Origin: Halobacterium litoreum
GTDB taxonomy: Archaea > Halobacteriota > Halobacteria > Halobacteriales > Halobacteriaceae
Direction: 5' to 3'
Assembly: GCF_021233415.1 (NCBI RefSeq)
Contig: NZ_CP089466.1
Span: forward strand, 2,170,001 to 2,234,000
Length of the DNA: 64,000 bases
In this document: positions 1 through 64,000 of the stretch, in pieces
Numbering within the stretch: the stretch's first letter is position 1
Layout: each line of letters begins with the position of its first letter
Program-made: the position numbers and the translations under genes
The notes under the pieces: model-generated
Told to the model about the DNA's origin: nothing
What the model saw: only the letters and a program-made list of their open reading frames with translations
Database searches by the model: none

Positions 1-938
1 CGCGTCGAGACGGTCTGCCGGGGTAGCTGTCGGAGGTCGTACTCGGTCGCGAACTCGTTGACGGCTTGGAGGTTCCCGCGCACGGTGAGGGTGTCGCCCG
101 GTCCGACCGTCTCGTCGGTCCGGGTGGCGAGGTAGCGCTCGCCGTCCCGGGAGAGTTGGAGGACGGCCACGTCGACGGCGGCGTCCGAGACGGTGGCGCG
201 CACGTCGTCGAGGCGCTGGCCGGCGAACGGCGACCCCTCGCGGACTTCGAGGCGCGCGAGGCGCGCCGACACGCCGTAGGTCTCCGCAAGCGTCGCGGAG
301 GGAGAGACGCGCTCGGGGACGAGTCGGCGGCCGACCGTGAGGAGGTAGACGACGCCGGTGACGAGCACGAGCACGCCGACGGGCGTCATCTCGAAGACGC
401 CGATTTGGCGGCCGAGCGCGTCCGCGGCGAGCGCGCTCACGACGAGGTTCGTGGAACTACCGAGCAGCGTCAGCGTCCCGCCGAGCATCGCGGCGTACGA
501 CAGCGGGAGGAGGAACGCGGAGGGCGACCGGCGGGCGCGCGAGGCGAGGTCGGTCACCATCGGCACGAACACGGCGACCACGGGGACGTTGTTCACGACG
601 CCCGCGGAGAGACTCGTAGTGCCGACGACGGCGCCGAGCAGGCGGGAGTCGCTCCCGTGCGCGAACGCCTCGATGGCGTCCCCGACGTGTTCGATGACGC
701 CGGTCTGTCGGACCGCCTCGCTGAGCACGTACATCGCGACGATGGTGACGGTCGCGGGGTTCGCGAACCCGACGAGCGCGGTGTCGGCGTCGACGCCCGT
801 CCACGGTCGGAGGACGTACAGCGCGACGAGCACGCCGATGGCGGCCACGTCCGGCGGCACGGCTTCGCTCGCGAACAGCGCGAGCGCGACGGCGGCGAGA
901 CCGAACACGACCAGCGCGGGCGTCGGCGGGAGCGCCAT
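1..938 (-). CDS. SLC13-type permease with RCK_C (TrkA-C) domain, C-terminus cut by window edge
   Basis: The reading frame starts at ATG 938 (MALPPTPALVVFGLAAVAL) and stays open to base 1, so 312 residues are present and the C-terminal part is missing. It begins with closely spaced hydrophobic helices. Motifs typical of the ArsB/NhaD/SLC13 superfamily follow: ANPATVTIVAMYVLS, GVVNNVPVVAVFVPM and GGTLTLLGSSTNLV. The last visible part, LARLEVREGSPFAGQRLDDV to GDTLTVRGN, is a soluble RCK_C/TrkA-C domain, which in this family is inserted between the two membrane halves. The expected role is sodium-coupled uptake of an anion such as sulfate or a dicarboxylate. The substrate cannot be read from the sequence. 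The start lies 43 bases from the 3' end of the cupin gene on the same strand. Confidence 0.8.
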   Translation of the reverse strand, partial: MALPPTPALVVFGLAAVALALFASEAVPPDVAAIGVLVALYVLRPWTGVDADTALVGFANPATVTIVAMYVLSEAVRQTGVIEHVGDAIEAFAHGSDSRLLGAVVGTTSLSAGVVNNVPVVAVFVPMVTDLASRARRSPSAFLLPLSYAAMLGGTLTLLGSSTNLVVSALAADALGRQIGVFEMTPVGVLVLVTGVVYLLTVGRRLVPERVSPSATLAETYGVSARLARLEVREGSPFAGQRLDDVRATVSDAAVDVAVLQLSRDGERYLATRTDETVGPGDTLTVRGNLQAVNEFATEYDLRQLPRQTVST

Positions 939-980
939 TGGAGGCCTGTCGCGGAACAGCTACATAGCCGTGACGCCGCG

Positions 981-1454
981 CTACTCCCAGTAGTCCACGT
1001 CGCCGTCGCGGCGGTAGTAGCCGTCCAGCGTCCGGCCGTCGCGGCCGCCGGGCGCCGACCCGGCGAACACGCCGAGTTTCCCCGAGTCGGGGTAGACGGT
1101 GACGTCCGGGTCGTTCATCGTGGAGACGGCGAGGTAGCGCAGGACGCCCTCGGAGTCGTTGACGACGCGGTGGGCGCCCGACTCGTCGGCCGGGAGCGCG
1201 ACGTAGTCGCCCTCGCTGAGAGAGTGCGACTCCCCGGCGAGGCGGAGCATCCCCTCGCCGACGAGCACGTAGATGGCCTCCTCGTTGCCGGTGTGGTAGT
1301 GGTACGGCCACGACTTCGCGCCCGCCGGGAGTTCGTAGAGGCTACACCCGAGTTCCTCGCCGGCGACGGCCTCGCCGAGTTGTTTCCGGCGCATCCGGGC
1401 GTCGCCCTCGTCGATGTCGGTCCACTCCACGTCCGACTCGTTCGCGATGGTCAC
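981..1454 (-). CDS. Cupin-domain protein
   Basis: This 157-residue protein has the two conserved cupin motifs, seen as WPYHYHTGNEEAIYVLVGEG and a later segment around GAHRVVND. The family is a small beta-barrel that often binds a metal through histidines and a glutamate; HYHTGNEE supplies them here. Its substrate is unknown. I chose GTG 1454 (VTIANESDVEW) because the alignable part of such proteins begins just after it. An in-frame GTG further upstream would overlap the end of the MutS-like gene, so the start is uncertain by about 20 residues. It is transcribed in the same direction as the upstream MutS-like gene, 53 bases away. Confidence 0.75.
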   Translation of the reverse strand: MTIANESDVEWTDIDEGDARMRRKQLGEAVAGEELGCSLYELPAGAKSWPYHYHTGNEEAIYVLVGEGMLRLAGESHSLSEGDYVALPADESGAHRVVNDSEGVLRYLAVSTMNDPDVTVYPDSGKLGVFAGSAPGGRDGRTLDGYYRRDGDVDYWE

Positions 1455-1507
1455 GCCCGGAGCGACGGCGTCCGGGGAGAAAGGTGTGTGGAGTGGTTTC
1501 CCGTGGG

Positions 1508-3241
1508 TTACTCCGACCACTCGGCGTCCGCGAGCGTGCGCTGGACGGCTTCCTCGCCGACGGCGGTGGCGAGCGTGCGGAAGCCGGCGCGCTCGGCGCG
1601 GTCGTCGGCGTCGGCGACGAGGCGGGAGACGATGAACTCCGGCGTGGACTTGCCGACGGTGTCGAATCTCGGCTGGTAGTCCACGAGCAAGTCGAGGTCC
1701 TGACTCAGCCCCTCGGCGAAGATGCCGTCGGTGCGCGCGGCGTCCGGGAGGGGTTCGAGGTCGTCCGCGAGGTGGGTGACGAACACGCCGAGGGCGTCCT
1801 CGTCGACGGTGAGCGTGACGAGGCCGTGGAGCAGGTCGGCGGCGCTCCCGGGTTCGGTGATGGCCTCGAACTCGTCGACGAGCATCAGCGTGCGGTCGCC
1901 CGTGGAGAGCGGCGGCACCACGGAGTTCAGGGTGGCTTCGAGGACGCCCGCGTTGAAGGAGGCGTGGCGGCGGTGGAAGACCACGGAGTCGACGGCGCCG
2001 ACCTCGGCGCGCGCGGCGGGCACGGGGAGCCCCATCTGCGCGAGCAGGGCGACCTGACACAGCGTCTCCAGCAGGGTCGTCTTCCCGCCGGAGTTCGCGC
2101 CCGTGAGGACGGTGACGCGGTCGCCAGTCGGCGGGCCCGAGAGGTCGTGGTCGCCGACGGCGTACGTAATCGGCTGGACATCCTCGCCGTCGGCGGCGAG
2201 CGCGAGGTTCCGAGCGTCCTCGACGGCGACGGCGTCCCGGTCCACGAACTCCGGTCGGGTGAGGTCGTGGGCGTCCGCGAACCGCGCGAGCGAGAGGTGG
2301 AAGGCGAGGTCGCTGACCGCGTCGACGGCGTCCTCGACGTCCTCGTGGGCGTTCGAGATGGCGCCCCGGAGGTCGGCCTCGACCTCGTCCTCGCGGTCGC
2401 TCGCGCGCTCCCGGATGTCGCCCGCGAGTTCGCGGAGCGTCGTGCTCACGAAGTCGGGGGCGTCGGCGGCGTCCGGCGCCATCGCGTTCCGGACGAGGCG
2501 GGGTTCCACGTCGGCCTCGCTGGCGACGTACTGGACGAACGCCTCGCGGAACTCCTCGGTGCCCTCGACGCCCTCCGAGCGCACCGCTTCGAGCACGTCG
2601 AAGGTGTCGCGTTCGAGGCGGTCGAGGTCGGCGACCTGCTCGCGGAGGCGGTCGAGTTTGGCGTCCGCGCCGTCGCGCACGCCGTCGTCGTCGAGGTGCC
2701 GGAGCGCGTCGGCGGCGTCCTCCAGTCGAGACCGGTCGAGCGCCGCGACGGACGCGAACACGCCCTCCGTGGCGCCGGCGTCGACGAGCGCGAGCGCCGT
2801 CTCGACGGCGGCGAGTCGGCTGTCGCCGTCGTGCTCGGCGAACACGTCCAGCACCGACTCGCGGGTGTCGGCGTCGAGGTCCTGCCACGTGTCGCGAGCG
2901 GCGGCGACCCGGTCGAGGCGGTCGGTCATGGCCTCGCGCTCGGTCAGCGGCGTGAGCACGCGGATGCGGTCGCCGGCGTGGTTCGTGACGGCGTACTCGG
3001 CGGCCAGCGAGACGAGGTCCTTGTAGACGGCGCGGGCGTCGTCGGTGGCGAGCGCGTCCAGTCCCTCGCCGCCGTTCGCGCGCCGCAGGATGCGCGTCGC
3101 TCGGCCCCGCGAGATGCCGGCGTCGACGAGCGCGCGGACGTCGGCGCTCTCGATGGCGTCGACGGCGTCGGGCACCCCGAGTTCGGTTTCGAGGCGCTCG
3201 GCCGTCTTCGGGCCGACCCCCCAGTACTCTTCGAGTCGCAT
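1508..3241 (-). CDS. Helix-hairpin-helix MutS-like ATPase (MutS2/MutS5-related)
   Basis: The protein has 577 residues. Residues 1-55 form a helix-hairpin-helix module (YWGVGPKTAERL and a second hairpin SRGRATRILRR). A long charged helical region follows, then a MutS-type ABC ATPase with Walker A GANSGGKTT near 381-389 and Walker B LMLVDEFEA near 452-460. The mismatch-recognition domain with the GDFYE signature of true MutS is absent, so it is unlikely to start mismatch repair directly. Relatives (bacterial MutS2, archaeal MutS5-like) bind branched DNA or act on recombination intermediates. Replacement of the C-terminal Smr nuclease by an N-terminal HhH module is the distinctive feature. It sits about 2 kb from a true mutS gene. 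Confidence 0.8.
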   Translation of the reverse strand: MRLEEYWGVGPKTAERLETELGVPDAVDAIESADVRALVDAGISRGRATRILRRANGGEGLDALATDDARAVYKDLVSLAAEYAVTNHAGDRIRVLTPLTEREAMTDRLDRVAAARDTWQDLDADTRESVLDVFAEHDGDSRLAAVETALALVDAGATEGVFASVAALDRSRLEDAADALRHLDDDGVRDGADAKLDRLREQVADLDRLERDTFDVLEAVRSEGVEGTEEFREAFVQYVASEADVEPRLVRNAMAPDAADAPDFVSTTLRELAGDIRERASDREDEVEADLRGAISNAHEDVEDAVDAVSDLAFHLSLARFADAHDLTRPEFVDRDAVAVEDARNLALAADGEDVQPITYAVGDHDLSGPPTGDRVTVLTGANSGGKTTLLETLCQVALLAQMGLPVPAARAEVGAVDSVVFHRRHASFNAGVLEATLNSVVPPLSTGDRTLMLVDEFEAITEPGSAADLLHGLVTLTVDEDALGVFVTHLADDLEPLPDAARTDGIFAEGLSQDLDLLVDYQPRFDTVGKSTPEFIVSRLVADADDRAERAGFRTLATAVGEEAVQRTLADAEWSE

Positions 3242-3273
3242 ACCGCGGGATGCGGGAGGACGGGAGTAAAGCG

Positions 3274-4248
3274 TTACGCGCTCTCCGCGAGGTCGCGGAC
3301 CGCGTCGGCGTCCGGGAGCGCGCCCATCCCGCCGGTCTCGGTGGCGGCGAGCCCGCCGGCGGCGGACGCGAACGCGAGCGCGTCCCGGAGGCCGTCGGGC
3401 GACAGCCCCGGTTCGAAGCGGGCGAGTGCGGCGGCGCAGAAGGCGTCACCCGCGCCCGTGGTATCGGCCACGTCCACATCGAACGCGGGCAGGGAGTGGG
3501 TGACGCGATCGTCGCTGGCGGTGGCGTCCGAGACGACCGTCGCGCCGGCCGCGCCCCGCGTCAGGAAGGCGGTTTCGGGCGTGCCGGCGAGCAGGTCGGC
3601 GGCCGCCGCTTCGGGGTCGTGGCGCGCGAGTTCGGCGAGACCGAGGGGCGCGAGGTCGTCGGCGCTACAGCACACCACGTCCGCGAGCGCGAGGAGGTCC
3701 CGGAGCGCGTCGCCCGCGTCGGCGGCGTCGTCCCAGAGCGCGGGCCGGCTGTTCGGGTCGACGGAGACGACACAGTCCGCGTCGCGGGCGCGCTCCGCGA
3801 GGTCCAGCGTGGCCGCGCGGCCCGCGGGGTTCGCGAGCGCGACGCCGCCGACGTGCACGCAGTCGTAGTCCGTGAGCGCGTCGTCCGGAATCCTGTCGGT
3901 CTCGAAGGCGAGCGTGGCGGTCTCTGACTCGTAGAAGGTGAACGAGCGGTCGCCGTCATCGGTGGGGGAGACGACGGCGAGCGCGGTCGGCGCGTCGCCG
4001 CGAACCACGAGGTCGTCGGGAATCTCGCGGGCGGCGAGCGCGTCCGCGAGGAAGTCGCCGAACGGGTCGTCGCCGACCCGCGTCCAGAACGCTGGCGGGT
4101 CGCCGAGGCGTGCGAGGCCAGCGGCGACGTTCGCGGGCGCGCCGCCCGCCCGGTGGGCGAACCCCTCGATGTCGGCGAGGTCGCCGGACTCGGCGGGGAA
4201 CAGGTCGACGAGCGTCTCGCCGGCGACGAGGATGCGGTCGGTCTGCAC
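3274..4248 (-). CDS. PfkB-family carbohydrate kinase (fructokinase-like)
   Basis: This is a 324-residue ribokinase-fold protein. It shows the N-terminal PfkB signature AGGAPANVAAGLARLG at about 34-49 and the C-terminal signature DTTGAGDAF at 262-270, whose aspartate is the catalytic base. The reaction is ATP-dependent phosphorylation of a sugar. The opening ILVAGETLVDLFP and the length fit the fructokinase/2-keto-3-deoxygluconate kinase group. It starts at GTG 4248. It is followed 32 bases later by the MutS-like gene and preceded 25 bases upstream by gtrA, all on the minus strand. The substrate is inferred only at the level of hexose or ketose. Confidence 0.85.
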   Translation of the reverse strand: MQTDRILVAGETLVDLFPAESGDLADIEGFAHRAGGAPANVAAGLARLGDPPAFWTRVGDDPFGDFLADALAAREIPDDLVVRGDAPTALAVVSPTDDGDRSFTFYESETATLAFETDRIPDDALTDYDCVHVGGVALANPAGRAATLDLAERARDADCVVSVDPNSRPALWDDAADAGDALRDLLALADVVCCSADDLAPLGLAELARHDPEAAAADLLAGTPETAFLTRGAAGATVVSDATASDDRVTHSLPAFDVDVADTTGAGDAFCAAALARFEPGLSPDGLRDALAFASAAGGLAATETGGMGALPDADAVRDLAESA

Positions 4249-4273
4249 GCGGTGGCCGAGGGGCCCGGGGTAC

Positions 4274-4723
4274 TTAGTCCTCGGCGAGCGCGTACAGTTC
4301 GCTCCCCGCGAAGTTCAGGGTGCCCGCGACGACGATGGCGAGCAGGTTCGCGTGGAGCGTCGGGAACCCGCCGACTTCGACGGCGGCGGCGAGCGCCGCG
4401 CCGTAGACCAGAAAGCCCGCGACGTACACCGACGCGTATCGCCAGAACGCCGAGAGCAGCGAACTCCGGGGGCGGTTGTAGGTGATGGTCCAGTTGAACG
4501 CGAACGTCCACGTCGTTCCGGTGGCGAACGCGAGGACGCCCGCGAACAGGTAGGCCACCGGCGCGAGCACGAAGACGGCGGCGTTGACGAGGGTGCCGGT
4601 GGCGCCGACCGCGCCGAACTCCACGGCGCGCACGACGCGGGCGGGCCGGGCGAGTCGACCGACGCCGAGCGAGCGGAGCGCGGCCTCGACGCGCCGCTCA
4701 GCAGTGGTTATGACACCGGTCAC
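4274..4723 (-). CDS. GtrA-family membrane protein
   Basis: This 149-residue protein has four hydrophobic segments and the GtrA pattern ([21 protein letters not shown], then [13 protein letters not shown], then [12 protein letters not shown]). GtrA proteins are thought to help move polyprenyl-linked sugars across the membrane for surface glycan synthesis. In haloarchaea this would concern S-layer or archaellin glycosylation, but no linked glycosyltransferase is adjacent. I took GTG 4723 because a T-rich TATA-like box (4751-4757) lies about 30 bases upstream, as expected for a leaderless transcript. A longer in-frame start at 4783 would place the box inside the gene. Confidence 0.75.
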
Positions 4724-4828
4724 GTATCCCGTTGTCTGGGCTCCGACTGGAAAAAGGTGGTGCCGAATCCGGGTGTCTCGCACCGCGATACCGACGCACT
4801 ATTTCGGGTCGTGTGCGAAACGCGGGGC

Positions 4829-5260
4829 ATGGACATCGACATCACCGCCGCCCGCGTCGTCCACGCCGTCTTCGGCGCGGCGTGGACCGGCAGCACGCTC
4901 GCCGTCGCGCTGTTCGTCGTGCCCGCGGCCCGGCGCGGCGTCCTCGACGCCGAACCGGTCGCGTGGATAGCCGACCGGTTCGCGAAACTCAGCGTCGCGA
5001 GCGTCGTCGTCATGCTGCTGTCGGGCGGCCACCTCGCTGGCACGCTCTACACGTTCGAACTGCTCGCGGACTCCTATCGAGGCCACCTCGTCCTCGGGAT
5101 GACGACGCTGTGGCTGGTGCTCGCGGGCCTCTCGCACGTCGCGACGAGTCGCCTCACCGCCGGGAGCGACGTGCGGGCCGCGGCCGACGACGCGACGCCG
5201 TGGTTCGGCGCCGCGAGCGCGGTGAGCGTCGCCCTGCTCGTGCTCGCCGGCATGCTGTAG
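4829..5260 (+). CDS. CopD-like four-helix membrane protein
   Basis: This 143-residue protein has four predicted membrane helices (around [52 protein letters not shown] and [16 protein letters not shown]). The pattern resembles the copper-resistance D (CopD) domain family, which includes many small haloarchaeal membrane proteins labelled transporter. Conserved histidines ([18 protein letters not shown]) could bind a metal or haem, but this is inference. An AT-rich box (ACTATTTCG near 4797-4805) lies 25-32 bases before ATG 4829 and supports a leaderless start. It is divergent from gtrA and lies 47 bases before mutS. Confidence 0.65.
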
Positions 5261-5307
5261 CCCCCCAATCGGTGGGCATAACAGCGTCGGCGTCCTGCGT
5301 CTCGGGC

Positions 5308-7881
5308 ATGGACGCGGCGCTCGGACCACCCGACCAGATGGCCGAGAGCGAGGGCGACCTCACGCCGATGATGAGTCAGTACTTCTCGCTCACGCGGGAG
5401 TACGAGGACGCCCTCGTCCTGTTCCAGGTAGGGGACTTCTACGAACTGTTCTGCGAGGCCGCCGAGGCGGCGGCCCGCATCTGCGAGATTACGCTGACCG
5501 CCCGAGAGGACTCGACTGGCCGGTACCCGATGGCGGGCGTGCCCATCGACAACGCCGAACCGTACATCGAGAGCCTGCTAGACGCCGGCTACCGGGTGGC
5601 GGTCGCCGACCAAGTCGAGGACCCCGACGAGGTCTCGGGCGTCGTCGAGCGCGCAGTGACGCGCATCGTGACGCCGGGCACGCTCACCGAGGACGAACTG
5701 CTCGCGGGCGCGGACAACAACTTCGTCGCGGCGCTCGCAGGTGACCAAGGAGGGGGCTTCGGCCTCGCCCTGCTGGACGTGTCGACGGGCGACTTCTACG
5801 CGACGAGTCTCGGCGACGAGGCCCGGGTGCGGGACGAACTCGGGCGGTTCGCGCCCGCCGAGTTGGTGACCGGCCCCGGCGTCGCGCCGGACCGCTTCGG
5901 GGACGACTCGTTCGTCGCGGACTACGACGACGCGGCCTTCGACGTGGCGGCGGCGAGCGAGCGCGTGGCGTCGTACTTCGGGAGCGTGGACTCGTTGGCG
6001 GCCGACGCCGAGGTGCGGGCGTGTGGCGCGCTCCTCTCGTACGCCGAGTACACGCGGGGAGGAGAGGGCCACCAGCGCCTCGACTACCTGAACCACGTCA
6101 CCAGATACGACCCCCGGGAGTACCTCCAGATGGACGCCGTCGCACTCCGCAGCCTGGAGGTGTTCGACCAGCGCAGCGTCCACGGCGCGGAGGGCACCGC
6201 GCTCGTGGACGTGGTGGACGAAACGGCGTGCGCGCTCGGCCGCCGGGAGTTGACGGACTGGCTCCGCCGCCCGCTCGTCGACCACGAAGCCATCGAAGCG
6301 AGACACGACGCCGTCGGCGAACTCGTCGCCGACCCCCTCACGCGGGAGGAACTCCACGAGCACCTGCGGGACGTGTACGACATCGAGCGCCTCGTCTCGC
6401 GGGTGTCTCGGGGGCGCGCGAACGCCCGCGACCTGCGGTCGCTGAAGGACACCCTCGACGTGGTGCCCGAGGTGCGGAGCGTGCTCGCGGACGCCGACTG
6501 CGAGAAACTCCGGGGCCTCCGGGCGGAACTGGACGACCTGCCCGAGATTCGGGACCTGCTCGACCGGGCCATCGTCCCGGACCCGCCACAGGAACTCACC
6601 GAGGGCGGCGTGATTCGTGACGGCTACGACGAGACCCTCGACGACCTGCGGGCGACCGAGCGCTCGGGGAAACAGTGGATAGACGACCTCGAAGCCGAGG
6701 AGCGCGAGCGCACGGGCGTCGACTCGCTGAAGGTCGGGCACAACTCCGTCCACGGCTACTACATCGAGGTGACGCACGCGAACAGCGAGGCCGTGCCCGA
6801 CAACTACCAGCGCCGACAGACGCTGAAGAACAGCGAGCGCTACGTCACGCCCGAACTGAAAGAGCGCGAGGACGACATCGTGCGCGCCGAGCAGCGCGCC
6901 CAAGACCTGGAGTACGACCTGTTCTGCGAGGTCCGCGACCGGGTCGCCGAGGAGGACGAGCGCATGCAGTCCGTCGCGTCGGCGCTCGCGGCGCTGGACG
7001 CGCTCGCGGCGTTCGCGTCGGTGGCGGCGGCCCACGACTACGCGCGCCCCGAGATGGGGGGAAACGGCATCGCCATCGAGGGCGGGCGGCACCCGGTCGT
7101 GGAGCGCACGGAAGCCGGGTTCGTGCCGAACGACACCGACCTCGACCCGGAGAATCGGCTGGCGGTCGTGACGGGCCCGAACATGAGCGGGAAGTCGACG
7201 TACATGCGGCAGGTCGCGCTCATCGTCCTGCTCGCGCAGGCCGGCAGTTTCGTCCCGGCGGCGGACGCGAATCTCCGAGTGGTAGACCGCATCTTCACGC
7301 GCGTCGGCGCGAGCGACGACATCGCTGGCGGGCGGTCGACGTTCATGGTGGAGATGACCGAACTCGCGTCCATCCTCCGCGCCGCCACCGAGGACTCGCT
7401 CGTCCTCCTCGACGAAGTGGGGCGGGGCACGTCGACGACCGACGGCCTCGCCATCGCGCGCGCCGTCACCGAGCACGTCCACGACGAACTCGGGGCGACG
7501 ACGCTGTTCGCCACTCACCACCACGAACTCACCGCGGACGCCGAGCGCTTGGACGACGCGCTGAATCTGCACTTCGGCGCGACGCGCGCCGAGGACGGCG
7601 TGACCTTCCAGCACGAGGTCCGCGAGGGCGCGGCCACGGCCTCCTACGGCGTGGAGGTCGCACAGACCGCGGGCGTCCCCGAGGACGTGGTCGAGCGAGC
7701 GCGCGAACTGCTCGACGCCGAGACGAGCGAGGACACAGCCGATTCTGACCGTGCGGAAGACCAGCAGGCGGACGCCGACCTCGCAGCGAAACTACGGGAC
7801 GTAAACGTCGCCGAACTGACGCCCATCGAGGCGCTGAACGTCCTCCACGACCTCAAGCGCGAGAGTCAGACCGACGAGTAG
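5308..7881 (+). CDS. mutS: DNA mismatch repair protein MutS (first copy)
   Basis: This 857-residue MutS is full length for the family. Domain I carries the mismatch-reading motif VGDFYELF, with the Phe-X-Glu residues that stack on and contact mispaired bases. Connector, lever ([14 protein letters not shown]) and clamp regions follow. The C-terminal ATPase has Walker [10 protein letters not shown] near residues 622-630, a Walker [17 protein letters not shown] and the composite-site motif [10 protein letters not shown]. It should bind mismatches and recruit MutL, which is encoded 23 kb away. A second mutS lies at 23312-25930. The gene starts at ATG 5308, and its last 16 bases overlap the convergent endonuclease gene. 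Confidence 0.97.
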
Positions 7882-8567
7882 TCGAGGCCGTCGGCGGCGA
7901 GCAGTCGGCGCGTCTTCTCGGTCACGTCCGGCGCGACCAGAATCCCGCGCACGTCGGCGTCGGCGTGCAGGTCGCGGCGGAGCGCATCCACGTACCGGGA
8001 GAGTTGGGAGGCCGCCGACGGGCCGGCGCGCACGTTCTTCAGTTCGACGGCGACCACCGCGCCGTCGGCGTCCCGGCCGTACACGTCGACCCTGCCCGCG
8101 GGCGTGTCCCGCTCCGTAGCCAGCGGGCGGAAGCCGGGTTCCACGATGTCGGGGTCGGCGAGCACGCGCTCTTTGAGGTCGGCTTCGGTTCCAGACACGT
8201 CGCCGTCCTCGTCGGCGGCGTCGAAGGCCGTGACGCAGTGGACGGTGTCGAATCGGACTGTCAGTGCGTCCGCGGCGTCGTCGCCGCCACACCGGAGGAC
8301 GAGGGCGTCGCCCTCTGCGCTGGCTTCGACGGCGCCGCCCGACGACCACGCGACCGGGTCGCGGCCGCTCGCGCCGTGGACGAGCACGGTGTCGTCTGGC
8401 TTGCAGAGGACCTGTCGGGTGCCCGCGGGCACGTCGCGCTCCGTGCGTCCCTCGAAGGCCGCGGCGCAGTCGCCGACGAGCGACACCGCGAGGTCCGCGT
8501 TCCGGGCGTCGGCGACGAACGCCGCGGCGTCGGCGGCGTCCGGCGCGTCGAGCGCGTCAGTCGTCAC
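7866..8567 (-). CDS. nucS: EndoMS/NucS mismatch-specific endonuclease
   Basis: This 233-residue protein has the NucS RecB-like nuclease core. The segment [20 protein letters not shown] supplies D161 and E175, followed by K177, matching the catalytic D-E-K set of this family. EndoMS cuts both strands at mismatches such as G-T, and in many archaea and actinobacteria it replaces MutS/MutL repair. A typical PCNA-binding tail is not obvious, since the protein ends [13 protein letters not shown] chose GTG 8567 because the recognisable domain begins there; ORF extension to 8699 is low-complexity and arginine-rich. The 3' end overlaps the convergent mutS gene by 16 bases, so two alternative mismatch-repair activities are encoded side by side. 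Confidence 0.88.
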
Positions 8568-8733
8568 AGGCGGGCTACGACGCCGACGGAGAAAAACCAC
8601 CGGTCGCCCGGCGGTTCGGGTGAGAGACCGCGGAACGTCTCCGCACGCGCCGGGAGTCGTTGCGCCGAACAGCTTCCCGGCCGGCGTCGCCGCCTGCACC
8701 GGGCTTTTCGGCGCGGCACCGCTACGTGGCGCT

Positions 8734-9360
8734 ATGAGCGACGACGACGCGATTACGATTTACTCGGACTACGTCTGCCCGTTCTGTTACCTCGGCCGGC
8801 AGTCCCTCGCCGAGTACCAGGAGACCCGCGAGGACGAGCTCGCCATCGACTGGCAGCCCTTCGACCTGCGCGCCCAGAAGCGCAACGACGACGGCTCAAT
8901 CGACCACGACGTCGACGACGGGAAAGACGAGGAGTACTACGAGGAGGCCAAGCAGAACGTCGAGCGCCTCAAGGAGGAGTACGGCGCCGACGAGATGACC
9001 GTCGACATCTCGCGGGACGTCGACTCGCTCCCGGCACAGGTGGCGTCGTTCTACGTGAACGAGGAGTACCCCGAGTCGTGGCTCGACTTCGACGTGGCCA
9101 TCTTCGAGGCGCTCTGGGAGGACGGCCGCGACATCGGCGACCGCGACGTGCTCGCCGACCTCGCCGAGGACGCGGGGCTGGACGGCGACGAGATTCGCGA
9201 GGTCGCGGGCGACGAGGAGTGGCGGAACCGCCTGCGCGAGCAGTTCAGCGAGGCCCGGGAGCGCGGCGTCTCGGGCGTGCCGACGTTCGCGTACGACGGC
9301 TACGGCGCGCGCGGCGCGGTGCCGCCGGAGCAACTCGAACGCCTCGTCGAGGGGACGTAG
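8734..9360 (+). CDS. DsbA-family (FrnE-like) thioredoxin-fold oxidoreductase
   Basis: This 208-residue protein starts YSDYVCPFCYLG, placing a CxxC active site at C15 and C18 in the DsbA/FrnE arrangement. A helical insertion follows, then the cis-proline loop GVSGVPTFAYDGYGARGAVP near the C-terminus. There is no signal peptide, so it is expected to act in the cytoplasm as a disulfide oxidoreductase or isomerase. FrnE-like proteins are tied to polyketide maturation or oxidative-stress tolerance in other organisms. A T-rich box (CTTTTC, 8704-8709) about 28 bases before ATG 8734 supports a leaderless start. Its stop abuts the stop of the convergent aldolase gene. Confidence 0.87.
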   Translation: MSDDDAITIYSDYVCPFCYLGRQSLAEYQETREDELAIDWQPFDLRAQKRNDDGSIDHDVDDGKDEEYYEEAKQNVERLKEEYGADEMTVDISRDVDSLPAQVASFYVNEEYPESWLDFDVAIFEALWEDGRDIGDRDVLADLAEDAGLDGDEIREVAGDEEWRNRLREQFSEARERGVSGVPTFAYDGYGARGAVPPEQLERLVEGT

Positions 9361-10125
9361 TTACTCCGACGCGGCGAGGAAGTCGCTGGCGCCCGAGCGC
9401 AGACAGCCGACGTCGGTGCCGGCGACCACGAAGTCCATCCCCCAGTCGTCGCGGCGCGTTTCCACTTGCTCGGGGGTGGTGGCGAGCGTGCCGACCGGGA
9501 CGCCGGCGTCCGCGGCGGCCGCGGTGACGCGCGCGACGGCCTCTCGGAACCCTTCGCTGTCGAACTCGCCGAACGCGCCGAGGCGCGCGGAGAGGTCGGC
9601 GGGCCCGACGAACAGCGCGTCGACGCCGTCGAGGGCGGCGATGGCGGCGGCGTCCTCGACGGCGCCCGGCGTCTCTATCTGGAGAATCGTGGCGACGCGG
9701 TCGTCGGCCGTTTCGACGTACTCGTCGATTTCCTCGCCGTACTCCGAGGCGCGACCGCCGGCGACGCCCCGGAGGCCAGCGGGCGGGTAGCGCGTCGCGG
9801 ACACGGCTTCGCGTGCTGCTTCGGCGTCCTCGATTTGGGGAATCACGACGCCCGCGGGCCCGAGGTCGAGGACGCGCCGAATCTCGGCGGGGTCGTCGCC
9901 GCTGGCGCGCACGACGGGGTCGGCGTCGCCGGTCGCGGCTTCGACGGCGCGCACGCCGTCGGCCAGCGTCTCTATCGTGTGTTCGGAGTGCTCGCCGTCG
10001 AGGACGACGAAGTCGAAGCCGTCGGCGGCGAGGAGTTCGGCGACGACGGGGCTCGGGATTGTCGACCAGACGCCGACCGGCGCGTCGCCGGCGCGGAGGG
10101 CTTCGGTGAGGGTACCTGCGTGCAT
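9361..10125 (-). CDS. HpcH/HpaI-family aldolase
   Basis: This 254-residue protein has the HpcH/HpaI TIM-barrel pattern: GVWSTIPSPVVAELLAADGF near the start, FVVLDGEHSEH, then VVIPQIEDAEAAREAV and the metal/substrate segment ILQIETPGAVEDAAAIAALDGVDALFVGPADLSA. Members cleave 2-keto-3-deoxy or 2,4-dihydroxy acids to pyruvate (or a keto acid) plus an aldehyde, using a divalent metal. The exact substrate cannot be told from sequence. I chose ATG 10125 because a CCTATTCG box lies about 26-33 bases upstream. The ORF extension to 10203 would run into the first copy of the repeated element. Confidence 0.85.
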   Translation of the reverse strand: MHAGTLTEALRAGDAPVGVWSTIPSPVVAELLAADGFDFVVLDGEHSEHTIETLADGVRAVEAATGDADPVVRASGDDPAEIRRVLDLGPAGVVIPQIEDAEAAREAVSATRYPPAGLRGVAGGRASEYGEEIDEYVETADDRVATILQIETPGAVEDAAAIAALDGVDALFVGPADLSARLGAFGEFDSEGFREAVARVTAAAADAGVPVGTLATTPEQVETRRDDWGMDFVVAGTDVGCLRSGASDFLAASE

Positions 10126-10181
10126 ACGTGTTCGAGTGCGGCGGGGCGAATAGGGGTTCCGAGGTCGGTCCGCCCCTCTCG

Positions 10182-10216
10182 CTTTAAGTATCTCTGGCGA
10201 CAAGGTGTAGATACGA
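10182..10216 (+). repeat. 35-base repeat, copy 1 of 3
   Basis: The element begins CTTTAAGTATCT, has the core TCTGGCGACAAGGTGTAG and ends AGATACGA. GTATCT (10188-10193) and AGATAC (10209-10214) are inverted copies with a 15-base loop. CTTTAAG reads as a haloarchaeal TATA box, and the end of the repeat lies about 25 bases further on, where transcription would start. The strand is assigned on that basis; CTTTAAG is nearly palindromic, so the other direction is possible. Confidence 0.85.
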
Positions 10217-10321
10217 GCGAGGTGCGACGGGTTCTCCCGAGTGTTTTGGTCTCCAGCCGCGGCTGTGCGCGACGGAGCGCCAGTTGCGTGCCACCCCGGT
10301 TCTCCGACGAACCGCGACGTT

Positions 10322-10356
10322 CTTTAAGTGTCTCTGGCGATAAGGTGTAGATACGA
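10322..10356 (+). repeat. 35-base repeat, copy 2 of 3
   Basis: This copy differs from copy 1 at two positions (GTGTCT for GTATCT, GATAAGG for GACAAGG). The first change keeps the GTGTCT/AGATAC stem as a G-U wobble, which is weak evidence for an RNA or structural constraint. It starts 140 bases after copy 1. Confidence 0.85.
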
Positions 10357-10449
10357 AGGACTTCTCCCGACGCCACGACCCGCCAGCGACGGCTGTCGCG
10401 TCGGCGTCGGTTCTGGATTCGGCTGCGTCGTCCACCCCCGCGCTCGGTG

Positions 10450-10484
10450 CTTTAAGTGGTTCTGGCGACAAGGTGTAGATACGA
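10450..10484 (+). repeat. 35-base repeat, copy 3 of 3
   Basis: This copy keeps CTTTAAGT and the whole TCTGGCGACAAGGTGTAG core but reads GTGGTT where copy 1 has GTATCT, so its stem is only partly preserved. It starts 128 bases after copy 2 and 116 bases before the ATG of the RNA polymerase epsilon gene. Confidence 0.85.
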
Positions 10485-10532
10485 AGCGCTTTTCGAGGAC
10501 CTCGCGCCCCGCAGCGGCGTCGCCGGGGCGAG

Positions 10533-10561
10533 ATTTTAACCGTGGTCGTCCCGGAAGGAGG
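10533..10561 (+). promoter_or_regulatory. TATA-like box and strong Shine-Dalgarno before rpoeps
   Basis: ATTTTAACC (10533-10541) is a TATA-like box, and AGGAGG (10556-10561) is a perfect Shine-Dalgarno four bases before ATG 10566. A transcript starting about 25 bases after this box would barely contain the Shine-Dalgarno. It would be useful only on longer transcripts begun upstream, for example from the 35-base repeats. The Shine-Dalgarno fixes ATG 10566 over the upstream in-frame GTG 10542. Confidence 0.55.
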
Positions 10562-10565
10562 AGAT

Positions 10566-11276
10566 ATGAGTGCAGACCCCGGGACGCGCGTCCGGTGGGA
10601 GTCGGCCGACGACGAGCGCGTCGAACACCGACCCGGAGCGGGCGCGCTCTCCCGCGCGCAGGCCCAGCGCGACACGACGGTGCGGAAGTGGGGCGTCACG
10701 TCCCCGAGTGCCACCGTCATCGGGCGCGCCGAGACCCCGGAGGCGGACCTCTCGGAGAACGTGCGGCGACTCCACGACGAGCGCCACACCGCGACCGAGG
10801 GCCACAGCCGACGCGCGCACTACCTCGACCGCCTGCGCACCACGCAAGCCCTCTGTAACGCCGTGGACGTGACGCCGTGGCAACGAGACGTGGCGCTCGG
10901 CGTGATGGGCGACATCGACCTCACGGAGTTCGGGAGCCAGCGCGCCATCGAGAAGGTCGCGCTCGTCGTCATCCGGCACGTCGTGGACGTGGACCGCCGG
11001 CGCTACTTCGGCCTCGACGACCTCGACGCCGGCGACGTCTCTCCCGACCGGATGGCGGAGCTGTTCGAGCGGTACAAGGCCCGCGACGTGACCGACGAGC
11101 CCGCCTTCGAGTCGCTCGCGGACCGGTACGACCTCGACAAGACGAGTCTGAACCGCCTGCGGCGCGTGCTCACCGACCAACTGGACGACGGTCTGCCGGC
11201 GTTCGGCCGGAACCCCCACCGCGACCCCCACCTCCCGAGCGTCACGGAACGCGACCTGCCCGACGACGAGCAGTAG
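10566..11276 (+). CDS. rpoeps: DNA-directed RNA polymerase subunit epsilon (haloarchaeal)
   Basis: This 236-residue protein matches my recollection of the haloarchaeal RNA polymerase epsilon subunit. Matching segments are VRKWGVTSPSATVIGRAETP, ADLSENVRRLHDERHTATEGH, LRTTQALCNAVDVTPWQRD and FGSQRAIEKVALVVIRHVVD. The last stretch resembles a helical cyclin-like repeat of basal factors, and a C-terminal part (YDLDKTSLNRLRRVL) could be a helix-turn-helix. Classic biochemistry described an extra polymerase component in Halobacterium needed to transcribe native DNA; equating it with this family is established annotation, not something the sequence proves. The unusual repeat-bearing upstream region suggests elaborate regulation. 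Confidence 0.78.
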   Translation: MSADPGTRVRWESADDERVEHRPGAGALSRAQAQRDTTVRKWGVTSPSATVIGRAETPEADLSENVRRLHDERHTATEGHSRRAHYLDRLRTTQALCNAVDVTPWQRDVALGVMGDIDLTEFGSQRAIEKVALVVIRHVVDVDRRRYFGLDDLDAGDVSPDRMAELFERYKARDVTDEPAFESLADRYDLDKTSLNRLRRVLTDQLDDGLPAFGRNPHRDPHLPSVTERDLPDDEQ

Positions 11277-11350
11277 GGCGGTCGTCGGTCCCCGACGTGC
11301 AGAGTTGTAGGAATCCTTAAGTTATTCGTCGGTGACGTGACGGTGTACCT

Positions 11351-11728
11351 ATGAACGCCCCGAGAGAGCAGGACTGGGCGGAACGGTGGGACCGGCTGTA
11401 CGACGCGCTCGCGGCCGAACCGCGCCGAGAAGTCCTCCGCTCGCTGACGAACGTCCCCGAAGAGCGGCGCCTCCCGTTGCCCGACGCGGCCACGTCGCCG
11501 AATCAGTCGATAGACACGGAGACGCTGCGCATCGACTTGCGCCACCACCACCTCCCGAAGCTCGCCGACGTGGGATACGTCCGCTGGGAGTCCGAGCCGT
11601 TCTGTGTCCAGCGCGGCCCCCGTTTCGAGGAACCGGCGTTCGTCGTGAACACGCTGCTCGACGCCGTCGACGAGATTCCACCGGGGTTAGTCGACAACTG
11701 TCGGATTCTCCAGGAGATGACCGAATGA
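11351..11728 (+). CDS. Winged-helix regulator of the DUF7344 type
   Basis: This 125-residue protein has the pattern of small haloarchaeal winged-helix proteins: WDRLYDALAAEPRREVLRSLTNV (first helices), a variable loop, then LRHHHLPKLADVGYVRWESE (recognition helix and wing) and a short C-terminal helix. It most likely binds DNA as an ArsR-like dimer, with unknown target. CTTAAGTTATT (11317-11327) lies about 25-34 bases before ATG 11351, supporting a leaderless start. The end overlaps the next gene by four bases (ATGA), so the two are co-transcribed and probably work together. Confidence 0.75.
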   Translation: MNAPREQDWAERWDRLYDALAAEPRREVLRSLTNVPEERRLPLPDAATSPNQSIDTETLRIDLRHHHLPKLADVGYVRWESEPFCVQRGPRFEEPAFVVNTLLDAVDEIPPGLVDNCRILQEMTE

Positions 11729-11970
11729 CCCGCGACACGCTCCCCGCGAGAGTGGTCGAAGCAGTCGCCGCGGCCGACGGCGTGGAACCGGCCGACGTGG
11801 AGACGCTCCACGCGTACGTCGACCCCGACGCGTTACGGAAGTTAGACGAGCAAGACGGAGGCGAGTGGCGCCTCACCTTCCAGTTCGCGGACCACCAAGT
11901 GACGGTCACGCACGAGGCGCGAGTGCTCGTCGACGGGAGAGCGTACGCCGCCGACGCGTCGGTTCGGTAG
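11725..11970 (+). CDS. HalOD1 output-domain protein
   Basis: This 81-residue protein is a single HalOD1 domain: a leading helix (LPARVVEAVAAADGVEPADV), the motif YVDPDALRKLD, and the strands GEWRLTFQFADHQVTVTHEARVLV. HalOD1 domains are haloarchaeal output modules found alone or in signalling proteins; their molecular activity is unknown. The start codon overlaps the stop of the winged-helix gene, so it belongs to a two-gene unit. Coupling of a HalOD1 protein to a DNA-binding partner is common in haloarchaea. Confidence 0.75.
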   Translation: MTRDTLPARVVEAVAAADGVEPADVETLHAYVDPDALRKLDEQDGGEWRLTFQFADHQVTVTHEARVLVDGRAYAADASVR

Positions 11971-12045
11971 CGAATCGAAATCGCCCACGCCGACCGGGCC
12001 GGACGGCGTACGCGCTCCGAGTGAAGAGACCCACGAGTAGCGACG

Positions 12046-12378
12046 TTACGCCGCGTGCTCGTCGAGGAACGCCTCGATGTCGTCGCCGCTCTTGAACCCC
12101 TCCGCGAGGCGCGCGACCTCCTCGCCGTCCTCCACGAGGACGAGCGTCGGCGCGCTCGACACGTCCCACTTCTCGACGAGCGAGATGTCGTCGCCGGGGT
12201 TCGCCATCGCGACCGTGATGCCGGTCTCCCGGGCGACGTTCCCGAGAACGGGCTCGATCGCCTGGCAAATCGCACACCCCTTCGTGTAGAACTCCACGAG
12301 CACGCGGTCGTGAGTGGCGAGCACCTCGTCGAGTTCGTCGCCGTCCGCGACGCGGAGCGGCTTCTGCGCTGACTCCAT
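12046..12378 (-). CDS. Thioredoxin
   Basis: This 110-residue thioredoxin-fold protein has a redox CxxC site at C35 and C38 in VEFYTKGCAICQ, and the cis-proline motif SAPTLVLVEDGEEV. The active site is CAIC rather than the usual CGPC, which would change its redox potential. It has no signal peptide and should act in the cytoplasm as a disulfide reductase. ATG 12378 is preceded by a CTTATG box about 24-29 bases upstream. The 3' end faces the HalOD1 gene across 75 bases with no feature I can identify. Confidence 0.9.
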   Translation of the reverse strand: MESAQKPLRVADGDELDEVLATHDRVLVEFYTKGCAICQAIEPVLGNVARETGITVAMANPGDDISLVEKWDVSSAPTLVLVEDGEEVARLAEGFKSGDDIEAFLDEHAA

Positions 12379-12437
12379 ACTCGAACTAATCGACGAGCGC
12401 ACATAAGGGCTGTCGCGCCGGGGGCGCGTGCCGGCAC

Positions 12438-12860
12438 TCACGTCGTCTCGCGGCCCGTCACCGCCTCGGGTTCGAGCGCGAACACGCGGAAGGAGACGTC
12501 CTCGACGGCTTCGTCGAAGACGCGGAACGGCCCGAACCACTCGTTCAGCGTCGCCTCGTCTGGCGTCTCGCGCTCCACGAGGTCCCCCCGGAGGAGGACG
12601 CTCCACGAGTCGTCGCCGTCGGCGCCGTAGAACACGACACAGGCCGACTCGGTGGCGTCGAGGTAGTCGAACTTCGACTCGTCGCCGTGCTCGCTCAGGC
12701 GGAGGAGGACGCGCTCGCCGTCCCAGTGACACGACACCGGCACCGCGTACGCGTCCCCGCCGTCCGCGAGCGACAGCACGCAGTGGTCGGCGTCCCGCAG
12801 GTGGCGTTCGACCGCTGACTCGTCCATCCCGGTCGTGTAGACGTACTCGGCGTGCTCCAT
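12438..12860 (-). CDS. Pyridoxamine 5'-phosphate oxidase-like flavin-binding protein
   Basis: This 140-residue protein has the split-barrel fold pattern of the PNPOx-like family: DADHCVLSLADGGDAYAVPVSCHWDGERVLLRLSEHGDE, then ACVVFYGADGDDSWSVLLRGDLV. Such proteins bind FMN or F420. Haloarchaeal members are mostly of unknown substrate, so the label pyridoxamine oxidase should be taken as fold only. It lies 59 bases upstream of the thioredoxin gene on the same strand, possibly sharing its transcript. Confidence 0.78.
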   Translation of the reverse strand: MEHAEYVYTTGMDESAVERHLRDADHCVLSLADGGDAYAVPVSCHWDGERVLLRLSEHGDESKFDYLDATESACVVFYGADGDDSWSVLLRGDLVERETPDEATLNEWFGPFRVFDEAVEDVSFRVFALEPEAVTGRETT

Positions 12861-12902
12861 ACGACTACTCCGGCGGCCAGCGCGAAAACTGTTGGTCGTC
12901 GG

Positions 12903-13580
12903 TCAGGCACGTGCGCTCGCGACGAGCGACGCCACGAGCCGAGACTCGGCCTTCCGGAGGTGTTCGGCGGCGGTCGAGTCGGCGCAGTCGAGGTCGTCGG
13001 CGACGGCGGCCACGTCGCCCGTCCTCGGCACCTCGTAGTAGCCGGCGTCGACGGCGGCGAACACGGCGTCGCGCTGGCGGTCGGTGAGGCAGGCCAGGGG
13101 GTCGGTCGCGGCGCCGTACCCCCGGGAGGCGACGCTGCGCACGGTCACCTCGATTTCGTCGGGGACGCGCTCGATGGCGGCCTGCACGGGCGCGTCGTCG
13201 CCGACGAGCGTCAACACCATCCAGCCGTCGTCCTCGTATCGAAGCGGCGGGACGGCGACGACGCCCGGTGGCGTGAGCGACTTCGCCGTCGCGCCCTCCA
13301 GTCGCGCCGTCTCGGAGTGGGCGTGGACGTAACAGCAGTCCTCGTCGGCGACGGAGACGTGGAACTCGTCGACGACGGGTTCGGCCGCGAACGCCTCACG
13401 GACGACCGACGGGTCGGCGTGCACGCGCAGGACGACCGTGGACTCGTCGGGGTTTTCGGGCCGGACGACGCCGTTCCAGTCCACCATCGCGGCGCGCGCC
13501 ACGTCCGGGCCGGTGAGGAACGGGACGAGCGGGTGAATCGGGTCGCCGGCGCTTCGGACGCCGACCTCGACGCGCTTCAT
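12903..13580 (-). CDS. Bat-type HTH-10 transcriptional regulator
   Basis: This 225-residue protein has a C-terminal HTH-10 domain of the bacterio-opsin-activator type: LTDRQRDAVFAAVDAGYYEVPRTGDVAAVADDLDC, then STAAEHLRKAESRLV. The N-terminal 160 residues are the Bat-associated sensory part, ending in EVTVRSVASRGYG. No PAS or GAF domain is seen, so it is a short member of the family. It probably regulates a few genes in response to an intracellular cue. GGTTTAAGTCG (13602-13612, minus strand) lies 22-32 bases before ATG 13580 as a TATA box. Confidence 0.8.
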   Translation of the reverse strand: MKRVEVGVRSAGDPIHPLVPFLTGPDVARAAMVDWNGVVRPENPDESTVVLRVHADPSVVREAFAAEPVVDEFHVSVADEDCCYVHAHSETARLEGATAKSLTPPGVVAVPPLRYEDDGWMVLTLVGDDAPVQAAIERVPDEIEVTVRSVASRGYGAATDPLACLTDRQRDAVFAAVDAGYYEVPRTGDVAAVADDLDCADSTAAEHLRKAESRLVASLVASARA

Positions 13581-13666
13581 CGACGCGACCTACCCCTGCC
13601 CGCGACTTAAACCCCTCCGGGTAGTCCGGCAGAATCGGCTTGGTCGCGGAGCACGCAGGATGAGGT

Positions 13667-14638
13667 ATGCGAGTGTTCGTCGCGGGTGCGACCGGCGTCC
13701 TCGGGCGGCGACTGGTCGAGCGACTCGCGGACGGCGGCCACGACGTGACGGGACTGACGCGCGACGCGACCGGCGACGCGACGGTCGAATCGCGGGGCGC
13801 CACGGCGGTCCGCGGCGACGTGACCGACGAGGCAGTCGCGGCGGCGGTCGGAGACGCGGACTGCGTCGTCCACGCAGCGACGGCGGTGCCGACCGGGAAG
13901 GCGAGTGCGAGCGATTGGGAACGCGACGCCGAGGTTCGCCGAGAGGGCGCGCGCCACCTCGCGAGCGCCGCGGCCGAGTGTGGCGCCCGCTACGTCGGTC
14001 AGAGCGTGACGTGGGTGGCGCGCCCGGACGGCGGCGGCCGCTTCGACGAGGACAGCCCACGGAATCCGACGCGCGCGACGCAGGGGAGCGCGGACGCCGA
14101 GCGCCTCGCGCGCGAGCACCACCCCAACCCCGTAATTTTGCGCGGTGGCTGGTTCTACGGCCCCGAGTCCGCCCACACGCGGCAGTTCGGCGAGCAACTG
14201 CTCGCCGGCCGGCTGCCCGCGCTCGGCACCGGCTTCCTCGGGCGCGAGTCGGCGACGCTGTCGTACTGCCACACCGTCGACGCGGCGCGCGCGTTCGCCG
14301 CCGCCGTCGAGGGCGACGCCACCGGCACCTACCACGTCGTGGACGACCGGCCGGCGCCGTTCGGCGACTTCGTCCGAGCGTTCGCCGCCGAACTCGACGC
14401 GCCGACGCCGCGCCGCCTCCCCGGATGGATTCTGCGGCCCGTCCTCGGAACCGACGCGGTGGGGATGCTGACGACGGACGCCGTCACCGGCAACGACCGC
14501 TTCCGCGAGGCGTTCGACTGGGAGCCGCTGTACCCGACCCACGAGGCCGGCCTCGAACAGGTGGTCGAGCGGTGGCGCGCGGACGGTGTCGTCGTCCCCA
14601 CGGACGGCGGGTGGCAGTGGAACGACGGCGGCGAGTGA
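13667..14638 (+). CDS. NAD(P)-dependent epimerase/dehydratase (NDUFA9-like extended SDR)
   Basis: This 323-residue atypical extended SDR starts MRVFVAGATGVLGRRLVERL, a Rossmann fold with the GxxGxxG NAD(P) motif. The usual catalytic YxxxK is not evident, as in the NDUFA9/complex I-like and isoflavone-reductase-like groups. The later part has LRGGWFYGPES and YHVVDDRPAPFGDFVRAF, typical of nucleoside-sugar epimerase relatives. Its substrate is unknown. It is divergent from the HTH-10 gene, which may regulate it across the 86-base gap. Confidence 0.75.
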   Translation: MRVFVAGATGVLGRRLVERLADGGHDVTGLTRDATGDATVESRGATAVRGDVTDEAVAAAVGDADCVVHAATAVPTGKASASDWERDAEVRREGARHLASAAAECGARYVGQSVTWVARPDGGGRFDEDSPRNPTRATQGSADAERLAREHHPNPVILRGGWFYGPESAHTRQFGEQLLAGRLPALGTGFLGRESATLSYCHTVDAARAFAAAVEGDATGTYHVVDDRPAPFGDFVRAFAAELDAPTPRRLPGWILRPVLGTDAVGMLTTDAVTGNDRFREAFDWEPLYPTHEAGLEQVVERWRADGVVVPTDGGWQWNDGGE

Positions 14639-14695
14639 GCGGGGCGACGGCGCCGTCGCTGGCGGGCGGCGAAAAACGGAGAGAACGGGGGGCGT

Positions 14696-15418
14696 CTATT
14701 CGAGGTCCGCGACGTACTCCTCGGTCTCCTCGGTGGAGAGTTCGCGGAACGTCTCGGTGTCGGCGTCCACGACGGCGACGCCGACGCCGTCGCCTTCGAG
14801 CGCGTCCTCGCGGCCCTCCTGGAGCGCGCGGAGCGCGAGTTTCACGCCGTCCTCGACGGTGAGGTCGGTCTCGTACTCGTCTTCGAGGTACTCCTGAATC
14901 GCGGCGCGGTCGGAACCGATGGCGACCGCCTTCCACTCGTTGGAGGTGCCCGAGGGGTCGGTCTCGAAGAGGCGGGGTTCGCCGTCGGAGACGCCCGCGA
15001 TGAGGAGCGCGACGCCGAACGGGCGCGCGCCGCCGACCTGCGTGTACTGCTGGATGTGGTCGGTGACGTTCTTCGTGAGCGTGCGCACGCCGATGGGCTC
15101 GTCGTAGCGCACGTGTTCGACCTGGGACTGCTGGCGCGCGAAGTCGATGAGTTGGCGGGCGTCGGCGACGTGGCCCGCGCTCGCGGCGCCGACGTGGTCG
15201 TCGACCTTGTGGAGTTTCTCGACGCTGGAGCCCTCGAGGAGCGGGGAGCGCGTGCGCTTGTCCACGACGAGGACGACCCCCTCGGGGGTCCGCACGCCGA
15301 TGCTGGCGGTGCCTCGCTTGACCGCTTCTCGCGCGTACTCGACCTGGTAGAGGCGACCGTCCGGGGAGAAGATGGTGATACCCCGGTCGTACGCCTGCTG
15401 TTGGTTCTGGCCCTGCAT
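14696..15418 (-). CDS. psmA: Proteasome alpha subunit
   Basis: This 240-residue protein is a clear 20S proteasome alpha subunit: AYDRGITIFSPDGRLYQVEYAREAVKRGTASIGVRTPEGVVLVVDKR. The N-terminal segment forms the gate of the outer ring, and GVSDGEPRLFETDPSGT is also typical. Alpha subunits are not catalytic; they form the ring that admits substrates unfolded by PAN/Cdc48 ATPases. ATG 15418 (MQGQNQQQAYDRG) matches the family N-terminus. The in-frame extension to 15451 lies over the promoter, where CTTTACG (15451-15457) is a TATA-like box about 36 bases upstream. Confidence 0.97.
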   Translation of the reverse strand: MQGQNQQQAYDRGITIFSPDGRLYQVEYAREAVKRGTASIGVRTPEGVVLVVDKRTRSPLLEGSSVEKLHKVDDHVGAASAGHVADARQLIDFARQQSQVEHVRYDEPIGVRTLTKNVTDHIQQYTQVGGARPFGVALLIAGVSDGEPRLFETDPSGTSNEWKAVAIGSDRAAIQEYLEDEYETDLTVEDGVKLALRALQEGREDALEGDGVGVAVVDADTETFRELSTEETEEYVADLE

Positions 15419-15541
15419 TGTCTGCCTTGACCCAGCGTAAGTCCCCGGCACGTAAAGGGCTTTGACTTTCGGCAGGGTCGACGCGGGACCGACAGCCGGC
15501 CCATCGGATCGTTAATTCCCCACTAATCGAGTAATTCAGCG

Positions 15542-15578
15542 CCTAAAGACCGCATTTAGGGACAAATCGTATATACGA
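15542..15578 (+). promoter_or_regulatory. livJ promoter with two inverted repeats
   Basis: CCTAAA (15542-15547) and TTTAGG (15555-15560) form a perfect inverted repeat with a 7-base spacer. Just downstream, TCGTATATACGA (15567-15578) is a perfect 12-base palindrome whose centre also looks like a TATA box, about 32 bases before ATG 15605. The arrangement suggests a regulator site next to, or over, the core promoter of the liv operon. Confidence 0.6.
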
Positions 15579-15604
15579 GAGAAGTCCACTATAGATGTGT
15601 TATC

Positions 15605-16837
15605 ATGTCACGTGAAATCGGTTCGCTGTCACGCCGCGACGTACTGAAGGCGGGCGGCATCGCCGGACTCACCGCGACGGCCGGCTGCATCGACCTCGGC
15701 GGCGGTGGCGGCGGGGGCGCGTACACTATCGGGATGGTAGACTCCCGGACTGGGTCGCTGTCCGCGTTCGGGCAGCGGAACCAGCGCGGCATGGAACTCG
15801 CGCTCGCCGACGTCAACGACGTCCAAATCGGCGGCCGCGACCTCGACATCATCGTCGAGGACTCCCAGAGCCAACAACAGCCCGGCGTGAGCGCCGCCCA
15901 GAAACTCGTGAACCAGGACGGCGTGCCGTTCGTCATCGGCGCCGTCGGCTCCGGCGTCACGCTCGCCATCTACCAGAGCGTCATCCAGGGGACCGACGTC
16001 GTCCAGTTGTCCCAGAACTCCACGAGCCCGCAACTCACCGACTTCCCCGGCCTGCTCCGGATGTCACCGACGGGCCGCACGCAGTCAACCGCGCTCGCCG
16101 AAATCATCGCCGAGGACGGCCACGACTCGGTCGCCGTCACGTGGATCAACAACGACTACGGCTCCGGCATCAAGGACGCCTTCGTCGACGCCTACGAGGG
16201 CGAAGTCGTCTACAACGCCAGCCACGACCAGGGGCAGGCGTCGTACTCCAGCGTCGTGAGCCAGATGGCGAACACGGACGCGGGCGCGTGGCTGTTCATC
16301 ACTTACCAGCCGGAGTTCACGACGATGGCCCAGGAGGCCTACTCCAGCGGCGTCGACGACCAGGCCCAGTACTACGGCGCCGACTCCGTCCGCGGGCCGG
16401 AAGTGCTCGACAACACCCCCGAGGGGAGCCTGGAGGACATGAAAATCGTCGCGCCGAGCGCCGCGCTCGACCAGGAGAACTACCAGTCCTTCGCCAGCCG
16501 GTTCGAGGAGGAGTACGGCAGCGCGCCGACCGCGTGGTCGGCGTACGCCTACGACTGCGTCGTCACCGCCGCGCTCTCGATTCGGGCCGCCGACGACTTC
16601 ACGGGGAGCGCGCTCTCGGAGGTCGTGCGGGACGTCACCCGCCCGTCCGGCGAGGAGGCGTTCTCCTTCGAGGCCGCCAGCGACATCCTCGCGGACGGGA
16701 GCGCGAGCGACGTGGACTACCAGGGCGTCAGCGGCCCCATCGACTTCGACGAGAACGGCGACCCGGTGGCGTACCTCCAGATATTCAACGTCGCCGACCA
16801 CGCCTACGAGTCGGTCGGCTTCGTCACCGGCGAGTAA
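15605..16837 (+). CDS. livJ: Branched-chain amino-acid ABC transporter substrate-binding protein
   Basis: This 410-residue lipoprotein has a twin-arginine signal (LSRRDVLKAGGIAGL) and a lipobox TAGC, so it is exported folded by Tat and lipid-anchored outside the cell. The mature part begins YTIGMVDSRTGSLSAFGQRNQRGMELAL, a Leu/Ile/Val-binding periplasmic fold (Peripla_BP_6), and contains DSQSQQQPGVSAAQKLVNQDGV. The ligand could be branched-chain amino acids, another amino acid, urea or a related amide. It heads a five-gene operon with two permeases and two ATPases. Confidence 0.92.
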   Translation: MSREIGSLSRRDVLKAGGIAGLTATAGCIDLGGGGGGGAYTIGMVDSRTGSLSAFGQRNQRGMELALADVNDVQIGGRDLDIIVEDSQSQQQPGVSAAQKLVNQDGVPFVIGAVGSGVTLAIYQSVIQGTDVVQLSQNSTSPQLTDFPGLLRMSPTGRTQSTALAEIIAEDGHDSVAVTWINNDYGSGIKDAFVDAYEGEVVYNASHDQGQASYSSVVSQMANTDAGAWLFITYQPEFTTMAQEAYSSGVDDQAQYYGADSVRGPEVLDNTPEGSLEDMKIVAPSAALDQENYQSFASRFEEEYGSAPTAWSAYAYDCVVTAALSIRAADDFTGSALSEVVRDVTRPSGEEAFSFEAASDILADGSASDVDYQGVSGPIDFDENGDPVAYLQIFNVADHAYESVGFVTGE

Positions 16838-16843
16838 CCCCCG

Positions 16844-17839
16844 ATGCTCCACAGCCTCGCCGGACTCGCCTCGGTCGCCGCACTCCCGGTGCCGGTCGCG
16901 CAGGGCGCCCTCGACTACGTGCCCCAACTCCTGAACTACCTCGCGAACGGCCTCGTGTTCAGTAGCATCATCGTGCTCGGCGCCATCGGCCTGTCGCTGG
17001 TCTACTCCATCGCGAACTTCGCGAACTTCGCGCACGGCGACACGATGAGCGTCGGCGCGTACGCCGCGCTCGTCACGCTCGGCGCCGTCGGCACCGCCGG
17101 CCCCGAGATTCTCGAACTCCCCGTGGGGTTCTACGCGGCGCTCGTCGCCGGCATCGCCGTCGCCGCCGTCGTCGCCGTGCTCACGCACGTTGTCGTCTAC
17201 CGCCCCCTCGACACGGACTCCATCGGGATGCTCATCACGAGCATCGGCGTGGCGTTCGTCTACCGCGCCGCGATTCAACTCCAGTTCGGCAACGACTTCC
17301 GCGAGTACGACGTCGACATTCTCCGCCCGGTTCCGTGGATAGAGGACGCCACGGGCGTCACGCTCACCGAACACGAACTCGCCATCGTCGTCGTCACCGC
17401 GGTGCTCGTCGTCGGCCTCCACCTCCTCCTCCAGTACACGACGCTCGGCCGGAAGATGCGCGCCACCGCGGACAACGAGGACCTCGCGAAGATTTCGGGC
17501 ATCCGCACCGACCGCGTCATCACGTCGATGTGGGTCATCGGCGCGGGCCTCGCGGGCGCCGCCGGCGTGTTCCTCGGGCTGTTCAACCAACTCGGCCCGC
17601 GCATGGGCTTCGACCTCCTGTTGGTGGTGTTCGCCGCGGTCATCCTCGGCGGCATCGGGAGCGTCTACGGCGCGATGGCCGGCGGCTTCCTCATCGGGAT
17701 GCTGAACCGCCTCACGCCCGTGCTCTCGGACGTCGGCATCCCCATCAAGCCGGCGTACGCGAACGCCATCGCGTTCGTCATCATGGTGCTCGTGTTGCTG
17801 GTTCGCCCGCGCGGCATCGCCGGAGGTGACGGCGGATGA
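16844..17839 (+). CDS. livH: Branched-chain amino-acid ABC transporter permease LivH
   Basis: This 331-residue membrane protein has the LivH pattern: GLVFSSIIVLGAIGLSLVYSIANFANFAHGD (the conserved helix pair and FAHGD), RATADNEDLAKISGI (the cytoplasmic coupling segment) and GGIGSVYGAMAGGFLIG. About eight membrane helices are visible. It forms the membrane pore with LivM. It starts six bases after livJ and overlaps livM by four bases (ATGA). Confidence 0.93.
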   Translation: MLHSLAGLASVAALPVPVAQGALDYVPQLLNYLANGLVFSSIIVLGAIGLSLVYSIANFANFAHGDTMSVGAYAALVTLGAVGTAGPEILELPVGFYAALVAGIAVAAVVAVLTHVVVYRPLDTDSIGMLITSIGVAFVYRAAIQLQFGNDFREYDVDILRPVPWIEDATGVTLTEHELAIVVVTAVLVVGLHLLLQYTTLGRKMRATADNEDLAKISGIRTDRVITSMWVIGAGLAGAAGVFLGLFNQLGPRMGFDLLLVVFAAVILGGIGSVYGAMAGGFLIGMLNRLTPVLSDVGIPIKPAYANAIAFVIMVLVLLVRPRGIAGGDGG

Positions 17840-18972
17840 GCGACACCGGCGAGAACAGCGAGGGCGGCGGCGAGGACACGAAGACGGCCTTCGAGGCGAG
17901 CGACGACGAGGGGGCGCCGTTCAGCGAGCGCATCGTCACGTACGGCATCGCGGCCGCCGCCGGCCTGCTCCTGTTGGGCGTGCTCGTCGGCCTCGTGAAC
18001 CCCGCGTACCTGCTGTCGTTGCTGTCGCTGGCGGCGATGTACGGCCTGCTCTCGCTCGGCCTGAACGTCCAGTGGGGGTACACCGGCCTCATCAACTTCA
18101 GCGTCGCCGCGTTCTTCGGCATCGGCGCCTACGTCCCCGTGTTGTTGTCCGCCAGCGGCTCCCCGATTTCGGGCGGCTACCCACCGCTCGTCGGACTCCC
18201 GATAGCCATCGGGGTCGTGGTGGTGCTCGCGCTCGCCATCGGCGTGCCGACGCTGAGTCTGCGCGAGGACTACCTCGCCATCGCCAGCCTCGGCCTCGCC
18301 GAGGTGGTTCGACTCGTCTTCCGGAACCAGTCGGAGTGGACGCGGGGCACCGCGGGCGTCGGCGGCATCCCGTCGTTCTTCGAGGGCATCCCCTTCTTGG
18401 AGACGTTCCCGCAGTCGATGCCCGTCGTCGAACTCGGCATCTACCGGCTGGCGGTGCCGTTCTGGAGCAACCTCCTGAACTTCGCGCTCGTCGCCGCGTT
18501 CGTCCTCGCCTCCTACGTCGTCCTGCGGCGCGTTCACCGGTCGCCGTGGGGCCGGGTCCTCCGGACGATTCGGAGCGACGAGGACCTCGCAGAGGCACTC
18601 GGGAAGAACACGTTCGCGTTCCGGATGCAGGCGTTCGTGCTCGGGAGCGTCGTGATGATGTTCGCGGGCGTGTTCTACGCGTTCTCCCAGAATTTCCTGA
18701 CGCCGGGCATCTTCGACCCCATCTTCACGTTCTACGCGTGGATTGCGGTGATTCTCGGCGGGAGCGGGTCCAACAGGGGCGCGCTGTTCGGCGGCGCGGT
18801 GCTCGTCGCCATCGTCGAGGGCTCGCGGTTCATCGGCCTCGGCGCGTCGTTCCGCCTGCTCGCCGTCGGCCTGCTCATCGTCGCCGTGATGCGGTTCCGG
18901 CCGCAGGGCCTGCTGCCGCCACGCGACGAACTCGTGTGGCCGAGCGCGAAGCGGGGTGAGTCGCGTGACTGA
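17836..18972 (+). CDS. livM: Branched-chain amino-acid ABC transporter permease LivM
   Basis: This 378-residue partner permease has a charged N-terminal tail of about 35 residues, then membrane helices with the LivM motifs GLLSLGLNVQWGYTGLINFSVAAFFGIGAY and SLGLAEVVRLVFRNQSEWTRG. The coupling segment is RTIRSDEDLAEALGKNTFAFRM, and GGSGSNRGALFGGAVLV lies near the end. It overlaps livH at its start and livG at its end, consistent with translational coupling in one operon. Confidence 0.93.
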   Translation: MSDTGENSEGGGEDTKTAFEASDDEGAPFSERIVTYGIAAAAGLLLLGVLVGLVNPAYLLSLLSLAAMYGLLSLGLNVQWGYTGLINFSVAAFFGIGAYVPVLLSASGSPISGGYPPLVGLPIAIGVVVVLALAIGVPTLSLREDYLAIASLGLAEVVRLVFRNQSEWTRGTAGVGGIPSFFEGIPFLETFPQSMPVVELGIYRLAVPFWSNLLNFALVAAFVLASYVVLRRVHRSPWGRVLRTIRSDEDLAEALGKNTFAFRMQAFVLGSVVMMFAGVFYAFSQNFLTPGIFDPIFTFYAWIAVILGGSGSNRGALFGGAVLVAIVEGSRFIGLGASFRLLAVGLLIVAVMRFRPQGLLPPRDELVWPSAKRGESRD

Positions 18973-19738
18973 CCCCGTCCTGCGAACCGAGAACCTGCGG
19001 AAGGCGTTCGGCGGCCTGACCGCCACCGACGACGTCTCTATCGAGGTCGAACGCGGCACCATCACCGGGATGATAGGCCCGAACGGCGCGGGGAAGTCGA
19101 CGCTGTTCAACCTCGTGTCGGGGTTCTACGAGCCGGACTCGGGGCGCGTGTTCGTCAACGAGACGGACGTGACCGACCGGGAGCCACACGAGGTGACTGA
19201 CGCCGGCCTCGTGCGGACGTTCCAGACGCCGAAGAAACTGGAGGGAATGACCGTCCGGGAGGCGATGCTGGTCGGTCCCCAACACCAACTCGGGGAGTCC
19301 GTCGTCCCGCTGTTCACGAGTCCGAGCGCGGTCCGCGACGAGGAACGCGAGAACCTCGAACGCGCCCACGAACTGCTGGAGCGCTTCGAAATCGACCACC
19401 TCGCGCGCCAGCCCGCGACCGACATCTCGGGGGGCCAACTCAAACTCGTGGAGTTGGCGCGCGCGATGCTCGCCGGCCCCGACCTCCTGTTGTTGGACGA
19501 ACCGGTGGCGGGCGTGAACCCGACGCTCGCGAACAAACTCAAAGCCATCATCGAGGAACTGAACGAGGACGGCATCTCGTTTCTCGTCATCGAACACGAC
19601 ATGGGGTTCATCATGGACCTCGCGGACCCCATCGTCGTCCTGAATCAGGGCGCGGTGCTGATGGAGGGGACGCCCGAGGAAGTGCAGTCCGACGAGCGCG
19701 TCATCGAGGCGTACCTCGGTGGTGGTCGCGATGACTGA
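18965..19738 (+). CDS. livG: Branched-chain amino-acid ABC transporter ATPase LivG
   Basis: This 257-residue ABC ATPase has Walker A GPNGAGKST, the signature ISGGQLKLVELARAM, Walker B LLLLDEPVAGVNP and the switch histidine in LVIEHDMGFIM. The Q-loop region (VRTFQTPKKLEGMTVREAM) is LivG-like. I chose GTG 18965 over GTG 18956 because it gives an eight-base overlap with the preceding stop (GTGACTGA), identical in layout to the livG-livF overlap (ATGACTGA). It drives transport with LivF. Confidence 0.92.
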   Translation: MTDPVLRTENLRKAFGGLTATDDVSIEVERGTITGMIGPNGAGKSTLFNLVSGFYEPDSGRVFVNETDVTDREPHEVTDAGLVRTFQTPKKLEGMTVREAMLVGPQHQLGESVVPLFTSPSAVRDEERENLERAHELLERFEIDHLARQPATDISGGQLKLVELARAMLAGPDLLLLDEPVAGVNPTLANKLKAIIEELNEDGISFLVIEHDMGFIMDLADPIVVLNQGAVLMEGTPEEVQSDERVIEAYLGGGRDD

Positions 19739-20441
19739 GCCGATTCTCTCGGTGGACGGCGTCGACTCCGGCTACGGCGACGTGCAGGTCCTAGACGACC
19801 TCTCGATGCACCTCGAAGACGACGAAATCGTCTGCCTCATCGGGCCGAACGGCGCGGGGAAGTCCACCGTACTGAAGACGGTGTTCGGCCTGTTGACGCC
19901 GTGGGAGGGGTCGGTGACGTTCGCGGGCGAGGACATCACCGGCGTCGACCCGGCGACGCTCGTGCGACAGGGGATGGGGTACGTCCCCCAGATAGAGAAC
20001 GTGTTCTCGTCGATGACCGTCGAGGAGAACCTCCGGATGGGCGGCGTCTCCCGCGAGTCGGGGCTGGACGACACAATCGACCGGCTCTGCGAGCGCTTCC
20101 CCCTGCTGGCGGACAAGCGCGGCGCGAAGGCGCGGACGCTGTCGGGCGGCCAGCGACAGGTGCTGGCGTTCGCTCGCGCGCTGATGACCGACCCCGACGT
20201 GTTGCTCATCGACGAGCCGTCGGCGGGTCTCGCGCCGAACATCGTCGAGGACGTCTTCGAGAACGTCCAGACGGTGAACGACCTAGGCACCGCGATTATG
20301 ATGGTCGAGCAGAACGCCGTCGAGGGACTCGGTATCTCCGATAGGGGGTACGTCCTCGACCAAGGCACCGTGCGCTTCGAGGACGAGGCCGACGCCCTGC
20401 TGGACAACCCCGAAGTCGGCCAACTCTACCTCGGGGGCTGA
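19731..20441 (+). CDS. livF: Branched-chain amino-acid ABC transporter ATPase LivF
   Basis: This 236-residue ABC ATPase has Walker A GPNGAGKST, signature LSGGQRQVLAFARALM, Walker B VLLIDEPSAGLAPN and the LivF-type Q-loop MGYVPQIENVFSSMTVEENL. The switch region reads MMVEQNAVEGLGISDRGYVLDQG. It is the last gene of livJHMGF and ends 21 bases before the stop of a convergent membrane-protein gene. Confidence 0.93.
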   Translation: MTEPILSVDGVDSGYGDVQVLDDLSMHLEDDEIVCLIGPNGAGKSTVLKTVFGLLTPWEGSVTFAGEDITGVDPATLVRQGMGYVPQIENVFSSMTVEENLRMGGVSRESGLDDTIDRLCERFPLLADKRGAKARTLSGGQRQVLAFARALMTDPDVLLIDEPSAGLAPNIVEDVFENVQTVNDLGTAIMMVEQNAVEGLGISDRGYVLDQGTVRFEDEADALLDNPEVGQLYLGG

Positions 20442-20462
20442 CGCCGCGCCCGACACCGATTT

Positions 20463-20894
20463 TCAGGCCGAGAGGACGCGCCCGAACAAATACGGCGAGA
20501 CGAACAGCGCGAGCGGGACGAGAATCCAGACCTGTCCCGCGAACACGTCGTACTGGCCGAGCGTGACCGACACCGGCGTTCCCTCGGCGTACCCGACGAG
20601 GAACTCGAAGCCGACGGTCGCGACGGTCCACGCGGCGCCGACGGCGAGCAGTTCGAGGTCGGTGTAGGCCGTCGCCGTCGTCCAGAAGTAGGCGGCGGTG
20701 ACGGCGAGAATCATCGCCACGAGGAGCAGCGTGCTGAGGACGTGCGCGAGGTAGTCGTCCATCCGCGGAATCAGCACGGTCTCCCGGAAGACGCCGTTCG
20801 CGACGGCGAGCACGGCCATCACCAGCCAGACGGCGAGCGGGACGGCGAGGACGCCGGGGCGGAGCGACTGCGCGGGCGTAGCGGCGAGACTCAT
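20463..20894 (-). CDS. Four-helix membrane protein of unknown function
   Basis: This 143-residue hydrophobic protein has about four membrane helices: LAVPLAVWLVMAVLAVANGVF, LSTLLLVAMILAVTAAYFW, LLAVGAAWTVATVGFEFLVGY and VWILVPLALFVSPYLFGRVL. The acidic residue pairs between helices 1 and 2 (IPRMDDYLAH) and the GYAEG motif may matter, but I do not recognise the family. The start is set at ATG 20894 because upstream sequence is not protein-like. It is convergent with livF and divergent from the AIR-synthase-like gene. Confidence 0.6.
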   Translation of the reverse strand: MSLAATPAQSLRPGVLAVPLAVWLVMAVLAVANGVFRETVLIPRMDDYLAHVLSTLLLVAMILAVTAAYFWTTATAYTDLELLAVGAAWTVATVGFEFLVGYAEGTPVSVTLGQYDVFAGQVWILVPLALFVSPYLFGRVLSA

Positions 20895-20997
20895 GAGTAC
20901 GTGTACGACTCCGGACACGGTAATCGTGGGGGTGGGTCTCGCAGGGTGGGAAGGCGACTCCGCCACCCTACTTGAGGGTGGGCCGCCAAGCCGGGGT

Positions 20998-22011
20998 ATG
21001 GACGACGGGAAAGCCAGCCGCGAGTTCTTCGCCGACCACGTCGCCGGTCGGACGGGCGCCGACCGCGCGGACGTGCGCCTCGGCCCGACGTACGGCGCGG
21101 ACTTCGGCGTCGTGGACGTGGGCGACTCGGTGGTGGCGATGGCCGCCGACCCCGTGTTCGTGATGCGGGAACTCGGCGTCGAGCGCGCGGCGTGGTTCGC
21201 GTTCCACATCGCTGTGAGCGACGTGGCCCTGTCGGGCCTGCCGCCGGCGCACCTCGCGCTCACGCTGAACCTCCCGCCGGGCACGAGCACCGAGGCGTTC
21301 GACGACATCTGGAGCGTGTTCGACCGCGAAGCCCGCGACCTCGGGACGAGTCTGACGACCGGTCACACCGGCACCTACGAGGGCTGTGCGTTCCCGACGG
21401 TGGGCGGCGCGACCGCGCTCGCGGTCGGCGACCCCGCGGACCTCGTGGTGCCGACGGGCGCGCGCTCCGGCGACCGCGTCGTCGTGACGAAGGGCCCCGC
21501 CATCGAGACGACGGGCCTGCTCGGGACGCTGTTCGGCGACGACCTCCCGCTCGACGCCGAAACCGTCGACGCGGCCCGCGAGCGGTTCTGGGACGCCAGC
21601 CCCGTCCGGGACGCGCTCACCGCGGCGGCCGCGGGCGGCGTGACGGCGATGCACGACGCGACCGAGCGCGGCCTCGCCAACGGGTTCCACGAACTCGCGG
21701 CCGCGAGCGACGTGGCACTCGCAGTCGACCGCGAGGCGGTGCCGGTCGCGCCGGGCGTCCGCGAGGTCTGTGACTACTTCGGCGTGGACCCGTGGAGCGC
21801 CTCCAGCGAGGGCACGGTCGTGCTGACGGTCGAACCCGAGTCGGTGAGTGGCGTGCTCGCGGCGCTCGCCGAGGAGGGAATTCCGGCGGCGGACGCGGGC
21901 GTCGTCGAATCCGGCGCTGGCGTCACCGTCGACGGCGACGCGCTCCCCGAACCCGACTCGGACCCGCTGTGGCCGGCCTACCAGCGCGCGAGAGAACAGT
22001 TCTGGGCGTAG
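20998..22011 (+). CDS. AIR synthase-related protein (HypE/PurM fold)
   Basis: This 337-residue protein has the two-domain PurM/HypE/ThiL architecture. The N-terminal part has VRLGPTYGADFGVVDVGDSVVAMAADPVFV (ATP and metal site), and the C-terminal part has GGVTAMHDATERGLANGFHELAAASDVALAVDREAVPV. It is closest in pattern to HypE-like archaeal proteins of unknown substrate. No hydrogenase genes are visible, so a role in NiFe centre assembly is unlikely; ATP-dependent activation of some amide or carbamoyl group is plausible. ACTTGAGG (20969-20976) is a TATA-like box about 25 bases before ATG 20998. Its stop abuts the convergent lipoprotein gene. Confidence 0.75.
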   Translation: MDDGKASREFFADHVAGRTGADRADVRLGPTYGADFGVVDVGDSVVAMAADPVFVMRELGVERAAWFAFHIAVSDVALSGLPPAHLALTLNLPPGTSTEAFDDIWSVFDREARDLGTSLTTGHTGTYEGCAFPTVGGATALAVGDPADLVVPTGARSGDRVVVTKGPAIETTGLLGTLFGDDLPLDAETVDAARERFWDASPVRDALTAAAAGGVTAMHDATERGLANGFHELAAASDVALAVDREAVPVAPGVREVCDYFGVDPWSASSEGTVVLTVEPESVSGVLAALAEEGIPAADAGVVESGAGVTVDGDALPEPDSDPLWPAYQRAREQFWA

Positions 22012-23190
22012 TCAGGCCGAGACGGTGACGTTCCCCGACGCTTCGGCGGACGCCACGAACGACTCGGTGCCCGCGAACAACACGACCGTATTTTCGCTGA
22101 CGCGCGACGTCCGGTAGGCGGTGCTCGCGTTCTGGTCGGCGAGCGTGCGGGAGGCGGCGGCGAACTCGTCTGCGTCCTCGGTCGAATCCCAGCGCGTCAC
22201 CCACGCGATAGAGCGCGTGCTCCCGGTCTCGAAGACGAGGACGCGGTCGTTCCCCCAGCCCTCGGCGGCCTCGACGGCAGCCCGTTTCCCGGCGGTCTCT
22301 CTGAGCGCGATGCGGACGAACAGTTCACCGGCGCACCCGGTCGGGGACTGCACGCGCTCGTAGGCCGCAGTCTGGGTGGTCACGTCCAGCGGCGCGAGGT
22401 CGTCGCGGGGCGTCTCGGGGTGGAGGAGGTTCTCGGTCGTCTCCGGGGCGTCGTCGTAGACGCTCGCGAGGTCGGCGGTGTCGTCGATGGTGGCGTTCAC
22501 GTACTGGACGCCGAAGTGGTACTGCGAGTAGACGACGCGGTTCCCGGAGGTCCCGTTCGCGTACCGCGCGGCGATGTGCGCCGACTGGAGTTGCGTCTCG
22601 GGGAGGTGTTCGCGGGTGTAGGCGTCGGTGACGTAGACCGCGCCGCCCTCCACGAGCGCGCGGCGCGCGAAGCGCTCGTCGAGGGACGTGCGGCCCAGCG
22701 AGAGGGAGCCGAACCACGGCACCATCTCCTCGCGGACCTGCGCGACGTGCGCGAACTCGTGGGCGAGCACTTGCTCGGTGCGAGCGGGGCCGGCGCTGGC
22801 GGGCGAGATGTAGACGGTGCCGTCGAGCGTCGTCAGGCCCGCGGGCTGGTCGGTGTCGAGCGCGGGGTTCGAGACGCCGAGCGTGCGGAAGAACGGAATC
22901 CCGCCGAGGTTCGAGGACTTGTACGTCGTGAGGTCCCGTACCACCACCCGCGTTCCGGGGTACGTCTCGCCGACCAGCGATTCGACGCGCTCGAAGGTGC
23001 GGTTCGCGTCCACGGAGAGGTCTCCGTCGACGGTCACGTACTCGGGCGGGCCGTCGCTGGTCGCCGTCTCGCCGTCGCTCGCGGACGGGTCCGCGTCGGG
23101 GCCGCCGGTCTGCGCGGGCGTGGGGGCGGTACACCCGGCGAGCACGAGGAGCGCGCACGCGAGGACGGCGCTGAGGCGGCGACCGGTCAT
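22012..23190 (-). CDS. Hvo_1808-type surface lipoprotein with HEFAH metallopeptidase-like motif
   Basis: This 392-residue protein has a lipoprotein signal ending VLAGC (C20), then a serine- and acid-rich linker. The folded part carries HEFAH at 144-148, preceded by TEQVLAHEF, which looks like the zinc site of gluzincin metallopeptidases. A downstream glutamate in RRALVEGGAVYVTDAY could be the third ligand. I recognise it as the haloarchaeal Hvo_1808 family of surface proteins, whose function is not established. It should be anchored on the outer face of the membrane. Peptidase activity is inference from the motif. Confidence 0.75.
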   Translation of the reverse strand: MTGRRLSAVLACALLVLAGCTAPTPAQTGGPDADPSASDGETATSDGPPEYVTVDGDLSVDANRTFERVESLVGETYPGTRVVVRDLTTYKSSNLGGIPFFRTLGVSNPALDTDQPAGLTTLDGTVYISPASAGPARTEQVLAHEFAHVAQVREEMVPWFGSLSLGRTSLDERFARRALVEGGAVYVTDAYTREHLPETQLQSAHIAARYANGTSGNRVVYSQYHFGVQYVNATIDDTADLASVYDDAPETTENLLHPETPRDDLAPLDVTTQTAAYERVQSPTGCAGELFVRIALRETAGKRAAVEAAEGWGNDRVLVFETGSTRSIAWVTRWDSTEDADEFAAASRTLADQNASTAYRTSRVSENTVVLFAGTESFVASAEASGNVTVSA

Positions 23191-23311
23191 GGACGCCAGT
23201 TCGGCCAGCAGTCACTAACGGATTGCGGTGGTTCGCGGGCCGCGCGACCGCGGGTTCGGTGGGTTCTTGTCCGCGGCAGACCCAGCACGCACCGATGCGA
23301 CCGAGGGAGTC

Positions 23312-25930
23312 ATGGGGATAGTCGAGGAGTTCCTCGATTTGAAGGCGGAGACGGACGCGGACCTGCTCGCGATGCAGGTCGGTGACTTCTACGAGTTCTT
23401 CGCGGAGGACGCCCGGCGGGTCGGCGACGCGCTCGACCTGAAGGTCTCCGAGAAGTCCAGCCACGGGTCGTCGTACCCGATGGCGGGCGTGCCGGTGGAC
23501 GACCTGACGCCGTACGTCGCGGCGCTCGTCGAGCGCGGCCACCGGGTCGCCATCGCCGACCAGCGCGAGGACGACGCCGACGACATCACGCGGGAAGTCA
23601 CCAGAGTGGCGACGCCGGGGACGCTCCTCGAAGCCACCGGCGCCGACGCGCGCTACCTCGCCGCCGTCGTGCGAGACGACGGTTGGGGGCTGGCGTTCGT
23701 GGACGTGACCACGGGCCAGTTCCACGTCACCGACGCCGACGGCGAGGCCGACGCGTTCACCGAACTCTACCGGTTCGCGCCCGAGGAAGTCCTGCCCGGC
23801 CCCGACCTGCGGGGCGACGACGACTTCCTCGCGCGACTCCGGGAGCGCGCCGACGCGACGCTGACGCTCCACGAGGCCGGCGCGTTCGCGCCCGGCAAGG
23901 CGACTCACGCCGTCCGCGACCAGTTCGGCGACGGCGCGCTCGACAGCCTCGGCGTCGACGCGGGGAGTCCGGCAGTCCGGGCGGCGGGCGCGGCGCTCGC
24001 GTACGTCGCGGACACCGACGCGGGCGTGCTGGCGTCGCTGACGCGCCTCCAGCCCTACCGCGCCGACGACCACGTGGAACTCGACGCCACCACCCAGCGC
24101 AACCTCGAACTGACGGCGACGATGGCCGGCGAGGGCGAGGGGTCGCTGTTCGACGCGCTCGACCACACCGTCTCGGCCGCGGGCGGTCGTCGACTACAGG
24201 CGTGGCTGACCCGACCGCTTCGAGACCGCTCGGAGTTGGAGCGCCGACAACAGGCGGTCGGTGCGCTCGCCGACGCGCCGCTCGCGCGGGACGCGCTCCG
24301 TGACGCGCTCGGCGACGCCTACGACCTCGAACGCCTCGCGAGCAAGGCCGCCGGCGGGCGCGCCGACGCCACCGACCTCCTCCGCGTGCGTCGCACGCTC
24401 GCGCTCGTCCCCGAGGTGGCCGACGCGCTGACGACCGACCCCGCCCTCGCCGACTCGCCGGCGCGGGACGTCCTCGAACGCGTGGACCGCGAGGCGCTGG
24501 CGGGCGTCAGGGAAGAACTCGAAACCGCGCTCGCCGAGGACCCGCCGAAGACGCTCCGGCAGGGCGGCCTGCTCTGCGAGGGCTACGACGACGAACTCGA
24601 CGCGCTACTCGCCGAGCACCGCGAACACCGCGAGTGGCTGGACGGCCTCGCGGACCGCGAGAAGGAGCGCCTCGGCGTCACGCACCTGCAGGTCGACCGG
24701 AACAAGACCGACGGCTACTACCTGCAGGTCGGGCGCTCGGAGACCGACGCCGTCCCCGAGGAGTACCGCGAGGTGAAGTCCCTGAAGAACTCGAAGCGCT
24801 ACACCACCGAGGCGCTGGAAGCCCGCGAGCGCGAGGTGCTGCGCGTCGAGGAGGAGCGCGCCGACCTCGAGTACCGCCTGTTCGAGGAACTCCGGGACTG
24901 GGTGGGCGAGTGCGCCGGCTTCCTCCAAGACGCGGGGCGCGCGCTCGCCGAACTGGACGCGCTCGCGAGCCTCGCCGAGCACGCCGCCGCGAACCGCTGG
25001 GTCAGGCCGGAACTCACCGAGGGCGACGCCCTCGACATCGAGGCGGGCCGCCACCCCGTCGTCGAGCAGACCACCGAGTTCGTGCCCAACGACGCGCGCT
25101 TCGGCGACGGCCGGCGGTTTCAGGTCGTGACCGGGCCGAACATGAGCGGGAAGTCCACCTACATGCGGCAGGTCGCGCTCGTCGTCTTGCTCGCGCAGGT
25201 CGGCAGTTTCGTGCCCGCCGACTCGGCCAGAGTGGGTCTCGTTGACGGTATCTACACCCGCGTCGGCGCGCTCGACGAACTCGCGCAGGGCCGGTCGACG
25301 TTCATGGTCGAGATGCAGGAACTCTCCCGCATCCTGCACGCCGCCACGGAGGACTCGCTCGTGATTCTCGACGAGGTGGGCCGGGGCACCGCGACCTACG
25401 ACGGCATCAGCATCGCGTGGGCGGCGACCGAGTACCTCCACAACGAGGTGCGCGCGAAGGCGCTGTTCGCGACGCACTACCACGAACTCACGGCGCTCGC
25501 CGACCACTTGAGTGGCGTGGCGAACGTCCACGTCGCCGCAGAAGAGCGTGACGGCGACGTGACGTTCCTGCGTACCGTCCGCGAGGGCGCGACCGACCGG
25601 TCGTACGGCGTCCACGTCGCCGACCTCGCGGGCGTCCCGGACCCGGTGGTGGAGCGGTCGCGTGACGTGCTCGACCGCCTGCGCGAGGAGAAGGCCGTGG
25701 AGGCGAAGGGCTCGGCGAGCGAGTCCGTGCAGGCCGTCTTCGACGTGGACAGCGGCGAGTTCGCGGAAGCAGAGGCTGACGCAGAGGGGGACGGCAGCGA
25801 GTTCGAGAGCGCGCTCGATTCGGACGCCGAAGCCGTGCTGGACGACCTCCGAGACGTCGACGTGAACGAGACGCCGCCCGTCGAACTCCTCGGGAAGGTC
25901 CAGGACTGGCAGTCGCAGTTGGAGGACTAG
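23312..25930 (+). CDS. mutS: DNA mismatch repair protein MutS (second copy)
   Basis: This 872-residue MutS starts MGIVEEFLDLKAETDADLLAM and has the mismatch-recognition motif VGDFYEFF, lever motif VDRNKTDGYYLQVGRSE, Walker [10 protein letters not shown] near 608-616, Walker [17 protein letters not shown] and FATHYHELTA. It is a true mismatch-binding MutS, distinct from the first copy (5308-7881), with which it shares the domain plan but not the lever or C-terminal sequence. The C-terminal tail, after an acidic linker (EAEADAEGDGSEFES), ends DLRDVDVNETPPVELLGKVQDWQSQL, matching the tail motif [20 protein letters not shown] of copy one. ATG 23312 is preceded by GAGGGAG. Confidence 0.96.
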   Translation: MGIVEEFLDLKAETDADLLAMQVGDFYEFFAEDARRVGDALDLKVSEKSSHGSSYPMAGVPVDDLTPYVAALVERGHRVAIADQREDDADDITREVTRVATPGTLLEATGADARYLAAVVRDDGWGLAFVDVTTGQFHVTDADGEADAFTELYRFAPEEVLPGPDLRGDDDFLARLRERADATLTLHEAGAFAPGKATHAVRDQFGDGALDSLGVDAGSPAVRAAGAALAYVADTDAGVLASLTRLQPYRADDHVELDATTQRNLELTATMAGEGEGSLFDALDHTVSAAGGRRLQAWLTRPLRDRSELERRQQAVGALADAPLARDALRDALGDAYDLERLASKAAGGRADATDLLRVRRTLALVPEVADALTTDPALADSPARDVLERVDREALAGVREELETALAEDPPKTLRQGGLLCEGYDDELDALLAEHREHREWLDGLADREKERLGVTHLQVDRNKTDGYYLQVGRSETDAVPEEYREVKSLKNSKRYTTEALEAREREVLRVEEERADLEYRLFEELRDWVGECAGFLQDAGRALAELDALASLAEHAAANRWVRPELTEGDALDIEAGRHPVVEQTTEFVPNDARFGDGRRFQVVTGPNMSGKSTYMRQVALVVLLAQVGSFVPADSARVGLVDGIYTRVGALDELAQGRSTFMVEMQELSRILHAATEDSLVILDEVGRGTATYDGISIAWAATEYLHNEVRAKALFATHYHELTALADHLSGVANVHVAAEERDGDVTFLRTVREGATDRSYGVHVADLAGVPDPVVERSRDVLDRLREEKAVEAKGSASESVQAVFDVDSGEFAEAEADAEGDGSEFESALDSDAEAVLDDLRDVDVNETPPVELLGKVQDWQSQLED

Positions 25931-25933
25931 CCG

Positions 25934-27577
25934 TTACCCCTGTCCGACCATCGAGTCCTCGTCCTCCCACTCCTCCTCGCGGAGTTCGTACTTCTGGACT
26001 TTTCCGGTGGCCGTCGTCGGGAGTTCGGCGACGAACTCGACGCGCCGGACGGCCTTGTAGGAGGCGAGGTTCTCGCGCGTGAACTCCACGAGGTCGGTCT
26101 TCGTGACGCCGGGGTTGTCGGGGTCGCCGGACTCGGGGACGACGAACGCTTTCGGGGTCTCGCCCCAGTCCTCGTGGGGCGACGGGATGACCGCCACCTC
26201 GCTGACGGCGTCGTGCTCGAACAGCGCGTCCTCCAGTTCGATGGAGGAGATGTTCTCGCCGCCGGAGATGATGATGTCCTTCTTGCGGTCCTGAATCGAG
26301 ACGAAGCCGTTCTCGTCGACGACGGCGAAGTCGCCCATGTGGTAGTAGCCCTCGGCGCGCTCGTTGAACGCCTCCTCCGTCGCGTCGGGCTTGTTCCAGT
26401 AGCCCTCCATCACCTGATTCCCGGAGACGACGATTTCGCCGATGGTCTCGTCGTCCCACGGCACGTCCTCGCCGTCCTCGTCGACGACCCGGACCTCGGT
26501 GCCGAGGAAGCCGATGCCCTGGCGTTTCTTCAGCGAGTAGCGGTTCTCGTCGTCGAGCAAGCGCTTCGCCTCGGAAGTCGTAATCAGGGGGCCGGTCTCG
26601 GTGGCGCCGTAGACGTGGACGAGGTCCCACCCGAACTCGTCTTCGACGGTGCGGATGGTCGCCTCCGGCGGCGCGCTGCCGGCGGTGGCGGCGCGCACGT
26701 CGGCGCTCCCAGTGGTTTCCACGTCGTGGTCGTCGTAGTAGTTCTGGAGCATGTTCAGCACCGTCGGCGCGGCACAGAGGTAGGAGACGTCCTCCTCGCG
26801 GACGGTGTCGAAGATGGATTCGGCGTCGACGCCGCGGGTGCAGACGTGGGTGGCGCCGGCGCCCGTGACGGCGTAGATGTGCCCCCAGCCGTTGACGTGG
26901 AACATCGGGAGCGTCCAGAGGTAGGTGTCCGTGTCCCGGACGTTCTGGTGGTAGGAGACGAGGAAGGCGTGCAGCGTCTCGTTTCTGTGGGTGCGACAGA
27001 CGCCCTTCGGGTCGCCCGTGGTGCCCGAGGTGTAGTTGATGGTGACCACGTCGCCCTCGTCCATCTCGGGGCGGTCGTAGTCCGAGTCGGCGTCCGCGAG
27101 CAGGGAGTCGAAGTCCTGCCAGTCGCCCTCGACGGCGTCGGCGTCGTTCGTGACGAACGTCTCGACCGGCACGTCGTCCCGAACGGCCTCCACCTTCTCG
27201 GCGTACTCGTAGTCCGCGTAGATGGCCGAGACGCCGGCGTCGTTCAGGATGTACTCGAAGTCCTCGGGTGTCAGCCGGTAGTTCAGGGGCGTGTGGACGG
27301 CGCCGGCCTGCATCGCGCCGTAGGCGGCTTCGAGGTGGTAGTGCGTGTTCGGGTCGAGGACGGCGACGCGGTCGCCCTGTTCGACGCCGGCGGACTGGAG
27401 GACCGCCGAGAAGCGGTCGGCGCGGTCGCCGAGTTCGTCGTACGTGTAGCGCTCGCCGGTGGTCGCGACGACGGCCGTCTCGTCGCCGTAGTACTTGCGG
27501 GCGCGGTCGAGGAAGTCCGTGACGAGGAGTGGTCGCTCCATCTCCCCTAAACGTTCACCGACGTTCGTGAAATCCAT
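25934..27577 (-). CDS. Acyl-CoA synthetase (AMP-forming)
   Basis: This 547-residue adenylate-forming enzyme has the AMP-binding motif INYTSGTTGDPKGV, the A5 motif VYGATETGP, A7 YYHMGDFAVVDENG, the hinge DRKKDIIISGGENISSIELED and the C-terminal catalytic lysine in LPTTATGKVQKYELRE. It activates a carboxylic acid as acyl-AMP and transfers it to CoA. The overall pattern fits medium/long-chain or methylmercaptopropionate-type ligases; the substrate is not determinable. ATG 27577 (MDFTNVGERL) is used, but ATG 27541 (MERPLLVTDFLD) is a reasonable alternative, because family alignments begin near there. It ends three bases after mutS on the opposite strand. Confidence 0.88.
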   Translation of the reverse strand: MDFTNVGERLGEMERPLLVTDFLDRARKYYGDETAVVATTGERYTYDELGDRADRFSAVLQSAGVEQGDRVAVLDPNTHYHLEAAYGAMQAGAVHTPLNYRLTPEDFEYILNDAGVSAIYADYEYAEKVEAVRDDVPVETFVTNDADAVEGDWQDFDSLLADADSDYDRPEMDEGDVVTINYTSGTTGDPKGVCRTHRNETLHAFLVSYHQNVRDTDTYLWTLPMFHVNGWGHIYAVTGAGATHVCTRGVDAESIFDTVREEDVSYLCAAPTVLNMLQNYYDDHDVETTGSADVRAATAGSAPPEATIRTVEDEFGWDLVHVYGATETGPLITTSEAKRLLDDENRYSLKKRQGIGFLGTEVRVVDEDGEDVPWDDETIGEIVVSGNQVMEGYWNKPDATEEAFNERAEGYYHMGDFAVVDENGFVSIQDRKKDIIISGGENISSIELEDALFEHDAVSEVAVIPSPHEDWGETPKAFVVPESGDPDNPGVTKTDLVEFTRENLASYKAVRRVEFVAELPTTATGKVQKYELREEEWEDEDSMVGQG

Positions 27578-27632
27578 TCGGGTCGCTCCCAAGACTTGAC
27601 GCCGACCCGCGGTCCGACCGCGGCGCGGGTCG

Positions 27633-28829
27633 TCACTTCCCGCCGGCCTTCGTGGTGACGCGGAACTCGGCGGGTGGACTGAGAATACCGGCGACGGTGC
27701 CCATCGAGTGGACGACGGTGACGAGGGGCGCGAGCGGGACGGCGAGCGCCCAGTGGAGTGCCGACGACCCGTAGTAGGAGACGCCGCGCAGATACCAGTA
27801 GGCGGTGAACAGTGCGAGGACGGCGGACGCCGCGGCGAACAGGCCGCCGTGGACGACGGTCACGCCGAGCAGGGAGAGAGGGACTGCCACGAGCGTGACG
27901 ACGGGGGAGAGCGCCCACGCGTAGTTCCGGACGCGCGTGAGGACGCGGTACCGGACGGGCAGGAGGTCGGCGGCGCGCACGTTCCCGGCGGCCCACCGGC
28001 GGCGCTGCTGGAGAATCTCGTAGAGGTTCGGCGGCGCCTCGTTCCGGCAGGTGACGCGGCCGAGTTCGAAGTCGAGGTCGAACCGGCGGGCGGCCGACCA
28101 GACGAACGCGGTGTCCTCGACGAGCGTCTCGCGGTTCCACGTCACCTCGTCCTCGACGGACCGCCGGACGGCGATGCCGCCGCCCCACGCGAACAGGGGG
28201 ATGGAGAGGCGGGCGAACGCGCGCTGTTCGAGCTGGACGCCCATCCGGTAGACGTCCGCGAGGTACGAGAGCACGGAGCCGGTCTGTCGGGGCTGCTCGC
28301 GGAGTTGCACGACGTCGGCGTCCGGGAGGCCCTCGAAGGACTCGACGACGCTGTCCTCGTCGAGGTAGAGGACGAACTCGCGGTCGCAGTCGAGGGTGCG
28401 GCGCGCCCACTCGATGGCGCGGCCCTTCCGCACGGCGTCACACTCGAAGTCGTCGGGAACGACGTGGACGGAGGCGCCGGCCACGTCGATGGCGTCCTCC
28501 GCGACGACGTGGACGTCGTCGAGTTCGTCGGGGAGCGAGTCGACGGTCTGCTGGACGACGGCCGCCGAGTCGATGGTGAGGATGCGGACCTGCACGTCGT
28601 CGCCGCCGTGGACGCCGTCGGGCGTCTCGTAGCCGGCGCCGACGACGTACGTCAGGCCGAACCAGACGACGGCGGTGCCCGCGAACAGCAGGGTCGCCGC
28701 CCACAGCGTCAGTTCGAAGACGGTCTGTGCGCCCACCGGCAGGCCGAGCGACACGCCGAGGAACACCCCCGGCACGGCGACGAGGAGCGCGCCGGCGGCG
28801 GCGAGGAGCGCGGGTCGTTCGAGTCTCAT
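27633..28829 (-). CDS. Membrane glycosyltransferase, family 2-like
   Basis: This 398-residue protein has two N-terminal membrane helices, a GT-A catalytic domain and three to four C-terminal helices. The catalytic part shows FVLYLDEDSVVESFEGL (DxD-like), TLVEDTAFVWSAARRFDLDF (ED of the base region) and LQQRRRWAAGN, the QxxRW motif of processive GT2 enzymes. It should build or extend a glycan at the cytoplasmic face and may pass it across the membrane. ATG 28829 is chosen because GGTTGAAG (28857-28864, minus strand) lies about 30 bases upstream. It is 55 bases upstream of the acyl-CoA synthetase gene on the same strand. Confidence 0.85.
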   Translation of the reverse strand: MRLERPALLAAAGALLVAVPGVFLGVSLGLPVGAQTVFELTLWAATLLFAGTAVVWFGLTYVVGAGYETPDGVHGGDDVQVRILTIDSAAVVQQTVDSLPDELDDVHVVAEDAIDVAGASVHVVPDDFECDAVRKGRAIEWARRTLDCDREFVLYLDEDSVVESFEGLPDADVVQLREQPRQTGSVLSYLADVYRMGVQLEQRAFARLSIPLFAWGGGIAVRRSVEDEVTWNRETLVEDTAFVWSAARRFDLDFELGRVTCRNEAPPNLYEILQQRRRWAAGNVRAADLLPVRYRVLTRVRNYAWALSPVVTLVAVPLSLLGVTVVHGGLFAAASAVLALFTAYWYLRGVSYYGSSALHWALAVPLAPLVTVVHSMGTVAGILSPPAEFRVTTKAGGK

Positions 28830-28886
28830 CGTACCCGACCCCAACGGCCAGACGCACTTCAACCGGGAACGCCGTGAAGCCGCGTT

Positions 28887-28923
28887 GCGGGCGCGACGCC
28901 CGCGATTAACGCGAATTAACGCG
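28887..28923. repeat. Hairpin and 10-base tandem repeat in a divergent promoter region
   Basis: GCGGGC (28887-28892) and GCCCGC (28898-28903) form a stem with a 5-base loop. Two copies of ATTAACGCG follow directly (28905-28913 and 28915-28923), spaced one helical turn apart. They lie in the 273-base gap between the glycosyltransferase and HTTM genes. No small gene is seen in the gap. The spacing suggests a side-by-side protein-binding site. Confidence 0.5.
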
Positions 28924-29102
28924 GGTGAAATTCGGCTTCAGCGCGGTCGGTGCTGGCGGAGCCACGCTCCGTCGGGCGCGAGCGGGGAGGACCGAACCGC
29001 GAGCGGGCGAAACCCTCGGGCCCGCCGCACAGAACACTTATCAGAGCGCCCGGCGGAGACGGATTCGTATCGCGCCCCGCACCGAACACCTCCCCCTCGC
29101 TC

Positions 29103-30500
29103 GTGACTGACGAATCTACTTGGTCCCGCTTCCGGACGGCAGTCGCTCGGCGCGTCGGCGTAGACGCGCGTGCGCTCGCCGCGCTCCGGGTCGCGCTCGG
29201 CGTGTTGTTGCTCGCCGACCTCGCGTTCCGCGCGCGACACCTCGTCGCGTTCTACACGAACCGGGGCGTCCTCCCGGTCGCCGCGCTCCGCGGGGAGTAC
29301 GCGGCGTTCGCGGAGTTCTCGCTGCACGCCGCCGGCGGGGTCGGCGTGCAGGCGGCGCTGTTCGCGCTCGCCGCGGTGGCGGCGCTCGCCGTCCTCGCGG
29401 GCTACCACACCCGGCTCGCGGTCGTCGCGTCGCTCGTGTTGCTGGCGTCGCTGCACGCCCGCAACCCCGTCGTGTTGAGCGCTGGCGACTCGCTTCTGCG
29501 CCGCCTCCTGCTGTGGAGCGTGTTCCTGCCGCTGGGCGCGCGCTGGTCGGTCGACGCGCGACGCGGCGCGCGACGCGACGGGCACGTGGCGAGCGCCGCG
29601 ACGGCCGGCCTGCTCGTGCAGGTCGTCGTCGTGTACGCGGTCAACGCGGTGGTCAAACTCCGCGGGGACGCGTGGCTCGGCGGCGACGCCATCCGGTACG
29701 TGTTCGGCCTCGGCGGCTACACGACGGCGTTCGGCGCCGTCCTCGCCGACTTCCCCGCGGTGCTCGGCGCGCTCTCCCACGGGTGGCTCGCGCTGCTCGT
29801 CGCCTCGCCGCTCCTCCTGGTGGTCGTCGGGCGGGCGCGCACCGCGCTGGCGGCCGCCTTCGCGGTCGCACACCTCGGGATGGCCGCCACGATGCACCTC
29901 GGCCTGTTCCCGTTCATCTCGGCCGCCGCGCTCATCCCGCTGTTCCCGCCGGCGGTCTGGGACCGCCTCCCCGAGCCCTCGCGCTCGCCGACGGCGGTCC
30001 TCGACGACGTGCTACCGGCCGTCTCGGCGCCGCGCGGCGTCTCGGCGCCCGGCCTCCGACGGACGGTCAGCGTGGCCGGCCGCGCGCTCGCGGCGGCGCT
30101 CCTCGTGGGCGTGCTCGTCTGGAACGCGGCCGCGCTCGGGTACGCCGACGTGCCGGGCGCGAGCGGCGTCGACCCCGGAGAGCACCGGTGGGACATGTTC
30201 GCGCCGGAGCCCCGGCACGCGTACGTCGAGTACGACGCGACGGGGACGCTCGCGTCCGGCGAGCGCGTCGACCCGATGGCGCGGGGGTTCGACGGGATGC
30301 GCTGGCGGACGTACCTGTTCACCCTCCAACAGCCCGGCAGCGAGGCGCTGGCCGACGACTTCGCGGGATACCTCTGCGAGCGCGACGGGCGACTCGCGAG
30401 CGTCGACGTCGACTACGTCGAGTACACCGTGCGCCTCGACGCGCCCGACGAGGGCGTGCGCCGCGACCTCGTCGAGCAGTCGTGTCCAGGCACGGGATAG
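29103..30500 (+). CDS. HTTM-domain membrane protein (vitamin K-dependent carboxylase-like)
   Basis: This 465-residue protein has the HTTM pattern: LAALRVALGVLLLADLAFRARHLVAFYTNRGVLP, multiple membrane helices and HARNPVVLSAGDSLLRRLLLWSVFLPLGARWSVD. A soluble C-terminal tail has GEHRWDMFAPEPRHAYVEYDATGTLASG. HTTM proteins share a membrane fold with vitamin K-dependent gamma-carboxylase; in haloarchaea their substrates are unknown. The start is taken at GTG 29103, where the family-like sequence begins. It is divergent from the glycosyltransferase and precedes mutL by 85 bases. Confidence 0.85.
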   Translation: MTDESTWSRFRTAVARRVGVDARALAALRVALGVLLLADLAFRARHLVAFYTNRGVLPVAALRGEYAAFAEFSLHAAGGVGVQAALFALAAVAALAVLAGYHTRLAVVASLVLLASLHARNPVVLSAGDSLLRRLLLWSVFLPLGARWSVDARRGARRDGHVASAATAGLLVQVVVVYAVNAVVKLRGDAWLGGDAIRYVFGLGGYTTAFGAVLADFPAVLGALSHGWLALLVASPLLLVVVGRARTALAAAFAVAHLGMAATMHLGLFPFISAAALIPLFPPAVWDRLPEPSRSPTAVLDDVLPAVSAPRGVSAPGLRRTVSVAGRALAAALLVGVLVWNAAALGYADVPGASGVDPGEHRWDMFAPEPRHAYVEYDATGTLASGERVDPMARGFDGMRWRTYLFTLQQPGSEALADDFAGYLCERDGRLASVDVDYVEYTVRLDAPDEGVRRDLVEQSCPGTG

Positions 30501-30585
30501 CCCGCCGAGCGCGGGATTGATACGCGGCGGTCGCGTGGCCCCGAGCAATGACTGGGGGGACGCGTTCGGGCCGCGCGAGCGAGCG

Positions 30586-32571
30586 ATGACCGAGCGCATC
30601 CGGGAACTGGACGACGCGACGGTCGCCCAGATTGCGGCGGGCGAGGTCGTCGAGCGCCCGGCGAGCGTCGTGAAGGAACTCGTGGAGAACAGCCTCGACG
30701 CGGGCGCGTCGAGCGTGGACGTGACGGTGGCGAGCGGCGGCACCGACCGCGTCGTCGTCGCGGACGACGGACGGGGGATGACCGGCGAGGACCTCGAACG
30801 CGCGGTGCGCCAGCACACGACGAGCAAACTCGGGGACGCGAGCGACCTCGACGGGGTGGCGACGCTCGGCTTCCGGGGCGAGGCGCTGTACACCATCGGC
30901 TCCGTCTCGCGGATGACGGTGACGACGCGCCCGCGGGACGCCGGTGATTCGGGGTGGCGGCTGACCGTCGACCACGGGGAGACGGGCGACCTCCAGCCCG
31001 CGGGCCGGCCCGCCGGGACGACGGTCGAAGTGACGGATTTGTTCGCGGAGACGCCGGCGCGCCGCAAGTACCTCAAACGGGACGCGACGGAGTTCGCGCA
31101 CGTGAACCGCGCGGTGACGCGGTACGCGCTCGCGAACCCCGGCGTGGCGGTGTCGCTGACCCACGACGGCAGGGAGGTGTTCGCGACGACCGGCACCGGC
31201 GACGTTCGGGACGCCGCGCTCGCCGTCTACGGTCGGGAGGTCGCCCAGTCCCTGCGCGAGGTCGAGGCGTCCCCGGAGGGGTCGGTGGAGCGCGTCCACG
31301 GCTACGTGTCCGACCCGGAGACGACGCGGGCGACCCGCGAGTACCTCGCGACGTTCGTGAACGGGCGCTCGGTACGGGACGCGGTGCTCCGCGAGGCCGT
31401 GCTGGACGGCTACGGCGGCCAACTCGCGAACGACCGCTACCCGTTCGCGGTGCTGTTCGTGGACTGCGAGGGCGTGGACGCGAACGTCCACCCGCGCAAG
31501 ATGGAGGTGCGCTTCGAGGCCGAGGACCGCGTGAAACGCGCCGTCGAGGGCGCGGTTCGGGACGCGCTCCTCGATTCGGGGCTGGTGCGCTCGCGGGCGC
31601 CCCGGGGCGCGTCGAAGCCCGGGGACACGGAGATTGCGCCGTCCTCGGCGGGCGACGAATCAACGGAGCGCGCGTCCGGCGACGACTCGCCGACCGAGCG
31701 CGAACCGGGCGTCGAACCGGGACGCGTCGGAGCGAGCGCGGGTGCAGCGGCGGACGTGCCGGATGCTGACGACGACGCCGACGAGTGGAGCGCGGGCGGC
31801 GAGCAAGCCGAATTCGGAACAGCGAGCGAGTCGGGCGATGGGACGACTCGGGACGCAGCGACGGCCGACGAGACAGATTCGACCGACGCGTCGCCGACCT
31901 TCGAGGGGGCGACCGAGAACGCGCGCCTCGCGCCTGACGACCCCGAGGAGTCCTTCGACGGCCTGCCGTCGCTGCGCGTGCTCGGGCAACTCCACGACAC
32001 CTACGTCGTCGCGGAGGCCGACGACGGCCTCGTGTTGGTAGACCAGCACGCCGCCGACGAGCGCGTCCACTACGAGCGCCTGCGGGAGCAGGCCGACGGC
32101 GCGTCCCAGACGCTCGTCGAACCCGTGGAACTCGAACTGACGGCGGGCGAGGCGGCGGTGTTCGAGGACGCAATCGGAGACCTGCGCGAGTTGGGGTTCG
32201 AGGCGTCGCTGTCCGGGCGGACGGCCGCGGTGTCGGCGGTGCCGGCGGTGTTCGCGGACGCGCTCGACCCCGAACTCGCGCGGGACGTGCTCGCGGACTT
32301 CGTGGCCGACGCTGGCGGCGACCCCGTGGCCGACGCCGCGGACGAACTCCTCGCGGACTTGGCGTGTCGGCCCGCCGTCACCGGGAACACGTCGCTCGCG
32401 GAGGGGTCGGTGGTGGCGCTGCTGGGGGAACTGGACGACTGCGAGAACCCCTACGCGTGCCCGCACGGCCGACCGACGCTGATTCGCGTGGACGGCGACG
32501 AGCTCGCCGACCGGTTCGAGCGCGACTACCCCGGGCACGGCGGGCGGCGCCGCGAGGACGCTGGGAACTAA
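30586..32571 (+). CDS. mutL: DNA mismatch repair protein MutL
   Basis: This 661-residue MutL has an N-terminal GHKL ATPase: IAAGEVVERPASVVKELVENSLDAGA at 15-40, DDGRGM near 61 and GFRGEAL near 95. A long acidic, Ser/Thr-rich linker spans about 345-465. The C-terminal domain has the latent endonuclease motif DQHAADERVHYE (486-497, the DQHA-x2-E-x4-E pattern), ACRPAVTG and CPHGRPT, so it should nick DNA itself, as in organisms without MutH. ATG 30586 matches the family start (MTERIRELDD). The linker is unusually rich in D, E, S and T even for a halophile. It is followed 24 bases later by KDG kinase. Confidence 0.97.
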   Translation: MTERIRELDDATVAQIAAGEVVERPASVVKELVENSLDAGASSVDVTVASGGTDRVVVADDGRGMTGEDLERAVRQHTTSKLGDASDLDGVATLGFRGEALYTIGSVSRMTVTTRPRDAGDSGWRLTVDHGETGDLQPAGRPAGTTVEVTDLFAETPARRKYLKRDATEFAHVNRAVTRYALANPGVAVSLTHDGREVFATTGTGDVRDAALAVYGREVAQSLREVEASPEGSVERVHGYVSDPETTRATREYLATFVNGRSVRDAVLREAVLDGYGGQLANDRYPFAVLFVDCEGVDANVHPRKMEVRFEAEDRVKRAVEGAVRDALLDSGLVRSRAPRGASKPGDTEIAPSSAGDESTERASGDDSPTEREPGVEPGRVGASAGAAADVPDADDDADEWSAGGEQAEFGTASESGDGTTRDAATADETDSTDASPTFEGATENARLAPDDPEESFDGLPSLRVLGQLHDTYVVAEADDGLVLVDQHAADERVHYERLREQADGASQTLVEPVELELTAGEAAVFEDAIGDLRELGFEASLSGRTAAVSAVPAVFADALDPELARDVLADFVADAGGDPVADAADELLADLACRPAVTGNTSLAEGSVVALLGELDDCENPYACPHGRPTLIRVDGDELADRFERDYPGHGGRRREDAGN

Positions 32572-32595
32572 GCCGCCCCACGCGTAGGGCGGGGT

Positions 32596-33546
32596 ATGGA
32601 CATCGTGACGTTCGGCGAGACGATGCTGCGGCTCTCGCCGCCCGGACGGGAGCGCTTAGAGCGCGCGACGGAGTTGGAGTTCCGCGCGGCGGGCGCGGAG
32701 AGCAACGTCGCCGTGAACGCCGGCCGACTCGGCGCCGAGACGGCGTGGCTGTCGAAACTCCCGGACTCGCCGCTCGGACGGAAGGTGACGGCGACCCTGC
32801 GCTCGCAGGGGACGACGCCCGACGTGGTGTGGAGCGAGGACGGCCGACAGGGCACCTACTACCTCGAACAGGGCGGCGAGCCCCGCGGGACGAACGTCGT
32901 CTACGACCGCGAGGGCGCGGCGGTGACGACAGCGGAGTTCGCAGAGTTGGCGACCGACCGAATCGCGGACGCGGGCTACTTCTACACGAGCGGCATCACG
33001 CCCGCGCTCTCCGAGACGCTCGCGGAGACGACGGCAGACCTGCTGGAGCACGCGCAGGCGACGGGGACGACGACGGCGTTCGACGTGAACTACCGCGGGA
33101 AGCTCTGGGACGCCGAGACCGCCCGCGACGGGCTGGAAGCGCTGTTCCCGGACGTCGACGTGTTGTTCGTCGCGGAGCGGGACGCTCGGGACGTGCTGGG
33201 ACGAGAGGGGAAGCCGGCGGCAATCGGTCGCGGCCTCGCCGACGAGTTCGGGTTCGGGACCGTCGTCGTGACGCGCGGCGACGAGGGCGCGCTCGCGGTG
33301 CGGAACGGCGACGCGTACCGGCAGGGCGCCTTCGAGACGGAGACGCACGACGCAATCGGCACCGGGGACGCGTTCGTCGGCGGCTACCTCGCGCAACGCG
33401 TCGACGGCGGGAGCGTCGAGGACGCGCTCGCGTGGGGCGCGGCGACGGCGGCGCTGAAGCGCACGATTCCGGGGGACGTGGCGCTGGTCACGCGCGAGGA
33501 AGTCGAGTCGGTGCTCGCCGGCGACGGCGCCGACATCGACAGGTAA
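32596..33546 (+). CDS. kdgK: 2-Keto-3-deoxygluconate kinase (PfkB family)
   Basis: This 316-residue PfkB kinase starts [17 protein letters not shown] and has [38 protein letters not shown] and the catalytic motif DAIGTGDAF at 252-260. FDVNYR and the opening motif are typical of 2-keto-3-deoxygluconate kinases, which phosphorylate KDG in the semi-phosphorylative Entner-Doudoroff pathway used by haloarchaea for glucose. Its neighbours do not include other pathway genes, so the assignment rests on sequence alone. It starts 24 bases after mutL and may be transcribed with it. Confidence 0.83.
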
Positions 33547-33642
33547 CCCCGCCTGTCAATTCGTCGGCCAAAAATCTTCATTTAACCCCCGATAGGTGGC
33601 CACAAAGCGTTTTCACGGGCAGGCACTCCGGCCCGAGATGCA

Positions 33643-34812
33643 ATGAACACGCGAATCGCGGCAGTCGCGATGGCGGTGCTGGTCGTCGCCGGGTCGGTAC
33701 CCGCGGCGGCCGTCGCCACGCAGAACGGGACAGGAACACAGGAAGCGTCCGCGTACAGCGGAACGCACGTCACCTTCGACGTGCAGGACAGCGCCGTCGT
33801 CGACTACCAGGTCGAGGGCGAGACCGTGTTGGATAGCATGAAAGTCCAGTCCGGGTCGTCCGGGAACGCGGCGGGGGTCTTCGACGGGAGCCTCGACCTC
33901 TCCGCGCTCGCGACCATCGAAGGCAGCGCGCTCTCGCTGAACGCGCAGACGAGCGCCGCCGTCGAAATCGGCGCCGAGGGGTCGGCGTCGATGACCGCCC
34001 ACGACAACGACCACGGCATCCTCGTGGTCCGCTCGGGCGGGAACGGGCAGGCGGTCGTCGCGAACGTCTCCTCGAACGCGGAGGCGTCCGCGGAGTCCGA
34101 CCAGCAGGTCGAGGTGACGACCGAGGACGGCACGAAGGGGACGTTCGTCGTGGTCGGTGACGGCTCCGTCACCGTCAACGAGAACGGGAACGTCGCCGCG
34201 AAACTCGACGGCGACTCGCGTCTCGTCTTCCGGTCGTACCCCGATGAGAAGACCGAGACCGACGAGCAGACCGAGGAGTACATCGCGTCCGGCAAGGCGG
34301 CCGCCGAGGTGTACGTCGAACAGCAGGACGGCGAACTCGTCACTGACACCGTGACGTACGGCCAGCAGACGTCCGTCGAGACGAAACAGACCGCGGAGAA
34401 CACCGTGAACGTCACGGTCGACCGCGCCGCGTCCGAGGGGAAGGTCGTCGTGACGAGCGTCTCCGAGGCCGCGGTCGGCGCGACCGAGGACATCTCGGTG
34501 ACCGTCGACGGCGAGGCCGCCGCGCAGGCGTCCTCGTACAGCGAACTGGAGGGCGCCATCGGTAGCGACACCTCGAAGTACATGGTCGAGCAGTCCTCCA
34601 GCGCGGAGGCGTCGGCCGACGTGTACGTCGCCATCAACCACTTCTCCGAGCGCACCGTCCAGATGCAGGGCGACGGCGGGAGTGACGGCGGCGACGGCGG
34701 CGACAGCGGCTCCGACGGGAGCGGTTCGTCGGGCGGCAGCGTGCCCGGCTTCGGCGTCGGCGTGGCGCTCGTCGCCGTGCTCGGCGCGGCGCTCGTCGCG
34801 CTCCGCGAGTAA
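33643..34812 (+). CDS. Secreted PGF-CTERM surface protein
   Basis: This 389-residue protein has a Sec signal peptide (IAAVAMAVLVVAGSVPAAAVA). A mature Ser/Ala/Glu-rich beta-type domain follows, and a Gly/Ser/Asp linker leads to VPGFGVGVALVAVLGAALVALRE at the C-terminus. PGF followed by a hydrophobic helix and a charged end is the PGF-CTERM signal, recognised by archaeosortase ArtA, which replaces the helix with a lipid anchor. Several N-glycosylation sequons occur, including NGT, NVS and NVT. The central domain is not recognised. CGTTTTCACG (33609-33618) is a likely TATA region 25-34 bases before ATG 33643. Confidence 0.8.
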   Translation: MNTRIAAVAMAVLVVAGSVPAAAVATQNGTGTQEASAYSGTHVTFDVQDSAVVDYQVEGETVLDSMKVQSGSSGNAAGVFDGSLDLSALATIEGSALSLNAQTSAAVEIGAEGSASMTAHDNDHGILVVRSGGNGQAVVANVSSNAEASAESDQQVEVTTEDGTKGTFVVVGDGSVTVNENGNVAAKLDGDSRLVFRSYPDEKTETDEQTEEYIASGKAAAEVYVEQQDGELVTDTVTYGQQTSVETKQTAENTVNVTVDRAASEGKVVVTSVSEAAVGATEDISVTVDGEAAAQASSYSELEGAIGSDTSKYMVEQSSSAEASADVYVAINHFSERTVQMQGDGGSDGGDGGDSGSDGSGSSGGSVPGFGVGVALVAVLGAALVALRE

Positions 34813-34864
34813 CGACTTCGACTGACTCGCTTTTCGAACGGTTCGGCTGCTGGCGCTCTCATCG

Positions 34865-34869
34865 TTTTT
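34865..34869 (+). terminator. T-tract downstream of the PGF-CTERM gene
   Basis: ATCGTTTTTCGAC contains a run of five T about 53 bases after the stop codon, in a window where T-runs are scarce. Another CTTTTCG lies at 34831-34837. Short T-runs are the usual archaeal termination signal. No hairpin accompanies it, and it is a weak call. Confidence 0.3.
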
Positions 34870-34965
34870 CGACGCGCTCGGTGACAGCCCGCAGCGACGG
34901 GTGTAGTCGCGGCGAGCGCCGCGTCGGGCCGAACGCATTTCTCCCCGGCGGGCGAGCGTTCGGGT

Positions 34966-36354
34966 ATGACGCGACCACACGTGGTCGTCGTCGGCGCGTA
35001 CGGGAGCGCCGGCGTCGCCGCGGCGGAGGTGTTGGCTGACGCGGACGTGGCGCTGACGCTAATCGACGACGGCGAACCGGGGGGCGGGCTCTGCATCCTC
35101 CGCGGCTGTATGCCGTCGAAGGAGGTGTTGTCGGCGGGCGCCCACCGGTATCAGGCGCGCCACGACCACCGGCTGACCGGCGACCTCCCCGACGTCGACC
35201 TCGACGCCGTCGTGGAGACGAAAGACGACCACGTCCTCGGGTTCGCGGAGCACCGGCGGCGCGCGGTCCACGACCTCGCCGACCGGGAGCACGTGACGTT
35301 CCGCCACGAGACGGCGCGGTTCGTGGACGACCGCGTGCTCGACGTCGGGGGCGAGCGAATCGAGGCCGACTACGTGGTGGTGGCGACCGGGTCGGACCTG
35401 AATGTCCCCGACCTCCCCGGGGTTCGTGACGTGGACTGGATGGGGAGCAGGGACGTGCTCGACGCCACGGAGTTCCCGGACTCGGGCGTGGTGATGGGGT
35501 TCGGGTACGTCGGCGTCGAACTCGTGCCGTACCTCTCGGAGGCCGCCGACATGGACCTCACCGTCATCGAGCACGACGACCGCCCGCTCGACCGGTACCA
35601 CCCGGCGTTCGGCGAGGAACTGCTCGAACTCTACCGCGAGGAGTTCGGCGTGGAGGTTCGCACGGAGGTGTACGAGGAGTCCGTCGAACCGACCGCAGAC
35701 GGCGGCGTCCGGGTGCGCCTCGACGACGGCACGACCGCCGAGGGCGACCAACTGTTCCTGTTCACGGGCCGGACGCCCTCGTACCCGGAGGGAATCGGCG
35801 TCACCTCCCTCGACCCGGGTGAGGGTTGGGTGGACGACGCGATGCGGACAGCGGGCGACGACCGCGTGTTCGCCGCGGGCGACGTGGTCGGCGACCGAAT
35901 GCTGTTGCACACGGCCAAGGAGGAGGGGTACGTCGCGGGTCGGAACGTCCTGCGCGCCGAGCGCGGCGAGGAACTGGAGACGTACGACCCCCTCCACCAC
36001 GAGGTGATGTTCGCGGGGCTGGGCGTCTACCCGTTCGCGTCACTCGGCCTGCGCGCGGACGAGGCGCGCGAGCAGGGCCACAGCGTGGTGACCGCCCAGC
36101 GCGAAGCGGCAGACGACGGCGTGTTCAAGACGAAAGACGTGCCCCGCGGGAGCGCGCGCCTCGTCGTGGACGCCGACGACGGGACGGTACTCGGGTACCA
36201 CGGCCTGCACTTCCACGCGGACGCGATGGCGAAGACGATGCAGGTGATTCTGGAGGCCGAGATGGACGTCCGGGAGGTGCCCGACCGGGCGTACCACCCG
36301 ACGACGCCCGAGATTCTGGACGGCCTGTTCCGGGACGCGAAAGCCCAACTCTAG
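34966..36354 (+). CDS. FAD-dependent pyridine nucleotide-disulfide oxidoreductase (LpdA-like)
   Basis: This 462-residue class I flavoprotein disulfide reductase has an FAD-binding start (VVVVGAYGSAGVAAAEVL) and a redox pair C43/C48 in CILRGCMPSK. The NAD(P) domain has VVMGFGYVGVELVPYL, followed by FAAGDVVGDRMLLHTAKEEG. The dimerisation domain ends with HPTTPEIL, supplying the catalytic His-Glu pair. FAD motif position 3 is altered (GAYGSAG rather than GAGPGG), so it is distinct from the E3 at 41033. It could be a dihydrolipoamide, mycothiol-like/gamma-glutamylcysteine-type or mercuric reductase relative; no partner genes decide this. Confidence 0.85.
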   Translation: MTRPHVVVVGAYGSAGVAAAEVLADADVALTLIDDGEPGGGLCILRGCMPSKEVLSAGAHRYQARHDHRLTGDLPDVDLDAVVETKDDHVLGFAEHRRRAVHDLADREHVTFRHETARFVDDRVLDVGGERIEADYVVVATGSDLNVPDLPGVRDVDWMGSRDVLDATEFPDSGVVMGFGYVGVELVPYLSEAADMDLTVIEHDDRPLDRYHPAFGEELLELYREEFGVEVRTEVYEESVEPTADGGVRVRLDDGTTAEGDQLFLFTGRTPSYPEGIGVTSLDPGEGWVDDAMRTAGDDRVFAAGDVVGDRMLLHTAKEEGYVAGRNVLRAERGEELETYDPLHHEVMFAGLGVYPFASLGLRADEAREQGHSVVTAQREAADDGVFKTKDVPRGSARLVVDADDGTVLGYHGLHFHADAMAKTMQVILEAEMDVREVPDRAYHPTTPEILDGLFRDAKAQL

Positions 36355-36414
36355 CAGTTGGCGAGGGCGTGAGTCCGTCCTCCGAGGGCGCGATTCCGTC
36401 AGTCGAGTTGCAGA

Positions 36415-36750
36415 CTAACCGACAGACGGCGTGTTCGTTCGCTCGTGATTCGACGTGACGGCGGTCGCAGCGACGAGCACGATGACGACGGGGAGGACGA
36501 ACATCCAGAGGGTGCCGGCCAGCGTGACGGTCAACAGCACCAAGCCGGCGATACCGGCGGCGGCCACTCGCGCTCGCCCGTACCAGACACCGGCCGAACC
36601 GGCGACAGCGAACGCCCCGAGAGCCGCGAACAGGGCGAGTCGCGTCCAGCCATAGCCGGGCTGGAAGAGATACCAGCCCAACACCCCGAGAAACGCGGCG
36701 ACGGCGACGACAGAGACGCCGCGCGCGATTGAGTTGCTGGCTTCGCTCAC
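36415..36750 (-). CDS. Small four-helix membrane protein
   Basis: This 111-residue protein has four hydrophobic helices: GVSVVAVAAFLGVLGWYLF, LALFAALGAFAVAGSAGVWYG, VAAAGIAGLVLLTVTLAGTL and MFVLPVVIVLVAATAV. I do not recognise the family. GTG 36750 is chosen because an AT-rich box (AATCATATGG, minus strand, near 36775-36784) lies 25-34 bases upstream. It lies 115 bases downstream of the DUF7522-like gene next to salactin, on the same strand. Confidence 0.55.
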   Translation of the reverse strand: MSEASNSIARGVSVVAVAAFLGVLGWYLFQPGYGWTRLALFAALGAFAVAGSAGVWYGRARVAAAGIAGLVLLTVTLAGTLWMFVLPVVIVLVAATAVTSNHERTNTPSVG

Positions 36751-36865
36751 GTGTTCAGCGTACGTTCCTGTCGGCCATATGATTTCTGGCGACAGGCGCG
36801 GGCGCCGACTCCGCGGCGTGACAGACGTTTCACTCGTCGTTCTCCGGGAGCCGTCTCGGCGACCG

Positions 36866-37258
36866 CTAGATGGGTTCGTGGCCGGCGAGGACGCCGTGGA
36901 CGGCGGCCGCGAGTTCGTCGAAGCGGTCCGTCGGGAGTTCGTCGGTGGTGACGAACGCGCCGTGGCCGTCCTCGATGACCCGGGTGAGGTAGCCGAAGTC
37001 GAAGGCGCGGATGGTGTACTGGTAGTCGCCGAGTTCGGTGTCCTCGTAGATGCGCTGGGAGCGAAAGCCCAGCCGTTCGTTGTCCGCGAACCCGACGAGG
37101 TCGGCGTCGGCTTCGAGGTCGCTCCGGAGGTAGAGTTGCTCCTCGTGGCTGGCGTCGAAGTAGACGACGCTCCGCAGGTCGTCGCCGACGGTGGTGCGAC
37201 AGGCCGCGACGAGTTCGTCGGCGAGGTCGGCGGGCGCGTACGCTGGAGTCTCGTCCAT
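36866..37258 (-). CDS. DUF7522-type haloarchaeal protein
   Basis: This 130-residue soluble acidic protein has the pattern ADELVAACRTTVGDDLRSVVYFDASHEEQLYLRSDLEADAD, then QRIYEDTELGDYQYTIRAFDFGYLTRVIEDGHGAFVTTDELP. I associate it with a family of small haloarchaeal proteins without known function (DUF7522-like). No catalytic motif is evident. It is divergent from the salactin gene across 139 bases, so shared regulation is possible. The C-terminal part (RFDELAAAVHGVLAGHEPI) is a helix. Confidence 0.65.
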   Translation of the reverse strand: MDETPAYAPADLADELVAACRTTVGDDLRSVVYFDASHEEQLYLRSDLEADADLVGFADNERLGFRSQRIYEDTELGDYQYTIRAFDFGYLTRVIEDGHGAFVTTDELPTDRFDELAAAVHGVLAGHEPI

Positions 37259-37365
37259 GCGACCACGTACCACGCCGAGCACCGTAATACCGTGTGACCG
37301 TTTCCCACGAACCGGGAACGCGAGCGTCTGGACGGTGTTTCTCATCGTGCGAGTGCCCGCGAGAA

Positions 37366-37374
37366 GAGTTATGG
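37366..37374 (+). promoter_or_regulatory. TATA-like box of the salactin gene
   Basis: GAGTTATGG lies 24-32 bases before ATG 37398, the spacing expected for a leaderless transcript. It supports ATG 37398 over the longer in-frame ORF from 37191. Confidence 0.5.
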
Positions 37375-37397
37375 GGCGTCCGAGTCACGTCGCTCAC

Positions 37398-38462
37398 ATG
37401 TCCGATTCCGAGGAGTCCGAGATGGAGTTCCAGGACGAACCGAGCGCGCTCGGCGTGAAGGTGGGAAGCACCCGAACCGTCGTCTCCGGCGGCGACGTGG
37501 CCGACCCCGACGTGGTGCGGACGCTGACCTGCCTCGCGACGTACACGGACGCACTCACCGGCGAGGAACACGTCCTCTACGGCGAGGAGGCCGCGACCGA
37601 GTACCCCGACCGCGTCCGGTACATGCTGCGCTCGGGCCTCCCCGAGAGCGAGGAGACCACCGAACTCGCCAAGCGCTTCCTCGAGGAGTTCTCGCGCGCG
37701 AACGGCCTCGACGAGGACTCCGTCGTCGTCTACGCCATCCCCACCATCGACAACGACACCGGCCTCGAACGCCTCACCGACATCATCGAGTCCGGCCCCG
37801 TCGGCGAGCGCCTGATTCGCTCCTACCCCGAGTCGTTGTGTGGCGCGGTGCCCGCGCTCGGCGACGGTCTCGACGCCATCGAGGACACGTTCCTCGCCGT
37901 CAACATGGGCTCCACGAACCTCGAAGCCTGCGCGTACCGGCGGGGCGAACAGCTCTCGCCGTTCTCGACGGGCGCCATCACCGGCACCGAGGTCGACCGC
38001 CGCATCGCGAACTACGTCGAGGAGGAGACGCAGGGACGCGTGAACATCGACCTCACGACCGCCCGCGAGTACAAGGAAGACCACGCCGACTTCGAGGACT
38101 ACGAGCCGTTCTCGGACATCATCCAGCAGCCCGGCGGCGGCACCTACGAGTTCACCATCGAGGACTCCGTGATGGACGCCGTCGACGAGTTCGTGGACGA
38201 CGCCGTCGACGAGGTGGCGAACGTCTTCATGCCGGAACTCGCGAACGACTACATGAAAATCTACCAGCAGGCCCTCGACAACCCCGTCGTGCTCACGGGC
38301 GGGATGGCCTGCATCCCCGGCATCGTCGACGAGTTCGAGGCGCGCCTGAGCGACGAACTCGGCCGTGAGGTCGAGGCGACGACCGCCGACGACCCGGCGA
38401 CGGCGGCGGCGCGGGGCGCCCACCGCATCGCCGACCGTCTCGTGGAACTGGACGAGTACTAA
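37398..38462 (+). CDS. Salactin, actin-family cytoskeletal protein
   Basis: This 354-residue actin/MreB-superfamily protein has an acidic N-terminal tail, then LGVKVGSTRTVV (phosphate-1 loop region), FLAVNMGSTNLEACAYRRGEQL (phosphate-2 loop) and PVVLTGGMACIPGIVDEF (adenosine motif). Its flanking order with mutL and mutS matches my recollection of vng0153c, salactin, in Halobacterium salinarum. There, filaments grow from a cell pole with dynamic instability and aid chromosome distribution. It is neither a DnaK nor an MreB: the substrate-binding and MreB membrane-binding segments are lacking. ATG 37398 follows a TATA-like box. It is divergent from a small protein of unknown function. Confidence 0.8.
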   Translation: MSDSEESEMEFQDEPSALGVKVGSTRTVVSGGDVADPDVVRTLTCLATYTDALTGEEHVLYGEEAATEYPDRVRYMLRSGLPESEETTELAKRFLEEFSRANGLDEDSVVVYAIPTIDNDTGLERLTDIIESGPVGERLIRSYPESLCGAVPALGDGLDAIEDTFLAVNMGSTNLEACAYRRGEQLSPFSTGAITGTEVDRRIANYVEEETQGRVNIDLTTAREYKEDHADFEDYEPFSDIIQQPGGGTYEFTIEDSVMDAVDEFVDDAVDEVANVFMPELANDYMKIYQQALDNPVVLTGGMACIPGIVDEFEARLSDELGREVEATTADDPATAAARGAHRIADRLVELDEY

Positions 38463-38537
38463 CCGAGCGGCGTTCGTGGCGTTAGCGAGACAGTAACTGG
38501 CCAACGCTTTTCACGCCGCGTGCGGACCACCGAACCG

Positions 38538-39464
38538 ATGGCGACTGGACAGGTCCGCGTCGTGGAGGGCGCGGAGCGCGTGACACTCGACGGCGGCCGC
38601 GAGTTGTCGTTCGCGGAGTACGGCGACCCGGACGGCGACCCGGTCTTTTTCTTCCACGGGACGCCGGGGTCGCGGGTGTCCGGGAGCGTGACGCGCGCGA
38701 GCGCCGCCGACCGCGGTGTGCGCGTCGTCGCGCCCGACCGCCCCGGCTTCGGGCAGTCCGCGTTCGCGGGCCTGCGCGGGTTCGAAGCGTTCGCCGACGA
38801 CGTCCTCTCGCTCGCCGACGCGCTCGGCGTCGACGAATTCGGCGTCGTCGGCTTCTCCGGCGGCGGGCCGTACGCGCTCGGCTGTGCCGCGCACGCTCCC
38901 GAGCGCGTGACGCGGTGTGGCGTCGTCTCCGGCGTCGGGCCGCCGGGCGTCGCGACCGACGAGAAACGCCGGTTCGACCGCTGGCTGGCCGGGGTGGCGA
39001 AGCGCTCGGTCGCCCTCGCGCGACCGCTCGCGTGGCTGCTCTGCCGGCGCGTCGACGCCGCGAGTCGCTTCACCGACGTGGTCGGCGAACCGCAGGACGG
39101 CGACCTCGCGGACCCCCGCCTCGGGGAGACGGGGCGCGTCCTGCTGTCGGACTTCCGGGAGGCCGTCCGGCAGGGGCCGACGCCGCTAGCGGCGGACTAC
39201 GCGACGCTCGCCCGCGAGTGGGACTTCGACCTCGGAGACGTGACGGCGCCGACGCGCGTGTTCCACGGGAGCGACGACGACGCGGTCCCGCTGGCGGCGG
39301 GCGAGCACGTCGCCGAGCGCGTGCCGGAGGCGTCGCTGTCGGTGTACGACGGCGCGGGCCATTTCCGGCCACTCGTGGAGCAGAGCGAGGACGCGCTCTC
39401 GTGGGTGGTGAGCGCCGAAACCGGAGACGGCGTCGAAGTGGAGGACACGGCGGAGGTCGACTGA
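38538..39464 (+). CDS. Alpha/beta hydrolase
   Basis: This 308-residue alpha/beta hydrolase has the oxyanion motif FFFHGTPGSR, the nucleophile elbow GFSGGG, an acidic residue in HGSDDDAVPLAAGEHVAERVPE and the catalytic histidine in GAGHFRP. It is of the prolyl-iminopeptidase/epoxide-hydrolase-like subgroup; the substrate is unknown. ATG 38538 fits because CTTTTCAC (38506-38513) lies 25-32 bases upstream. The ORF extension to 38520 adds six residues over the promoter. It lies 75 bases after salactin. Confidence 0.85.
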   Translation: MATGQVRVVEGAERVTLDGGRELSFAEYGDPDGDPVFFFHGTPGSRVSGSVTRASAADRGVRVVAPDRPGFGQSAFAGLRGFEAFADDVLSLADALGVDEFGVVGFSGGGPYALGCAAHAPERVTRCGVVSGVGPPGVATDEKRRFDRWLAGVAKRSVALARPLAWLLCRRVDAASRFTDVVGEPQDGDLADPRLGETGRVLLSDFREAVRQGPTPLAADYATLAREWDFDLGDVTAPTRVFHGSDDDAVPLAAGEHVAERVPEASLSVYDGAGHFRPLVEQSEDALSWVVSAETGDGVEVEDTAEVD

Positions 39465-39527
39465 GACGCGCACGGTATCGGTCCGTGTCGCCACAAGACA
39501 CTTGTTCGCAGTTCTACATCTGCACTC

Positions 39528-39935
39528 GTGCGAACGAAGTCACTGGTGGCGCTCGGCGTGGTCGCCGTGTGCGTGGTAGCCGGCTGTACGCAGCCACTCG
39601 GCCCCGCCAGTACGACCGCGACGACCACCGAACGGACACCGACCACTGCGACGACGGAACGAACGGACGTTCCCATCTTGACAGCGACGACGCAGGAACG
39701 CCACCCCGGAGACACCCGCGTCAGCGCGTCGAAGATAGCGAACGAGTCCTCGATTCCAGAGCGCGACGTGAAGAATTTCTCGGCGTTCCGGCGGGGGAAG
39801 CGAGCCGTCATCGAGCGGGCAATCGAGTGTTCGTGTAGCGTCGAGACGACGACGTTCGACTACGGGGCGAACCGAGACTACCGGGCCGTTCGCTACAACG
39901 GAACGCTCTACGGCCTGTACGTGACGGTTCGATAG
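39528..39935 (+). CDS. Small secreted lipoprotein of unknown function
   Basis: This 135-residue protein has a signal peptide ending VVAGC, then a Thr-rich linker (TTATTTERTPTTATTERT). A short folded part follows, with DVKNFSAFRRGKRAVIERAIECSCSVETTTFDY and RYNGTLYGLYVTVR. The Cys-Ser-Cys pair is unusual in haloarchaeal surface proteins. It should be lipid-anchored outside the cell. It starts at GTG 39528 with CACTTGTTC about 25-30 bases upstream. I do not recognise the domain. Confidence 0.7.
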   Translation: MRTKSLVALGVVAVCVVAGCTQPLGPASTTATTTERTPTTATTERTDVPILTATTQERHPGDTRVSASKIANESSIPERDVKNFSAFRRGKRAVIERAIECSCSVETTTFDYGANRDYRAVRYNGTLYGLYVTVR

Positions 39936-39955
39936 ATTTCGACGGTGCGCTCGGG

Positions 39956-40771
39956 CTACGGGTTCACCGCACAGCCGTCGACGTACGCCACGTCTTCGAC
40001 CGACTCGATGTCAGGGTCGTCGCCGCAGACCGGACAGTCGGGGTTCCGGTTCACGGGCACTTCCTCGAAGGACACGTCGGCGGCGTCGTAGAACAGCAGG
40101 CGGCCCGTGAGCAGGTCGCCGTGGTCGAGGAGGTGTTTCACGCACTCTGTCGCCTGCACGCAGCCCATCGTGCCGGGGAGGACGCCGAGGACGCCCGCGG
40201 TGGCGCAGTCCGGAATCGTGCCCTCGGGGGGCGCCTCGGGGAACAGACACCGGTAGCACGGCGAGTCGGGCGTGACCGTGATGGCCTGCCCCTCGAAGCG
40301 GTAGATGGCGGCGTGACTGAACGGAATCCCGCGGAGCACGCAGGCGTCGTTGACGAGGTAGCGCGTGGCGAAGTTGTCCGAGCAGTCCACCGCGAAGTCC
40401 ACGCCGTCGAGGTAGTCGGCGACGTTGTCGGGGTCGAGGCGGTCGGCGTGCGCTCGCACGTCCACGTCGGGGTTGAGGCGTTCGACGTACGCGGCGGCGC
40501 TCTCGGCCTTCGGGACGCCGATGTCGGCGTCCGCGTGGATTATCTGCCGCTGGAGGTTCGAGCGCTCCACGCTGTCGTCGTCCACGATGCGGAGCGTGCC
40601 GACGCCCGCGGCGGCGAGGTACTGAATCACGGGCGCGCCGAGGCCGCCCGCGCCGACGACGAGCACGTCGCCGTCCAGCAGGCGCTGTTGGCCCTCGGGG
40701 CCGACGTCGTCCATGATGATGTGCCGCGAGTAGCGGTCGAGTTGCACCGGGTCGAGGTTCAGCCCGGACAT
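39956..40771 (-). CDS. ubaA: Ubiquitin-like protein (SAMP)-activating enzyme UbaA, ThiF/MoeB family
   Basis: This 271-residue E1-like enzyme starts LDRYSRHIIMDDVGPEGQQRLLDG and has the ATP site VVGAGGLGAPVIQYLAAAGVG with SNLQRQ. The catalytic cysteine lies in IPDCATAGVLG, and a zinc site is built from CYRC and CPVC. In haloarchaea a single UbaA adenylates SAMP proteins for both protein tagging (sampylation) and sulfur transfer to tRNA and molybdopterin. ATG 40771 is used; longer extensions are antisense to lpdA. The 261-base gap to lpdA has divergent promoters. Confidence 0.9.
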   Translation of the reverse strand: MSGLNLDPVQLDRYSRHIIMDDVGPEGQQRLLDGDVLVVGAGGLGAPVIQYLAAAGVGTLRIVDDDSVERSNLQRQIIHADADIGVPKAESAAAYVERLNPDVDVRAHADRLDPDNVADYLDGVDFAVDCSDNFATRYLVNDACVLRGIPFSHAAIYRFEGQAITVTPDSPCYRCLFPEAPPEGTIPDCATAGVLGVLPGTMGCVQATECVKHLLDHGDLLTGRLLFYDAADVSFEEVPVNRNPDCPVCGDDPDIESVEDVAYVDGCAVNP

Positions 40772-40984
40772 AGCCGAATCGACGGGCGGGCCGCGGGTAA
40801 GCGTTCCGTCGAGTGCCGCGGGCGGGAGGCGCGTCGCGTTGGCGACACCGGTCGCTCGGCGTCGCTGGCGCGGTGGCCCCCGCCCCCGGGAAAGAACTCG
40901 GGTACCCCTACCCGACGCTCGTGACTGGGTTCTCCCGGGGTAAATGTCTTGTCGGAATCGCGCCGACGCCGAATCGAGGCATAT

Positions 40985-41008
40985 GTTACCGAGTAACGAG
41001 ACTTGAGG
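40985..41008 (+). promoter_or_regulatory. lpdA promoter: inverted repeat GTTAC-N3-GTAAC and TATA box
   Basis: GTTACCGAGTAAC (40985-40997) is an inverted repeat with perfect 5-base arms. ACTTGAGG (41001-41008) is a TATA-like box 25-32 bases before ATG 41033. A similar element, GTTACGCAATAAC, lies before the E2 gene (46627-46639), so both may be sites for one regulator of the 2-oxoacid dehydrogenase genes. Confidence 0.55.
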
Positions 41009-41032
41009 TGGGAGCGGTCGTAGACACCGCCG

Positions 41033-42448
41033 ATGGCCGAGATTCCAGCGGAGGCCGACCTCGTCGTCGTGGGCGCCGGGCCGGGCGGGTACGTGGCAGC
41101 GATTCGCGGCGCACAGTGCGGACTCGACACGGTGCTCGTCGAACGCGGCGACCTCGGCGGCGTCTGCCTGAACCACGGCTGCATCCCGTCGAAGGCGCTC
41201 GTGGAGGCCGCCGAACACGCGGCCGTCGGCGACGCTGCCGAGATGGGCGTCACCGGCGACACAGCCCTCGACTACGGCGCGTTCGCGGACTGGCAGGACG
41301 GCGTTGTGGACCGCCTCACGTCCGGCGTCGCGTCGCTGTGCCGGTCGAACGGCGTCACAATCGTCGAGGGAACGGCGCGGTTCGTCGACGACGGCGCCGT
41401 CGAAGTCGACCCGCCCGCAGCGACCGCCGACGCCGCCGAAATCGCGTTCGAGAACGCGGTCGTCGCGACGGGGAGTCGCCCCCTGTCGATTCCCGGCTTC
41501 GACTTCGCGGACGACCCGGTCGCGAGTTCGCGGGACGTGCTCGACCTCGACGAGCGCCCGGACCGCCTCGTCGTCGTGGGTGCGGGCTACATCGGGATGG
41601 AGTTGTCCACCGCGTTCGCGAAACTCGGGACCGACGTCCACGTCGTCGAGGCGCTCGACGCACCGCTCCCCGGCTACCCCGACGACGTGACCGAAATCGT
41701 GCAGTCGAACTGCGAATCCCTCGGCGTCTCGTTCTCGTTCGGCGAGGCGGCGACGGAGTGGTACGAGGACATCACGGGCGACGTGACCGTCGTCGCCGAG
41801 ACCGAGGACGGCGACCGGAGCGAGTACGCCGCCGAGCGCGTGCTGGTCGCGGTCGGCCGAGAGCCGGCGACCGACACCGTCGGCCTCGACGCCACGTCTG
41901 TCGACGTCGGAGACGACGGCGCCATCGAGACCGACGAGTACGGCCGGACGGCGGCCGACGGCGTCTACGCCATCGGGGACGCGGCGGGCGACCCGATGCT
42001 CGCGCACGCCGCCAGCCACGAGGGGATGCGCGCCGCCGAGCACGCGGCCGGCCGGGACGTACCGGGCGGCGACGCGCCGGTGCCCGCCGTCGTGTTCACC
42101 GACCCCGAAATCGCGACGGTCGGCCTCACCGCCGCCGAGGCGCGCGAGTCGGGGCGAGACGTGACCGTCGGCGAGGTGCCGTTCCGGAGCAACGGGCGCG
42201 CGCTCACCACCGGGGACGCCGCGGGGTTCGCTCGCGTCGTCGTCGGCGACGACGGCACCGTGCTCGGCGGCGAACTGGTCGGCCCCCACGTCTCGGAGGT
42301 GGTCGGCGAACTCGCGCTCGCGGTGACCGCCGGCCTGGACGCCGGCACCGTCGCGCGCACCGTCCACGCCCACCCGACGCTCTCGGAGTGCCTGATGGAG
42401 GCCGCCGCACAGACTCGCGGCGAGGCGATTCACGCCCCGAACCGGTAG
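41033..42448 (+). CDS. lpdA: Dihydrolipoyl dehydrogenase (E3)
   Basis: This 471-residue flavoprotein starts DLVVVGAGPGGYVAAIRGAQCG (FAD) and has the redox cysteines C45/C50 in CLNHGCIPSK. The NAD site is VVVGAGYIGMEL, followed by YAIGDAAGDPMLAHAASHEG. The catalytic base lies in HAHPTLSE. It reoxidises the lipoyl group of E2 with NAD. It is encoded convergently with the E1 beta gene (stops abut at 42448/42449) and belongs functionally to the E1-E2 cluster at 42449-46611. Confidence 0.95.
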   Translation: MAEIPAEADLVVVGAGPGGYVAAIRGAQCGLDTVLVERGDLGGVCLNHGCIPSKALVEAAEHAAVGDAAEMGVTGDTALDYGAFADWQDGVVDRLTSGVASLCRSNGVTIVEGTARFVDDGAVEVDPPAATADAAEIAFENAVVATGSRPLSIPGFDFADDPVASSRDVLDLDERPDRLVVVGAGYIGMELSTAFAKLGTDVHVVEALDAPLPGYPDDVTEIVQSNCESLGVSFSFGEAATEWYEDITGDVTVVAETEDGDRSEYAAERVLVAVGREPATDTVGLDATSVDVGDDGAIETDEYGRTAADGVYAIGDAAGDPMLAHAASHEGMRAAEHAAGRDVPGGDAPVPAVVFTDPEIATVGLTAAEARESGRDVTVGEVPFRSNGRALTTGDAAGFARVVVGDDGTVLGGELVGPHVSEVVGELALAVTAGLDAGTVARTVHAHPTLSECLMEAAAQTRGEAIHAPNR

Positions 42449-43438
42449 TCAGAACGTGCGCTCGATGGCCCGGCGCACGTCGTCGGCGTCGGGGACGACT
42501 TCGTCTTCCTGGGACGGCGAGAAGGGAATCGGGGTGTCGGGGACGCCGACGCGCTGGACTGGCGCGTCCACGCTCCAGAACGCGTCCTCGACGACGCGCG
42601 TGACGATTTCCGCGTGCAGGCCGTAGGACAGCGGGCTCTCGTCGGCGACGACGAGACGCCCCGTCTTCCGGAGGCTCGCCGCGAGCGTGTCCGTGTCCAG
42701 CGGGTACAGCGACCGGGGGTCGATGACTTCCACGCTCGCGTCCACGTCGCGGGCCGCCGCCAGTGACTCGCCGAGCAGTCGCTGCGTGGCGACGACGGTA
42801 ACGTCCTCACCCTCCTGTTCGACCGACGCCTCGCCGATGGGGACGGTGAAGTCGTCGTCCACCGGGACGGGGCCGTGGCGCTCGTAGATGGTCTTGTTCT
42901 CGAAGAAGACGACGGGGTCGTCAGAGCGCACCGCGGACTTCATCAGGCCCTTCGCGGCCGCTGGCGTGCCGGGCGCGACGGCCTTCACGCCCGGCAGGTG
43001 CGCGACGAGCGTGTGGACGGTGCCGGAGTGCTGGGCGGCCGCGTTCAGGCCCGCGCCCTCGATGGCGCGAATCGTCAGCGGCACCTCGCTCGCGCCGCCG
43101 AACATGTACCGCGTCTTCCCCGCCTGGTTCATCACCTGGTCGAAGCAGACGCCGACGAAGTCCGCGAAACTCAGATTCACCACCGGCCGCATCCCGGTCG
43201 CGGCCGCGCCGACGCCGGCGCCGACCTGTGCCGCCTCACTGATGGGCGTGTTCCGCACGCGGTCGAACCCGAACTCGTCGTGGAGGCCCGCCGTCACCTC
43301 GAAGGAACCGCCGTCCTCCTCGTCTTGGCCCATGATGAACACGTCGTCGTCGGCGAGCAGTTCCTCGCGGAGCGCCGTTCGGAGCGCCTCCCGGATGCTC
43401 GCCGTCTCCGTCTCGCGGTCCGCTGTCGTCGCGCTCAC
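42449..43438 (-). CDS. 2-Oxoacid dehydrogenase E1 component, beta subunit
   Basis: This 329-residue transketolase-like beta subunit has SIREALRTALREELLADDDVFIMGQDEEDGGSF, GMRPVVNLSFADFVGVCFDQVMNQAGKTRYMFGG and PVVFFENKTIYER. A transketolase C-terminal domain follows (IDPRSLYPLDTDTLAASLRKTGRLVVADES). With the alpha subunit it decarboxylates a 2-oxoacid or acetoin using thiamine diphosphate. The GTG start overlaps the E1 alpha stop by four bases (GTGA). The sequence is closest in style to acetoin/pyruvate-type E1, but haloarchaeal substrates are mostly unproven. Confidence 0.9.
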   Translation of the reverse strand: MSATTADRETETASIREALRTALREELLADDDVFIMGQDEEDGGSFEVTAGLHDEFGFDRVRNTPISEAAQVGAGVGAAATGMRPVVNLSFADFVGVCFDQVMNQAGKTRYMFGGASEVPLTIRAIEGAGLNAAAQHSGTVHTLVAHLPGVKAVAPGTPAAAKGLMKSAVRSDDPVVFFENKTIYERHGPVPVDDDFTVPIGEASVEQEGEDVTVVATQRLLGESLAAARDVDASVEVIDPRSLYPLDTDTLAASLRKTGRLVVADESPLSYGLHAEIVTRVVEDAFWSVDAPVQRVGVPDTPIPFSPSQEDEVVPDADDVRRAIERTF

Positions 43439-44478
43439 CGGCCGTCACCCCCGTCCCCGCCGTCGGTCCGCATGCGCTCCCTGAACGCCTCGACTTCGGG
43501 CGCCGGCTCCACGAACACGTCGTCGTAGGCGTCCTCGGGCGCCGGTTCGTCGGCGTTCCGCGCGAACTCCACGGCCTCGTCCATCGTCTCCGCCACGTCG
43601 GCCCGCATCGCCTCGAACTGGTCGTCGGTGAGTTCCCCGGCGGCCGCGAGTTCCTCCCGGTAGAGGTCGATTGGGTCGCGTTCCGCCTCCCACTCCTCGA
43701 CCTCCTCCCGCGTCCGGTAGGGCTCCTCGTCGCCCTCGAAGTGGCCGCGGTAGCGGTACGTCTTCGCCTCCACGAACGTCGGGCCGTCGCCCGCGAGCGC
43801 TCGCTCTCGGGCCGCCGCGACCGTCTCGTACACCGCCGTCACGTCCTGCCCGTCCACGATTTCGCCGGGGATGCCGTAGCCGGCCGCCATCTCCGCGAGG
43901 TCCTCGACGTTGTGCTGCTCGTCGAAGGTCATGCCCTCCGAGTACTGGTTGTTCTCGACGACGAACACGACCGGGAGGTGCCACGTCGCGGCGAGGTTGA
44001 TTGCTTCGTGGACCTGGCCGGCGGCGACGGAGCCGTCGCCACAGAAGACGGTGGCGACCCAGTCGGCGTCCGTGAGTTGGGCGGTGATGCCGGCGCCCGT
44101 GCCCAGCGGGACGCTCGCGCCGACGATTGGTTGGGCGCCGAGCATCCCGTTGTCGAGGTCGGCGACGTGCATCGACCCGCCGCGGCCGCCGCAGTAGCCC
44201 GCTTCCTTGCCGTAGAGTTCCGCGAGCAGGCGGTCGGGTTCGAGCCCTTTCGCGAGGCTGTGGCCGTGAGCGCGGTGCGTGCTCGTGATGTAGTCGTCGT
44301 CCGTGAGCGCGGTGCAGGCGCCCACGGCGACCGCCTCCTGTCCCTGGGAGAGGTGGACGAATCCGGGAATCTCGTTGTCCGCGAATCGGTCCCGGACGCG
44401 GTTCTCGAACTCGCGTACGAGGAGCATCCTCCGGAGGGCGTCGCGGCGCGCGGCCGGCGTGTCCAGTGTTTGTGCCAT
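43435..44478 (-). CDS. 2-Oxoacid (acetoin-type) dehydrogenase E1 component, alpha subunit
   Basis: This 347-residue protein has GFVHLSQGQEAVAVG, LTDDDYITSTHRAHGHSLAKG, CGGRGGSMHVADLDNGMLG and the thiamine diphosphate motif from GDG at 147-149 to NN at 176-177. YITSTHRAHGH and GGRGGSMHV are features of acetoin dehydrogenase alpha subunits (AcoA), though pyruvate E1 alpha shares them. The Asp-rich C-terminus after residue 310 is a halophilic tail. ATG 44478 (MAQTLDTPAARRD) is the start; ACTTTTGG on the minus strand lies about 35-41 bases upstream. Confidence 0.9.
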   Translation of the reverse strand: MAQTLDTPAARRDALRRMLLVREFENRVRDRFADNEIPGFVHLSQGQEAVAVGACTALTDDDYITSTHRAHGHSLAKGLEPDRLLAELYGKEAGYCGGRGGSMHVADLDNGMLGAQPIVGASVPLGTGAGITAQLTDADWVATVFCGDGSVAAGQVHEAINLAATWHLPVVFVVENNQYSEGMTFDEQHNVEDLAEMAAGYGIPGEIVDGQDVTAVYETVAAARERALAGDGPTFVEAKTYRYRGHFEGDEEPYRTREEVEEWEAERDPIDLYREELAAAGELTDDQFEAMRADVAETMDEAVEFARNADEPAPEDAYDDVFVEPAPEVEAFRERMRTDGGDGGDGR

Positions 44479-44542
44479 GATATCTAGTGACAATGGCTTG
44501 GGGCGCCCGACCAAAAGTGTTACTCAGCCGGAAATCGGCGTG

Positions 44543-45325
44543 TCAGTCCGAGAGCACCTTGCCGCGCGTCGAGAACATCCCGCCGTCGACGACGAGCGAC
44601 GCCCCGGTCACGAAGTCCGCGAGGTCGCTGGCGAGGTAGACCGCGGCGTCCGCGATGTCCTCGGGCGTCCCCATCCGGCCGCGCGGGACGTTCGCCAAGA
44701 ACGGGTTCTCCGCGGAGTCGCCCGCGCCCAAGTCCTCCCGCATCAGTTCGGTGTCCGTCGGCCCCGGGTGGATGGCGTTCACCCGGATGTCCATGTGACC
44801 GAGCGCGTCCGCCAGCGAGTACGTCATCAGGCGCACCGCGCCCTTCGACGCCGAGTACGTCACGTAGTCGCCGGTCCCCTCCAGGCCGGCGATGCTCGAC
44901 ATGTTGATGATGACGCCGCCGTCCTCCATCGCCCGCGCGGCGCGCTGCGCTCCGAAGAACACGCCCTTCGCGTTCACGTCCATCACCGCGTCGTACGCCG
45001 ACTCGGTCACTTCGAGGACGTTCTCGACGTTCACCACGCCCGCGTTGTTCACCATCACGTCGACGCCGCCGAACTCGTCTGCCGCGGCGACGGCGTCCGT
45101 GAGGTCGTCGGGGTTCGTCACGTCGCACTCCACGAACGTCGCGTCCGCGTCCGTCGTCTCGGCGATTACCTCGTGGGTCGGCGGTTCGTCCTCGCGCGGC
45201 GTCTCGTCGAGGTCCGCCACCACCACGTCCGCGCCCTCCTCGGCGAACCGAACGGCGATTGCGCGCCCGATGCCGCTGGACGCGCCGGTGACGACGGCGA
45301 CCCGGTCTGTGAGCAGCCCGTACAT
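44543..45325 (-). CDS. Short-chain dehydrogenase inside the 2-oxoacid dehydrogenase cluster
   Basis: This 260-residue classical SDR has TGASSGIGRAIAVRF (cofactor), DLDE after the second strand (an acidic residue favouring NAD over NADP), VNNAGV, the catalytic Ser in NMSSIAGLEG and YSASKGA (Tyr-x3-Lys). SDRs of this type include acetoin/diacetyl reductases, so its position between E2 and E1 fits acetoin metabolism. A 3-hydroxyacyl-type role is equally possible. CACTTATG (minus strand, near 45356-45363) lies about 31-38 bases before ATG 45325, so it has its own promoter. Confidence 0.85.
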   Translation of the reverse strand: MYGLLTDRVAVVTGASSGIGRAIAVRFAEEGADVVVADLDETPREDEPPTHEVIAETTDADATFVECDVTNPDDLTDAVAAADEFGGVDVMVNNAGVVNVENVLEVTESAYDAVMDVNAKGVFFGAQRAARAMEDGGVIINMSSIAGLEGTGDYVTYSASKGAVRLMTYSLADALGHMDIRVNAIHPGPTDTELMREDLGAGDSAENPFLANVPRGRMGTPEDIADAAVYLASDLADFVTGASLVVDGGMFSTRGKVLSD

Positions 45326-45393
45326 AGTACGACAACGAGTCACACGCCCACCCGCATAAGTGTGTTTCAGGCGTCAATCCGCGGGTTCGGTCG

Positions 45394-46611
45394 TCACGCC
45401 ACGAGACTCGGGGCGTCCGCGAGATACTCGTCGAGCGTCGTCAGGAACTTCGCGGCGTCCGCGCCGTCCACGACGCGGTGGTCGAAGGAGAGACTGAACG
45501 TGACGTGCCGGCGGAACGCGATGCCGTTCTCGACCTGTACGGGGCGCTCCGTGACGCGATTCACGCCGAGAATCGCGACCTCCGGCGGGTTGATGACCGG
45601 CGTGAACGAGTCGCTCCCGAACACGCCCAGATTCGACACCGTGAACGTCCCGCCCGAGAGGTCGTCGCTCGTGTACTCGCCGTCCAGCACGCGGTCGGTC
45701 GCTCGCCCGCGGGCCGCCGACAGCTCCGCGGCGGACTTCGACCCTACGTCGGGCACGACGGGCGTCACGAGGCCGTCGTCGAGGTCAACGGCGACGCCGA
45801 CGTTCTGCTCCTCGTAGAGCGTGTGCGTCTCCGTTTCCGCGTCGTACGTCGCGTTGAACGCGGGATGGTCGGCGAGCGTCTCGGAGACCGCGCGCAGGAA
45901 CACGTCGGTCAGGGAGACGCCGGCGGCGTCCTTCGCGTCGAACGCCGGTTCCACGTCCACCTCGCGGTCGACGGTCACGTGGACGGCGTCGCGGTAACTC
46001 TCGCCGAGGCGCTCGGCGATAGTCGACCGCATCCGGGAGAGTTCGCGCTCCTCGCGGACGGTCCGCGTCGCGGCGCCGCCGGCGTCGGCCGCCGCGTCCA
46101 GCACGTCGTCGGACGTGATGCCTCCCTCGGGGCCGGTGCCGGTGACCGTCGCCAGGTCCACGCCGCGCTCGCGGGCCGTCTTCTTGGCCTTCGGCGTCGC
46201 CTTCACGTCGCCCGACGCCGTCCGGGAGTCGGTGTCGTCGTCCGCCACGCGCGAGACCGCCGACGCGGGGTCGTCCGCGCTCGCGTCCGGTGTCTCGCCG
46301 TCGTCGGGTTCGTCGGTCGCGTCGTCTGTCACGTCGGCGTCGAGTTCGGCTTCGAGGGCGGCGACGTCTTCGTCCGGCCCGGCGACGATTCCCATGGCCG
46401 AACCGGGCGGCGCCTCGTCGTTCACGTCGAGGTAAATGCCGCGCAGGACGCCGTCCTCGCGGGCCGCGACCTCCGCGACCGACTTCTCGGACTCGATTTC
46501 GGCGACCACGTCGCCCTCCTCGACTTCGTCGCCCTCGTCGGCGTGCCACGCGACGACTTCCCCGACCTCCATCTCGACGCCCAGTTTCGGCATCCGAACG
46601 ATGTAGCCCAT
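45394..46611 (-). CDS. Dihydrolipoamide acyltransferase (E2) of the 2-oxoacid dehydrogenase complex
   Basis: This 405-residue E2 has an N-terminal lipoyl domain with the lipoylated lysine at about K43 in EIESEKSVAEV. An acidic linker follows, then a peripheral subunit-binding domain (ATPKAKKTARERGVDLATVTGTGPEGGIT). The C-terminal catalytic domain ends with the active-site motif FDHRVVDGADAAKFL. It carries the acyl group from E1 to CoA. It has a single lipoyl domain. ATG 46611 (MGYIVRMPKLGVEMEVG) is clear, and GTTACGCAATAAC lies just upstream. Confidence 0.95.
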   Translation of the reverse strand: MGYIVRMPKLGVEMEVGEVVAWHADEGDEVEEGDVVAEIESEKSVAEVAAREDGVLRGIYLDVNDEAPPGSAMGIVAGPDEDVAALEAELDADVTDDATDEPDDGETPDASADDPASAVSRVADDDTDSRTASGDVKATPKAKKTARERGVDLATVTGTGPEGGITSDDVLDAAADAGGAATRTVREERELSRMRSTIAERLGESYRDAVHVTVDREVDVEPAFDAKDAAGVSLTDVFLRAVSETLADHPAFNATYDAETETHTLYEEQNVGVAVDLDDGLVTPVVPDVGSKSAAELSAARGRATDRVLDGEYTSDDLSGGTFTVSNLGVFGSDSFTPVINPPEVAILGVNRVTERPVQVENGIAFRRHVTFSLSFDHRVVDGADAAKFLTTLDEYLADAPSLVA

Positions 46612-46626
46612 TGACACCACGAGTGT

Positions 46627-46645
46627 GTTACGCAATAACAAAAAG
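46627..46645 (-). promoter_or_regulatory. E2 promoter: TATA box overlapped by GTTAC-N3-ATAAC element
   Basis: On the minus strand CTTTTTGTTA (46645-46636) is a TATA-like box centred 30 bases before ATG 46611. GTTACGCAATAAC (46627-46639) overlaps its downstream edge and resembles the element before lpdA (40985-40997). Overlap with the core promoter is the usual position for a repressor site. Confidence 0.5.
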
Positions 46646-46710
46646 ACTCGCAATACGGTGTCTCGTGGTACCAACGCACAAGGTTTTGTGGTGGGCGTCG
46701 TAGGCCCGCC

Positions 46711-47505
46711 ATGCCACTCACCGACCTGCGCGTCCTCGACAGCGTCACTCAACTCGGCGGGGACGCCGACAGCGTCGTCGTCGCCGCCAGCCACGGCGGC
46801 GCGTACGCCGGCTACCTCGCCGCCGACGCGGGCGCCCGCGGCGTCGTCCTCAACGACGCCGGCGGCGGCAAAGGCGGCGCCGGCTACGGGGCACTCCCCG
46901 TCCTCGACCGGGTCGGCCTCGCTGCGGCGACAGTCGGCCACGACACCGCGCGCATCGGCGACGGCGTCGACTCGCTCCGGAACGGCGTCATCACGCACGT
47001 CAACGACGCCGCCGCCGACCTCGGCTGTCGCGTCGGCGACGACGCCATCGACTGCGCGACCGGACTCCGCGACGGCACGCCCCCGGACTCGGTTCCCGAC
47101 CACGGCACCGCGCGCTACCGCCTCCGCGACGGCGACACGCCCGTCTGGGGGATGGACTCGCTGTCGCTAATTCGCCCCTCAGACGCCGACTGCGTCGTCG
47201 TCACGGGGAGCCACGGGGCTCGGCTCGCGGGCGAAACCGAGTCCTACGTGCGGACCGACGTGGCCGGCGCGGTGTTCAACGACGCGGGCGGCGGGAAAGA
47301 CGGCGCGGGCACGAGTCGCCTCCCGATGCTCGCCGACTACGGCGTGCCGGCCGCGACGGTCGCGGCAGCGTCGGCGCGCATCGGCGACGGCCGCGAGACG
47401 TGGCAGGGGACGCTGAGCGCGGTGAACACGCCGGCGCGCGACCTCGGCGCGGCGCCCGGCGACGACTGCCCCGAGTTCGCGCGACTGGTCGCGGAGGCAG
47501 ATTGA
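46711..47505 (+). CDS. Internally duplicated protein of unknown function
   Basis: I do not recognise the family. The 264-residue protein is built of two homologous halves. The first (about 18-105) has SVVVAASHGGAYAG, VVLNDAGGGKGGAGYGALPVLD, AAATVGHDTARIGDG and ITHVN. The second (about 155-262) has CVVVTGSHGARLAG, AVFNDAGGGKDGAGTSRLPMLA, AATVAAASARIGDG and LSAVN. The shared signature SHG - NDAGGGK - GAG - LP - AATV - ARIGDG - VN suggests an alpha/beta nucleotide- or substrate-binding fold duplicated and fused. No signal peptide or membrane helix is seen. GGTTTTGTGG (46682-46691) lies 20-29 bases before the start. It is divergent from E2 and 25 bases upstream of the epimerase gene. Confidence 0.8.
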   Translation: MPLTDLRVLDSVTQLGGDADSVVVAASHGGAYAGYLAADAGARGVVLNDAGGGKGGAGYGALPVLDRVGLAAATVGHDTARIGDGVDSLRNGVITHVNDAAADLGCRVGDDAIDCATGLRDGTPPDSVPDHGTARYRLRDGDTPVWGMDSLSLIRPSDADCVVVTGSHGARLAGETESYVRTDVAGAVFNDAGGGKDGAGTSRLPMLADYGVPAATVAAASARIGDGRETWQGTLSAVNTPARDLGAAPGDDCPEFARLVAEAD

Positions 47506-47530
47506 ATAGCGCTCGGCGAGAGTGTGAGTC

Positions 47531-47983
47531 GTGTTCACACGCATTCACCACGTGGCGTTCCTCGTCGGCGACTTAGACGAAGCCAGCGCCGCGTTCGAAT
47601 CCCAGTTCGGCGTCGAACAGCTCACGCGCCGCGAGATGACCGGCGACTTCGAGTTGGCGGTCGCCCTCTACCCGGTCGGCGAGTCGCTCGTCGAACTCAT
47701 CACGCCCACCACCGACTCGGGGTGGGTGTACGAGACGTGGCGCGAACAAGGCGACGGCTTCTTCCACATCGCCTTCGAGGTCGACGACGTCCACGAGCGC
47801 ATGGCCGAGTTACAGGCCGCCGGCGTCGCGTTCGACAGCGACGCCCCACAGGAAGGCCTCGACTGGCTCGTCGCCACGCTCGATGCCGACGCGAGCGTCG
47901 TCCCCATGCAGTTGGTCGAAGACGAGAAGACGATGGACGAACGAATCGCGGCGTTCAGAACGTCCGAGGGACGTACATCGTAA
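47531..47983 (+). CDS. mce: Methylmalonyl-CoA epimerase (VOC family)
   Basis: This 150-residue vicinal-oxygen-chelate protein starts IHHVAFLVGDLDEASAAFESQFGVE and has ELITPTTDSGWVYETWREQGDGFFHIAFEVDD. The metal-binding pattern (His near residue 7, Glu in VELITP, His in FFHIAFEV) and the length fit methylmalonyl-CoA epimerase, which interconverts the two stereoisomers in propionyl-CoA use. A methylmalonyl-CoA mutase is not in this window. It starts at GTG 47531, and its end overlaps the convergent dctM by 29 bases. Confidence 0.8.
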   Translation: MFTRIHHVAFLVGDLDEASAAFESQFGVEQLTRREMTGDFELAVALYPVGESLVELITPTTDSGWVYETWREQGDGFFHIAFEVDDVHERMAELQAAGVAFDSDAPQEGLDWLVATLDADASVVPMQLVEDEKTMDERIAAFRTSEGRTS

Positions 47984-49235
47984 TCTGGGGGACGTACGTG
48001 ATGACGAGCAGCGCCGCGATGAGAATCACGTAGTACACCTTCGTCCGACTGAACACCCGAGCGACCGGGACGTCCGCGATGTCCGCGGAGAGGTAGACCG
48101 ACAGCCCGAGCGGCGGCGTCAACAGCCCGAGCATCAGATTGAACACCATGATGACGCCGACGTGGACCGGGTCGACGCCGGCCTCGACGAGCGTCGGCGC
48201 GACGATGGGCGTCATCATCACGAGCGCCGCGATGGGGTCGAGGAACAGCCCGATGAACAGCAACACGAGGTTCACGAGCAACAACAACACGAGTTTGTTC
48301 TCGGAGATGGTGAACAGCGTCTGCGCGAACATCGTGTCGATGTTCTCGACGGACAGCACGAAACTGAAGACGCTCGCGGCCGCGAGGATGATGACGATGC
48401 TCCCGCTGGTCTTCGTCGTCTCGACGGCGGCCTTCCAGATGTACCCGAAGTCCACGATGCGGTAGACGAACGTGTTCACGAGCAGGATGTAGAACACGGT
48501 CACGCCCGCGGCTTCGGTCGGACTGAACACGCCGGCGAGCATCCCCGAGACGAGGACGACGGGCGTGAGCAACGCCGGGAGCGCGACCAGAAACGTCCGC
48601 CCGATGTCGCGCACCGACGCGCGCTTGTCGTTGCTCGGGAGGTCTTGGGTCTTCGCCACGTACACCGTCCCGAGCATCAGCGCCGCGACGGTCAGCAACG
48701 CCGGCAGCGCCCCCGCGAGCAGCAACGAGAGGACGGACACCTCGGCGATGATGCCGAAGATGATGAGCGGGATGCTCGGCGGGAAGATGGGGCCGACGGT
48801 CGCCGACGCGCTCGTCAGCGCTGCCGAGAAGTCGGCGTCGTAGTCGGCGTCCGTCATCGACTTGATGAGGACGCGACCGACGCCGCCGATGTCCGCGAGC
48901 GCGGACCCGGAGATGCCCGCGAAGATGAGGCTCGTGACGATGTTCACTTGCGCGAGGCCGCCGTCGTAGTGGCCGACGAGGCTGTCCGCGAAGTCGAATA
49001 TCTTCTCCGTGATGTCGCCGTGGTTCATCAGCGACCCGACGTAGATGAACAGCGGGATGGCGAGGAACGTAAAGGAGTCGAGCGACCGCATCATGTTCGT
49101 CGCCGGGAATATCACCGGCTGGCCCTCGACGAAACTGTACCACAGGGCCGGGGCGAGCAGCGCCACCCAGACCGGCACCCGGAGGAGCGCGAGCAGGACG
49201 AACATCGCGATGACGACGACGCCGAGCATCCCCAT
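47955..49235 (-). CDS. dctM: TRAP transporter large permease (DctM)
   Basis: This 426-residue protein has about twelve membrane helices and DctM motifs: FTFLAIPLFIYVGSLMNHGDITEKIFDFADSLVGHYDGGLAQVNI, GISGSALADIGGVGRVLIKSM, FPPSIPLIIFGIIAEVSVLSLLLAG and LTPPLGLSVYLSADIA. It forms the sodium-coupled translocation unit. It overlaps the start of its partner dctQ by one to four bases (ATGA) and is the last gene of the dctPQM operon. Confidence 0.93.
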   Translation of the reverse strand: MGMLGVVVIAMFVLLALLRVPVWVALLAPALWYSFVEGQPVIFPATNMMRSLDSFTFLAIPLFIYVGSLMNHGDITEKIFDFADSLVGHYDGGLAQVNIVTSLIFAGISGSALADIGGVGRVLIKSMTDADYDADFSAALTSASATVGPIFPPSIPLIIFGIIAEVSVLSLLLAGALPALLTVAALMLGTVYVAKTQDLPSNDKRASVRDIGRTFLVALPALLTPVVLVSGMLAGVFSPTEAAGVTVFYILLVNTFVYRIVDFGYIWKAAVETTKTSGSIVIILAAASVFSFVLSVENIDTMFAQTLFTISENKLVLLLLVNLVLLFIGLFLDPIAALVMMTPIVAPTLVEAGVDPVHVGVIMVFNLMLGLLTPPLGLSVYLSADIADVPVARVFSRTKVYYVILIAALLVITYVPQITMYVPRTF

Positions 49236-49711
49236 CAGGCACGCACCTCCTTGACGTCGAGGTAGAGGCGGCGCACGTACACCAGGATGAGGAACCCGAG
49301 GCCGACGACGGGCGCGAGGTAGTACAGCGGAATCGGGATGTCGACGAGCGGCGCGGTGGAGTCACGGAACTGCTGCATCGCCTTCACCGACCCCCAGAAC
49401 ACGACCGCGGCGGCGAACAGACACACCAGCGTCACGAGGATGTCGTGGAGGGGCTTCCAGCGCTCCGGAATCCGCTGTGAGAGGTAGTCGATTTCGATGT
49501 GGCCGCCGTCGAGGGCGAGGCCGCCGACGACGAGGAACGCGAGCCACACCTCGAAGAACTGCGCGATTATCTGGAGGCCGCTGAACCCGAGGCCGAAGTT
49601 GCGCGACGCTACGCGAGCAATCATCAACCCGAGGATGAGCAGGAGCGAGAGGGCTGCCGTCGCGTAGAACGCACTCGCTACGCGGTCGAACGAGAGCCGG
49701 GACTCGGCCAT
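49235..49711 (-). CDS. dctQ: TRAP transporter small permease (DctQ)
   Basis: This 158-residue protein has four membrane helices with the DctQ pattern: IIAQFFEVWLAFLVVGGLALDGGHIEIDYLSQRIPERWKPLHDILVTLVCLFAAAVVFWGSV. HIEIDYL corresponds to the conserved HIRVDL motif. It pairs with DctM in the membrane. It starts at ATG 49711, two bases after the dctP stop. Confidence 0.9.
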   Translation of the reverse strand: MAESRLSFDRVASAFYATAALSLLLILGLMIARVASRNFGLGFSGLQIIAQFFEVWLAFLVVGGLALDGGHIEIDYLSQRIPERWKPLHDILVTLVCLFAAAVVFWGSVKAMQQFRDSTAPLVDIPIPLYYLAPVVGLGFLILVYVRRLYLDVKEVRA

Positions 49712-49713
49712 CG

Positions 49714-50775
49714 TTAGGCTGGGTAGCCGTCCCCGTGCAGTTGCTCGATGGTGCCGATGAGGTCCGGGAACTGCGACCGGATGCGCGACCGGGCGGCGCT
49801 GCGGAACGCGTCCATTTCGAGGTCTTCGGGCGGCACGATGGTGAGGCCGTTGTCCCGCATGAAGGACTTGTGGCCTTCGAGGTTGCTCTCGAGGGTCTCG
49901 GTCGCCCGCGGCTGAATCTCGCGGACGCCGTCGTACAACACCTGCTGTTCGCTCTCCGAGAGGTCCTGGAAGACGCCCTCGTTCATGATGACGGCGAGCG
50001 GCGAGTGCATGTGGTTGGTCTCGAGGATGTAGTTCTGGTTCTCCCAGATGCCCGAGGACCGGATGATGTTGTAGGGGTTCTCCTGGCCCTGGATGCTCCC
50101 GGTGGCGAGCGCCTGTGGCACCTCCGAGAAGTCGATGTTCGTGGTCTGGGCGCCGAGCGCCTTGAGCGCCTCCGAGTACATCGCGATGGGCACTGCGCGC
50201 ATCGTGTACTCGGAGAGTTCCTCGGGGTTGCGCGGCGGTTCGTTGTTCACGTTGAGCGTGACGCGCCGTGTCCCCTGGACGACCGCGCCGAGCGACCGGA
50301 TGTCGGTCTCGGAGACGAGGTCGTCGATGACCTGCTGGGCGATTTCGGAGTCCTGCGGGTCGGTCTTCTCGTAGATGTCCTCGTAGGGGTTGTCCGGGTC
50401 GTAGAGGTACGGCGCGTCGAACACTTGCGCCGGCTGGTACTGGGTGCCCGTGAGCGCGTACGGGATGACGTACATGTCCAGAGAGCCCGAGGAGACGTTC
50501 TCGATGGACTCGATCTGGCCGCCGAGTTCGCTGTTCCGGTACGCGTCGATTTCGATGGAGCCGCCCGTCTCTTCGGAGACGTACTCGCCGAGCCACGCGG
50601 CCGCGTCGCCGTGTACGGAGCCTTCGGCCGCCGGGGAGTTCGCCCGCAGCGTGGTCGTTCCACCGCCGCCGAACAGGCCCATGCAGCCCGCGAGGACGCC
50701 GAGGCCGGTCGCCGCAGCGCCGGTCTGCAAGTAGGTTCGGCGGGAGATTCTACGCCCATTGTCACCATTTACCAT
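49714..50775 (-). CDS. dctP: TRAP transporter substrate-binding lipoprotein (DctP)
   Basis: This 353-residue protein has a twin-arginine signal (GRRISRRTYLQTGAAATGLGVLAGC) with lipobox cysteine, so it is exported by Tat and lipid-anchored. The mature part shows VSSGSLDMYVIPYALTG, FDAPYLYD, SLGAVVQGTRRVTLNVN, KALGAQTTNIDFSEVPQALATGSIQGQENPYNII and TNHMHSPLAVIMNEG, all typical of DctP. The conserved arginine in NPEELSEYTMRAV corresponds to the carboxylate-binding residue, so the ligand should be an organic acid. ATG 50775 is preferred over the upstream in-frame start at 50805. Confidence 0.93.
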   Translation of the reverse strand: MVNGDNGRRISRRTYLQTGAAATGLGVLAGCMGLFGGGGTTTLRANSPAAEGSVHGDAAAWLGEYVSEETGGSIEIDAYRNSELGGQIESIENVSSGSLDMYVIPYALTGTQYQPAQVFDAPYLYDPDNPYEDIYEKTDPQDSEIAQQVIDDLVSETDIRSLGAVVQGTRRVTLNVNNEPPRNPEELSEYTMRAVPIAMYSEALKALGAQTTNIDFSEVPQALATGSIQGQENPYNIIRSSGIWENQNYILETNHMHSPLAVIMNEGVFQDLSESEQQVLYDGVREIQPRATETLESNLEGHKSFMRDNGLTIVPPEDLEMDAFRSAARSRIRSQFPDLIGTIEQLHGDGYPA

Positions 50776-50830
50776 GATACCTCTCCACGGGCGTATCACT
50801 ATCAATGTTCGTATTGCAGATAGATTTGTT

Positions 50831-50844
50831 GACAGGTACCTGTC
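50831..50844. promoter_or_regulatory. Perfect 14-base palindrome upstream of the TRAP operon
   Basis: GACAGGTACCTGTC is a perfect palindrome located 56-69 bases before ATG 50775 of dctP, upstream of the likely TATA region (TTGATAG, minus strand, near 50802-50808). A second weaker pair, GATAC (50776-50780) and GTATC (50793-50797), lies at the start codon side. This is a strong candidate operator for control of the transporter. Confidence 0.6.
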
Positions 50845-50928
50845 TGATTCCCCTGAAAAAACACCGCTACGGCTTGTATTTACGCCACTGCGACTCGAAA
50901 CGGTCGATTCGCCGCATCGCGTCGCCCG

Positions 50929-51837
50929 TCACCCGACGAGCGCGACCAACGAGAACAGCGTCGCGACAGACGCCACCGTCGACGCGAACACGTTCAACGA
51001 CGCGAACTCCGTGTCCCCGCCGAGTTCCCCCGCGAACACGAACGTCGAGACGGCCGTCGGCGTCCCGAGCATCACCACGCTCGCCGTCACCGTCGCCGCG
51101 TCCGACGCCAACCCACGGAACACCAACCACGCCAACACGGGCATGAACACGACCTTCAACGCGACCACCGTCCCGGTCGACCACGCGTCCACCGACGGCA
51201 CGTCCACGTCCAGCGACGCGCCGACACACAGCAACGCCGTCGGCAACGCCAACGACCCGACAGCGTCGAGACCGCCAGCCACCCCCGCGGGCACGCCGAC
51301 GTCCCCGGCGCCCACCAACAACCCGGCCAACAGGGAGAGCAACACCGGGTTCGCGACCAGTTGTGTCGCCTCCCGGCGCAACGGCACGTCCGCCTCGTTC
51401 ACGCTCACGAACACCGCAATCGTCAACGGCACCTGCACAAGCGACACGACGCCGAGGACGACGCCCGCGACGGCGGTGACGCGCGCGTCGAACGTCGCCG
51501 CTATCAGCGGAAATCCGAGGTAGCCGACGTTCGAGTGATAGGACTGCACGATGGCGACGCTCCGCTCCGCACGCTCGCCGCGCCCCCGGTGGACCGCCCA
51601 CGCGACGCCCGCCGTCGCCAACAACACGAACGAATGCCCCGCGAACAGCGCCGGCGTCACCAGCGACGCCACCGACTGGTCGTACGTCGACACGAAGATG
51701 AGCGCCGGCAACGCGACGTAGTACGCGAACGCGTTCAAGCGCTCGCTGCGCGTCTCGTCCAGCACGCCGACCGCCCGGAGCGCCGTCCCCGCCAACAGCA
51801 ACGCGAGCAACCCGAGCAGTCGACCCACCAGTTCCAT
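50929..51837 (-). CDS. AEC-family (auxin efflux carrier-like) transporter
   Basis: This 302-residue membrane protein has ten hydrophobic helices in the AEC/BART arrangement: LNAFAYYVALPALIFVSTYDQS, QSYHSNVGYLGFPLIAATFD, VLLSLLAGLLVGAGDVGVPAGVAGGLDAVGSLALPTALLCVGASLD and VVMLGTPTAVSTFVFAGELGGD. Family members export or exchange small organic acids such as malate or lactate. The TRAP importer lies downstream on the same strand; whether both handle the same acid is unknown. Confidence 0.85.
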   Translation of the reverse strand: MELVGRLLGLLALLLAGTALRAVGVLDETRSERLNAFAYYVALPALIFVSTYDQSVASLVTPALFAGHSFVLLATAGVAWAVHRGRGERAERSVAIVQSYHSNVGYLGFPLIAATFDARVTAVAGVVLGVVSLVQVPLTIAVFVSVNEADVPLRREATQLVANPVLLSLLAGLLVGAGDVGVPAGVAGGLDAVGSLALPTALLCVGASLDVDVPSVDAWSTGTVVALKVVFMPVLAWLVFRGLASDAATVTASVVMLGTPTAVSTFVFAGELGGDTEFASLNVFASTVASVATLFSLVALVG

Positions 51838-51929
51838 GCCCACAGCAGTCGACGCAGCGGTTTGCCTGTTCGGGTCGCTCCCATATTTTCCCCGTGGCGC
51901 CCGCCGACGGAGCGACCGGACGGCGTCGG

Positions 51930-52616
51930 TCAGCAGTCGAGCGCGTCGGCGAGTCCGTGCAGCGAGTCGACCGCGACGTCCGGGTCGCCGCCGAACGACG
52001 CCCACGGGCCGCCGCCGCCGCGGTTCACCCAGACGCCCTGCATCCCGGCGTGGGTCGCTCCCAACACGTCGAACCACCCCGCGGTGGCGTGCGCGATGGC
52101 CCGAATCGGCGTGCCGGTTCGGCCCGCGGCGTGCTGGTAGAGCGCGGCGTCGGGCTTGAACACGCGAATCTCGTCGGCGCTAATCGCGTCTTCGAGCAGG
52201 TCGCCGATGCCCGCGTGCTCGACCATCGACGCGAGCATCTCCGGGTCGCCGTTCGAGACGACGTAGCAGTCGTAGCCGCCGTCGCGGAGGCGTTCGATGG
52301 CGTCGCGGACGTCGTCGAACACGTCGAGTTCGTGGTAGACGGCGAGAATGTCGTCGCGCTCGTCGGACGAGCAGTCGACATCGTGAGCGTCCAGCGCGTA
52401 CTGGAGCGCCGCCCGGTTCACCTCGTAGAACGGCCGGTACGCGTCGACGTGGTTCGCGACGAACGTGTACGCAAGCGACTGCGACCGCCACAACTGCGAC
52501 ACCGGCTCCGGGTCCGGGACGCGGTCCGCGAGCGCGGCTTCCGCCGCGTCGACGTCCACGAGCGTGCTGTACGAGTCGAACGTCACCGTCTGCACGCGGT
52601 CCGCGTCGAGTGGCAT
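51930..52616 (-). CDS. HAD-superfamily haloacid dehalogenase, type II
   Basis: This 228-residue protein begins VQTVTFDSYSTLVDVDAAEAAL. The nucleophile aspartate and the serine-tyrosine variant of the DxT motif are typical of (S)-2-haloacid dehalogenases. It continues with YDCYVVSNGDPEMLASMVEHAGIGDLLEDAISADEIRVFKPDAALYQHAA (motif II S/N and motif III K). The acid pair of motif IV is replaced by VLGATHAGMQGVWVNR, also usual in this group, which lacks magnesium. It hydrolyses a carbon-halogen bond or a related substrate. ATG 52616 has an AACTAAGG box about 20-27 bases upstream. Confidence 0.83.
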   Translation of the reverse strand: MPLDADRVQTVTFDSYSTLVDVDAAEAALADRVPDPEPVSQLWRSQSLAYTFVANHVDAYRPFYEVNRAALQYALDAHDVDCSSDERDDILAVYHELDVFDDVRDAIERLRDGGYDCYVVSNGDPEMLASMVEHAGIGDLLEDAISADEIRVFKPDAALYQHAAGRTGTPIRAIAHATAGWFDVLGATHAGMQGVWVNRGGGGPWASFGGDPDVAVDSLHGLADALDC

Positions 52617-52719
52617 GCGACGACACACGGCGGGCGACACCTTAGTTGTCGGCCCACGCCGGGACGTGATGCCAAGCCGTCGACACACAGCGACCGCGAG
52701 AGAAGAGTTCGAGGTGGAG

Positions 52720-53301
52720 TTACAGCTTGACTGCTTCCTTGTCCTCGAGGGACTCGGGGACGTTGACCCAGTAGGTGGTCTTCGAGCCGTACTGCGTCGT
52801 GACCGTCAGCTGGACTTCCTCGCCGGCCTTCAGTCCGTCCGTGGTAATATTGCTCGCGGCCATGACGACCTTGATGCGGTCGGACTGGTCGACGAGCACG
52901 TCGGGGTTCTCGCCCTTGATGGACTCGGTGGTGAACTCCGTGTCGTTCGCGGCGGAGCTGTCGTAGGTGAGGGTGGTGGCGGTGTCCGGGCCGATCCACT
53001 GAATCGTACTCTTCGAGAGGTTGATGTTGTCGGCGCCCGCGGCCTGCCGCACCGTCAGATTCGCGAAGTCGACGTTTCCGGAGGCGTTGACGTTGCCGTA
53101 GGCGGAGACGACGTTGATGCGGTTGGAGACCTGTGCAGAGGCTTCCTCGCCAGTCGCTTGACCTTTGGACTGGAGGAAGCCGGCCGTGTTGATGAGAACG
53201 CCTGCGGCGATCGCGGCGACCAGGACCATCGCGATGAACACGATGAGCGTCCCGATCCCCACCTGACCGCGCTCGTCTTCGTCGTTGATGAACTCGAACA
53301 T
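52720..53301 (-). CDS. arlA: Archaellin (major archaellum filament protein)
   Basis: This 193-residue archaellin has the class III signal: a short acidic leader (FINDEDERG) cut before [35 protein letters not shown], the hydrophobic helix that builds the filament core. Sequons NAS, NLT, NLS, NDT and NIT are possible N-glycosylation sites. It should be processed by ArlK/PibD and assembled from the cell-surface base. No other archaellum genes (arlC-J) lie nearby, so this is an isolated single archaellin gene. TATA GCTTATATAC sits about 60-69 bases upstream, giving an untranslated leader of about 38 bases. Confidence 0.92.
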
Positions 53302-53689
53302 TAGTTTGGTAGATTCGCCCGCCTGACTCCACGGGGCGTACTGTACCGGGAACGGTCGGGGTATATAAGCCTACGGCGCAGTTATTACCCGTGAAAATGC
53401 CGCGCCCGTTCGGCGTCGGTGCGGCGGGCCGAGTTCGCGAGCAGGAAGGACGAATTCAGGAGTGCGAGCGTAAGAACAACCCCCGGCGCCGTCGCACTGT
53501 ATCGGAATCCCAACTACTTTGTATCGACTGCCGCTGAGGGGCTACCGGGAGCAGTTGTCCGAGGACCGATGTCAGACGGCACCCCACCCTGTCCCTGACT
53601 TCCTCTCGCTCCCTCCGAGGCGGTCCCTCCCCGTACCGCCTCGGGCACGCATCGTTTCTGTCGTCGGCTCGGTAGCGTGACAGCGGTCG
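53302..53689. other. 388-base gap between archaellin and glutamate dehydrogenase
   Basis: This region has no credible gene on either strand. It contains the archaellin promoter, with a TATA box GTATATAAGC at 53361-53370 (plus-strand reading), and the direct repeat GTATCGGAAT/GTATCGACTG near 53498 and 53521. It also holds a large GC-rich inverted repeat at 53615-53644. The region near 53480-53560 is less GC-rich than the surrounding genes. Confidence 0.7.
53615..53644. terminator. Perfect 10-base-pair inverted repeat downstream of glutamate dehydrogenase
   Basis: CCGAGGCGGT (53615-53624) and ACCGCCTCGG (53635-53644) form a 10-base-pair stem with a 10-base loop. It lies 46-75 bases after the glutamate dehydrogenase stop on its strand. 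No T-run follows, so it is not a classic archaeal terminator, and a transcript-stabilising or protein-binding role is equally possible. Confidence 0.35.
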
Positions 53690-54976
53690 CTACGGCCAGA
53701 GGCCGCGGGCTTCCTTCGCGCGCCCGATTCGTTCGAGCGCGACGACGTACGCGGCGTCCCGCCAGCGCAGGTCTCGCTCGTCGACTACCGACCGCACCGC
53801 GTCCCACGCCGACAGCATCTCGGATTCGAGTTCCTCGCGGACGCGCTCGCCGGACCACTTCCGGCGGTTGATGTCCTGGAGCCACTCGAAGTACGAGACG
53901 GTGACGCCGCCCGCGTTCGCGAGGATGTCCGGAATCACCGGAATCCCGCGCTCCGCGAGCATCTCGTCGGCGCGCGACGTGGTCGGGCCGTTCGCACCCT
54001 CGACGACGATGTCGGCCTGCACGCTGTCGGCGTTGGCTTCGGTGAGGACGTTCCCGATGGCGGCGGGCACGACGACGTCCACGTCGAGTTCGAGGAGGTC
54101 CCCGTTCGTAATCGTGCTCGTGGCGTCGTAGCCCATGACCGCCTCCGGTTCCTCGGCGTGGGACGGAATCGCGTGCGTGTCGAGGCCGTCGGGGTCGTGG
54201 ATGCCGCCGTTCACGTCGCTGACCGCGACGACGTTCGCGCCCCAGTCGTCGAGCAGTTTGGCGGCGTTCGACCCGACGCTCCCGAAGCCCTGCACGGCCA
54301 CGTCGGTGTCGGCGATGTCCTTGTCGTAGTAGTCGATGGCCTCGCGAGTGACGATGGCGACGCTCCGGCCGGGCGCCTCCTCGCGGCCGTGGCTCCCGCC
54401 GGCGACCGGCGGCTTCCCGGTGACGACGCCGGGGATGGTCTCGCCCTGCTGCATGCTGTAGGCGTCCATGAACCACGCCATCGTCTGGGCGTCCGTCCCC
54501 ATGTCTGGCGCGGGGATGTCCTGGTTCGGGCCGACCTCGTCCCGAATCTCCTCGGCGAACCGCCGGGTCAGACGCTCGCGCTCGTCGTCGCTGAGGTCCT
54601 TCGGGTTCACGACGACGCCGCCCTTCGCGCCGCCGAACGGGAGGTCCATCACGGCGCACTTCCACGTCATCCACATCGAGAGGCCGATGCACTCCTCGTC
54701 GGTCACTTCGGGATGGTAGCGCAGGCCGCCCTTGTAGGGGCCGCGCACGTCGTCGTGCTGTGCCCGGTACCCCTCGAAGACGTCGACGGTGCCGTCGTCG
54801 CGCTCGACGGGGACGGAGACGCGGACGACTCGCGTCGGGTGTTTCAGGCGCTCGATGACGCCCGAGTCGACGTCGACGTGTTCGGCCGCCTCGCGGAGTT
54901 GGCGGCGCGCCGTCTCCAGGGCCGACTCCGGTTCCGACTCCTCGCGGTCGTCCTCGGTAGTGGTAGTCGCCGGCAT
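53690..54976 (-). CDS. gdhA: Glutamate dehydrogenase
   Basis: This 428-residue hexameric-type glutamate dehydrogenase has [42 protein letters not shown], with substrate-binding lysines and catalytic K118, then the NAD(P) domain with [14 protein letters not shown]. It interconverts glutamate and 2-oxoglutarate with ammonia. The nucleotide preference cannot be told securely. Haloarchaea often carry several copies; an Asp/Glu-rich N-terminal extension (about residues 5-20) is typical. ATG 54976 is two bases after the stop of the zinc-finger microprotein gene. Confidence 0.95.
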
Positions 54977-54978
54977 TG

Positions 54979-55122
54979 TCACTCGATGGGCGTCCGTCGG
55001 TTGCGCATCGCGCCGGCGCAGTCCGGACACTCCCCCGGATTGTCCTCGGTGACGACGACGTTCCCGCAGTCGAAACACTCGTAGGGCGACTCCTCGCTCG
55101 GCGTTGGGTCTACGTCTCTCAT
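54979..55122 (-). CDS. Rubrerythrin-like zinc-finger microprotein
   Basis: This 47-residue protein reads [19 protein letters not shown], then [20 protein letters not shown] and a short basic tail. Two CxxC pairs (YECFDC and GECPDC) make a rubredoxin/rubrerythrin-like zinc ribbon. It is separated from glutamate dehydrogenase by two bases, so the two are translated from one message. Such microproteins are common but poorly understood in haloarchaea; binding to a partner enzyme or to nucleic acid is possible. Confidence 0.75.
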
Positions 55123-55216
55123 TGGTCGTTGCGCCCGCGGCGGACGCTCACCGAGCGGTAATACTTGCGTCAGGGAGTGTTCGTCAGTTGATTACGAAAC
55201 CGACTGCCAGCGATTC

Positions 55217-55234
55217 GGGTTGAGAGTTCAACCC
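55217..55234. terminator. Hairpin immediately after the stop of the PAS/GAF regulator
   Basis: GGGTTGA (55217-55223) and TCAACCC (55228-55234) form a perfect 7-base-pair stem with a 4-base loop. It directly abuts the stop codon of the gene ending at 55235. No T-run follows. It could be a terminator-like or RNA-stability element. Confidence 0.4.
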
Positions 55235-58096
55235 CTACGTCGTCCCGCTCGTCGCGATGGGGACGTGGTCGTCGACGAGCGCAGCGACGAGTTTCCGCTG
55301 GACCGCGCGCACGTGCTGGTAGAACGCCTGCGGCGAGATGCCCAGCGAGTCCGCCACGTCCTCGCCGGTGCTCTTGCGCGGCGACTCGAAGAAGCCGCTG
55401 TAGTACGCCGTCTCCAAGACCTCCAGTTGCCGGGCAGTGAGGTCGTCGAGGACGCCCGCGTAGAAGCCGTTCTCCGAGGCCTGCTCGCGGGTCTGCTTGG
55501 CGGCGAGGTCGGCGTCCGCGAACGAGCGCTCGACCAGTTGAGTGACGTGGCGGGCGTCCACGCGCTCGGGCACGTCCACGACGATGTGCGTCTCCGACGG
55601 CGAGACGGTCGCGTTCCGGAGAATCGCGCCGTGGTCGGCGAGCGACGTCGCGACGAACGGCTCGGAGAGCGCGAGGCGAACCACGCCGCCGCTCTCGCCG
55701 CCGCCGACGGCGCGCGCGTCGTCGACCGCCACGAGGTCACTCGCGGCCGCCACCACGCCGTCGACGGCGGCGTCCTCCACGACCACGAAGACGTGGCTGC
55801 CGTCGGTCGTCTGCTGGACGCCGCCCTCGTATGCGAGCGTGCAGTCCGCGGCCCGCGCAAGCTGCGCGAGGACGAACGACCGGTCGGTGACGTCGAACTC
55901 GACGCGCGTCATCGACGTCGTGAGCAGCGCGCGCTTGCGTTCGCTCGCGCTGATGGCGGCCGCGATGGTCTCCCCGAGTTCCTCTAAGACGGTGCGAATC
56001 GTCTCGTCGAAGGCGTCCGGCGTCGCCGCGTACACCGTCAGCACGCCGTGCGTGAGGTCGTTGTACGCGAGTGGGATGCTCAACGCCGAGAGGAAGTCGC
56101 GGGCGAGCGCGCGCTTGCGCCACGGCGCCGCGCGCAGGTCGGCCGGGACGTTCGCCACCTTCGTCACGTCGCCCGTCGCCGCGGTCCGCACCGCCGGTTC
56201 GGCGGCGTCGGCGTCCGGGTCGAAGGACTGCTCGTCGAGGTAGCCCTTCCCGTCGCCTGCCCACGCTCGCGGCGTCACCGCGCCGGTCGCGGCGTCGACG
56301 GAGCCCACCCACGCGAACCGGAAGCGGTCGTCGTCCGCGAGGCGCTCGCAGACGGCGCGGTCTATCTCCTCGTGGGTCTCAGCGCGCACGAGCGCCCGGT
56401 CGATCTCCCGGATGGTCTCGTTGGTGCGGTTCAGCGTCGTCAGCTGGTCGTTCTGGCGCTGGAGTTCGCGGTCCTGCTCGCGGAGCCGGGACTCGCGACG
56501 GACGCGGTCGAGGGCGGCCTCGGCGGTCGCCGCGAGCAGGTCGGCGAGTTCCCGCGTGACTTCGTCGAACGCGCCGACCTCGTTCGACCCGGCGACGAAC
56601 ACGCCGTGGTTGCCGAGCGGGATGAACGCCGCGCTCCGGAGGTCGGTCGCGGGGTTGCCGAGCCGGTCGGCGTCGTGGACGTCGTCGAAGAACAGCGGTT
56701 CGTCCTCCACGAAGCTGTAACTCGGGAGCGTCTCGCCGTCCGCGTGCACCGTCGGCAGCGGGCCGTGCAGGTCGCGCATCCCCTGGGAGTGGGCGGCGGG
56801 CCGGAGGTCGTTGTCGTCGGCGTCGAAGAGATACACCGCGGTCGCGTCGAGGTCGAGGACGGACGCCGCGTCCGCGACGACCTGCTGGGCGATTTCGCCG
56901 TGCGTCTCGGCGTACAGGAAGTCACGCGCCGTCTCCTGGAGGGTCGCGAGCGCCTGCTCGCGTTGCTTTCGCATCGTGATGTCGCGGCAGCTGTAGAGCA
57001 GCGTGCCGTCCTGAATCGACACCTCGCGGACGTTCACGAGCAGCGTGTGTTCGCGTCCCGCCTTGTCGGTGGCCGTCACCTCGATGTTCTTCAGGACGCC
57101 CCCCTCGGCGAGTTCCTCGCGGTCGAAGAGGTCGTCGCCGAGCAGTTCGTCGATGGGTCCGAGGTCGCGTATCTCGTCGGCGGTGTACCCGAAGATGAAG
57201 TGGACGTTCGGGCAGACGTACGTGTACTCGCCGTCCTCGTCGGTCATCAGGACGGTGTCAGTCATGTTGCTGAGGGTGACGCGGTGGAGTTGTTCGGACT
57301 GCCGGAGGTCGCGTTCGAGGTCGACGCGCTCGGTGGTGTCGACGCCCTCCACGACGACGGAGACGACGTTCCCGCGCTCGTCGGTGACCGACTGCGCGGA
57401 GAGTTCGACGACGCGGTCGTCCGCGACGCCGGAGCGCGTGACGACGGCGTGCCCGAACCCGCCGTCGAGCGCCGAGTCGACGACGCGCCGGATGTCCTCG
57501 CGGGTGCCGTCGTCGGCCGGCCACCACGGGAGCGTCCAGAAGGCGTCCCCGACGAGGTCGCCGGCGTTCGCGTCGAGGAAGTCCCGCGCGGTCTGGTTGA
57601 CGCGTTCGAGGCGGCCGTCGGCGTCGAGCACCCACGTCGCGGTGCGCGCGTCGTGGAAGATGGCGTCGAACTGCCGGGCGCGCTCGCGCTGGGTGGTCGT
57701 CCGGCGCGCTTCGCGGACGGCGCGTTCGGCCCGTTCGAGCGTCTCGTCGACGCTGTCGGCGAGCGGGTCGCGGACCGCGACGTACTCGGAGACGCCGGCG
57801 GCGACGGCGTCGCTCGCCAGCCGTTCGCTGCCCGACGCCGCGCCCAAAATCACGGGGAGCGTCGCGGTGTGTTCGCGGAGCGCGCGCGTCAGCGCCACCC
57901 CCGAGTCGTCCGGGAGGTCGGCGGCGGTGACGACGCAGTCCGCGTCGCCCGCGTCGAGTGCGTCGCTCGCGGTGTCGACGCGTTCGACCGCGGCGTCGGT
58001 GCGTTCGCGGAGCGCGTCGGCGACGGCCGTCGCCCAGTTCGTCTGTCCGACGACCAGTACCGCCGACGAGTCGAGTACGGAGTCTGATGGAACCAT
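55235..58096 (-). CDS. Bat-like sensor-regulator: degenerate receiver, two PAS, two GAF and HTH-10
   Basis: This protein of about 953 residues has, in order: a receiver-like domain (AVLVVGQTNWATAVADAL), in which the phospho-acceptor is lost (CVVTAADLPDD, with alanine where aspartate is expected); a PAS domain (FDAIFHDARTATWVLDADGRLERVNQTARDFL); a second PAS (NMTDTVLMTDEDGEYTYVCPNVHFIFGY); two GAF domains (after LQETARDFLYAETHGEIAQQV and after DRALVRAETHEEIDRAV); a Bat-associated domain; and a C-terminal HTH-10 (LTARQLEVLETAYYSGFFESPRKSTGEDVADSLGIS). It is a one-component regulator with several sensing modules, related to the bacterio-opsin activator Bat. ATG 58096 is used. Confidence 0.88.
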   Translation of the reverse strand: MVPSDSVLDSSAVLVVGQTNWATAVADALRERTDAAVERVDTASDALDAGDADCVVTAADLPDDSGVALTRALREHTATLPVILGAASGSERLASDAVAAGVSEYVAVRDPLADSVDETLERAERAVREARRTTTQRERARQFDAIFHDARTATWVLDADGRLERVNQTARDFLDANAGDLVGDAFWTLPWWPADDGTREDIRRVVDSALDGGFGHAVVTRSGVADDRVVELSAQSVTDERGNVVSVVVEGVDTTERVDLERDLRQSEQLHRVTLSNMTDTVLMTDEDGEYTYVCPNVHFIFGYTADEIRDLGPIDELLGDDLFDREELAEGGVLKNIEVTATDKAGREHTLLVNVREVSIQDGTLLYSCRDITMRKQREQALATLQETARDFLYAETHGEIAQQVVADAASVLDLDATAVYLFDADDNDLRPAAHSQGMRDLHGPLPTVHADGETLPSYSFVEDEPLFFDDVHDADRLGNPATDLRSAAFIPLGNHGVFVAGSNEVGAFDEVTRELADLLAATAEAALDRVRRESRLREQDRELQRQNDQLTTLNRTNETIREIDRALVRAETHEEIDRAVCERLADDDRFRFAWVGSVDAATGAVTPRAWAGDGKGYLDEQSFDPDADAAEPAVRTAATGDVTKVANVPADLRAAPWRKRALARDFLSALSIPLAYNDLTHGVLTVYAATPDAFDETIRTVLEELGETIAAAISASERKRALLTTSMTRVEFDVTDRSFVLAQLARAADCTLAYEGGVQQTTDGSHVFVVVEDAAVDGVVAAASDLVAVDDARAVGGGESGGVVRLALSEPFVATSLADHGAILRNATVSPSETHIVVDVPERVDARHVTQLVERSFADADLAAKQTREQASENGFYAGVLDDLTARQLEVLETAYYSGFFESPRKSTGEDVADSLGISPQAFYQHVRAVQRKLVAALVDDHVPIATSGTT

Positions 58097-58270
58097 CACG
58101 TGAGAGCGTGGCGAGTCGGCGACGGCGCGCCGCCGTCGGCCGGGGGTCGAGTCCCGTTAGTTCGCACGAGCCCAGAAGTCGCGTGCATTACAGTTCAATG
58201 TCGGTCTAGTACGATGCTTTACTATACAACTGTCGCGGACGCGGCGCGGGGTGCCGGGTCGCGGCGGCAG

Positions 58271-58795
58271 TCAGACCAACCGGAGGGCGCCGGTCACGAG
58301 CGCGAGCGACACCACGAGCCGCCCGACCGTGCCGACGAACGCAGCGAGCGCGAGCATCCGCTCGTCGTCGGTTTCGAGCAGGCTGAACGCGTAGATGACG
58401 GCGGTGTCGGGCATCAGCGGAATCGAGAGCGTGACCGCCAGTCCGACGTAGCCGTACCGCCGGACGAACGACGTGACGCGGCCCTCGATGGGTGCGGCGC
58501 TCGACCCGAAACTGAACCGCCCGAGTAGCCACCACGTCGACAGCGACTCGACGGTGCCGCGCCCGACGCGGTACGCGACGACGCTCCCGATGGCCTTCCC
58601 GACGGCGCTCACGGCGACGACGACGGCGATGCTCGCGACCGGTGGCACGCCAGGCACCATCTTCGCCGCCGGAATCAACACCAGTTCGCCGGGGAGCGGG
58701 AGGACGAACGCGACGAGAAAAGAGAAGGCGAACACCAAGAGGAGTCCGAGCGGACCGGTCGTCGTCGCTACGAGCGTCTCTATCGCGCCCAGCAT
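58271..58795 (-). CDS. VTT-domain (DedA/SNARE-associated) membrane protein
   Basis: This 174-residue membrane protein has the VTT/DedA pattern: FSFLVAFVLPLPGELVLIPAAKMVPG (re-entrant loop and helix), VSAVGKAIGSVVAYRVGRG and RYGYVGLAVTLSIPLMPDTAVIYAFSLLE. The family includes lipid scramblases and flippases, so it may move polyprenyl-phosphate or archaeal lipids across the membrane. ATG 58795 is the likely start. The likely promoter (CTTTACG, minus strand, near 58911-58917) is about 120 bases upstream, which would give an unusually long leader. Confidence 0.75.
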   Translation of the reverse strand: MLGAIETLVATTTGPLGLLLVFAFSFLVAFVLPLPGELVLIPAAKMVPGVPPVASIAVVVAVSAVGKAIGSVVAYRVGRGTVESLSTWWLLGRFSFGSSAAPIEGRVTSFVRRYGYVGLAVTLSIPLMPDTAVIYAFSLLETDDERMLALAAFVGTVGRLVVSLALVTGALRLV

Positions 58796-58976
58796 CACTG
58801 CGCCCCGGCTTCGGGGAGGGACTGCCGAGGGTGGCACGCCGTTGCGGGGACCAACCGCGTCGGGGGCGGACTACCTGTCACGCCCAGGGGTACCGAGCAA
58901 TGGGACGTAAAGGATTCTACTTCGAACGAGCGCGGGTCGGCGCCGGTGGCGCGCGGTGGGGCCGAGCCGGCGACCG

Positions 58977-59366
58977 TCAGTCGTCGTCGGGCGCCTCGAC
59001 GCGGTCGCCACACCACTGACAGAAGTCGAGGTCCGGGTCGTGGGAGCGCCGGCAGTTCGGACACGTCGGCCACGCCGTCTGGTCGATGCGGACGCGCCGC
59101 CGGGCGTTGTAGGCACGTGCGGCGACGTACGCGTCGACGGTGGCGAGCGCGGAGAGGACGAGCAACGGGAGGACGGCGCCTGCGGGGGCGTCCCCGAGAA
59201 CGTACGCCTGTACGGTGGCCGGCCCGACGAGGTACGACGTGCCGAGGAGGACGAACAGCCACCCGAGCGCGCGCCGCCAGCGTCGGAGGTAGAGGTGGCC
59301 GAGACCGACGGCGAAGGCGGTCAGGAGCGCGGCGAGCCACGGCCGTTTCTGGGCCGACCCGTTCAT
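58977..59366 (-). CDS. Membrane protein with C-terminal zinc ribbon (DUF7575-like)
   Basis: This 129-residue protein has three hydrophobic helices (LAALLTAFAVGLGHLYLRRW, ALGWLFVLLGTSYLVGPA and AVLPLLVLSALATVDAYVAA), then a zinc ribbon with two CxxC pairs (CPNC and CQWC). The first two helices around GLGHLYLRRW look like the TM2 family motif. Function is unknown. A likely TetR-type operator, TGAACGAACGTTCA, lies between its TATA box and start, so it is probably repressed by the neighbouring regulator. Confidence 0.7.
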   Translation of the reverse strand: MNGSAQKRPWLAALLTAFAVGLGHLYLRRWRRALGWLFVLLGTSYLVGPATVQAYVLGDAPAGAVLPLLVLSALATVDAYVAARAYNARRRVRIDQTAWPTCPNCRRSHDPDLDFCQWCGDRVEAPDDD

Positions 59367-59370
59367 GTAT

Positions 59371-59396
59371 TGAACGAACGTTCACCGAGGTATAGG
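59371..59396 (-). promoter_or_regulatory. TetR-type operator and TATA box of the zinc-ribbon gene
   Basis: TGAACGAACGTTCA (59371-59384) has inverted TGAACG/CGTTCA arms separated by AA, resembling TetR/AcrR-family sites. CCTATACC on the minus strand (59389-59396) is a TATA-like box centred about 27 bases before ATG 59366. The operator lies between the box and the start codon, a repressor position, and 388 bases from the TetR gene start. Confidence 0.6.
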
Positions 59397-59476
59397 TATT
59401 CTGGTCGGCGAGGCGCGGTACCTCGACCGGTAGTTTAAGTATTTACCAAATGGTTAGTCACGGGTGTGAGACTCCA

Positions 59477-59683
59477 ATGACCGACACGAGAACCCGACAG
59501 TATCTCGCGCTCGGCGCGATAAGCGCCGTCGTCTCGCTCGTGATTCTCCCGCTCGCCGGCCTCGCCTCGGTGTACAGCGGGTACAAGGTGTACGGCGACA
59601 CGCGCGCCGTCTACAGTTACCTGCTCGCGGGCGTCGGCGCGTTCTCCGTCCTCCTCTGGGTCGGCTACGTCGCGACGCTGTGA
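59477..59683 (+). CDS. Small two-helix membrane protein
   Basis: This 68-residue protein (MTDTRTRQYLALGAISAVV) has two membrane helices (LGAISAVVSLVILPLAGLASVYSGY and SYLLAGVGAFSVLLWVGYVATL) and a short charged loop. Function is unknown. ATG 59477 is chosen because TTTAAGT (59434-59440), a TATA-like box, lies about 40 bases upstream; the alternative ATG 59450 is too close to it. It is divergent from the zinc-ribbon gene and 70 bases before the TetR gene. Confidence 0.6.
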   Translation: MTDTRTRQYLALGAISAVVSLVILPLAGLASVYSGYKVYGDTRAVYSYLLAGVGAFSVLLWVGYVATL

Positions 59684-59753
59684 CCGCGAGAACGGCGAGC
59701 GACGCCGCGCGACCCGAAAGGGACACCTCCGTCGAACACGCAACCACGAGGCA

Positions 59754-60353
59754 ATGACCGGCGACGACCCCGACCAGTTGGACCCCGGAAAACGGGACAT
59801 CATGGAAGCCACGTACAGCGCGCTCACCAAACACGGGTACGGCGACCTGACGATACAGCAAATCGCCGACGAGTTCGAGAACAGCAAGACGCTGCTGTAC
59901 TACCACTACGACAGCAAGGACGCCCTCCTCCTCGATTTCCTCGACTACGTCCTCCAGCAGTTCCTCGCAGACCTCCCCGACGCCTCTGAATCGCCCCGGG
60001 AGGAACTGGAGACGCTCGTCGACACGCTGCTGCCGACGACCGTCGACGACGACCCGTACCGCGTGATGCTGGCGATGTTCGAACTGCGCGTGAACGCGCC
60101 CCACGACGAGGACTGCCGCGAGCAGTACCTCGCCGTCGAGGACGAACTCGCCGACTACATCCGCGACGTCCTCGCGCGCGGCGTCGACGCCGGCGAGTTC
60201 GAACCCCTCGACCTCGACGTGGAGACCGAACTGCTCGTCTCGTTGCTCGTCGGGACGCGCGCCCGCCGCCTCACCGTCTACGACCCCGACGAGTCCATCG
60301 AGTCGCTGAAAGCCGCGATTCGCGCGCACGTCGACCGCATCACCGCCGACTAG
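59754..60353 (+). CDS. TetR/AcrR-family transcriptional regulator
   Basis: This 199-residue protein has a clear N-terminal TetR helix-turn-helix: DIMEATYSALTKHGYGDLTIQQIADEFENSKTLLYYHYDSKDALLLDFLDYVLQQF. The C-terminal ligand-binding domain is of the type seen in haloarchaeal TetRs (VMLAMFELRVNAPHDEDCREQYLAVEDELADYIRDVLARGVDAGEF). The candidate operator at 59371-59384 lies 370 bases upstream, and similar half-sites lie in the promoter of the SDR at 61623. The ligand is unknown. Confidence 0.9.
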   Translation: MTGDDPDQLDPGKRDIMEATYSALTKHGYGDLTIQQIADEFENSKTLLYYHYDSKDALLLDFLDYVLQQFLADLPDASESPREELETLVDTLLPTTVDDDPYRVMLAMFELRVNAPHDEDCREQYLAVEDELADYIRDVLARGVDAGEFEPLDLDVETELLVSLLVGTRARRLTVYDPDESIESLKAAIRAHVDRITAD

Positions 60354-60362
60354 CCCGCCCGG

Positions 60363-61439
60363 TCACGCGCCGTCGGCGCGGTGGAGGGGCGCGCGCGAAA
60401 TCGTCTCCCGGAGGCGCGGAATCGACTCGCGGCCGCCGTCGCGGACGGCCGCCGCGACCGCGGCCACCTCCTCGCGGGACACTTTCACCGGTCGGTCGGT
60501 GGCGGCGTCGGCCGGCCGCTTGGACAGTTCCCTGAGCGTCCCGACGGCGAGGAGGTAGGGGAGCGCCCACGCGACGACCGTGTTGCCGTCTCCGAGCGGC
60601 ATCGCCTGCAGGTACGCCTCGGCGCCGTCGCGGTGGGATTTCGCGCGTTCGACGACTCGCTCGACGACACGCGCGACGCCCGACCGGTTCTCGTCGGCGA
60701 GCAGTCGGTCCTGTGAGACGCCCTCGGCGGCCAGCCAGTCGGCGGGCAGGTAGACGTTCCGTTCGGTCGCGTAGTCGTCGCGGACGTCCTTCGCGACGTT
60801 CACGAGTTGGAGGAGGCGCCCGAAGTGTTCGGCGTTGGTGCGGAGGGCGTTCGCGCGGCCTGCCGGGAGCGACTGCCGGGCGAGGAGGTTCGTGACGAGC
60901 GTGCCGACGGTGCCGGCGACGTAGTGACAGTAACTCCGGAGTTCGACGTCCGTCTGGATGCGGAGGCCGTCCTCGTCGGCGTACCGGTCGACGAAGCGCG
61001 TCATCCCGTCGACTAACTCCAGTATCGGCGGTCGCATCGCCGCGCGGACCGCCGGGTCGAAGTCGGCGAAGGTCGCCAGCACGGTCGGCGCGTCGGCGAC
61101 GAGGCGCCAGTCGGCGTCGCGCTCGTCGGGACGCGTCCGGCGGTCGGGAATCCGCGGTGCGACGGCGGCCGCGAAGTCGTCGGCGGTCGTGTCCGTCCCC
61201 GGGTCGAGGGCGTCCCGGTACGTCTCCAGGAGGGCGACGCGACGCTCGGGCGAGACGTGGGTGGTGTCCTCGACGGTGTCAGGGATGCGACAGAGGAGGT
61301 AGCCGACGCAGACGTAGTCGGCCATCGGTGCCGCGAGCTGGTCGACGGTGAGCGCGAACGTCCGGGAGACGTCTTGGACGGTGCGGTGGCAGTACGTGCG
61401 GTCCGGGGCGTCGCCGCGCCGGGAGTGCTGTGTTGTCAT
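60363..61439 (-). CDS. Squalene/phytoene synthase family enzyme
   Basis: This 358-residue protein has the two aspartate-rich motifs of head-to-head prenyl synthases: DTVED at 54-58 and NVAKDVRDDY near 214-223 (with D218, D221 and D222). YLLCRIPDTVEDT resembles the squalene synthase version (LRALDTVED) more than phytoene synthase. It should join two farnesyl diphosphates to squalene, the precursor of squalene and menaquinone-associated lipids in haloarchaeal membranes; phytoene synthesis is a secondary option. The TATA AATATAAATAC (minus strand, 61510-61520) is about 75 bases upstream. It is convergent with the TetR gene. Confidence 0.82.
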   Translation of the reverse strand: MTTQHSRRGDAPDRTYCHRTVQDVSRTFALTVDQLAAPMADYVCVGYLLCRIPDTVEDTTHVSPERRVALLETYRDALDPGTDTTADDFAAAVAPRIPDRRTRPDERDADWRLVADAPTVLATFADFDPAVRAAMRPPILELVDGMTRFVDRYADEDGLRIQTDVELRSYCHYVAGTVGTLVTNLLARQSLPAGRANALRTNAEHFGRLLQLVNVAKDVRDDYATERNVYLPADWLAAEGVSQDRLLADENRSGVARVVERVVERAKSHRDGAEAYLQAMPLGDGNTVVAWALPYLLAVGTLRELSKRPADAATDRPVKVSREEVAAVAAAVRDGGRESIPRLRETISRAPLHRADGA

Positions 61440-61523
61440 CGGTGGGGCGGAGTGTGTCGGGCGGCCGCGTCTGGGTGTGCGAGCCCTCGCGCTGTTGAAT
61501 GCACAGTTAGTATTTATATTCAG

Positions 61524-61538
61524 CGTCTCCGAGAGACG
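61524..61538. promoter_or_regulatory. Inverted repeat in the squalene synthase/SDR intergenic region
   Basis: CGTCTC (61524-61529) and GAGACG (61533-61538) are inverted with a 3-base spacer. It lies just upstream of the minus-strand TATA of the squalene synthase gene. ATGCAC occurs at 61499-61504 and 61544-61549 as a direct repeat around it. The role is unknown. Confidence 0.35.
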
Positions 61539-61588
61539 ACAGAATGCACCTCCAGACCCCGTGTAGTGTTCTGAGGTGTGTTTCCAGA

Positions 61589-61609
61589 AAGTACTTTACT
61601 AAACGTTCA
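61589..61609 (+). promoter_or_regulatory. SDR promoter: TATA box and AACGTTCA half-site
   Basis: GTACTTTACTA (61591-61601) contains a TATA-like box centred about 28 bases before GTG 61623. AACGTTCA (61602-61609) follows it directly. The same eight bases form the right half of the candidate TetR operator at 59371-59384, so co-regulation is possible. Confidence 0.45.
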
Positions 61610-61622
61610 ATAGATAAGTATC

Positions 61623-62372
61623 GTGTACGACTTCACCGACACTATCGTGCTCGTCACCGGCGCCGGGTCGGGTATCGGACGGGCCACCGCGCACCGATTC
61701 GCGGCCGACGGTGCGACCGTCGTCGTCGCCGACATCGACACCGAGAGCGGCCACGAGACGGCCGGGGAAATCGAGGACCGCGGCGGCGACGCCACGTTCG
61801 TCGAAGTCGACGTCAGTCGGCCGGCGTCGATAGCGGCGCTCGTGAACACGACACTGAACGAGCACGGCCGCCTCGACGTGGCGGTCAACAACGCCGCCAC
61901 CGGGAACCGGCCGGCGCCAATCACCGACATCGACGAGGAGGAGTGGCACCGCGTGCTCGACGTCAACCAGACCGGCGTCTGGGCGGGTATGAAACACGAA
62001 CTCCCGGCGCTGTTCGAATCCGGCGGCGGCGCCATCGTCAACGTCGCGTCGAAGGCAGGCATCCGCGGGAGTCCGGGGCGCACGCCGTACGGCGCGAGCA
62101 AGCACGGCGTCGTCGGACTGACGCGGTCGGCCGCGCTGGAGGTGGCCGACGAGGCCGTCCGCATCAACGCGGTCTGCCCGACCATCGTGGACACGCCGGC
62201 GCTCCAGTCGATGACCGAGCGCGAGCGCGAACAGGTCGTCGGGAACGTCCCGATGGGCCGGCCCGCCGACCCCGAGGAGGTGGCGAACGCCATCGCGTGG
62301 CTGAGTTCGGACGAGGCGTCGTTCGTCACCGGCCACGCGCTCCCCGTCGACGGCGGCGAGACCCAACAGTAG
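61623..62372 (+). CDS. Short-chain dehydrogenase/reductase
   Basis: This 249-residue classical SDR has LVTGAGSGIGRATAHRFA (cofactor), DIDT after the second strand, VNNAATG, the catalytic Ser region NVASKAGIRGSPG, YGASKHGV (Tyr-x3-Lys) and a Gly-rich C-terminus. It starts at GTG 61623. It is 71 bases upstream of an acyl-CoA synthetase, so a role in oxidising or reducing an acyl or alcohol substrate feeding the ligase is plausible. The substrate is not determined. Confidence 0.88.
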   Translation: MYDFTDTIVLVTGAGSGIGRATAHRFAADGATVVVADIDTESGHETAGEIEDRGGDATFVEVDVSRPASIAALVNTTLNEHGRLDVAVNNAATGNRPAPITDIDEEEWHRVLDVNQTGVWAGMKHELPALFESGGGAIVNVASKAGIRGSPGRTPYGASKHGVVGLTRSAALEVADEAVRINAVCPTIVDTPALQSMTEREREQVVGNVPMGRPADPEEVANAIAWLSSDEASFVTGHALPVDGGETQQ

Positions 62373-62443
62373 CCGTTCCGACTGCGGCCCGAAGGCGAAC
62401 GCGGGCTAAATTTTATCTCCCCGACAGTTATACGTCGTGACGT

Positions 62444-64000
62444 ATGTCCCCACAGCACAACCTCGCGGACTACGAGTCGCGATACGAGTCGTTCGCCTGG
62501 GACGACATCTACGCCGAAGCCGACTGGGACGCCCCCGAGTCGCTGAACATCGCCCACGAGGTCGCCGACCGCCACGCCGCTGGCGGCGACCGAATCGCCC
62601 TCCAGCAGGTCGGCGTCGACGGCGACGCGACCCAATTGACGTTCGCGGAACTCGCCGACCAGACCAGCCAGTTCGCGAACGTCCTCGAATCCCTCGGCGT
62701 CCAGCGGGGCGAACGCGTGTTCTCCTACATGCCCCGCATCCCCGAGCACTTCGTCGCGCTCGTCGGCACGCTCAAGCGCGGCGCGACGTGGGGGAGCATC
62801 AACGAGCGCTTCGGCCCGGACGGCATCGCGTACCGCCTCGACGACTGCGACGCCACCACCGTCGTCACCACCTCCGAGAACCGCGACACCATCGAGCGAG
62901 CGCTCGACGACGTGCCGAGCGTCGAGCACGTCGTCGTGGTCGACCGCGGCGACGGAATCCGCGACGGCGACGTGGACTTCGCGGACGCGATGGCCGACGC
63001 GAGCACCGACTACGAGACGGCCCAGACCGGCGGCGAGGACGACGCAATGCTCTACTACACGTCCGGAACGACCGGGCCCGCGAAGGGCGTGCGCCACAAG
63101 CACCGCTGGATTGCGGGCGTCGCCGCGACCCAGCGCTACAGCGTCGACCTCCAAGAGGGAGACCTCTACTGGTCGACCGGCGACCTCGGGTGGCTCACCG
63201 GCGCCATCAACGCGCTCGGCGCGTGGTTCTGGGGCACCACGCTGTTCGTCTACGAGGGCGAGTTCGACCCCGAGACGTGGGCCGACCTGCTCGACGACTA
63301 CCCCGTGTCGGTGCTGTTCTCGGTGCCGACCGCCTACCGGATGCTCCGCGAGAACGAGGGCGTCCTCGACGGCGCCGACCTCGACCTGCGGCACGCGCTG
63401 TCCATCGGCGAACCGCTGTCGGCGGGCGTCGTCGAGTGGGGCGAGGACGCCCTCGGCGTGACGATTCTGGACACCTACGGCCAGACCGAGACAGGGAACA
63501 TGATAATCAACAACTACCCGACGATGGAGTTGCGCCCCGGCTCCATGGGCAAACCCCTCCCCGGCATCGAGGCCGCCGTGGTCGACCCCGAGACCGGCGA
63601 GGTCCTGCCGCCCGGCGAGACGGGAGAAATCGCCCAGCGCGGCGACTACCCGTGTTTCTTCGCGGGCTACTGGGAGAACCCCGAGAAGACCGACGCCTGC
63701 TTCGTCGACGGCCCCGACGGCGAGTGGTATCTCTCGGGTGACCTCGCGCACGTCGACGAGGACGGCTACTTCTGGTTCGAGGGCCGCGCCGACGACGTCA
63801 TCCTCTCCTCGGGCTACCGCATCGGCCCCTTCGAGGTCGAGAGTTCCCTCGGCGAACACGACGCCGTCGCGGAGGCCGCCGTCGTCCCCAAACCACACCG
63901 CGAGCGCGGCAACATCGTGAAGGCGTACGTCGTCCCGAGCGAGGCCGCGACCCCCAGCGAGGACCTGAAGACCGACGTCCGCGACCACGTCAAATCCGAA
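62444..64000 (+). CDS. Acyl-CoA synthetase (AMP-forming), C-terminus beyond the window
   Basis: This reading frame (519 residues visible) has the AMP-binding motif MLYYTSGTTGPAKGV, the A5 motif DTYGQTETGN, the A7 motif GEWYLSGDLAHVDEDGYFWFEGRADDVILSSGYRIGPFEVESS and the start of the C-terminal domain. The acetyl-CoA synthetase-like DLGWLTGAINALGAWFWG suggests the Acs/medium-chain (ACSM-like) group. The final catalytic lysine lies beyond base 64000. TTTTATC (62411-62417) is a TATA-like box 27-33 bases before ATG 62444. It may form a unit with the upstream SDR. Confidence 0.9.
   Translation, partial: MSPQHNLADYESRYESFAWDDIYAEADWDAPESLNIAHEVADRHAAGGDRIALQQVGVDGDATQLTFAELADQTSQFANVLESLGVQRGERVFSYMPRIPEHFVALVGTLKRGATWGSINERFGPDGIAYRLDDCDATTVVTTSENRDTIERALDDVPSVEHVVVVDRGDGIRDGDVDFADAMADASTDYETAQTGGEDDAMLYYTSGTTGPAKGVRHKHRWIAGVAATQRYSVDLQEGDLYWSTGDLGWLTGAINALGAWFWGTTLFVYEGEFDPETWADLLDDYPVSVLFSVPTAYRMLRENEGVLDGADLDLRHALSIGEPLSAGVVEWGEDALGVTILDTYGQTETGNMIINNYPTMELRPGSMGKPLPGIEAAVVDPETGEVLPPGETGEIAQRGDYPCFFAGYWENPEKTDACFVDGPDGEWYLSGDLAHVDEDGYFWFEGRADDVILSSGYRIGPFEVESSLGEHDAVAEAAVVPKPHRERGNIVKAYVVPSEAATPSEDLKTDVRDHVKSE

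Follow-up and report, generated by a model that had tools for sequence, protein, structure and literature searches.

A tandem promoter-like element upstream of the RNA polymerase epsilon gene tracks the epsilon subunit across Halobacteriales

Three near-identical repeats upstream of rpoeps, the gene for RNA polymerase subunit epsilon (RpoEps), in Halobacterium litoreum appear to represent an order-wide promoter-like module that is tied to this subunit. The comparison of genome sequences suggests a special promoter class that either is read by the epsilon subunit or serves to control it, and the best reading is a dedicated class of promoters that would be recognised by RpoEps or autoregulated through it. 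Although the epsilon subunit of haloarchaeal polymerase has been known for decades, its role continues to be described as enigmatic; it is a subunit of the polymerase, and polymerase with RpoEps transcribes native DNA efficiently (PMC8305020).

Three repeats upstream of rpoeps

The window, i.e. the whole analysed stretch of 64,000 nt, contains the gene at 10566-11276 (plus strand, 236 aa). Because no Pfam or NCBIfam model matches RpoEps, the name was taken from the literature (OE_1279R, PMC8305020) and from the H. salinarum ortholog, and the gene is taken to be rpoeps on the assumption that the locus tags match; the identity with the relative in H. salinarum DSM 3754 is 71%. The repeats of 35 bases each are located on the plus strand at 10182-10216 (copy 1), 10322-10356 (copy 2), and 10450-10484 (copy 3), exactly as reported in the initial annotation, with start-to-start distances of 140 and then 128 bases. 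Pairwise, they differ at 2, 3, and 3 of the 35 positions. The 35-base element has three matches in the window versus none in 100 dinucleotide shuffles, and the whole 2.7 Mb genome contains only these three copies when up to 3 mismatches are allowed. In copy 1, the TATA box is at 10183-10189, the spacer box at 10192-10205, and the presumed start region at about 10208-10216. Copy 3 is closest to rpoeps, about 80 nt upstream of its start codon. A simple scan found no bacterial-type terminators between the copies, and no helical phasing was found among the tandem copies.

Two further features had been described for these repeats. The first, TTCTCCCGA followed by CAGC-N4-GCTG, is present on the plus strand downstream of copy 1 (10232-10265) and copy 2 (10362-10396), and its parts are enriched at other copies too; the 22-base internal offset is indeed the same in both, but the distance from the repeat to the start of the module is 10 bases longer for copy 1 than for copy 2. 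The second, an inverted pair (GTATCT/AGATAC), is present in copy 1 and lost in relatives, in which the left arm (element positions 8-10) varies while TAGATAC is nearly fixed; its interpretation as a hairpin or dyad was rejected.

A strong ribosome-binding site is found immediately upstream of the rpoeps start codon. It had been argued that this Shine-Dalgarno motif makes sense only for leadered transcripts that start farther upstream. This argument carries little weight, since a separate TATA-like sequence, TTTTAACC (10533-10540, plus strand), belongs to rpoeps itself, about 30 nt upstream of the ATG and followed by GGAGGAG and the ATG, which could act as a proximal promoter element, as judged from its sequence.

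Anatomy and distribution of the element

Across the salt-loving archaea, the element comprises 37 bases and is promoter-like. The module consists of the TATA box TTTAAGT, two free bases, the spacer box TTCTSGCGAYAAGG, which reads TTCTSGTCACAAGG in other families, and the start region NRTAGATACGA. The TATA box, spacer box, and start region are near-invariant among 152 distinct copies, in which positions 8, 9, 14, 19, and 24-26 are the variable ones. The distance from TTTAAGT to TAGATACGA is constant over all of these copies, i.e. they share the fixed distance between TATA box and start region that is expected of a core promoter. When 185 non-redundant copies from all families are compared, the conserved stretch is seen to run from about -10 to +44 relative to the TATA box, with conservation lost by about base 44-48, and it extends about 15 bases beyond the presumed start. 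Because this footprint matches the size of the archaeal initiation complex, the simplest interpretation is that the element is a promoter.

Past about base 55 of the unit, no sequence conservation was found except for an AGC-N4-GCT palindrome. Between bases 55 and 85 it is overrepresented (28 of 143 AGC, versus 3 of 96 farther downstream; Fisher p = 1e-4). A second TTCT or TTTT occurs at base 40-42 or 49-52, and the second module of the initial annotation is this motif plus the palindrome. The positions of the second TTCT peak near 40 and 50-51; a phasing is not claimed because periods from 9.5 to 12 all fit about equally well. Tandem copies are spaced by a median of 134 bp (interquartile range 120-153 bp). 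Literature searches on OE_1279R and on the sequence of the box gave nothing beyond the annotation review, and no published start sites for OE_1279R.

All 13 Halobacterium genomes searched contain the element, with 2-6 copies each. Among 392 Halobacteriales genomes, it was found in 121 at up to 3 mismatches, with up to 17 copies per genome, and a reversed control pattern had zero matches in any of the 392. In a scan of named genomes, Halorussus, Haladaptatus, Halococcus, Halospeciosus, Halomicrococcus, and Halobacterium had the element. The conservation in related genomes on which the first reading of the repeats had been made to depend is therefore found order-wide.

Strong RpoEps orthologs, defined as matches to the RpoEps profile at E < 1e-50, are encoded in 180 of the 392 genomes. 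Of the element-bearing genomes, 120 of 121 encode one; the sole exception (G015) is an 87% complete draft, in which the contig ends about 300 bases past the last element, at the position that rpoeps occupies in sister genomes. None of the other 211 genomes without strong RpoEps contains the element, including genomes of genera other than Halobacterium that have only a weak RpoEps paralog. The element is thus found where RpoEps occurs, as would be expected for the promoter sequence of a specificity factor. The association has a p value of 1e-53 by genome (Fisher; relatedness ignored) and of 1e-12 by genus (26 of 42 versus 0 of 53). Within each of the families f1, f4, f6, and f14, presence and absence are both represented and match between element and gene, so the association spans more than one independent gain or loss. 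To some extent the co-occurrence is trivial, as many copies simply form the region upstream of rpoeps; the non-trivial part is that distant copies are also confined to genomes with rpoeps.

In sampled genomes that the strict search had missed, diverged copies were sought with a weight matrix. They precede rpoeps in most of these genomes (families f4, f5, f7, f8, and f9), often with the box TTCTSGTCACAAGG or the start region CGTAGTGAGG. The matrix recognised no copy upstream of rpoeps in G219, G122, G211, G223, and G023, the last of which has copies elsewhere in its genome.

Genomic context of the copies

The copy closest to rpoeps usually precedes the start codon by about 70-240 nt. Haladaptatus-type genomes and G019 have a further copy 58-97 nt past the stop codon of rpoeps, oriented towards the gene, and Halorussus has the same arrangement of copies facing the gene from the 3′ side. 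Many of the distant copies are not closely followed by a gene. Others are located upstream of a UbiA-family (menA-like) gene in Halorussus and upstream of an HTH_10 regulator in Halospeciosus.

In Halobacterium, all copies are located around the rpoeps/dsbA locus, and many form two clusters, one upstream of a dsbA/frnE-like gene and the other upstream of rpoeps. In other Halobacterium genomes, the dsbA/frnE-like gene has the element and adjoins rpoeps (L035-L045). In the window, this DsbA-family (FrnE-like) gene (8734-9360, plus strand) has no element copy, and a gene for an HpcH/HpaI aldolase (9361-10125, minus strand) lies between it and rpoeps. In family f8 (L181, L183, L199), a gene for a DsbA/FrnE-like oxidoreductase adjoins rpoeps as in Halobacterium, and elements also precede an RlaP-family gene (RNA repair pathway DNA polymerase beta family) that is located upstream of rpoeps.

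In Haladaptatus, many copies are located 10 nt past the stop codon of an SprT-like gene that is itself present in multiple copies, and no other gene follows within hundreds of bases. This SprT-like metalloprotease gene is often found near small SWIM zinc-finger genes (L074, L087, L114, L123, L132), and a GTTAGTA/TACTAAC palindrome follows about 100 nt beyond the element. The SprT-like gene, the element, and the palindrome together look like a dispersed cassette.

RpoEps and the possible readers of the element

The core of RpoEps (residues 76-208) was modelled with AlphaFold2 (mean pLDDT 79, pTM 0.73). In a Foldseek search with this model, the most probable matches were Brf2, TFIIB, and cyclins, with probabilities up to 0.77, E 0.95, and TM-scores of about 0.43-0.50; the fold matches, with best E values of 0.37 and 0.95, are not significant. 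Membership of the TFIIB/TFB family is not supported by sequence, as there was no Pfam match and the comparison with the haloarchaeal TFB profile was not significant (hhalign probability 0.2%); solved structures searched with the RpoEps sequence gave no match. The core may have a TFIIB/cyclin-like fold, and this is a lead only because neither the Foldseek matches nor the TFB profile comparison are significant. Some Halobacterium genomes contain diverged second RpoEps paralogs with 30-42% identity (G008:C4:100257-100736, G013:C1:435486-435881, G016:C2:571091-571396).

The initial annotation had offered stacked promoters, a tandem small-RNA family, or a multi-copy binding site. The fixed geometry of TATA box, conserved spacer, and start region and the retention before rpoeps in most families with the gene favour stacked promoters, with which a multi-copy binding site overlaps, while the small-RNA family is the weaker choice, as shown below. 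With a confidence just short of even, we propose that the repeats are tandem haloarchaeal core-promoter modules, that RpoEps is their likeliest reader as a promoter-specificity factor, and that the array is autoregulatory. RpoEps is the candidate reader because it is a polymerase subunit required to transcribe native DNA efficiently (PMC8305020), because it tracks the element, and because the likeliest fold matches of its core are TFIIB-related proteins and cyclins. Transcription would start near GATACGA, about 25-30 bases past the TATA box, and would yield leadered or short non-coding transcripts. In the most likely mechanism, RpoEps would act as a promoter-specificity factor that recognises the spacer box, and the array before rpoeps would then be an autoregulatory switch. 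Distant copies would form a small epsilon regulon of dsbA/frnE-like, rlaP, and menA-like genes and orphan sites. A more tentative proposal is that RpoEps is a TFIIB/cyclin-like promoter-specificity subunit with a promoter class of its own, marked by the TTCTSGCGAYAAGG spacer box, and autoregulation via the tandem array. Several points speak against a promoter read by RpoEps, i.e. the non-significant fold matches and TFB profile, the copies without a gene behind them, the copies on the 3′ side of rpoeps, and the four genomes G219, G122, G211, and G223 that have no upstream copy. If the proposal is true, an archaeal polymerase subunit would select promoters much as a sigma factor does. An order-wide element that tracks epsilon makes the role of this enigmatic subunit directly testable.

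It is less probable that the module is a TATA-overlapping operator-promoter of some ordinary regulator, with rpoeps as merely one of few targets. Haloarchaeal repressors often act between the TATA box and the start, which is where the spacer box is situated, and the preferred downstream positions of the second TTCT motif and of the AGC-N4-GCT palindrome are also compatible with an operator. Yet an independent regulator predicts distant copies in genomes without strong RpoEps as well, and the finding of such copies in none of the 211 disfavours it; in addition, no candidate regulator gene was found.

Each copy could also belong to a gene for a small non-coding RNA, of which it would form the promoter and the 5′ portion, with a family of such genes around rpoeps and some members antisense to its 3′ end; we regard this as rather unlikely. 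The tandem copies, the copies convergent on rpoeps, the orphan copies far from genes, the enrichment of AGC-N4-GCT within the presumed transcript, and strong hairpins in single copies would agree with it, and the orphan and convergent copies indicate that short non-coding transcripts may arise. However, the downstream folding energies of the 185 non-redundant copies equal those of shuffled sequences (mean z about 0), and this lack of excess RNA structure makes a structured small RNA less likely. The end of conservation past about base 55, save for the palindrome, and zero Rfam matches in the window point in the same direction. Some copies contain a hairpin with a TTCT loop, which was rejected as a general feature after a swap test over all copies gave a weak result (1.93 versus 1.71 +/- 0.08). 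A few copies (L063, L064, L154, L180, L181) have a strong hairpin directly past the presumed start, with the arms GGGACGGCC/GGCCGTCCC in L063 and ACCGACGC/GCGTCGGT in L180.

Remnants of a mobile or selfish repeat are very improbable. This reading is suggested by the Haladaptatus copies behind the SprT-like gene and near the palindrome, but copies outside Haladaptatus have no common flanks and vary freely outside the module, the position before rpoeps is kept in most families, and Halobacterium copies are confined to the rpoeps/dsbA locus.

The proposed RpoEps-linked promoter module can be compared with three known systems. It resembles the haloarchaeal core promoter (BRE, TATA box, and proximal element), which TBP and TFB read, in that TTTAAGT is a typical TATA box at a plausible distance from the start. 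In contrast to ordinary haloarchaeal promoters, the 20 bases between the TATA box and the presumed start are almost invariant, and the module is tandemly repeated and tracks one gene, rpoeps. The Halobacterium rRNA genes are preceded by several similar promoters in a row, and the array described here is comparable, although it precedes another gene and is not known to share their sequence. The third comparison is with alternative specificity factors, such as bacterial sigma factors and haloarchaeal TFB paralogs. RpoEps differs from these in having no significant sequence homology to TFB, and the likeness is drawn here from sequence and predicted fold. It consists of a conserved promoter sequence that is co-inherited with a candidate polymerase-associated factor, of copies before the gene of the factor itself, and of a predicted fold that weakly resembles Brf2/TFIIB.
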